From positions 1-26,831 of IMG/VR virus record IMGVR_UViG_3300034190_000926: a DNA stretch of 26,831 nt, one strand, 5' to 3'. This document shows, piece after piece, positions 1 through 26,831 of this stretch. Under the pieces are notes generated by a model. The model searched no databases and was not told where the DNA came from. It saw only the letters and a list, made by a program, of their open reading frames with translations. Position 1 is the first letter of the stretch. Each line of letters opens with the position of its first letter. Position numbers and translations under genes: made by a program. Source of the DNA: a virus.

Positions 1-2
1 AA

Positions 3-557
3 GAACCAACAAAGGAGGTTCAGAATGAAGAGACTATGGAAGATACTGGTGAATCAATGGAAGAGGAGCCAGAAAACGAAGAGAGCGTATCGGAGGCTAA
101 TGAGGATGAAAATGAAACAACTGAAGAAGCAGAACCCGATAGCGAAGAATCTGAGGACACCGAGGTACAGACTGCAGAGGCAGGAGACGAAGAAAAGGTA
201 TCAACGGAGTCCGAGAAACAAATTGAAATATCTACAGATGTTGGAGGAACTACAGTAGAACTTAAGAAAGTTGAGAAACAACTTAGCAAAATTGATAGGA
301 TGTTAATTCAACCAGAACTAGACTCCTACGAGGAGGTTGAGTTTTACGAGTCTAAAGATATCTATCAAGATGCTAACTTAGAATTATTTGAGAATCAGGT
401 GGATTTAGGATCATACAACGTAACTATATACGCTGGTGTTACTTTATCCGCCTATTCTATCAATGATCCTATGCAGATATTTGAAGAAAGAATGGATTTT
501 TTGGCTAGACAAAAGGTGTCGATTATGTTAGAATTAAAAAAACTTAGGGGGAACTAA
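3..557 (+). CDS. Acidic coiled-coil protein, 5' end outside the window
   Basis: Product not recognised. The frame is open to the window edge (codons from base 3 read EPTKEVQNEET before the first Met at 36), and the Glu/Asp-rich composition is continuous across that Met, so the gene probably starts upstream and is truncated here. The first ~65 visible residues are strongly acidic and likely disordered. A short amphipathic helix follows (VELKKVEKQLSKIDRML), then a mixed region containing DLGSYNVTIYAGVTLSAYS and a helical C-terminus (MDFLARQKVSIMLELKKLRGN). The stop overlaps the next start as TAATG, so the two genes are probably co-translated. An AAAGGAGG at 11-18 sits 17 nt before the Met at 36, too far to be a convincing ribosome site for it. 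If the gene did start at 36 it would encode 173 residues. The role is unknown; the orientation is opposite to the virion operon. Confidence 0.65.
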   Translation, partial: EPTKEVQNEETMEDTGESMEEEPENEESVSEANEDENETTEEAEPDSEESEDTEVQTAEAGDEEKVSTESEKQIEISTDVGGTTVELKKVEKQLSKIDRMLIQPELDSYEEVEFYESKDIYQDANLELFENQVDLGSYNVTIYAGVTLSAYSINDPMQIFEERMDFLARQKVSIMLELKKLRGN

Positions 558-1036
558 TGAAAATTATAGAGAAACTTAGTACATATGCCGCATTGCTTGG
601 AGTTATTGGGGCTATAGGTGGGGGCTTTTACACATGGGGTCAGTTCAACACTAGACTTGATGCAATAGAATCTGCACCAGCTGTAAACTTATCACCCTTA
701 GTAGCAAAAGATAAAGAACTATCTGGTAAGATAGATGAAGCATTACTATATGCTAATGAATATAAAGTAGACTTAATAGACAGAATTAAAAAGGTAGATG
801 ATAAGATTGTACCTGTAGATTTAACAACAGTATTTAAAGACATAGCTAAAGTCAGAGAACAAATGGCTATGATTAACATACCTAATATTGATGGACTTAA
901 AAAAGATATTAAAGAAATCAAAAAAGCTTTAGGTGAAATGGAAAAGAAACTTGCTGTAGTAGCAAAAGAAAACGAATTACAAGATATACTTATAGAAGAG
1001 ATGAAGACTAGGGCTAATAACCCTTTGGCTAATTAA
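557..1036 (+). CDS. Membrane-anchored coiled-coil protein, 159 aa
   Basis: Not assigned to a family. Residues ~8-28 form one hydrophobic, Gly-rich segment (YAALLGVIGAIGGGFYTWG) preceded by a basic amphipathic start, consistent with a single N-terminal membrane anchor. The rest is Lys/Glu-rich and helical (for example KKDIKEIKKALGEMEKKLA), probably a coiled coil extending from the membrane. It starts at the ATG within TAATG formed with the preceding stop, so translation is probably coupled. Its 3' end overlaps the last 8 nt of the convergent 2594-residue gene. A small anchored coiled coil could be a lysis accessory or an inner-membrane component, but no holin, spanin or other signature is visible. 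The reading frame is secure; the function is unknown. Confidence 0.7.
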   Translation: MKIIEKLSTYAALLGVIGAIGGGFYTWGQFNTRLDAIESAPAVNLSPLVAKDKELSGKIDEALLYANEYKVDLIDRIKKVDDKIVPVDLTTVFKDIAKVREQMAMINIPNIDGLKKDIKEIKKALGEMEKKLAVVAKENELQDILIEEMKTRANNPLAN

Positions 1037-4000
1037 GACCTAACGTCTCTCTTAATCTTAATTTTTCTGCGATTGTTTCCTGCTTGCCTTTCATGATGGC
1101 ATAGTTAGGATCGGCCGCTCTTAGTGCATCATCAAACTTTCTATTTAGATCTGGTATAAACATTTTGGTAGGATTGTTTTGATTATGTTTCATAATATCC
1201 TTATATATCTTTTGTATTTCAGCATTGCCTTCATTAATTAAACTACCGTTTCTATTCTTACCACCCATAATTATTTTTATATAAGCATTTTCTATTCTTG
1301 CATTCATTCTTTGTTTAAATGTATTCGTTGCTCTGTCCATCTTACGCATTAAAAATAATGCTTCTCTACCTTTAGATATTTCTGTCGGTGTAAATCCTAA
1401 TAGTTGTTTTAGCGTAGTGACTGCAGTTATATCATCTGTTACAACAGAACCATATGATGAAGTTATGTAGCCTTCACCAAACATATAGTCCATACTCTTA
1501 AGAGGATTTCTAATTCCAAGTGGCAAACTGTTAACTATTACATCACCCCATCTGCCTTCTCTAAATCCAAGGCTTTGTAAATTATTAAAGCCATCTATAA
1601 ATACAGAACCTGGTGCACCTAAGAACTCTTCTGCTCTTGCACCTGTGTCTACACCTGCAAGTGAAAGTGCTGCTCTGATCTGCGTAGACCAGGGGGCAAC
1701 TCCAAAACCAATACGTCTTTGTACATCAATACCCATATAAGAACTAATTAACCCAGACTCTAATGCTTCTATCGCGGTAGGACTCCAGCCTGCTGAATAT
1801 AACATGTTTCTAAATTCAGATCTTACATCCGCGTCTATTCCTGTTTTGTTTCTTTTAACTAAGTTGTATATATCTTCTGCATCTTCACCGCCTGGCAATC
1901 CAAATAAACCGCCTGTAATCAGCATCATTAACATAATACGAGCAAATGCACGGCGGCCTACTCTATTTTGTAGCGCAGTTTTATCTGCTGCCATTCCAAC
2001 AGGATTAAGTAAACGATATAACAATCCAAACATTTGACTAATGTATGTCATAAACAAAGCAGGTAATGAACCAAACCCTCTGGCTAAAAATGGTCTGTTT
2101 TCTTTACCGTATACACCAAATGTTTCTTCAACCATAAATCTAGCAAAAGCTTCTGGTGTATTGCCGAATCTATCTTTTTGGTTTTGATAATCTAAATCAT
2201 TACCATACAATAATTCTGCATTTTCTAATACTTTAGGATCTTTACTTGCTAATCTATAAGCCGCCATAAAAGCTGTTATACGTGAAGCAGCTTCAAAAGT
2301 ATTGAATGCTCCACCTACAAATACATTTTCAAATTTTCTAAAATTTTTTCTTGCAGCTGATTGAGTTCCTACTTGAGTACCGCCTGGGCCTGGCACGATG
2401 CCAGCCTCTTGCATAGCTTGCCCTTGTTTAATTGTACCATCTGCTACTGCTGTAAATATAGCGTCTTTTAATCCAGGTACGTCATCAAATACTTTGTTAA
2501 AATCTAAAAAAGCATCTTCATATTGTCGACCAGAAACTTTAGCCATGCTTGTTGCATCGGCTATAGCTTTGCCTAACTCAACAGTAGTAGCTTTTGTTCC
2601 TGCCATTTGTGACAATAAAGGCCCTGTAAATTGAACTAAAGACATTGTTTGTAACATAGCTGATGATATGTTACCACCAAGATACCACCAGAATCCCATG
2701 CGTCTAAAGTTAGCCCACTCTTGTACAGGATCTTCTGTGTAATCAAAGAATGCTTGTGTTGCTTCTTGTAAATTGTTATCTCCTTTAGCTTGTGCATCTT
2801 TTATTGTTTCATTATAATGATGACTTATTAATGGTTGATATCTGTTACGTGCTATTGCTTCACTGGCAGTCATTATGTATTGCATTGTCGCTCTTGTGAA
2901 ATCTGCACTATAACCTGGCACACCTTCTAGTCCTACACTTCTGTCTCTTGGTGTTCTATATGCACCGATTGGAGTAATGTCTTTATCTAAACCTTTTGCA
3001 GCTAACACTTGTCTCATTTCTTTCATAGCTTCTTGGAATCTTCTTGCATTTGTATCTGACATAAACTGTGATAAATATTCTATGGATACTGTAGGCCCTG
3101 CTTCTTTTATTAATCTTCTAACTTCTTGAATAGTCATTACAGCTGGTTGACTCACAGTTGCATTGGGATATTTTGCAACGAGTTGTGAGCGTTTGGCAAG
3201 GGCTTTTTTCATAGCCGATCTATTTCCTAATGTCTCTGTGCCTATGTTACCTTCGAATGTTTCGTACCATATAGTTTTTCCATCATCATCTTTTACTGTA
3301 ATAAACACATTACCAAATCTTTGTAATGGTATATATGGTCTACTCATGTAACCTTCTGCTATACTTGCTTCCGCTAATAATTTGTTAAGACCCGCGTCTT
3401 TATTACCTAGTAATCTATTTATTATTTCTGCAAACTCTCCTGTCACCATACCTCTGCCTATCATTACATTTGATAAACTGTCTACAATAAATTTTATTTG
3501 TTTAGTATCTACATTCTCTAAAGCATATAGCTGTTGTTCTCTTGCAAGACTATCAAACTCTGCTTTATTTAACAAGTTTATTGTGCCCCCTTTTGCATCA
3601 AACGATACTCTAATTTCATCACGTAATCTAGGAAAGAACGTACGTATCACATCCAATGCTTCAGTTAAATTTTCAATATGATCTCTTGATATTGTAGCTT
3701 TTAAATCTTCTTTTATTAAAGTTGCCATGACTAATTGATGATCTTTCATAGCCATAGCTACATCACCTGTTAAAACTACAACTTCTCCTGCTACTACATC
3801 AAGATCTGACGCACCACCATCTGCAGGTGCAACAAACACTAGCTCACCATTCTCATTAAACTCTGGGAACTTGCCTGTCATCTCCATGATAATGTGTGCT
3901 TTGTTCATTCTTTCATTTGCTACAGGATCTTTTTTAACTTCTAAATATCTTTGTTGTAAAGTAGCAGTTAAAGACATTTGCAAAGATCTAGACTTAAATA

Positions 4001-7000
4001 TTTTATTCATAACGTTTGCATACATTAATCTAAATTTTGGATATACTTTAGCATATGATCGTGCGTGTCCTAGCACTCTAGAGAAGAATGACATCTTTCT
4101 AGGAGTTGCTTGTGAACCTGGTTCATACGCAGTCTCACCATCTTTAATTGCTTTTTTCATTTCGTTGAGTGTAGCTCTTTTTTCTTGTCTGTTCATTCTA
4201 TTAGAAGGATCTTGTATTTCACCCAATTCATATCTAATTGCAGGGTTGTTAGCAAAATTGTTAATATAAGGTTTAGTAAAATTGTAGTTAGAAATGTTAC
4301 CTTGCAAGTCAGGCATATTCATAAAACCTTCGTATACTTTTTTACCCATCATGTCCGCTATGTTACCAGATTCTGTTGTGCCCCCTTGTGTAACTAATTG
4401 ACCTTCAAATAAATAATTAGATAAAAAAGTTTTGTTTCTTATATCACTTCTACCTGTTTTATTATTTTTATATGCTTCAGGATCTCCTGTTCTTTTAAAT
4501 CGTACAGCTACAGGTATCTTTGTGTTGCCAGTATTTAAAGCTTTAATTGTAGTTACTCTGTGTCTACCTTCATGTGATACAACTCTACCTATACCACCTG
4601 TTTCGTTTATTTCTATTTCAATATAAGGCACTCCAAATCCTACATTATCCAGGGCTTGTTCCATCATAAAGCTTGTAGTTCTTTCAGTGTAGTCTGTTTC
4701 TACATCTAATGGTGGTACTAAAGCTAAAAATTGATCTACAGTCAGCGGCATATACATTGACGTATAGGGGGCAGTAATATCTATACCTCCTATACCTGCT
4801 CGACCTGTACGAAACTCTGGTTTCTTACCTACTGGCGATGTAGTAGTTGCATTTTCTAATCTTGTTTCTAATTCAACTCTAGCTTGTAAAGGCTTCTTTA
4901 AATTTTTTATTCTTGTTATAGTTCTTTTTAATTGTTTAATCTCTTGTTGTTCCATAGGATCTCTGTTCCTAAGAGGAACAAGAGTATCTTTAGTAGCCTC
5001 CTCAACATAAGCTTCTGCTTCTGCTAATGTTCTAAACCTGGTATCACTTAAAAAATTTGCTATAACATTTTTTTGAAACTCTAAAATCGCAGGATTGTCT
5101 GATGCTAATCTATTACTAGAAACTAAAACACCCATAGGATTTATGCCCATGGTTTTTTCTATATTAGCTACAATTTTTATTTGTTCTGCATCAGCTCTGG
5201 CTTGCATTCTTTGTCCGATGATGCCAGTTTGCACTGCATCAAAAATGTCGTAAGCATTGTTAAATCCATTTTGTTTAAAACTAAAACCAATTAAAGATAA
5301 GAAAGCTTTTATTCTATCAAATAGTCTTTGTAATACAGTTCTATCAGTTGTGTATTGTTTTGTAAAAGATTCTTTAGGTGGGGATTTACCTATTTTTAAA
5401 AATGCTTGCATTGCTTTAGCAATGCCTTCTTCAACTTGCAAAGCTTTGAATTGTTCTGGTGTGTATGACGGATAATTTTCTTTAACATATAAAGTTTTTA
5501 TATCATAATCTTCTATAAAAAATTCTTCTGAAGCTTTTGTTAATACTTGCCATTCTTGTTTTGTAAACAATCCCATGCTTTTTAAAGCGTGTATGGCTTC
5601 ATGATTTAAAGTACTAAATGCTTTGTTAAACATTTTAATTTTTTGTTCAGGAGTTGCTTTGTTAAATTTATCTAAATCAAAAGCAATGTGAATCATACTT
5701 AAATTTATGTTAGGATCTAACTGATCAGAGCCACTTATTAATCCCTCATCTATTGCAGCTTTGGCTCCTCTATATGCAGCACCACCCATTGCTTTTTCTG
5801 GTAAGAATGCACCTACAGTACCTGGGCCTCCTAACATGTCAGACGCTGCGCTATTCATCATGCCAATATCTACAGTCGCTAATCCTAGTCTGTTTGCTTC
5901 TTGTCTAAACACTTCCATTATCTGAAGTAAATTAGCATATACTTTTGTTTGTATTTGAGGATAATCACCTTTAGATCTTTCATCAGGTTCTTTGTTAAGC
6001 ATTGTATATTGAGAATAAATGCTTTTCTTTTTAAACTCTGGGGTTGTTTGATTTAATTTTTTACGATACTTATTAATAGTAGACTTCATAGAACGCTCAG
6101 TAAACTCATTCCAATTTAGTATAGGTTCTATACTCATAGATTCAAGCATTTTATTCATTTGTATTCTAGACTCTAACACTTGTCCTAACATATTTTGATA
6201 TACAGGTAATTGTTCGGTTGCATTTTTTCTAACAATAGGATCTTCTGATTGAAGGTTACGTTGTAGGTTTACTATAATATTGTCGTAAGTTTTAAAAGCA
6301 GTAGGTGATAGTATAGGCACAAGCGAGAACACACCCTCTGGTGCTAGACCATTTATTAACACATGCTCGCCTGTGTTTCTAAAGTCTGCTAAATCTTTTT
6401 TAGCTTGTTTGTAACTTTCACTTAGTCTGCCGTATTGAAACTCGGCTACTTTTATTTTATCTTTTAAAGCTTGTTCTAATTCTTTTAATTGTGGATCATT
6501 TATTTGTTTACGTTTCCAACCGTCTCTATCTAATTTACTTGCCAACTCTAGTACAATTCTCATTCTAACTTCGACAGGTTTATCGTAAAGATTTTCAAAT
6601 GACATTTCTTCTGTGTATGTAGATGGATCATATTTAGTTGCAGGTATTAATCTATCGCCAGACAAACTTGCTTTTTCTTGAGCAGTTAGTGGTTGGTTCT
6701 TAGTTATTTTTTCACCAATCTTTTGTTGTACTTTAACTGGGCCACCCAGTATATCTGGTATAGAACTAAATCTAGTTCCATTTCTTAATATACTATCTAA
6801 TAATCTTTTACCAGATGACTCTGTTTTATTTACAGGATTTATATTACTTCTAATTCTTTCGTTGACATAGTTCTGCCCCCTTTCGCCAAAGTAACCTAAG
6901 TCTTTTAATTGTTTGTCTTGCTCTTCAGATATAGCAACTTGATCTGTCAAACCTTCTGATTGTTCTGCAAACTCTTGAGTTCGCCAGAATGGTAGATCTT

Positions 7001-8813
7001 CTCTAATAGCTTGTTCTAATTCGTTGTCTGGCACTCCATCATACTTTGCATATGTTTTATCTAGTTTAGGTATGTAATCTAATAAATCTTGTTCCCTATC
7101 TTCTTGCGGCGTTGCTTCAAATGTTTTTCTTTCGTCTCTTTGTAGCTCTCTATCTGCAATAATTCTATTAGCTACATTACGTACAATGGTATCGTCACCT
7201 TTTAAAAATGCAGTTACATCAGTTTCTTGTGCAGTATTTAAATGTCCTGTCTGCACCATTCTTCTTTTTAACTCTGTGTGTTTTGTTCTTACGGCATCAT
7301 TTAATTTATTGGTAGTTGCTTGTCCATCGTATGCAAAATTTTCTTTTTGTTCTGGTACTTCACCACCACCCGAAGGATCTTCTACTACATTTACTTTACC
7401 AAGTTCGTTAGGTCTTAAGAAAACAGTAGCTGGTTTAATTGCATTTGATTGTAAAACAAAAACAGTTTCAGGCCCTTGGCCTTTTTGTAATTCAATATTA
7501 GCTGTACCTAAAACTTTAAATGTAGGTTTGCCAAACATTCCTTCTAACTGTGCTTGACGTTCTTTATCTATGTCAGCATTGTATTCATTGTCTATTGTAA
7601 CTGTGTTGCCAATGTCAAAGGGGGCAGATTGGATTGGTTCTTGTGCTGGATCAGTGTTTAATTCAGCCCCCAGTGTTGCACCCTCTAATGTATCTTTAGT
7701 TACACCACCCATTCTGTTTATAACTTTTAAAGCTTTAATACTCGGATTAACTGTACCAAATGGCATACCACCAAAGAAACCAGCGGCTGCTGCTTCACCT
7801 AATTGTTTTGCAAATTCTTTATTGTTAAACATGTCATCAAAACTTTTACCAGCTTCTATTCCAGCTGCACCAGTTGTTATTGTTTCTTGTATTGATTCTG
7901 CCAAACCTTCTTCAATCATAGTTTTTGGTACTTCTTTTAAAAATGTACCAGCTAATTTTCTATACTTAATTTTACCATCTGCAGTTACTAAACCTTTTAA
8001 TAAACCGTTTCTTGTTGCTTTTGCTGCAGCTTCTTTACTTCCAAAAGTTTTAATTAAAGCAGTGGGTATACGACCAATACCTAAAGATTCTGCAGCTGCG
8101 TATGGTATAGCTGCTGCAACTGATAACGCTAAATTAGGATCATCTGTTTCTTCTGATTGTGCTAAATAAGATTCACCCAAACCAAACATAAACCCACCTA
8201 AGTATCTTCCTGCTACACTGCCTGCTACAGCACCACTATATGTACCTAGTCCAGGAGCAAGCAAACTACCAGTTATTGCACCAACACCACCACCTACAAA
8301 ACTTAATAATAAAGTAGGAAAACTAGTAGCTGCCGCTTCACCAAACTTTTCTCTTGCATATTTTGTAAAAGCAGCTAAGTGGTCATCATCATTTATAATT
8401 TCTTCTATTGTTCCTACACGAGATAATAACTTACCTTCGTCATCTACTTGATACATAAGTGCGGCTTTGTCAAACATGTATTGATCTGCAGCACGTTTGG
8501 CTTCTTGTCTGGCTTCTTCGTTTCCTAAAAAATCATTAGCAAATGCTAATACGCTTTGGCCTACAGATTTTGTACTAAGCCAACCTTTCTTTAAACCTGA
8601 AGTTAGGTGCCAGTCGTCTAAGTTATCTAATTCTAATTGATTAACAGGTTGTAGACCATACTTAAAAGCAAAACCTTTTTCTGCTAAAGTTTGTTCTACG
8701 TAATCTGATTTGAGGTATTGGTCTATTTGGTCTTGAGTAAAGTCTGCAGGAACTGCAATACGTGGTGCCTCTGGCACTTCTTCAAATCGAATATACTTTA
8801 CTTCTTCTACCAT
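1029..8813 (-). CDS. Giant multi-domain virion/ejection-type protein (zincin, ParB-like, PLxRFG), 2594 aa
   Basis: By size, last position in the late operon and domain content, this is probably a DNA-ejection or internal virion protein of the polyvalent type, entering the cell with the DNA. Visible parts: residues 158-216, a Gly/Ala-rich hydrophobic glycine-zipper-like stretch (GGGVGAITGSLLAPGLG); 1071-1075, HEAIH, a zincin motif, with a possible third zinc ligand in EEGIAKA at 1128-1134; 1414-1419, HEGRHR followed by VTTIKAL, resembling the ParB/sulfiredoxin nuclease motif; 1829-1834, PLQRFG, the hallmark of the long C-terminal PLxRFG region of phage proteins; about 2240-2310, two hydrophobic stretches (SQMFGLLYRLL, RIMLMMLITGGLFGL). 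No lysozyme or transglycosylase signature was recognised, and an N4-type virion RNA polymerase is not supported. The ATG at 8813 has only a weak AGG ahead of it. Enzymatic roles are inferred from motifs only. Confidence 0.85.
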   Translation of the reverse strand: MVEEVKYIRFEEVPEAPRIAVPADFTQDQIDQYLKSDYVEQTLAEKGFAFKYGLQPVNQLELDNLDDWHLTSGLKKGWLSTKSVGQSVLAFANDFLGNEEARQEAKRAADQYMFDKAALMYQVDDEGKLLSRVGTIEEIINDDDHLAAFTKYAREKFGEAAATSFPTLLLSFVGGGVGAITGSLLAPGLGTYSGAVAGSVAGRYLGGFMFGLGESYLAQSEETDDPNLALSVAAAIPYAAAESLGIGRIPTALIKTFGSKEAAAKATRNGLLKGLVTADGKIKYRKLAGTFLKEVPKTMIEEGLAESIQETITTGAAGIEAGKSFDDMFNNKEFAKQLGEAAAAGFFGGMPFGTVNPSIKALKVINRMGGVTKDTLEGATLGAELNTDPAQEPIQSAPFDIGNTVTIDNEYNADIDKERQAQLEGMFGKPTFKVLGTANIELQKGQGPETVFVLQSNAIKPATVFLRPNELGKVNVVEDPSGGGEVPEQKENFAYDGQATTNKLNDAVRTKHTELKRRMVQTGHLNTAQETDVTAFLKGDDTIVRNVANRIIADRELQRDERKTFEATPQEDREQDLLDYIPKLDKTYAKYDGVPDNELEQAIREDLPFWRTQEFAEQSEGLTDQVAISEEQDKQLKDLGYFGERGQNYVNERIRSNINPVNKTESSGKRLLDSILRNGTRFSSIPDILGGPVKVQQKIGEKITKNQPLTAQEKASLSGDRLIPATKYDPSTYTEEMSFENLYDKPVEVRMRIVLELASKLDRDGWKRKQINDPQLKELEQALKDKIKVAEFQYGRLSESYKQAKKDLADFRNTGEHVLINGLAPEGVFSLVPILSPTAFKTYDNIIVNLQRNLQSEDPIVRKNATEQLPVYQNMLGQVLESRIQMNKMLESMSIEPILNWNEFTERSMKSTINKYRKKLNQTTPEFKKKSIYSQYTMLNKEPDERSKGDYPQIQTKVYANLLQIMEVFRQEANRLGLATVDIGMMNSAASDMLGGPGTVGAFLPEKAMGGAAYRGAKAAIDEGLISGSDQLDPNINLSMIHIAFDLDKFNKATPEQKIKMFNKAFSTLNHEAIHALKSMGLFTKQEWQVLTKASEEFFIEDYDIKTLYVKENYPSYTPEQFKALQVEEGIAKAMQAFLKIGKSPPKESFTKQYTTDRTVLQRLFDRIKAFLSLIGFSFKQNGFNNAYDIFDAVQTGIIGQRMQARADAEQIKIVANIEKTMGINPMGVLVSSNRLASDNPAILEFQKNVIANFLSDTRFRTLAEAEAYVEEATKDTLVPLRNRDPMEQQEIKQLKRTITRIKNLKKPLQARVELETRLENATTTSPVGKKPEFRTGRAGIGGIDITAPYTSMYMPLTVDQFLALVPPLDVETDYTERTTSFMMEQALDNVGFGVPYIEIEINETGGIGRVVSHEGRHRVTTIKALNTGNTKIPVAVRFKRTGDPEAYKNNKTGRSDIRNKTFLSNYLFEGQLVTQGGTTESGNIADMMGKKVYEGFMNMPDLQGNISNYNFTKPYINNFANNPAIRYELGEIQDPSNRMNRQEKRATLNEMKKAIKDGETAYEPGSQATPRKMSFFSRVLGHARSYAKVYPKFRLMYANVMNKIFKSRSLQMSLTATLQQRYLEVKKDPVANERMNKAHIIMEMTGKFPEFNENGELVFVAPADGGASDLDVVAGEVVVLTGDVAMAMKDHQLVMATLIKEDLKATISRDHIENLTEALDVIRTFFPRLRDEIRVSFDAKGGTINLLNKAEFDSLAREQQLYALENVDTKQIKFIVDSLSNVMIGRGMVTGEFAEIINRLLGNKDAGLNKLLAEASIAEGYMSRPYIPLQRFGNVFITVKDDDGKTIWYETFEGNIGTETLGNRSAMKKALAKRSQLVAKYPNATVSQPAVMTIQEVRRLIKEAGPTVSIEYLSQFMSDTNARRFQEAMKEMRQVLAAKGLDKDITPIGAYRTPRDRSVGLEGVPGYSADFTRATMQYIMTASEAIARNRYQPLISHHYNETIKDAQAKGDNNLQEATQAFFDYTEDPVQEWANFRRMGFWWYLGGNISSAMLQTMSLVQFTGPLLSQMAGTKATTVELGKAIADATSMAKVSGRQYEDAFLDFNKVFDDVPGLKDAIFTAVADGTIKQGQAMQEAGIVPGPGGTQVGTQSAARKNFRKFENVFVGGAFNTFEAASRITAFMAAYRLASKDPKVLENAELLYGNDLDYQNQKDRFGNTPEAFARFMVEETFGVYGKENRPFLARGFGSLPALFMTYISQMFGLLYRLLNPVGMAADKTALQNRVGRRAFARIMLMMLITGGLFGLPGGEDAEDIYNLVKRNKTGIDADVRSEFRNMLYSAGWSPTAIEALESGLISSYMGIDVQRRIGFGVAPWSTQIRAALSLAGVDTGARAEEFLGAPGSVFIDGFNNLQSLGFREGRWGDVIVNSLPLGIRNPLKSMDYMFGEGYITSSYGSVVTDDITAVTTLKQLLGFTPTEISKGREALFLMRKMDRATNTFKQRMNARIENAYIKIIMGGKNRNGSLINEGNAEIQKIYKDIMKHNQNNPTKMFIPDLNRKFDDALRAADPNYAIMKGKQETIAEKLRLRETLGLN
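1033..1066 (+). terminator. Weak terminator-like hairpin for the plus-strand pair
   Basis: TTAAGA at 1033-1038 can pair with TCTTAA at 1050-1055, or AGAC at 1036-1039 with GTCT at 1045-1048. A TTTTT run at 1062-1066 follows. It begins at the stop codon of the 159-aa gene and lies inside the 3' coding end of the opposing gene. The stem is short and AT-rich, so this is tentative. Confidence 0.3.
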
Positions 8814-8832
8814 AATAACCTACAATGTATAC

Positions 8833-8846
8833 AGGACTCGCGTCCT
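8833..8846 (-). promoter_or_regulatory. GNRA-loop hairpin in the leader of the giant gene
   Basis: Read on the minus strand, AGGAC-GCGA-GTCCT is a perfect 5-bp stem closed by a GCGA (GNRA class) tetraloop. It occupies most of the 45-nt gap between the 260-aa gene and the 2594-aa gene. There is no T-run after it, so a terminator is unlikely. A role in mRNA processing or in positioning ribosomes before a weak start site is possible. Confidence 0.4.
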
Positions 8847-8858
8847 TAGTTATAGTTG

Positions 8859-9641
8859 TTACTGAGGTTTGTACGGTATGTCAGAGCTTGCGCCAGACGT
8901 ACCACCCAGTTCCGCAGTTATCAAACCTTGAACATCTTTTATCTGTTGTATGATAGTCGCGGTATCTTGATTAGCTGCTTGTGCTTGTAATAACTGTTCG
9001 TTTAAATTTTTTAATGTTTCTGAATAAGATGCTAAGTTTGCAGATAAACCTTTGCCTCGTAACTTTTCACCAATGTATGTAGTGAAAGGTGGAGTGCCAG
9101 GTATAAGACCTGCTGCTATAGCTTGTTGTGATAAGTCTTTCATAGCAGTTGTATAATACTGCATAGGATTTGCACGTTGTCTTGCTAATGCTACATCAGC
9201 CATAGCTTCAGCTTCTGCTTTTCTTTTAGCAATACTTCTTTTTTCTCCTTGTTCAGAACCTACAATTAAATCTCTTGCCAAACTTCTAGCTTCTCCAGGT
9301 TCTGTTGGTCTACTAATTTGTGCACCTATGCCACCAAGTTGGTCAAAAAATCTTTGTCTAGCATCAGCATCTGTTTTTAATTTTTCCATCATCTTACCAA
9401 AAACACTCATGTTTGCTAGTCTATCTTTTTCCGCTTGTTCTGCATCTTTTTCTTCTTTTTTCATTTTAAACGCAGCCAATTTGCTTTTCATAAAGTCATC
9501 CATTCCTGAATCAGCTACTGGCCCAGGTGGCAATTTTGGTAAGTTTTGTAGAACAGCATCTCTAAAATCTAGAGGCAAATCGTCTATTGACATATCTGGA
9601 GTAAGTATTCCAGTACCTTTATTTTCTTTTTTATCAGCCAT
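8859..9641 (-). CDS. Helical, charged putative internal virion protein, 260 aa
   Basis: Not assigned to a family. The N-terminus (to ~residue 45) is polar and Pro-containing. A highly charged helical stretch follows (KMKKEEKDAEQAEKDR), then a long Ala/Gln/Arg-rich helical region, and a Gln-rich helix near the C-terminus (EQLLQAQAANQDTATIIQQI). No signal peptide or membrane segment is seen. The start is the ATG in a TAATG overlap with the preceding gene. It sits directly before the giant gene and after two other helical or low-complexity proteins. This arrangement (several helical proteins followed by a very large one) is like the ejection-protein blocks of podoviruses, so an internal virion protein is the best guess, by context only. 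Confidence 0.7.
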   Translation of the reverse strand: MADKKENKGTGILTPDMSIDDLPLDFRDAVLQNLPKLPPGPVADSGMDDFMKSKLAAFKMKKEEKDAEQAEKDRLANMSVFGKMMEKLKTDADARQRFFDQLGGIGAQISRPTEPGEARSLARDLIVGSEQGEKRSIAKRKAEAEAMADVALARQRANPMQYYTTAMKDLSQQAIAAGLIPGTPPFTTYIGEKLRGKGLSANLASYSETLKNLNEQLLQAQAANQDTATIIQQIKDVQGLITAELGGTSGASSDIPYKPQ

Positions 9642-10525
9642 TATTTAAATATACTCCCATAAATGTTAGCACCTTGCATACCCATACCAAGTAATTGACT
9701 TAGGAATGGTGCAGGTCTTTGACCTGGAGTTTGACCAACAGAAGTTGTTTGTTGCCCAAATGGCGCACCTCTAATAATATCAGATACAAATCCAAGTTGT
9801 TCTTTTGGAAAGTCTCTTTCTTGTAAGAAGTCAGTGTAACCAATATCTATTGCTTGTTGTTGTTGACCTCTTTGCAATCCACCGATGCCTTGTAAAGTAG
9901 ATAGATCACTTTGTCTACCAAGTTGTCCTCTTGATCCAATCTTACTCATAGCATCTGCTGATTTTAATTGTTGACCTCTATCAGTTTGTGCTGCTTTTAA
10001 TGCAGTCTCGTATGCTGATGCTTGTGCTTTAGTATATAAATCACCTAGACCTGATTGTAAATTCTTTTGTCTCTCTGCTTCTAATACTGCAAAACGTGTG
10101 TTATCCAATCCACCTGCACCGACAGCTTTAGCTGCTATGTCTTGTTGTTCTCTTAATGATTGTTCTCTTAACTTACCTGCCGCTACATCTGCAACGTTAG
10201 TCATGTAATCTGTCATGTAAGGACTGACTGAAGATAAAGCTGGAGCACCTGATGCTGTTGCCGCTGTGTATGCTTGGTCTTGTTGCAAACCTGCGATACC
10301 TTGCATATCTCTTGCTTGTTGAAATGCGTCTTGTTCATCTTGAGTAAACCCTGCAAGTCTTGGACCAGTGTAAGGTATAAAACCTTCTCTAGCCACATCC
10401 ATAGCTGAACCTATTATTTGTGCTGTTGGTTCTGCTATATACTTAGGTATTTCAGTAGTGCTTATATTAGTTGTTTCTACTGGTGGTGGATTCCTATCTC
10501 CAAACATGAAATCAAATATTCCCAT
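9641..10525 (-). CDS. Ala/Gln-rich putative internal virion (ejection) protein, 294 aa
   Basis: The sequence opens with MGIFDFMFGDRNPP, then YTGPRLAGFTQDEQDAFQQA. The YxGPxxAGF pattern followed by a Q/A-rich helical body is something I associate with phage structural or ejection proteins, though I cannot name the family firmly. Residues ~65-235 are almost entirely Ala/Gln/Asp/Leu helix. The C-terminus is Gly-rich (FLSQLLGMGMQGANIYGSIFK) and weakly hydrophobic, compatible with membrane contact during ejection. Both ends are coupled to neighbours by TAATG overlaps, and GGAGGAG from the upstream gene's 3' end lies near the next start. Cellular location is inferred to be inside the virion. Confidence 0.7.
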   Translation of the reverse strand: MGIFDFMFGDRNPPPVETTNISTTEIPKYIAEPTAQIIGSAMDVAREGFIPYTGPRLAGFTQDEQDAFQQARDMQGIAGLQQDQAYTAATASGAPALSSVSPYMTDYMTNVADVAAGKLREQSLREQQDIAAKAVGAGGLDNTRFAVLEAERQKNLQSGLGDLYTKAQASAYETALKAAQTDRGQQLKSADAMSKIGSRGQLGRQSDLSTLQGIGGLQRGQQQQAIDIGYTDFLQERDFPKEQLGFVSDIIRGAPFGQQTTSVGQTPGQRPAPFLSQLLGMGMQGANIYGSIFK

Positions 10526-12075
10526 TATGCTACTCCTCCATAAATTACATTTCCATCTTCATCAAAAAATTCATCATCTTCTTCTCCTAAAAATTCTCTT
10601 CTTCTTTTAACATACTGTGCAAAAGGTTCAAGCTGACGCTCAGAAGTACCTTCCAATGCTCGTTTCATCACATCTCCTATGTCTGTAGAAAATCTTCTAC
10701 CAACAGGAACTTCTTTACCTTCAAACATCATAGTGCCTGGTACGTCAAACATTCCTGCATATTCACTTTGATCTTTTTGTGCTTCTTCTTCTGCAGGTTT
10801 TTCTGCCATCGCAGGTCTGCCCCCTCCTTGTTGTGGTCTGTCACCTTTGCTTTGTGTTTTGTCTCTTGCTTCCATTATCTGTGCATTAAATCTTTTTATT
10901 TCGTTGTATCTTTTTTTACCTTCTGGAGTAGATCTATTTATTCCATCTGTTGATAGCATCTGCATTTTAGACATGTCTTCTAAGCCACCTGATGTTTGCG
11001 GCATGCCTACTACTTTATAAAAATTTTCTGGATCAAATCTTTTAATTAAATTAAAGAAAGTATCACGACCACCTGGTATGTCTCCTAATTTTTTCATGAA
11101 CCCTTCTCTAGTTAATTCTGTTTTATCTTCGTCTCTATACATTCTTTCTTCTTCGTCTTTACCTAATTGATCAGCTATAGTTTTAGCCACACCTAATAAA
11201 TTAAAATCTTCAAGACCTATGTTACCTGTTAACGGTTTAAAGTCTTCTATTAAATCTATTACTTGTTGACCATATTTATTTTGTTCCAAAGTCTTATAAG
11301 GATCTGGTGATGTAATAACATCTTTTGCAAAGTCGTCAAATATATTATACGGATCTTTTTTATCACCTTGACTTGCTATAGCCATAGCCTGTGTTTGTTC
11401 ATCTTTAGTTAGATCACCAGACTTAGCTCGGTCTACATAATCTTTTTCATCTTGACCTGCTTGAAAAGCTTCCTTTTCCTTGTTAGTAAATGTGTCAGGA
11501 GGTTTAGTGTCTGATGGCATATTGCTACCTGCAATGTATGCCCCCTTTGATCCACCAAAATCGTCTTGTTTTGGTGTACTAGAACTACTGTAACCTGCAA
11601 AATCTGGATTATCATCTTTATCTTTATCATAGCCTGGAGGTCTAAAACTTGGAATACCAGCTGGTGTCATTTGACCTGCACCACCTAATAATTTAAGTAC
11701 GCCTGCTTCTTCAGGATTAATGTATGCTAACATCTCTCCTTCTGGCGCGGCTTCATTCAATGTTTTTGCGTTATCTTTTAGCATGCTAGCTTGTGTCATA
11801 TTTTCTATGTCTTCCATAGAAAAACCTTGTTGTAATAATTTAAGTATGGTTCTAAAATCTGAAGCATCTAGCTTTACTTCTTCCATGTTTTCCATGGCAT
11901 CCTTCATAAAACCAGGCATTTCCTTTTCTTCTTCTGGTAATTTGTACATACCTCTAGTGCCCTTATTTATCATTTTATTGAGCAATGCTGCTGCTCCTTT
12001 AGGGGCTTCTTCGTTTCTCATTATTATATCTCCAGGGCTTACGGGGCCTGCTAGTTTATCCATACCTATAGCCAT
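10525..12075 (-). CDS. Large acidic, low-complexity virion-associated protein, 516 aa
   Basis: Not assigned to an enzyme family. The region GEMLAYINPEEAGVLKLLGG followed by AGQMTPAGIPSFRPPGY (about residues 113-149) resembles a segment I recall from many marine phage structural-region proteins. The remainder is hydrophilic, with long Asp/Lys/Ser/Gln-rich stretches (residues ~150-240 and ~400-440) that are probably disordered, and an acidic C-terminus (EEDDEFFDEDGN). It is the first of the run of likely internal virion proteins. A sigma70-like promoter lies immediately upstream, with its -10 only 8 nt from the ATG, so mRNA from it would have almost no leader. An internal ATG at codon 5 is an alternative start. 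Confidence 0.7.
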   Translation of the reverse strand: MAIGMDKLAGPVSPGDIIMRNEEAPKGAAALLNKMINKGTRGMYKLPEEEKEMPGFMKDAMENMEEVKLDASDFRTILKLLQQGFSMEDIENMTQASMLKDNAKTLNEAAPEGEMLAYINPEEAGVLKLLGGAGQMTPAGIPSFRPPGYDKDKDDNPDFAGYSSSSTPKQDDFGGSKGAYIAGSNMPSDTKPPDTFTNKEKEAFQAGQDEKDYVDRAKSGDLTKDEQTQAMAIASQGDKKDPYNIFDDFAKDVITSPDPYKTLEQNKYGQQVIDLIEDFKPLTGNIGLEDFNLLGVAKTIADQLGKDEEERMYRDEDKTELTREGFMKKLGDIPGGRDTFFNLIKRFDPENFYKVVGMPQTSGGLEDMSKMQMLSTDGINRSTPEGKKRYNEIKRFNAQIMEARDKTQSKGDRPQQGGGRPAMAEKPAEEEAQKDQSEYAGMFDVPGTMMFEGKEVPVGRRFSTDIGDVMKRALEGTSERQLEPFAQYVKRRREFLGEEDDEFFDEDGNVIYGGVA

Positions 12076-12083
12076 ATATGTAT

Positions 12084-12112
12084 ATTATACTCCATTTTTA
12101 TACGAATGTAAA
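12084..12112 (-). promoter_or_regulatory. Sigma70-like promoter before the 516-aa gene
   Basis: On the minus strand TTTACA (12112-12107) is followed after exactly 17 nt by TATAAT (12089-12084): 5/6 and 6/6 matches to the consensus. Only 8 nt separate the -10 from the ATG at 12075, so transcripts would be leaderless or nearly so, unless the second ATG at 12063 is used. The AGGGGGCA repeat (12112-12119) abuts the -35 box. The site fills the only gap in this part of the operon. Confidence 0.6.
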
Positions 12113-12120
12113 GGGGGCAG

Positions 12121-12489
12121 CTACGCTCCTTTTATACTATCGCTTATTTCCATGACAGAAACCAAGACATTTGCTGGTTGTACTGAGGTATCTATCTTTA
12201 ATATGTCAGCTGATTCCAATACAATCGGCCCATTGCCTGCAGCATCGACTGTCTTTTTAGTTGCGAAATCACTAGATGTAAAATGATTTATGGTCTGAGT
12301 TGCACTAGCGCTTGAGTCTGTTACTTTGACATCTACTGTGCCGCCTCCACCTGTGGTGTTATGAATTGTAAATGTTTTGACTATGGCTGTAAACTGTATC
12401 AAAGTTGTAGAGGTTGGACAAGTATATATAGTCTGATCCGAACCTGTTGTTGTAACAGATTTTACTACGTTCTTATACTGTATAGCCAT
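12121..12489 (-). CDS. Small beta-rich virion protein, 122 aa
   Basis: The start MAIQYKNVV is chosen at 12489 because it forms a TAATG overlap with the preceding stop, like several other junctions here; an in-frame ATG at 12504 would add five residues. The protein is Thr/Val/Ser-rich with alternating hydrophobic residues typical of a beta sandwich (TLIQFTAIVKTFTIHNTT, VDVKVTDSSASATQ), then PIVLESADILKIDTS. The order (nucleus of strands, a polar loop, a 'leave the ADILK/ADIIK' motif near the end) closely parallels the 120-aa protein at 20603-20965, suggesting paralogy. It is probably a tail or head decoration subunit; no enzymatic motif is seen. Confidence 0.65.
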   Translation of the reverse strand: MAIQYKNVVKSVTTTGSDQTIYTCPTSTTLIQFTAIVKTFTIHNTTGGGGTVDVKVTDSSASATQTINHFTSSDFATKKTVDAAGNGPIVLESADILKIDTSVQPANVLVSVMEISDSIKGA

Positions 12490-12677
12490 TAGTTTAGAAA
12501 CCAATTCATTGATCGTTGTTGATCTTGATCAGCGATCTTTACAGGTATCTCACCTTCTGAAGCATCGCGTAATCGTAGAATATTAATCAAAGCATCATAT
12601 GTTCTAGCGAATACAGAATTTTTATTTCTTTCTTCGTATGATAACTCTGGGTATACTCCCTTACTAAATAAACTCAT
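12489..12677 (-). CDS. Small hypothetical protein, 62 aa
   Basis: Family not recognised. The sequence is soluble and mostly helical in the middle (NSVFARTYDALINILRLRDA) and ends DQDQQRSMNWFLN. It is joined to both neighbours by TAATG overlaps, which is good evidence that this short frame is a real gene. It lies directly after the nozzle-type gene, so a small tail accessory or connector subunit is possible, by position only. Confidence 0.6.
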   Translation of the reverse strand: MSLFSKGVYPELSYEERNKNSVFARTYDALINILRLRDASEGEIPVKIADQDQQRSMNWFLN

Positions 12678-14566
12678 TATCTTGTTCCGTCTGCCTGTCC
12701 TTCAGCTCTCCAAGTTCCAAGTCTCCAAGATGTGTCTGCTGCATCTGAAAAGTATTTAACTTGAAATGATCTGCCTCTAGAACGTAAATTTAATTTGGTA
12801 GTGGATGAAGTTAATGTAAAAGGTCCTTTGGTTGTTTCAGTTCCATTAGGATATCTTTTTGATTTCATCTGAAATTTAATTTGAGAACCTGAGAAGAAAG
12901 TGGTGTCTGGTATTATACGACTCATAAATATTAAGTTATCACCATTCTCATCGCCAGCAAAGAATCCAGTTTCTACTGAAGCTTCTAGTGCTGATGTATT
13001 ATCATTGACTCCGTTCTCATGCTCAAATACATTACCTGAAGAATCTGTAGCTAATGGGAACTCTTCTATATCAGAATCTGTCCAAGCAGTTCTAACTAAA
13101 GAACCTATAGCCCAAGTATTATCCACGTAATTATAAATTACATAGTTTGTTATTTCTGTACTAGTTCCTGATGGATAGAACCACCATACTTCTTGGAACT
13201 TAGTATTGACTGCGGCAAAAACTTTTTCTCTTTGTATGTTGTTTATATTATCAAACACTGTAGTTCTTACAGGACATTCTAAAGTTTTAACTGCACCATC
13301 GTAAACATAAAAGTTATCTAGACCCATCCAGTATGCCAAACCTTCAACCATGCCAGGAGCTTTAGGTGCTAAAGAACCTGATGCTTCACTGAGTTGTTGA
13401 AAAGAAAATGTAAATGGTGGACCCACAAATTGCATACTGTATAAATCCCTATCAGTCCAAACATACATTTGACCACGACCTTTTGTAGCAGAAACTATTC
13501 TACTGCCTGTGCCTAATTTTTGTGAACCAGATGTATTAGTTATATCTGCGTTCCATGTAGATAAACTTTCTTGTGAAGAGAAACGAATTGTTGTTTCATC
13601 AAAATCTGTAGATCCTTGTGGGTTACAACCAAATACACAAATGTGTCTGTCTGGTGTAGATACTAACACTCTACCAGTTTTAGTTGGTATCTGTGTTGCG
13701 TCACCACTTAATGTATTAGTTACATAGTGTGCTAAAGTTACACCTCTGTAAGTAGAAGCTCCTGCCAAAAATGCACTAATGTCAAAATAATATATGGTGT
13801 CTGTGCCATCTGCTGTAGAAGCTATTACGTCTTCACCAAAAGAATCAAATGACCATACTCTAGGTTCCAATACGATACCCGCTGCTATTGTTCTAGCTGT
13901 GCCCCATGTAGACAATGCGTAAGTTCCTGCACCCCAACCAAATCCTGTAGTAGCATCTGATGGTCCGTTGTTTGTTAAATATCTTACTGTGACTGTGCCA
14001 CCACCTGATGTAGATCCTGATGAAGCTGTGCCTGATATACTACCTGTGCCCCCTGGAACTGCTGTTATGTTATAACTGTTAGCTGTTAAAAATTCTACAA
14101 AATATTCACCAGCTGCAATTGTAACTCCGTCTGTAGTTCCTGATCCTACAGATTCTATTACTACTCTAGATTGAGGTGTTGTACTAGTCACTCCATGATT
14201 AGCATCTGTAACTGTGACAGTGCTACTACCTGTTGATCCTGTTGTAAAAGGATTTGACAGGGTTTGAGTATCTGTTCTAAAAGGTGTGATGTCATAAATA
14301 GCATCACCAAACTCCATGAAAACATGCGTACTTGTGCCGTAAAAATTAAATTTCTTACCAGTAGAATCTCGGTGATTGAAGATAGATCTACATACTCCAG
14401 ATAAAGTAGTGGAACTAAAAGCTTCTCTTTTTACCCAACCACCTATTTTTTCAGGAGCACCTTTTCTAAATCTTATCTTGTCTGAATCAGTATATCTTAA
14501 TCCTGCTTGATAATCCGTAATGTCTGTTACAACTCCCGCAGGAGCTGTTAGTTTGACCAAGGGCAT
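12677..14566 (-). CDS. Tail nozzle / packaged-DNA stabilisation-type protein, 629 aa
   Basis: The architecture resembles the P22 gp10 / T7 gp12 group of tail nozzle proteins that close the tail and stabilise packaged DNA. The opening DKIRFRKGAPEKIGGW followed by an Arg-containing strand (VCRSIFNHRDSTGKKFNFYG) and YDITPFR is a recurring start for this type. A Thr/Gly/Ser-rich insertion lies at roughly residues 110-200. Beta-propeller-like repeats follow (VWSFDSFGEDVIAS, RHICVFGCNPQ, RGQMYVWTDRDLYSM, MGLDNFYVYDG). The C-terminus has RSRGRSFQVKYFSDA and ends WRLGTWRAEGQADGTR, typical of the group. The start follows GAAGGA at good spacing. Family placement rests on pattern recognition rather than alignment. 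Confidence 0.7.
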   Translation of the reverse strand: MPLVKLTAPAGVVTDITDYQAGLRYTDSDKIRFRKGAPEKIGGWVKREAFSSTTLSGVCRSIFNHRDSTGKKFNFYGTSTHVFMEFGDAIYDITPFRTDTQTLSNPFTTGSTGSSTVTVTDANHGVTSTTPQSRVVIESVGSGTTDGVTIAAGEYFVEFLTANSYNITAVPGGTGSISGTASSGSTSGGGTVTVRYLTNNGPSDATTGFGWGAGTYALSTWGTARTIAAGIVLEPRVWSFDSFGEDVIASTADGTDTIYYFDISAFLAGASTYRGVTLAHYVTNTLSGDATQIPTKTGRVLVSTPDRHICVFGCNPQGSTDFDETTIRFSSQESLSTWNADITNTSGSQKLGTGSRIVSATKGRGQMYVWTDRDLYSMQFVGPPFTFSFQQLSEASGSLAPKAPGMVEGLAYWMGLDNFYVYDGAVKTLECPVRTTVFDNINNIQREKVFAAVNTKFQEVWWFYPSGTSTEITNYVIYNYVDNTWAIGSLVRTAWTDSDIEEFPLATDSSGNVFEHENGVNDNTSALEASVETGFFAGDENGDNLIFMSRIIPDTTFFSGSQIKFQMKSKRYPNGTETTKGPFTLTSSTTKLNLRSRGRSFQVKYFSDAADTSWRLGTWRAEGQADGTR

Positions 14567-14585
14567 AGTTTTCCTTCGTTTAAAT

Positions 14586-14604
14586 AAATTAGCCCTTCTA
14601 ATTT
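14586..14604 (-). promoter_or_regulatory. Intergenic hairpin before the nozzle gene
   Basis: AAATTAG / CTAATTT form a perfect 7-bp inverted repeat around a 5-nt loop in the 58-nt gap between the last cassette gene and the nozzle gene. There is no long T-run, so it could be a weak terminator, a processing site or a 5' stabiliser. A poor promoter-like pair (TTGAAT, 17 nt, TAAATT) overlaps it on the minus strand. Confidence 0.4.
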
Positions 14605-14624
14605 AACACGTTTTTACCTAATAT

Positions 14625-15215
14625 TCAAGCCTTATCTACTGCAAAATTGTAAGCTAAAGTTATCCTAGATTTATCTAATTTGTGCTGTTCAACTGCATGG
14701 TGTATGTGACTTCTAAATATTAGCAGTTTTCCCTCAATAGATTCATGTGTAATATGTGCATACGGATCTTCTTTATTGTATTTTAATTCTACCATATCCT
14801 CTACTGGGGATTTAAACCAGACTTTACTACCACCTTTTGGTGATTGTAAAAAGTATATAGCTGATAAAGCAGACCCTGTATGTATATGAAACTCTTGAAA
14901 ATCTCCTTTGCCATACACATTAAACCAAGCATTCTCAGGTGCTACATTAGAACCTATGTAATTGCTGCCCATATATTCTGCTACTTTACTAAATACCCAT
15001 TGATGTAAATCTGCAAATGCTTCATCTTTTAATATATCGTAATCAGTATGTATGGTATTATAAGTCTTATTTGCTAGCCAACCTTCACCTCCAGGTTTAG
15101 TTTTTTCTTTTACTTCTAAACATCTTTTAACTAATTTATTTTTGATATTTTTATTATCTTTGTTAAGACTATAACCAATGCCTGTAGCAAAAAACTTCTC
15201 TGTTACTACTTGCAT
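14625..15215 (-). CDS. 2OG-Fe(II) oxygenase-like protein, 196 aa
   Basis: Resembles the phage-rich 2OG-FeII_Oxy_5-type oxygenases, which use 2-oxoglutarate, O2 and Fe(II) to oxidise a substrate. Visible features: W97 and NVYGKGDFQEFHIH (H110, H112 in a HxH pattern rather than classical HxD), then SALSAIYFLQSPKGG, the strand pair expected after the first metal motif; LLIFRSHIHHAVEQH with H173 in the place of the distal iron ligand; R184 (SRITLAYNF) as the likely 2-oxoglutarate anchor. The substrate cannot be read from the sequence. It is the last gene of the seven-gene cassette and overlaps the previous gene by 10 nt. AGGTGG lies upstream of its ATG. Confidence 0.8.
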   Translation of the reverse strand: MQVVTEKFFATGIGYSLNKDNKNIKNKLVKRCLEVKEKTKPGGEGWLANKTYNTIHTDYDILKDEAFADLHQWVFSKVAEYMGSNYIGSNVAPENAWFNVYGKGDFQEFHIHTGSALSAIYFLQSPKGGSKVWFKSPVEDMVELKYNKEDPYAHITHESIEGKLLIFRSHIHHAVEQHKLDKSRITLAYNFAVDKA

Positions 15216-15664
15216 TTCATACCACCTACTGCTACTTTTTTATTTAGTTTAGATTGTAAACCCTCGTGTTGTATATCTGCATCGAATACAACTAGTTTAC
15301 CTCTTTTAGGTTTTGTAGTTATTACTTCATCATCTCTATAAAATACTGTGTCACCATCAGAATCATTTAGATAAAGTATAAATGATTTGTCTTCGTGTTC
15401 TTCATGGTTGTGACGATCTTGATAACCACCTTGAAAGTATTCTATTAAATGCATATGGTCAAAGTTATATTCTTCTAGTTGCAATTCTTTAACTAGCTTT
15501 GAATGCAATGTAGGATACAAAACATTGCCAGTTTGATATCCGTTTTGTGTTTTATTTTTTGCATTTCTTATTTCTAATATTGGAGTTCGAGCTTTCCAAT
15601 ATTCTAATAAATCTAACAATTCATTAATTAGATCGTTGTTTTCTATACGTGTTACTTTAATCAT
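15206..15664 (-). CDS. Short 2OG-Fe(II) oxygenase-like protein, 152 aa
   Basis: The C-terminal two thirds follow a double-stranded beta-helix oxygenase pattern: QDRHNHEEHEDKSFILYLND (H85 and H87 near the first metal position), DGDTVFYRDDE, then KPKRGKLVVFDADIQHEG with H133 as the probable distal iron ligand, and K142/K143 where Arg or Lys would bind 2-oxoglutarate. The gap between the first His and the LYLN strand is short and no clean HxD is visible, so metal binding may be non-standard or the protein may be inactive. There is no convincing ribosome site; translation probably depends on the 8-nt overlap with the upstream gene. Substrate unknown. Confidence 0.7.
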   Translation of the reverse strand: MIKVTRIENNDLINELLDLLEYWKARTPILEIRNAKNKTQNGYQTGNVLYPTLHSKLVKELQLEEYNFDHMHLIEYFQGGYQDRHNHEEHEDKSFILYLNDSDGDTVFYRDDEVITTKPKRGKLVVFDADIQHEGLQSKLNKKVAVGGMKCK

Positions 15665-16265
15665 TTTTAAAATATTGAGGTAATCCTAAGAATGGTCTTG
15701 TATCATAAATATAATTTTTATCATCTGTAAAATGAAAAAATACTTGTGCACAATCATCTCCTTCAAAGGCATCTCTCCAGTGTTCTAATTCACAACCTCT
15801 GTACATTAGCATGTCTCCTGGATTTAAATTTACCTCTACCCCTTTCTTATTTTCTTTACCTGATGGTTCTAAATAAATGGGCCACTCATCTCCTCCTATA
15901 TTCATCGTTGTAGAAATTTTACACGATGGTCTATCTTTATGTCTTTTTAAGACATCCCCCTTTTTATATATTCTATAATACGTGTAAGTAGAATACAAAT
16001 TTAATTTACTTTCTTTTTCTAATATGGGTCTTATAGTTTTTTCTAATAACAAATCAAATATAGGATCACCATACATACCATATGTTTGAGGTACTTGCCT
16101 ATCACCAAATGATCCATGATCTACACTAAAGTAAGTTATATATTTTTGTTCAAATTTAAATTTAGCAATGTTTCTTTGCAGTAACATATAATCATAAAGA
16201 AAGTTAGCAAACTTTGTATCTATTGCATTTGGTACAACTAAATAATTATCTTCTACAAAACTCAT
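15657..16265 (-). CDS. 2OG-Fe(II) oxygenase, 202 aa
   Basis: The start at the ATG at 16265 is preferred because it makes an ATGA overlap with the preceding stop and follows GAGAGGAAAG; a GTG at 16289 would add eight residues. The core has YYRIYKKGDVLKRHKDRPSC with the HxD motif H109-K-D111, then STTMNIGGDEWPIYLEP, and NLNPGDMLMYRGCELEHWRD with the distal H162. This is a classical Fe(II) facial triad. The PGDMLMYRG..LEHWRD wording is shared by a group of oxygenases common in marine phages. Cosubstrates would be 2-oxoglutarate and O2; the target is unknown. It is embedded between other oxygenase genes of the cassette. Confidence 0.85.
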   Translation of the reverse strand: MSFVEDNYLVVPNAIDTKFANFLYDYMLLQRNIAKFKFEQKYITYFSVDHGSFGDRQVPQTYGMYGDPIFDLLLEKTIRPILEKESKLNLYSTYTYYRIYKKGDVLKRHKDRPSCKISTTMNIGGDEWPIYLEPSGKENKKGVEVNLNPGDMLMYRGCELEHWRDAFEGDDCAQVFFHFTDDKNYIYDTRPFLGLPQYFKND

Positions 16266-16834
16266 ACAAAATTCTTTCCTCTCAACCACGCTACTGCTGA
16301 GTATCTAACCCCTTTGGTAACTGGCATAACTTTGTGCCATAGAAATGAAGGAAATACTACAAGGCTTCCTTTTGGTTTTATTTCTGAAACAGTTAACTCT
16401 TCTCCTGGTTTAACAACATTTGCGTTGCTTAACATAAAACTACCACCTTCGTATTCTGATGGATCACTTAAAGATATTACAACTGATAACTTTCTAATTG
16501 TGTCACCATCTGAATTAAAATCATAATGCCAATCATAATGTTGTCCTGGTTTGTATTCTGTAAATTGGACTGCTTCAGATTTTTCGTACTGAAAGTTCCA
16601 ACCAGCATTTTTGTTAGCTTCTGAAACAAATGGAAATATTAAACCATATAACCAATCTTCATCTATCCAAGAGATGTTTGAATTTCTAATTTCTAAATTT
16701 TGTTTAGCTGGGTCTGTATTGTCACCAGCTAATGCTACATCTAGCTTCTTATCTTTGCCTACTTTTATTATATCTTCACAAATATTGTTTGGCATGGCTT
16801 GATTAAAATACCAATAATTATAATTTAATATCAT
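16262..16834 (-). CDS. Prolyl-4-hydroxylase-like 2OG-Fe(II) oxygenase (PKHD type), 190 aa
   Basis: This is the clearest oxygenase in the window. EYKPGQHYDWHYDF carries the HxD motif (H103, D105); RKLSVVISLSDPSEYEGGSF is the strand and GG turn typical of P4H/PKHD hydroxylases; GSLVVFPSFLWHKVMPVTKG has the distal H167; R177 in GVRYSAVAWLRG binds 2-oxoglutarate. Family members hydroxylate proline or other residues in proteins, or small molecules. The length fits a stand-alone catalytic domain. It starts in an ATGA overlap with the carbamoyltransferase C-terminal gene and has AAGGAG upstream. The substrate is not evident; the nearby Gly/Pro-rich fibre protein is one candidate by proximity only. 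Confidence 0.9.
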   Translation of the reverse strand: MILNYNYWYFNQAMPNNICEDIIKVGKDKKLDVALAGDNTDPAKQNLEIRNSNISWIDEDWLYGLIFPFVSEANKNAGWNFQYEKSEAVQFTEYKPGQHYDWHYDFNSDGDTIRKLSVVISLSDPSEYEGGSFMLSNANVVKPGEELTVSEIKPKGSLVVFPSFLWHKVMPVTKGVRYSAVAWLRGKNFV

Positions 16835-17370
16835 ATTAACTCCTTACTTTCAGGCAGATATAAATAATCTATCGCAGATTGTTCAACTACATTCTTTGCA
16901 TCTCTTAAAGTTTGTACAATAGGATAACCTGCCATATTGAATGAAGTATTAAATAATATTGGAATCTGTGTTAGGTTGTAAAATTCTTTTATTAAATCAT
17001 AAAAGTTTTTATTTGTTTCTCTTTGCAGAGTTTGAACTCTACACGTACCATCTACATGTGTGATAGCTGGTATTAAAGATTGTTTAGATTTGATTACATC
17101 TACAGCATACATCATAAATGGTGACTCAGTTTGCTTACCTAAATCAAACCAATCTTTTGCGTACTCGTACAAAACTGTACCAGCAAATGGTCTAAACCAT
17201 TCTCGTTTCTTTACTGTATTTACTTTGTCTTTACCATTAGGATTGGCTGGATTGTGTAATATACTTCTATTGCCTAATGCTCTAGGACCTGATTCAGATG
17301 CTCCTTGAAACATAGCAATTATTTTATTATCTGCTAATAATTGTGCAACGTCTTTATGTGTTACGACCAT
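16831..17370 (-). CDS. Carbamoyltransferase C-terminal domain (NodU/CmcH family), separate gene, 179 aa
   Basis: Corresponds to the C-terminal domain of NodU/CmcH/TobZ-type O-carbamoyltransferases, which transfer a carbamoyl group from carbamoyl phosphate (via carbamoyl-adenylate) to a hydroxyl. Hallmarks: MFQGASESGPRALGNRSIL (residues ~20-38), KKREWFRPFAGTVL, SPFMMYAV, PAITHVDGTCRVQTLQ and ILFNTSFNMAGYPIVQTLRDA. In most relatives this is fused to the N-terminal domain in one chain. Here it is encoded in the +1 frame relative to the upstream gene, with a 17-nt overlap, its own ATG and an AGGAG about 10 nt before it. The two products probably form the active enzyme together, unless the split is a sequencing frameshift. 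Confidence 0.88.
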   Translation of the reverse strand: MVVTHKDVAQLLADNKIIAMFQGASESGPRALGNRSILHNPANPNGKDKVNTVKKREWFRPFAGTVLYEYAKDWFDLGKQTESPFMMYAVDVIKSKQSLIPAITHVDGTCRVQTLQRETNKNFYDLIKEFYNLTQIPILFNTSFNMAGYPIVQTLRDAKNVVEQSAIDYLYLPESKELI

Positions 17371-18442
17371 AGTATATATTCTCCTGTTTTCTAATTGTCA
17401 TATCTTTTGTCTCACCATGATATAACATCTTAGCTGCTCCCATTGAAGTTCCTGCATCGTTAGATAAAGGTTCTATATACAAAGAAACATCATCTGGTAA
17501 CGATTTCATTATATCATAATTGGCTACGCAATTCAAGAAATAACCTCCACTCAAACAAACCTTTTTTGTCTTGGTTTTCTGTACCCAATCTAACACATAT
17601 TTTTTTACATGCTTTTGAGTTTCTGTTTGTAAGGCATATGCAAAGTCTGCTCCAGCTTGAAAGTTATCTCTAGCTAAATCCATGTATGGATAATTTTTGT
17701 TATTAATAAACATTTTAGTTAGATTGTCATCTATATAAAAAAGTCTATTATTTAATTTACCATCTGTGTATATTGGCGGAACGCATTCATTAGGTTTGCC
17801 ATAACTAGCCATACCCATAAGTTTACCAGCGTCCATATGTGCAAAGCCAAAAAATTCAGAGCTATGTCCAAATGCTTGAGCAGGACTCATGTGATTACTG
17901 ACATGCATTCGACTATCTATATCTACTTTGCCTTTTATTTCTGTGGGATAACTTATGTGTTTTTCTAACAATTCAAAAGATGCTGGATAAGAACCTTGAA
18001 ATACTGAAGTATGTTCTCTGCCATATACTCTTTGACCATCTAGTTTAAAGTAAACTTCTGAACCCATACCATCTATAACTATACATAAAGCATCTTCAAA
18101 ACCTGAATTGTAAAAACTGCAAGCAGCATGAAGTTGATGATGATGACTACTTAAGTCTGTAGTTTTGAATGGTTTGAATTTAAATGAGCGAGATAAATTA
18201 TCTACAAGATGTGTAAATATATCTTTACCTTCCCAATAATCTATATCTTGTTTAGAGAAAGCTGCTATACCTAATCTGTCTATATGATCTACATACTTGG
18301 TTATTTCTAACATAGCATGTATAGGAAGACAGTCGTACTTTATTTTTGTTAATCTTTCGTTTTCTAAATGTAGTAAGACTTCACCATCTTTAACTAAACA
18401 GACAGAAGCGTTATGATTACGATTTATACCTAAGCAAATCAC
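17354..18442 (-). CDS. Carbamoyltransferase N-terminal domain (Kae1-like ASKHA), separate gene, 362 aa
   Basis: The N-terminal, adenylate-forming ASKHA domain of a NodU/CmcH-type carbamoyltransferase. Seen: GINRNHNASVCLVKDGEVL with ENERLTKIKYD; HHHQLHAAC (residues 101-108) matching the His cluster that binds metal in Kae1/TobZ proteins; VIDGMGSEV; KLMGMASYGKP (207-217); VCLSGGYFLNCVAN (295-308); LSNDAGTSMGAA (326-337). It ends IYYGRNT, the place where a full-length enzyme would run on into the C-terminal domain. The start is a GTG overlapping the upstream stop (GTGA). The partner domain follows directly. An acceptor hydroxyl could be supplied by the neighbouring oxygenases, which is inference. 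Confidence 0.9.
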   Translation of the reverse strand: MICLGINRNHNASVCLVKDGEVLLHLENERLTKIKYDCLPIHAMLEITKYVDHIDRLGIAAFSKQDIDYWEGKDIFTHLVDNLSRSFKFKPFKTTDLSSHHHQLHAACSFYNSGFEDALCIVIDGMGSEVYFKLDGQRVYGREHTSVFQGSYPASFELLEKHISYPTEIKGKVDIDSRMHVSNHMSPAQAFGHSSEFFGFAHMDAGKLMGMASYGKPNECVPPIYTDGKLNNRLFYIDDNLTKMFINNKNYPYMDLARDNFQAGADFAYALQTETQKHVKKYVLDWVQKTKTKKVCLSGGYFLNCVANYDIMKSLPDDVSLYIEPLSNDAGTSMGAAKMLYHGETKDMTIRKQENIYYGRNT

Positions 18443-18984
18443 GGAATAGTTACACCAATAGATAATTTTTTATCTGTTGTTTTAACCACCTCGTGTCTTG
18501 TAAATCTAGGAACTAACAAAGTATCATTAGCTTTTAATGTAACTTCTTCTCCAGAAACTAACCAATGTCCTGTTCCATATATTTGTTTAACGACCACATC
18601 AAAGTCGTGTTCATGCGTAGTGTAACTTATTTTCTGCCCCCCTGGCTTGGCAAAAACAAAGTTTGCATTTACTGTATCACCTACTAATTTTTTACAGATT
18701 AAATCTAATTCTCTTAATTCTTTTGTTAAATCTAACACACTGTTTAACACAGTCATAAAACCGTTGTCGTAATACTTCTTCCATTCTTCATAGACAAAGT
18801 AACCATCGTAACTGTAAAAAGGAAATACTAATATACCACTGCTATTTAATATTTCTACACCGTATTGACCCCATGGATATTTTAAAGGCCATCGTTTTCT
18901 TATTTGCAAAAGATCCAATACATCATCTTCCTGTAACGGAATATGTAAGTCTTTTAATTCTTGTTCTAGTTTATTTAAATACAC
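18439..18984 (-). CDS. JmjC/RoxA-NO66-like cupin oxygenase, 181 aa
   Basis: The C-terminal half resembles the JmjC ribosomal-oxygenase group (RoxA/ycfD, NO66, MINA53; Cupin_4). That group has an N-A-Y..PPG..G...HyDdHDvFvlQ..GxKxW pattern, which can be matched to NANFVFAKPGGQKISYTTHE, HDFDVVVKQIYG and GHWLV here. H124 and H126 (with D127 adjacent) are the likely first metal ligands and H164 in VPRFTRHEVVKT the distal one. Known relatives hydroxylate His or Arg in ribosomal proteins. The N-terminal ~100 residues (KRWPLKYPWGQYGVEI) are not recognised. It starts at a GTG after AGGAG, directly behind a terminator-like hairpin, and is the first gene of the cassette. Distance from proven enzymes is unknown, so activity is inferred. 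Confidence 0.7.
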   Translation of the reverse strand: MYLNKLEQELKDLHIPLQEDDVLDLLQIRKRWPLKYPWGQYGVEILNSSGILVFPFYSYDGYFVYEEWKKYYDNGFMTVLNSVLDLTKELRELDLICKKLVGDTVNANFVFAKPGGQKISYTTHEHDFDVVVKQIYGTGHWLVSGEEVTLKANDTLLVPRFTRHEVVKTTDKKLSIGVTIP

Positions 18985-19002
18985 ACACTCTCCTGTAAAA
19001 GA

Positions 19003-19022
19003 GGGGGCAGTTTCCCACCCCC
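19003..19022 (-). terminator. Terminator/attenuator-like G5:C5 hairpin
   Basis: On the minus strand, right after the stop of the glycine-rich gene, GGGGG and CCCCC flank a 10-nt loop and are followed by TCTTTT. The stem is only five pairs but all GC. The ribosome site of the next gene (AGGAG) follows at once, so this probably lowers read-through into the cassette rather than ending the operon. One arm is a copy of the AGGGGGCA repeat. Confidence 0.5.
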
Positions 19023-19031
19023 AGTGTTAGT

Positions 19032-20081
19032 TTAGCCTGATGTTGATTTCCATCTTCCTGCTTCAATTCTGTCGAATACATCTTTTTGATTCCACATACC
19101 TGGAGCTATGAATGTTAATCCTGGAACAGCAGCTTCATGTATTACTACTTTACCGCTACCTCCATCTCCACCGTCTCTTGGTGGGGAGTTACCTCTTGGG
19201 TGACAAGCAGAACCTGCTCCACCGCCACCTCCGCCTGTATTGGCTGAAGCATCTGATCCGTTTGCATCTGTTCCACCAGCACCAGCTCCACCTGGGCCAG
19301 CAGCACCGCCTGCTGTGTTACCTTTTACAGTACCACCTCCGCCACCGCCTGCAACAGTAGCTGAATAATTTCCTACGTTAAATGGTGAACCGTTTCCACC
19401 GTTACCACCTCTACCTGGTTGAGATCCGTCACCGCCTGATAGACCAGCGCTACCAGCGCCACCACCTCCGCCAGATCCTGAACCACCAGCTGGGCAAGTG
19501 TTTCCACCTGTTCTATCTCCACCTGCGTTACCTTGACCTGGTGCATTTGGAGATTCACCGCCTGCAGAAGAAGCTCCGCCTCCGCCTGATCCTCCTTGTT
19601 GAGGAGGGGCATTAGAACCGCCACCACCGCCTCCGCCACCTAAAGCTGTGTATGTTGTACCACCTGCTATAACGACAGAGTTACCTCCTGGAGATCCTGC
19701 ACTGTTTTGTACACCACCTGGAGTACCAGCTCCACCAGCGCCTACAGTTACAGGAACAGCATCCTGAGGAACTGCTACTGCACTATTGCCTGGACTGTTG
19801 GTATTTGCACTATTAAAGAGAACGCCTCCGCCTCCTCCACCGCCACCTTGACGGTTGTTGTCAGCTCCAGCACCGCCGCCGCCTCCACCAGCAACAATTA
19901 ATATGTTTGCTGTATTAGAAGCTTGGCCTGCTTGAAATGTACCTGACGAGTTAAATTGTGTAGTAGCTGCTGCTTGGTCTTGTGCATATCTAGTTACCTG
20001 AGATGGGCCTATTATCCCACCATTGTCTTTTGCAAAAGATGAAGAGCCTAAGTCTTTAGTTATTGTATTTACGCCTGCCAT
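19032..20081 (-). CDS. Polyglycine-rich tail fibre/adhesin-like protein, 349 aa
   Basis: After an N-terminal ~55 residues (TKDLGSSSFAKDNGG, RYAQDQAAATTQFNSSGTF), ILIVAGGGGGGAG begins about 230 residues built from runs of five to eight Gly separated by Pro-, Asn- and Ser-containing turns (TPGGVQNSAGSPGG, APPQQGGSGGGG). The C-terminus is ordinary sequence (VPGLTFIAPGMWNQKDVFDR, IEAGRWKSTSG). Long Gly runs of this kind can pack as polyglycine-II helices, as in T-even-like gp38 adhesins, so a receptor-binding tip or fibre role fits, next to other fibre genes. Two Cys (TCPAG, SACHPRG) are present. A good AAGGAG precedes the ATG. The coding DNA is locally GC-rich because of Gly codons. Function is by resemblance and position. 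Confidence 0.7.
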   Translation of the reverse strand: MAGVNTITKDLGSSSFAKDNGGIIGPSQVTRYAQDQAAATTQFNSSGTFQAGQASNTANILIVAGGGGGGAGADNNRQGGGGGGGGVLFNSANTNSPGNSAVAVPQDAVPVTVGAGGAGTPGGVQNSAGSPGGNSVVIAGGTTYTALGGGGGGGGSNAPPQQGGSGGGGASSAGGESPNAPGQGNAGGDRTGGNTCPAGGSGSGGGGGAGSAGLSGGDGSQPGRGGNGGNGSPFNVGNYSATVAGGGGGGTVKGNTAGGAAGPGGAGAGGTDANGSDASANTGGGGGGAGSACHPRGNSPPRDGGDGGSGKVVIHEAAVPGLTFIAPGMWNQKDVFDRIEAGRWKSTSG

Positions 20082-20090
20082 ATTTACTCC

Positions 20091-20585
20091 TTATATTTTA
20101 ACCCATTCTAAATTAGATGCATCCCAATAAACTTTAAAATCTCCAAAAACAATATTGTCTTCTTCATCTAAAGAATCTTCAGGACACTCACCTTCCCAAC
20201 GAGTTTGACTTTCATCCCAATATCTATACACATCTTTTTGATCAGCTGTACCTTCTTTATAAAAAGTTGTGTTAGGTTCTGCAACTGGTGAATCGTATAT
20301 TTTTGTAGAAGTATTGAATACCCAAGATGCAAATGGTTTTGGCATAATCCATTGATTATACGTATCGCTCCATTCACCACCTATGCCAGCTAGAGTTCCA
20401 GCTTCATAAGTGCCGTCTTTACTATAAGATTTAAAACTTACTATATTGCCATCTGGACCTGAGCCTACGATGGTTTGACAAAACTTTGCACCCTTTGATT
20501 CATCAGGTGCATCAGAACTATCAATTACAATAGTGTTTACGACTTTGTTGGAAGAATCCAAACAAGCCCAATATGTATCTGCCAT
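20091..20585 (-). CDS. Trp/Tyr-rich tail-fibre-associated protein, 164 aa
   Basis: The start MADTYWACLDSSNKVVNTIV, the middle SWVFNTSTKIYDSPVAEPN and the repeated aromatic units (VYRYWDESQTRWEG, FKVYWDASNLEWVKI) resemble small proteins found beside tail fibres in T4-like and other marine phages, where they appear to be fibre accessory or decoration proteins. The two C-terminal YW[DE]xSxxxW units may be a short repeat. There is no catalytic motif, signal peptide or membrane segment. The ribosome site is weak (GCGAG), and a TATAAT lies directly before the ATG, which may be chance. Position between two structural genes supports a virion role. Confidence 0.6.
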   Translation of the reverse strand: MADTYWACLDSSNKVVNTIVIDSSDAPDESKGAKFCQTIVGSGPDGNIVSFKSYSKDGTYEAGTLAGIGGEWSDTYNQWIMPKPFASWVFNTSTKIYDSPVAEPNTTFYKEGTADQKDVYRYWDESQTRWEGECPEDSLDEEDNIVFGDFKVYWDASNLEWVKI

Positions 20586-20602
20586 ATTATAACTCGCTTA
20601 AA

Positions 20603-20965
20603 TTAATCTACTAAATCTTCGTATGATATTAAATATTCTAAATCGCCACTAGCAGATGCTCCACCTTTAATGATATCAGCTTCTTCTAAATAGAAACCTG
20701 TATCTTTACTTATTAAAGCTAATGTAGAATCTGCAGGTACTGAAATAGTTTTTGCAATATGTCTATCATTTGATCCATCTGATCTTACTGTCATTGTAAC
20801 GTCTGCAGCACTTGATCCATCAATATTAGAAATTAATATAGTATTAATTTTATAAACATGATCCGCTGCGCAAGTTAACAATGCAGTAGTTGTTGTAGTG
20901 TCCAATGCTCCAGTAACAACTTTACCGTTGATTGTAGCTACGTTAACTATATTTGGTACAGCCAT
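20603..20965 (-). CDS. Small beta-rich virion protein, 120 aa
   Basis: Alternating hydrophobic Thr/Val-rich strands (KINTILISNIDGSSAADVTM, TISVPADSTLALISKDTGFY) and LEEADIIKGGASASGDLEYL suggest a beta sandwich of the kind used for phage head or tail decoration. It shares layout and motifs with the 122-aa protein at 12121-12489 (Cys-containing early strand, ADxTMTV/VDVKVTD, ExADI[IL]K). A strong AAGGAGG precedes the ATG, suggesting high expression. No enzymatic feature is visible. It lies between the tail fibre gene and the aromatic-rich accessory gene, so a tail-associated role is likely. Confidence 0.65.
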   Translation of the reverse strand: MAVPNIVNVATINGKVVTGALDTTTTTALLTCAADHVYKINTILISNIDGSSAADVTMTVRSDGSNDRHIAKTISVPADSTLALISKDTGFYLEEADIIKGGASASGDLEYLISYEDLVD

Positions 20966-20984
20966 TGTATATCCTCCTTATTGG

Positions 20985-21899
20985 TTAACCAAAGACAATA
21001 GCCATTGCTATTGCTTTACCTGTTGTGAACAAAGCAGTTTGTCCATCCAACAAATTTAATTCAGTAGCAGTTGATGTAACTAGAGTTCCCCCTAATTTTA
21101 AACCACCACTTGATCCGTCGTGTGTAGTAATATCTACAGTTACGTCTCCGTCTCCAGATGTATGACCTACAATAGCCATACCTTTTGTAACTGTTCCATC
21201 TACTTCTGCAACATAAAAGTCTAATCCACCTTCTTCACTACCCGCTGTAGCGTCTACTGCTTTACCTTCAATACGTGCAAACTCTTGATTGTTTTGATCT
21301 GAGTCATCTGCAAAGAAAGTAATAGTACCAGAAAGGTCACCATCTACACCAGCTGCACCTCTATCATTTATAAATTTTAAAGATCCTGCTGTTGCACCAT
21401 TGTTTGTATTTTCAATGTTAATAAACGGTTGACTTGCTGATGAAGACGAAGCAGTTATGTTACCGCTTGCTGCAAGTGTAGTCGTTTGTAAATTAGCTAA
21501 TGCGTTGTGTACTTCATCTGATCCGTCTACATAAATAGCCATGTCTTTACCTGCTGGTAGAGTTACTGTTTGAGCAGCACTACCAGCTTTTAAAGTTAGG
21601 ATAGAGTTAGAATCATTAAGTACGAAATATGTTTTTTCTATGTTTGGAAAGGTAATGTTTTGTGTACTACCAGCTGAACCAGTGAATACTAAAACTTTAT
21701 TACGACCATTTTCATCTGCATAAGATGTTGGTTCTGTTGTAAATGTTAAACTTACCGCTCCTGAAACTGCAACTGTAGCGATACCATCTGATGCGTCTTC
21801 GATACGATTCCAGTTATCATTTGTTTGTGCGCCCCAGGTTCCGTCATTCTCACCTGTTGCCATTAATCTTATACCAAGATTACTCCATGTTGATGCCAT
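20985..21899 (-). CDS. Tail fibre protein, 304 aa
   Basis: Starts MASTWSNLGIRLMATGENDG then TWGAQTNDNWNRIED, a beginning I recognise from tail fibres of marine phages, where it probably contacts the baseplate or tail hub. The middle is Thr/Ser/Gly/Asp-rich beta sequence with a segment (ASQPFINIENTNNGATAGSL, FINDRGAAGVDGDLSG, EFARIEGKAVDATAGSEEG) typical of trimeric fibre shafts. Near the C-terminus TSTATELNLLDGQTALFTTG is the repeated ATELNLLDG motif of such fibres. AGAGG lies before the ATG. As the host-contact component it would be a fast-evolving part; no chaperone or peptidase domain is visible. Confidence 0.75.
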   Translation of the reverse strand: MASTWSNLGIRLMATGENDGTWGAQTNDNWNRIEDASDGIATVAVSGAVSLTFTTEPTSYADENGRNKVLVFTGSAGSTQNITFPNIEKTYFVLNDSNSILTLKAGSAAQTVTLPAGKDMAIYVDGSDEVHNALANLQTTTLAASGNITASSSSASQPFINIENTNNGATAGSLKFINDRGAAGVDGDLSGTITFFADDSDQNNQEFARIEGKAVDATAGSEEGGLDFYVAEVDGTVTKGMAIVGHTSGDGDVTVDITTHDGSSGGLKLGGTLVTSTATELNLLDGQTALFTTGKAIAMAIVFG

Positions 21900-21908
21900 T
21901 GTCTACCT

Positions 21909-22361
21909 CTACGCTATTCTTAAAATTGCTGTTGAAGCACCCGCTGCAGGAAATTCTACAGTAAACGTACCCCCTGATACAGAAAAGTCTGCACCGAAAT
22001 CTATAATCATAACAGCGGAGTTACTATCATTTGTATTATAAATGATTGCACCTCTTGTTGTAAACGTAGCACTTGTCCATGATGTATCTGCAAAATCTGT
22101 AAATGCTGTTGTTCCTGATGTGGTTGGATTTACATTTGTTAATGTATTTCCCCCTGATGAATAACCAGTTCCAGTCGTTTCGTCTGAATTACCAGTCACG
22201 TCAGAGTAATTAGTTGTTGCGGCACCATAAGTTCCTGAGATGCTAGCATTAGCTTTAAACAACGCTATTTTAAATGCATCAGCTCCGTTATTAAAATCAT
22301 GATCCCCTTCGAGCAACTCCTTTTTAAAAGTTGTGCAAATTGCCGATGTTAAGCCTGCCAT
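21909..22361 (-). CDS. Phage structural protein of a widespread small family, 150 aa
   Basis: The pattern FKKELLEGDHDFNNGADAFK with IALFKANA, TNYSDVT, GTGYSSGGNTLTN, WTSATFTTRGAIIYN and AVMIIDFGADFSVSGGTFTV, ending ILRIA, matches a small beta-rich protein found in many phages next to neck and tail genes. I know no experimentally established role; a tail or neck decoration is likely. It is well expressed if its purine-rich AAAGGGGAT upstream is used as a ribosome site, which lies inside the end of the previous gene, 3 nt away. Confidence 0.7.
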   Translation of the reverse strand: MAGLTSAICTTFKKELLEGDHDFNNGADAFKIALFKANASISGTYGAATTNYSDVTGNSDETTGTGYSSGGNTLTNVNPTTSGTTAFTDFADTSWTSATFTTRGAIIYNTNDSNSAVMIIDFGADFSVSGGTFTVEFPAAGASTAILRIA

Positions 22362-22364
22362 ATT

Positions 22365-23063
22365 TTATCCCCTTTTATAAGTTCCCATTTCACCGCTGAT
22401 AAATTCATCGGTTCGTTTTCTTGTTTGTTCCTGTCCTAAGAAGGTCTGTAACGCTCTATCATATAAAGCTTGATACCTAGATCCTTGGTCAGCAGTTAAT
22501 TTCATAAATGAAGCTGCCTCTAACAACGATCCATACAGTAACAAATCAGGAGCATAGTCGCCTAAATAACTATTAGCATTAGAACTACTTAGCCCCGTTG
22601 GTAGTATAGTATACCCTATTTCTAGTGTATAGTCAACATCTGCACGAGGAGAAAATAACCATTTCATACCTCTATCTGAAGCTGAATATGCCCCCTCTCC
22701 GTAAAGAGCATAGAACCTTGGAGTGCCTTGTAGATCTGAAACTCCTGCACTAAAATTCTGTGTAAACTCTCTTACAAATGATTGATCTTTTTCTTCTAAA
22801 AATTCACCTGTTAATATTTTTATATATCTTGTAACATATAAATCTTGTGGTAAATCTAGAAATGTATTATTAGCTGATAATGTAGTTTCAATAGTTTTAC
22901 GATAAGCTGATATATCTGCCTCCCTGAATATACGCATTTCTGCAAACTCAATGCATAAATCTATAGGCGCTACACCAGATCCAGTGGCCGCTGTAAACTC
23001 AGCAGCATCGTTTTCTAAGAAATCTTGTATTGCTTGTTTAAGTTGTACGTATGTTAGTGCCAT
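22365..23063 (-). CDS. Putative head-tail adaptor/neck protein, 232 aa
   Basis: The start is taken at the ATG at 23063, which forms a TAATG overlap with the upstream stop; an ATG at 23075 would add four residues. The helical N-terminus (LTYVQLKQAIQDFLENDAAE, FIELCIEFAEMRIFREAD-type helix) is followed by FLDLPQDLYVTRYIKI, GTPRFYALYGEGAYS, a beta segment DVDYTLEIGYTILPTGLSS, and NSYLGDYAPDLLLYGSLLEA. This arrangement is common in phage neck/adaptor proteins (compare tail tubular A and gp4-type adaptors) that join the portal to the tail. Its position after the gp4-like gene fits. Family assignment is by pattern only. Confidence 0.65.
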   Translation of the reverse strand: MALTYVQLKQAIQDFLENDAAEFTAATGSGVAPIDLCIEFAEMRIFREADISAYRKTIETTLSANNTFLDLPQDLYVTRYIKILTGEFLEEKDQSFVREFTQNFSAGVSDLQGTPRFYALYGEGAYSASDRGMKWLFSPRADVDYTLEIGYTILPTGLSSSNANSYLGDYAPDLLLYGSLLEAASFMKLTADQGSRYQALYDRALQTFLGQEQTRKRTDEFISGEMGTYKRG

Positions 23064-24109
23064 TAATCGCCCCAATCTCCTTTACCATATTGTCCTTGTC
23101 CATAAGGTGATTCATCTATTACAATGTTGATTATACCTTGTTGAGCTGTCATTGTCAACGTATCTTCACTAGCTCCCCATACACCATCATCATAAGCTTG
23201 TTCACCCCAACCACCTACTCCTGGAGCTGGTGCACCTATGCCAATTTGTACTTCACCAATGTTTGCTTGAACTTGATCTTTACTAAATCCAAGATCGCCC
23301 CAAGCATTTTCACCCCATGAAACGCCTGATGGTGTTCTATCATTTTGATCTAGTGGTACATTGAAGTTTAATACTACTCCACCATCTTGATCAACTCCAT
23401 CACCTAGAATTGCTGAAGTTCCTTCTTGTGATACTACAGCACTTATCATTGGTACTACAGTTCCTTGTTGTGCAGTTGTTGTTATTTCATCTCTAGTATA
23501 AGGGAATGCTCCGTATAAATCTTCACCCCAAGAAATAGAAGTCATGTTAGGATCAACTATTACTGGTATGATAACTGTACCTTGTTGAGCAGTTGCTGCT
23601 AAACCTTGTGCATCTTCTTGACCACTTATGTTAACAGTTCCTTGTACCGCAGTAGCTTCTAATCCTTGTGCTTCTTCTGTAGGATTTATTATTACAGTGC
23701 CTATTGCAGATGTTGCAGCTAGACCTGATACAGTAACAACTTGTGGAACAACAACTTCGTTTGCACCATGTTGTGCAGACATAGATAAACCTTGTGCTTC
23801 TTCTGTTACTGATATTTCTACTGGTCTTAAAAATGCACCCGCAGCAAATGATACTTTGCCATGTAGAGGTCCTAATCTTACTGTTGTAGTTTGACCTGCT
23901 AAATCGTTATCTGTTCTAGGTTTAAATAAAACATTACCCCTAGCACTCTTTAAATATTTTTGTGGTTCTAGTTGTGGGTGTTTAGGTGTGAACTCTGACT
24001 TGTCAACACGCATACCTGTCCACTCGGTACGTGCATTTTTATAAGGTCTTTTAAATCCTGTACGATCGTCTATGAAGACCGCATGTTTACCTTTTGCGTA
24101 TTTAGCCAT
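23063..24109 (-). CDS. Repeat-containing phage structural protein, 348 aa
   Basis: The N-terminal ~60 residues (FKRPYKNARTEWTGMRVDKS, EFTPKHPQLEP) are a conserved-looking domain I associate with marine phage virion regions. After that come degenerate repeats of about 16-17 residues: EEAQGLSMSAQHGANEV (103-119), GLAATSAIGTVII (129-141), EEAQGLEATAVQGTVNI (145-161), EDAQGLAATAQQGTVII (165-181), and shorter copies at 210-219 and 319-330. A second repeat type, [SG]WGExxxG, occurs at 193, 264 and 300, and the end is YGQGQYGKGDWGD. The start follows the previous stop without a gap (TAAATG). A tail or capsid surface protein is likely; no known function. Confidence 0.7.
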   Translation of the reverse strand: MAKYAKGKHAVFIDDRTGFKRPYKNARTEWTGMRVDKSEFTPKHPQLEPQKYLKSARGNVLFKPRTDNDLAGQTTTVRLGPLHGKVSFAAGAFLRPVEISVTEEAQGLSMSAQHGANEVVVPQVVTVSGLAATSAIGTVIINPTEEAQGLEATAVQGTVNISGQEDAQGLAATAQQGTVIIPVIVDPNMTSISWGEDLYGAFPYTRDEITTTAQQGTVVPMISAVVSQEGTSAILGDGVDQDGGVVLNFNVPLDQNDRTPSGVSWGENAWGDLGFSKDQVQANIGEVQIGIGAPAPGVGGWGEQAYDDGVWGASEDTLTMTAQQGIINIVIDESPYGQGQYGKGDWGD

Positions 24110-24808
24110 TTAGTAAACCTGTGGTTGTACGTAGAAACTTACTCTCTCCCTATCCTCATCTTTTGCTTTGGCCCAGTCTTCATCATAAAAAGGTTTTAAT
24201 ACCTGCAATCTATCAGGAGCTTTTTTCATAGCTAGCTCCACTGCTAAACCACTAATCAAAGCTGGTAAATATCTTTTTGGTATCTGTGGATTTTGTGAAT
24301 ACGTAGCAGATACATCTTCTGGATATTTAATTGACCAAGCAACAAACTGATAATATGTTTGATCTGGTATTGGCCATAGATAAATTTTATGAGTTGCTGT
24401 ACCGCTTGATGTGAATTGAGCATTTCTCTCTACAGAAAATTGAACTGGTTTACCTGTATCACTTTTTGTTGGTATTTGTAAATATTCGTCAAGACTTATT
24501 CTTTCTAAAGAAATGTCTTGTGGGCTACTAGCATCGGAGTTATCCCTAATTACTCCATCTAATATATCAAGATGACTGCCTGCACTTACTGTAATATGAT
24601 CTTGATCTTTAGTCATAGCTATTGTTTCTAAGTTTAATGTAAATAAATTTACACCATCGTTAACCCATTTTGTTAATAATAGGTTTAAAGAACGTCTAGC
24701 TGTTTTTAAATCATAACCACTTTTAGTTTCTATTCCACAACGTTCATACGCTTCTTGTATTATTTCAGCTGTGTCTAGATTAAAAGTATGTGTACCAGAA
24801 GTGACCAT
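24110..24808 (-). CDS. P22 gp4-like head-tail adaptor / tail accessory factor, 232 aa
   Basis: The start region EIIQEAYERCGIETKSGYDL followed by TARRSLNLLLTKWVNDGVNL is characteristic of P22 gp4-type adaptors, which bind below the portal ring and seal the packaged head. Further on, AMTKDQDHITVS, ISLDEYLQIPTKSDTGKP, KIYLWPIPDQTYYQF and PKRYLPALISGLAVELAMKK also fit this type. GGAGG sits 5 nt before the ATG. The next genes downstream encode other neck/tail components, consistent with a head-to-tail gene order. Confidence 0.75.
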   Translation of the reverse strand: MVTSGTHTFNLDTAEIIQEAYERCGIETKSGYDLKTARRSLNLLLTKWVNDGVNLFTLNLETIAMTKDQDHITVSAGSHLDILDGVIRDNSDASSPQDISLERISLDEYLQIPTKSDTGKPVQFSVERNAQFTSSGTATHKIYLWPIPDQTYYQFVAWSIKYPEDVSATYSQNPQIPKRYLPALISGLAVELAMKKAPDRLQVLKPFYDEDWAKAKDEDRERVSFYVQPQVY

Positions 24809-24817
24809 CTAGTCCTC

Positions 24818-25024
24818 CTATCCCATGAATACTGTTTTAATTAACCAAACAAATTGTGCAAAAACCATAACGCCAACAGTCCATATAATTTTCTGTATAC
24901 TATTAATTGCTTTTTCCATGTGCCATAAATCGTTACTCTTGATAGTATCTATCTTTTGATTTAACAATTTTAGCTCACCTTTCATTTCGGTAATCTCTAG
25001 TTTATTGTTTATTTCTTCAGACAC
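24818..25024 (-). CDS. XhlA-like coiled-coil membrane protein, 68 aa
   Basis: A short N-terminal amphipathic helix (MKGELKLLNQKIDTIKSNDL) followed by WHMEKAINSIQKIIWTVGVM and a hydrophobic C-terminus (VFAQFVWLIKTVF) matches the layout of haemolysin XhlA-type phage proteins, which have one C-terminal membrane segment and assist holin-endolysin lysis. It starts at a GTG just after the preceding stop with no good ribosome site; an ATG at codon 14 is an alternative. Its place between virion genes is unusual for a lysis gene. The membrane topology is clear, the lysis role is inferred. Confidence 0.6.
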   Translation of the reverse strand: MSEEINNKLEITEMKGELKLLNQKIDTIKSNDLWHMEKAINSIQKIIWTVGVMVFAQFVWLIKTVFMG

Positions 25025-25025
25025 G

Positions 25026-25640
25026 TTATGCTATAAATGATGTAAGACTTTCCATCTTACCTACTTCAAATTTAGCATAAGCACCATTTGGAAATAATAC
25101 TCCTTCATCTGGAACTGTGATATCTCTAGTTACAGTTGCTGAAGCTACAGTTCCTACTTTCATCAAGTTGGTTCCTGTTGGTGATCCGTCATTAAATTCA
25201 ACCGTACCAGCTGCTGCATCATTTACAATGTATGCACCTTTTAATCTAATACGTCCTGCAAAAATTACGTCTGCTGCGCTATTGTTTATACCTGCAGAAA
25301 CGTTTCCTGCGGCTGCACCACTAGCAGCAATTTGTGTTACTGTTTTAAAATAACTTGAACCAGTTGCAGTACCTGCGTTTGCCCCTGTTATAACCTCTGT
25401 TTGTGCGTCTCCATTTACGTCTGTGCCTGTAACAGTGAATGTTATACCACTGTCATTACCTGCACTTAAAATAGTGACAATTCTTCCTGAAGATAAAGTT
25501 ACTGATCCACCATCTGCTAAAGCTCCACCAAGGGTTAAGTTTCCTGCACCACTTACTGAAGCAGCACTAGAAATACCATCGGCATCTAAAGCGGTAGTAT
25601 CAGAGATAAACTTTGATCTTGTATCTGATTTTCCAACCAT
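25026..25640 (-). CDS. Beta-rich head decoration-type protein, 204 aa
   Basis: Ala/Gly/Thr/Val-rich throughout, with alternating patterns (LSSGRIVTILSAGNDSGITF, TVTGTDVNGDAQTEVI), then RIRLKGAYIVNDAAAGTVEF and ITVPDEGVLFPNGAYAKFEV, ending MESLTSFIA. The 'Val-Pro-x-Glu-Gly ... Gly-x-Tyr ... Phe/Val' ending is seen in small head or tail decoration proteins of marine phages. No Cys or catalytic motif is present. A good AAAAGGAG precedes the ATG, and a strong hairpin plus a promoter-like site lie in its leader, so it is likely made in quantity. It is two genes downstream of the major capsid gene. Confidence 0.65.
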   Translation of the reverse strand: MVGKSDTRSKFISDTTALDADGISSAASVSGAGNLTLGGALADGGSVTLSSGRIVTILSAGNDSGITFTVTGTDVNGDAQTEVITGANAGTATGSSYFKTVTQIAASGAAAGNVSAGINNSAADVIFAGRIRLKGAYIVNDAAAGTVEFNDGSPTGTNLMKVGTVASATVTRDITVPDEGVLFPNGAYAKFEVGKMESLTSFIA

Positions 25641-25659
25641 GTTAACTCCTTTTAATTGT

Positions 25660-25687
25660 TATGAGGAGGTTTTTACACCTCCCCATA
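25660..25687 (-). promoter_or_regulatory. 11-bp leader hairpin before the 204-aa gene
   Basis: On the minus strand TATGGGGAGGT and ACCTCCTCATA pair around a 6-nt loop. The one imperfect pair is G-U in the minus-strand RNA but A-C on the plus strand, suggesting the structure matters in the late transcript. No T-run follows, so it is more likely a processing site or mRNA stabiliser than a terminator. Confidence 0.55.
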
Positions 25688-25688
25688 T

Positions 25689-25719
25689 TATAACATTATC
25701 TTTCTACTGCTGCAAATAC
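25689..25719 (-). promoter_or_regulatory. Extended -10 promoter candidate
   Basis: A perfect TATAAT preceded by TGT (extended -10 pattern) lies on the minus strand just after the stop of the 236-aa gene, with TTGCAG 17 nt upstream (three consensus matches). It would drive the 204-aa gene and those below it, with the 11-bp hairpin at the 5' end of the RNA. Coordinates are approximate to 2 nt. Confidence 0.45.
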
Positions 25720-26406
25720 GTAATCAATTGTCATTGATTTTGCTGCGGCTTCACCGTTCTGAATACCAAAAGAAATTGTCAGTTCTTCATCATCAGGTAT
25801 ATTTGTTAGTGTAGTTTCTTCTGCTACTAATGCATCATCAATAAATATTCTTACTGAACCATTTCCGCCATTACCTGTTGGGTCATAGTGAAATGCTACT
25901 GTTACGAATGTATCATCAGAGATAGTTGCTACTGAAGAGTTCGTAGTCGCAGTGTTGTTCTTTTCAATTAAATGATCCATAGTTGCTGCACCATCTGCTT
26001 TGATAAAGAAAATACCATCAGTTGTATCTAATGGAGTAGTATCTGTGATACCTAATCCCATTACAAAATCTGATTGTGTTGCGTCACTTACTTTAAATTT
26101 AGCTTTAAAAAATAAATTTTTACCAGCTACGTATTTAAACGCTTCGCCTTTTAATTGTAAGAAATCTAAATCATTATCAGCGGCATCATTTGTAATTAAT
26201 AATGCACCACCAGCTTGTGAAGTTAGCGCTTCAGTAGCATCTCCTCCACCTGCTTCAGTTGTAGTGATAGTCCACTCGTCTGCATGATATGTGAAAAAAT
26301 CGTTTGCATATGAATAATATTTAAACGGGTCTAAGTATGGGTACTCAAATAATGGATTCCCTGGAATCTGATTTGATACTCCATTTCTAAAATGTGTAGT
26401 CGGCAT
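25696..26406 (-). CDS. Jelly-roll (LamG/concanavalin-like) virion decoration protein, 236 aa
   Basis: Beginning MPTTHFRNGVSNQIPGNPLF, it then reads FKYYSYANDFFTYHADEWTI and continues as a beta-rich domain: GGALLITNDAADNDLDFLQL, KNLFFKAKFKVSDATQSDFV, MGLGITDTTPL, DGIFFIKADG, VTVAFHYDPTGNGGNGSVRI, FIDDALVAEETTLTNIPDDE, ending TIDYVFAAVER. This order of strands fits a concanavalin/LamG-like jelly roll, common in phage capsid decoration or fibre proteins. It follows the capsid gene directly, after two hairpins, and has AAAGGAGG upstream. A carbohydrate-binding surface decoration is plausible but not shown. Confidence 0.65.
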   Translation of the reverse strand: MPTTHFRNGVSNQIPGNPLFEYPYLDPFKYYSYANDFFTYHADEWTITTTEAGGGDATEALTSQAGGALLITNDAADNDLDFLQLKGEAFKYVAGKNLFFKAKFKVSDATQSDFVMGLGITDTTPLDTTDGIFFIKADGAATMDHLIEKNNTATTNSSVATISDDTFVTVAFHYDPTGNGGNGSVRIFIDDALVAEETTLTNIPDDEELTISFGIQNGEAAAKSMTIDYVFAAVER

Positions 26407-26419
26407 ATGAACAGCCCTC

Positions 26420-26487
26420 CTTTAAGGCCAGTGAGATAAACTCACCATTCATGTTAGTTTGAGGGGGCACTCGTTAAAATGCCCCCC
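26420..26487 (-). promoter_or_regulatory. Two hairpins between the capsid gene and the decoration gene
   Basis: Just after the capsid stop, GGGGGCA and TGCCCCC pair (26462-26487 overall, 7 bp, 10-nt loop); both arms belong to the AGGGGGCA repeat family. Further on, GTGAG-TTTAT-CTCAC forms a second stem near 26431-26445. Neither is followed by a T-run in the late-transcript direction (a TTTTT does follow the first one on the plus strand). They probably slow or process the transcript below the capsid gene. The rest of this 88-nt gap holds only the ribosome site. Confidence 0.5.
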
Positions 26488-26494
26488 TAGGTTT

Positions 26495-26831
26495 TTAGCT
26501 TGGGTTTGATGCCCAAATACCACGCCAGTCAGAGAACCCAAAAGAGTATCTCTCTCTAGCTTTGTATCTTACGTTTCCAGTTTCAAAGTCGCCTTCCATG
26601 GAAGTAGCAATTCCAGCTCTGTTGAACATTTTCATTCCGTGTGGAGAATCTGTTCTAATGAACCATCTTTTGCTGCCAGTAAATCTGTGATTTACGTGGT
26701 ATCCACCAGGTAGCATACCTTTAGATACTAATGCATTCACATCGTTATCTGCAGTTGCTGGTCTGTATGGAGACGCTAATAGTCTTTCCGCAACGAATAC
26801 TAACTGTCTTGGAATGTGTAAAGTTTTACCT
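26495..26831 (-). CDS. Major capsid protein, C-terminal part (5' end outside the window)
   Basis: The frame is open to the window edge (GKTLHIPRQLVFVAERLLAS, then PYRPATADNDVNALVSKGML), so only the last ~112 codons are seen. YHVNHRFTGSKRWFIRTDSP, HGMKMFNRAGIATSMEGDFE and VRYKARERYSFGFSDWRGIW are the highly conserved C-terminus of HK97-fold major capsid proteins of many tailed phages. A GTG at 26740 lies inside the gene and is not the start. It would form the icosahedral shell. Being the most upstream gene visible, it sets the direction of the late operon. Confidence 0.9.
   Translation of the reverse strand, partial: GKTLHIPRQLVFVAERLLASPYRPATADNDVNALVSKGMLPGGYHVNHRFTGSKRWFIRTDSPHGMKMFNRAGIATSMEGDFETGNVRYKARERYSFGFSDWRGIWASNPS

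Follow-up and report, generated by a model that had tools for sequence, protein, structure and literature searches.

A giant PLxRFG polyvalent phage protein with a conserved zincin-like domain and a variable cargo position

The window (the whole 26,831-nt stretch of viral DNA analyzed here) encodes a PLxRFG/polyvalent phage protein in which, to judge from the sequences of relatives, the contents of a payload region differ between phages while a zincin-like domain is kept. We consider it likely that this is a virion-carried, ejected, multi-effector polyvalent protein of a tailed phage, with ends that would serve as a chassis, a zincin that would process or release the cargo, and a payload of the ParB/sulfiredoxin (Srx) fold.

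Architecture and class of the giant protein

The minus strand from 8813 to 1029 holds a single ORF of 2,594 residues with an ATG start; the plus strand over 1029..8813 contains many stops. The initial annotation had both the ORF coordinates and the motif residues exactly right: HEAIH at 1071-1075, EEGIAKA at 1128-1134, HEGRHR at 1414-1419 and PLQRFG at 1829-1834. The features discussed below are as follows.

1029..8813, minus strand: giant polyvalent/PLxRFG ejection-type protein, 2594 aa (NF032893, phrog_11358)
7614..8813, minus strand: conserved N-terminal part, residues 1-400 (identity profile versus relatives L012, L048 and L013)
8148..8294, minus strand: glycine-zipper stretch, residues about 174-222 (7 GxxxG in 45 residues)
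5214..5936, minus strand: predicted zincin-like metallopeptidase domain, residues about 960-1200 (alignment A4, model, VIA-align)
5589..5603, minus strand: HEAIH, predicted zinc-binding helix (H, E and H in 28/28 aligned)
5412..5432, minus strand: EEGIAKA, predicted third zinc ligand helix (both Glu in 28/28)
4209..5186, minus strand: variable cargo position, residues about 1210-1535 (different domains in relatives)
4389..4802, minus strand: predicted ParB/Srx-like domain, residues about 1338-1475 (model, Foldseek, VIA-align, family alignment A10)
4557..4574, minus strand: HEGRHR, signature at a predicted strand-helix turn ([HQ]EGR[HG]R in 13/13 aligned)
1275..3338, minus strand: PLxRFG (tail-700) domain, residues 1826-2513 (NF032893; model and BFVD matches)
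3312..3329, minus strand: PLQRFG
8859..9641, minus strand: 260-aa neighbor gene, the next one upstream (homolog upstream of the giant gene in 5/13 loci)
9641..10525, minus strand: DNA ejection protein homolog, second gene upstream (phrog_4287, E 9.3e-14)

Membership in the PLxRFG domain family follows from the NCBIfam PLxRFG model NF032893 (named tail-700), which matches residues 1826-2513 with 197 bits against a curated cutoff of 100 (E 5.5e-58); phrog_11358 matches with E 1.6e-41. A zincin motif with its element order, a ParB/Srx-like domain and the PLxRFG domain occur in one chain, with ADP-ribosyltransferase (ART) and methyltransferase (MTase) domains in relatives, and several domains with unrelated predicted activities in one chain are what characterizes a polyvalent protein in the relevant part of PMC5512222. 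Of the 35 BFVD matches that the C-terminal model has at E 0.001 or better, 8 carry the name large polyvalent protein; 2 others, from Roseobacter phages CRP-4 (E 4.9e-7) and CRP-5 (E 2.7e-6), are annotated as internal virion protein D, the T7 gp16-type protein, and resemble the model with a query TM of 0.36. The record of a distant homolog, H66 gp60, notes mass-spectrometry verification in the virion, and the phrog_4287 homolog lies upstream, on the strand of the giant gene, in 12 of the 13 loci compared. The family model, the virion-noted homolog, the ejection-gene neighbor and the C-terminal structure matches together back the phage polyvalent, ejection-type class proposed at the outset. Searches of other kinds returned little: a Pfam scan of the whole protein gave nothing at E up to 1, Pfam on two segments gave only a chance-level ArdA match (E 0.049), PDB sequence searches with parts of the protein were empty or weak, and the C-terminal model found no convincing fold match in the PDB.

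The N-terminal glycine zipper is real, its 7 GxxxG pairs in the 45 residues from residue 174 being equaled by 1 of 1000 shuffles. Five hydrophobic stretches, all moderate (Kyte-Doolittle 1.5-1.8), lie near the N terminus (168-186 and 228-246), in the middle (818-836 and 1671-1689) and toward the C terminus (2289-2307); the C-terminal hydrophobic segments reported earlier are thus reduced to one, the other four being N-terminal or central.

The zincin-like domain

A zincin fold of residues about 960-1200 is predicted with modest confidence. Shuffling the protein 500 times gives an expectation of 0.012 HExxH per sequence, and the H, E, H of this motif and the E, E of the second are the sole invariant columns of the 28-sequence alignment A4, in which the putative zinc ligands persist even in sequences that are only 21% identical to that of the window; this conservation is partly built in, since relatives were collected with patterns and profiles of these very domains. 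A4 leaves out copies of its rows (L010, L011, L016, L017, L018, L026, L030, L033, L039 and L043) and truncated or short versions (L040 and L045), and the 47-segment count excludes L045 and L089, which are under its cut. Outside A4, one Glu of the EEGIAKA-type motif is kept in L069, L071 and L045, the last having HEAIH plus a single-Glu EGIAEA.

In the middle model, helices 116-140 and 180-202 bear HExxH (model residues 132-136) and the Glu (189-190), which is the zincin arrangement, where separate helices hold HExxH and the Glu. The element order of zincins (N-terminal helix, three-stranded sheet) fits as well, with weak structural matches (Z 6.7 and below). The best VIA-align zincin match is residues 49-263 of lethal factor (Z 6.7, unrelated long-helix rows reaching Z 5.2), which we take to be its non-catalytic zincin-like domain; no Pfam model passed with the zincin segment.

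The ParB/sulfiredoxin-like domain

Residues about 1338-1475 are predicted, again with modest confidence, to adopt a ParB/Srx-like fold (pLDDT about 60-75 in this part; mean 60 for the middle model). Foldseek ranks 1-15 for the domain are all sulfiredoxin or Prx1-sulfiredoxin entries (E 4e-3 to 0.29), and a PDB Foldseek search with the middle model gave no match at E 0.001 or better. VIA-align also matches ParB, Noc, SbnI, Osa and a serine kinase, several members of the ParB/Srx superfamily scoring Z 3.7-5.6; unrelated long-helix rows overlap this range, and their maximum of 5.2 equals or exceeds most of these scores. Sulfiredoxin, ParB/Noc, SbnI and Osa would share the predicted fold, with the signature placed here on the strand-helix turn. 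Because the models put HEAIH and EEGIAKA on the two expected helices and HEGRHR on this turn, rather than outside zincin and ParB-like folds, the protease-like and ParB-like readings of the initial annotation stand unrefuted at modest confidence and modest pLDDT.

The signature [HQ]EGR[HG]R, with two invariant Arg, occurs in 13/13 rows of A10 (from which L095 and L097 were dropped because they nearly duplicate L094 and L096), a count owed in part to how the sequences were found. The catalytic Cys of sulfiredoxin sits in an FGGCHR signature; when the motifs are compared by eye, an Arg here occupies the Cys position, and identity as sulfiredoxin proper was rejected, no Cys falling within the signature in 13/13. 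ParB CTPases are marked by CTP-binding boxes and, after them, a DNA-binding domain. A DdrB-like ParB (PF18763) was discarded, since Pfam matched neither the full-length protein nor the segment and the hhalign probability was 0.15% against the domain of Shewanella phage Y11 (a single-sequence template). Formally, HEGRH conforms to HExxH too, but the reading as another zincin motif was dropped because QEGRH stands at this place in two relatives.

No Pfam or PHROG model passed in scans of the ParB-like family, and the best match of its profile among PDB sequences was weak (3c5p_A, E 0.016). Two genome-contig scans (profiles A3 and A9) yielded 171 and 91 pattern matches and no relative by tblastn; tblastn against phages, with the ParB-like sequences of the window, L048, L064 and L098 as four queries, found none, and hhalign against a ParB-like stretch in Ruegeria phage 45A6 (picked by eye) gave no match. 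As a candidate, the family would act as an effector early in infection, and it has no name in Pfam or PHROGs, nor in NCBIfam as searched with the window protein.

Cargo exchange among relatives

The zincin HMM matches 20/20 distinct ORFs that have both conserved ends (window included, several near-duplicates), a set defined in part by an HMM of N-terminal residues 1-400. After the zincin, 4 of these ORFs carry a ParB-like domain, 11 an ART (one with a nested MTase), 1 an MTase and 4 nothing recognized; a ParB-like domain lies ahead of the zincin in 2 of the last 4 and in one further lineage, and L064 has this order. A tree grouping the before-zincin and after-zincin placements was rejected (p-AU 4e-5); the final tree includes L094 and omits the unlabelled fragments L062 and L066, and L019 and L023 are unlabelled. 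We suggest tentatively, rating it a little short of even, that the (H)EGR[HG]R domain represents a distinct, uncatalogued enzyme family of the ParB/Srx fold, an interchangeable phage warhead among ARTs and MTases on a common injected chassis; the domain would adjoin a zincin that releases it and would have been placed at least two times, before and after that zincin. Among the papers listed by literature searches for this layout, none showed it. The relatives provide natural cargo differences, ordered and comparable, on one probable injection chassis, and comparing them offers a test between two roles of the zincin, general processing and action as an effector.

A model for delivery and its alternatives

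The conserved ends are probably a delivery chassis, in which the glycine-rich N-terminal part may act in membrane association or passage and the helical C-terminal PLxRFG part in packaging and ejection. The zincin, kept whatever the cargo, would most likely cut its own chain in the head or after entry, freeing or maturing the payload. Here, the payload would most likely be a nucleotide-binding enzyme of the ParB/Srx fold (an NTP hydrolase, phosphotransferase or nuclease) that acts early in the host. Injection and self-processing of polyvalent proteins are argued in a section of PMC5512222.

Other readings, some compatible with one another, bear on parts of this model. It is somewhat unlikely that DNA of the host or of rivals is nicked or degraded by the ParB-like domain, an activity that has been proposed for ParB domains of the DdrB type: the predicted fold places it in the same superfamily, for which part of PMC5512222 reviews nuclease activities, but no kinship to the Y11 DdrB-ParB domain was detectable (profile versus single sequence). 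We regard it as unlikely that the zincin, instead of being a processing protease, is an effector aimed at the host, where it would cleave a defense or housekeeping protein. Its active site is conserved, and part of PMC5512222 considers that zincins might be effectors; its presence in 20/20 ORFs despite varying cargo fits general processing better than a host-specific target, although a universal host target would fit this retention equally.

Quite unlikely, in our judgment, is a purely structural role, with neither the zincin fold nor the ParB-like fold catalytic and both serving as parts of an ejection machine. Precedent comes from the N4 virion RNA polymerase (vRNAP), for whose HExxH subdomain (C1) the excerpted text of PMC12633501 reports no protease activity and which, according to a passage of PMC5512222, is packaged whole and unprocessed, so self-cleavage is not general; the invariance of the putative zinc ligands at such low identity argues against such a role, as does EGRxR in 13/13, subject to the retrieval bias. 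Very improbable is an ordinary tail protein, such as a tape measure, with motifs arising by chance; this reading can draw on the match of glycine-rich residues 171-228 to a probable tape measure protein in the PDB (9ki1_g, E 1.1e-4) and on the name tail-700 of NF032893, but is opposed by the rarity of HExxH in shuffles and its conservation along with the second-helix Glu, by the cargo exchange among relatives and by the adjacent ejection gene.

Relation to known systems

The polyvalent proteins described in parts of PMC5512222 are likewise giant and multidomain and have a late-gene context; they combine zincin-like metallopeptidase and ParB/Srx-type domains with the ART and MTase domains found here in relatives. 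The window protein differs in its ParB-like family, which has no Pfam, PHROG or DdrB-type profile match, in its zincin, which has no Pfam match, and in the ordered layout of its chassis, where one cargo position varies. A similar layout of N-terminal part, HExxH subdomain and large helical C-terminal region is described in part of PMC12633501 for N4 vRNAP gp50, which is ejected; the giant protein, in contrast, has no RNA polymerase domain detectable by Pfam. Against gp50 alone, scores were low for the zincin HMM (5.0 bits, E 0.0011) and the C-terminal HMMs (5.9 bits, E 1.4e-4; -1.5 bits, E 0.027), and hhalign at HExxH gave 15% over 35 columns, values that speak neither clearly for nor clearly against a sequence kinship.

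Over residues 1827-2559, the C-terminal domain is about 26% identical to PLxRFG proteins of F116/H66-type Pseudomonas phages and 25% identical to that of Shewanella phage Y11; among the matches listed, neither type had a tblastn match beyond the C-terminal part, and the H66 and Y11 proteins bear LPD, MTase, DdrB-ParB or ART domains. The 3912-aa protein of Ruegeria phage 45A6 is longer, also has LPD38, GNAT, MTase and helicase domains, and gave no match to the (H)EGRxR-domain, N-terminal or C-terminal HMMs; its zincin region is 31% identical and carries HExxH plus EEAIA.

Conserved ends of the giant protein

The virus record (26,831 bases, GC 36%) carries a giant ORF for a polyvalent PLxRFG ejection-type protein:

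8813 to 1029, minus strand, giant ORF, 2594 aa

Every motif that the initial annotation had read in this chain lies at the residue it named. On average a shuffled version of the protein would contain HExxH 0.012 times, and 1 of 1000 shuffles attains the level of the glycine zipper. The C-terminal part matches the PLxRFG domain NF032893 (E 5.5e-58; score 197 bits, cutoff 100) and also phrog_11358. A tblastn search with the giant protein returned 52 phage records, none reaching 80% query coverage; among the matches listed, F116/H66-type rows align across residues 1827-2559 at about 26% identity, and the H66 homologue is annotated as virion-verified by mass spectrometry. Kinship runs through the zincin in the case of the 45A6 protein and through the C-terminal part in the case of the H66 and Y11 proteins, which together with 45A6 hold LPD, DdrB-ParB, ART, MTase, GNAT, and helicase domains, the repertoire that PMC5512222 describes for polyvalent proteins.

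A model of the C-terminal part (residues 1800-2594, pLDDT 67.8) draws 35 matches from BFVD at E 0.001 or lower, of which 8 are large polyvalent proteins by name and 2 are Roseobacter phage entries named internal virion protein D; comparison of this model with the PDB gave no convincing match. The layout resembles that of N4 vRNAP, which is ejected and, as described in PMC12633501, combines an HExxH subdomain with a helical C-terminal region. Profiles scored against N4 vRNAP at 5-6 bits (E 1e-4 to 1e-3 against that single sequence), and hhalign gave 15% over 35 columns, so the two may be kin.

In the window, the second gene upstream of the giant gene encodes a DNA ejection protein (phrog_4287), and a homologue of this type lies upstream on the same strand at 12 of 13 loci compared, the exception being L065 (L numbers denote loci of relatives), whose giant ORF begins 612 bases from the locus end.

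Variation after the zincin

The C-terminal profile scan yielded 41 loci, and 20 distinct ORFs match both the N- and C-terminal HMMs at E below 1e-10; the window's is one of them, and several form near-duplicate pairs. All 20 match the zincin HMM, and what follows the zincin varies: a ParB-like domain in 4 (the window, L004, L012, and L048), an ART in 11 (all seven given to Pfam pass PF18760; the other four were recognised via HMMs built from those), a methyltransferase in 1 (L061, whose match at E 1.8e-4 falls short of Pfam's cutoff), and no recognised domain in 4 (L059, L060, L064, and L082, with Pfam covering L059 and L064 only). L057, with an incomplete N-terminus, likewise has a ParB-like domain after the zincin. 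In L067, a methyltransferase (below Pfam's cutoff) is apparently nested in the ART domain, at giant-ORF residues about 1193-1613; it shares 48% identity with that of L061, as against 38% for the N-terminal part, 39% for the zincin, and 33% for the C-terminal part, a contrast that hints at cargo exchange.

A ParB-like domain precedes the zincin in L064, L082, L094, and L095. In a tree built from the C-terminal part, the after-zincin and before-zincin carriers form separate groups (99/100 and 100/100), and forcing all eight ParB-like carrier rows together is rejected (p-AU 3.75e-5), the group having been named after an earlier tree was seen.

The predicted zincin domain

Relatives of the zincin region are encoded at 37 loci, including three close kin of the window, and across an alignment of 28 sequences just five columns never vary: H, E, H, E, and E. 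The family HMM (E below 1e-10) recovers 47 distinct segments, all with HExxH; 44 show the second-helix Glu pattern, as do L037 and L057 by eye, and the remaining one is the truncated L040. These counts come from a sample biased towards such sequences, since retrieval relied on an HExxH-centred pattern and the corresponding HMM. The zincins of L069 and L071 retain one of the two second-helix Glu residues.

Structure prediction agrees, at modest confidence, with the proposed zincin: HEAIH and EE fall on helices, in the order N-terminal helix, three strands, HEAIH helix, EE helix, and PMC5512222 gives the same order for zincin-like peptidases. Close to the motifs, pLDDT is near 90. VIA-align pairs the model with anthrax lethal factor (residues 49-263) at Z 6.7 and with a putative zinc peptidase at Z 4.0, matches that are weak but consistent with a zincin fold.

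The ParB-like domain

For this domain too the prediction agrees, at modest confidence, with the suspected fold: EGRHR (residues 1415-1419, model 476-480) lies at a strand end/helix start within a beta-alpha-alpha-beta-beta-alpha-beta region resembling sulfiredoxin/ParB-like structures; pLDDT here is about 60-75. Sulfiredoxin or Prx1-sulfiredoxin entries fill the top 15 Foldseek places (E 4e-3 to 0.29), followed by ParB at rank 16 (E 0.8). The cysteine of sulfiredoxin is missing. VIA-align added Noc, ParB, SbnI, Osa, and a serine kinase; superfamily Z values are 3.7-5.6. Since unrelated long-helix rows in that comparison reach Z 5.2, the agreement of independent superfamily members at model residues 404-504 carries more weight than Z.

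[HQ]EGR[HG]R occurs in every one of the 13 sequences aligned, a pair of which are 93% alike; this is partly by construction because EGR was in one of two search patterns. The window group is linked to L064 by tblastn (34%, E 2e-6) via L099, the window's near twin. A HEGRGR version occurs in a 227-residue ORF (around 8773-9453 of L098, on a 152-kb contig) without the remaining chassis, and L100, L101, and L102 carry the domain within other giant ORFs, unmatched by the zincin and C-terminal HMMs used. Neither the window segment nor six members scanned singly passed any Pfam or PHROG model, the Y11 DdrB-type ParB gave no profile match, and two scans of genome_contigs found no relatives.

Proposed mechanism

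We posit that the chassis would bring the giant chain into the cell, a role suggested by its homologues and neighbours. Because the zincin is kept regardless of cargo, this putative peptidase most likely processes the chain. In the window's protein, the ParB-like domain would be the payload, and its predicted fold and single motif suggest that it is probably nucleotide-dependent.

Other features of the window and related contigs

Elsewhere on the minus strand of the window, a NolO/NodU-like carbamoyltransferase (16831-18442) is divided between a pair of overlapping ORFs, one matching the first part of phrog_1601 and the other its last part. Four consecutive ORFs at 14625-16834, also minus strand, resemble 2OG-Fe(II) oxygenases or prolyl hydroxylases, the first (14625-15215) by a phrog_81 match and the other three as judged by eye. 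A glycine-very-rich ORF of 349 residues occupies 19032-20081 on the same strand. On a relative's contig, IMGVR_UViG_3300037991_000246, the giant ORF is broken between loci L002 and L003, by a frameshift, an assembly error, or a real break. At locus L001, the opposite-strand genes past the end of the giant gene (14653-19830) include the large and small subunits of ribonucleotide reductase and an exonuclease.
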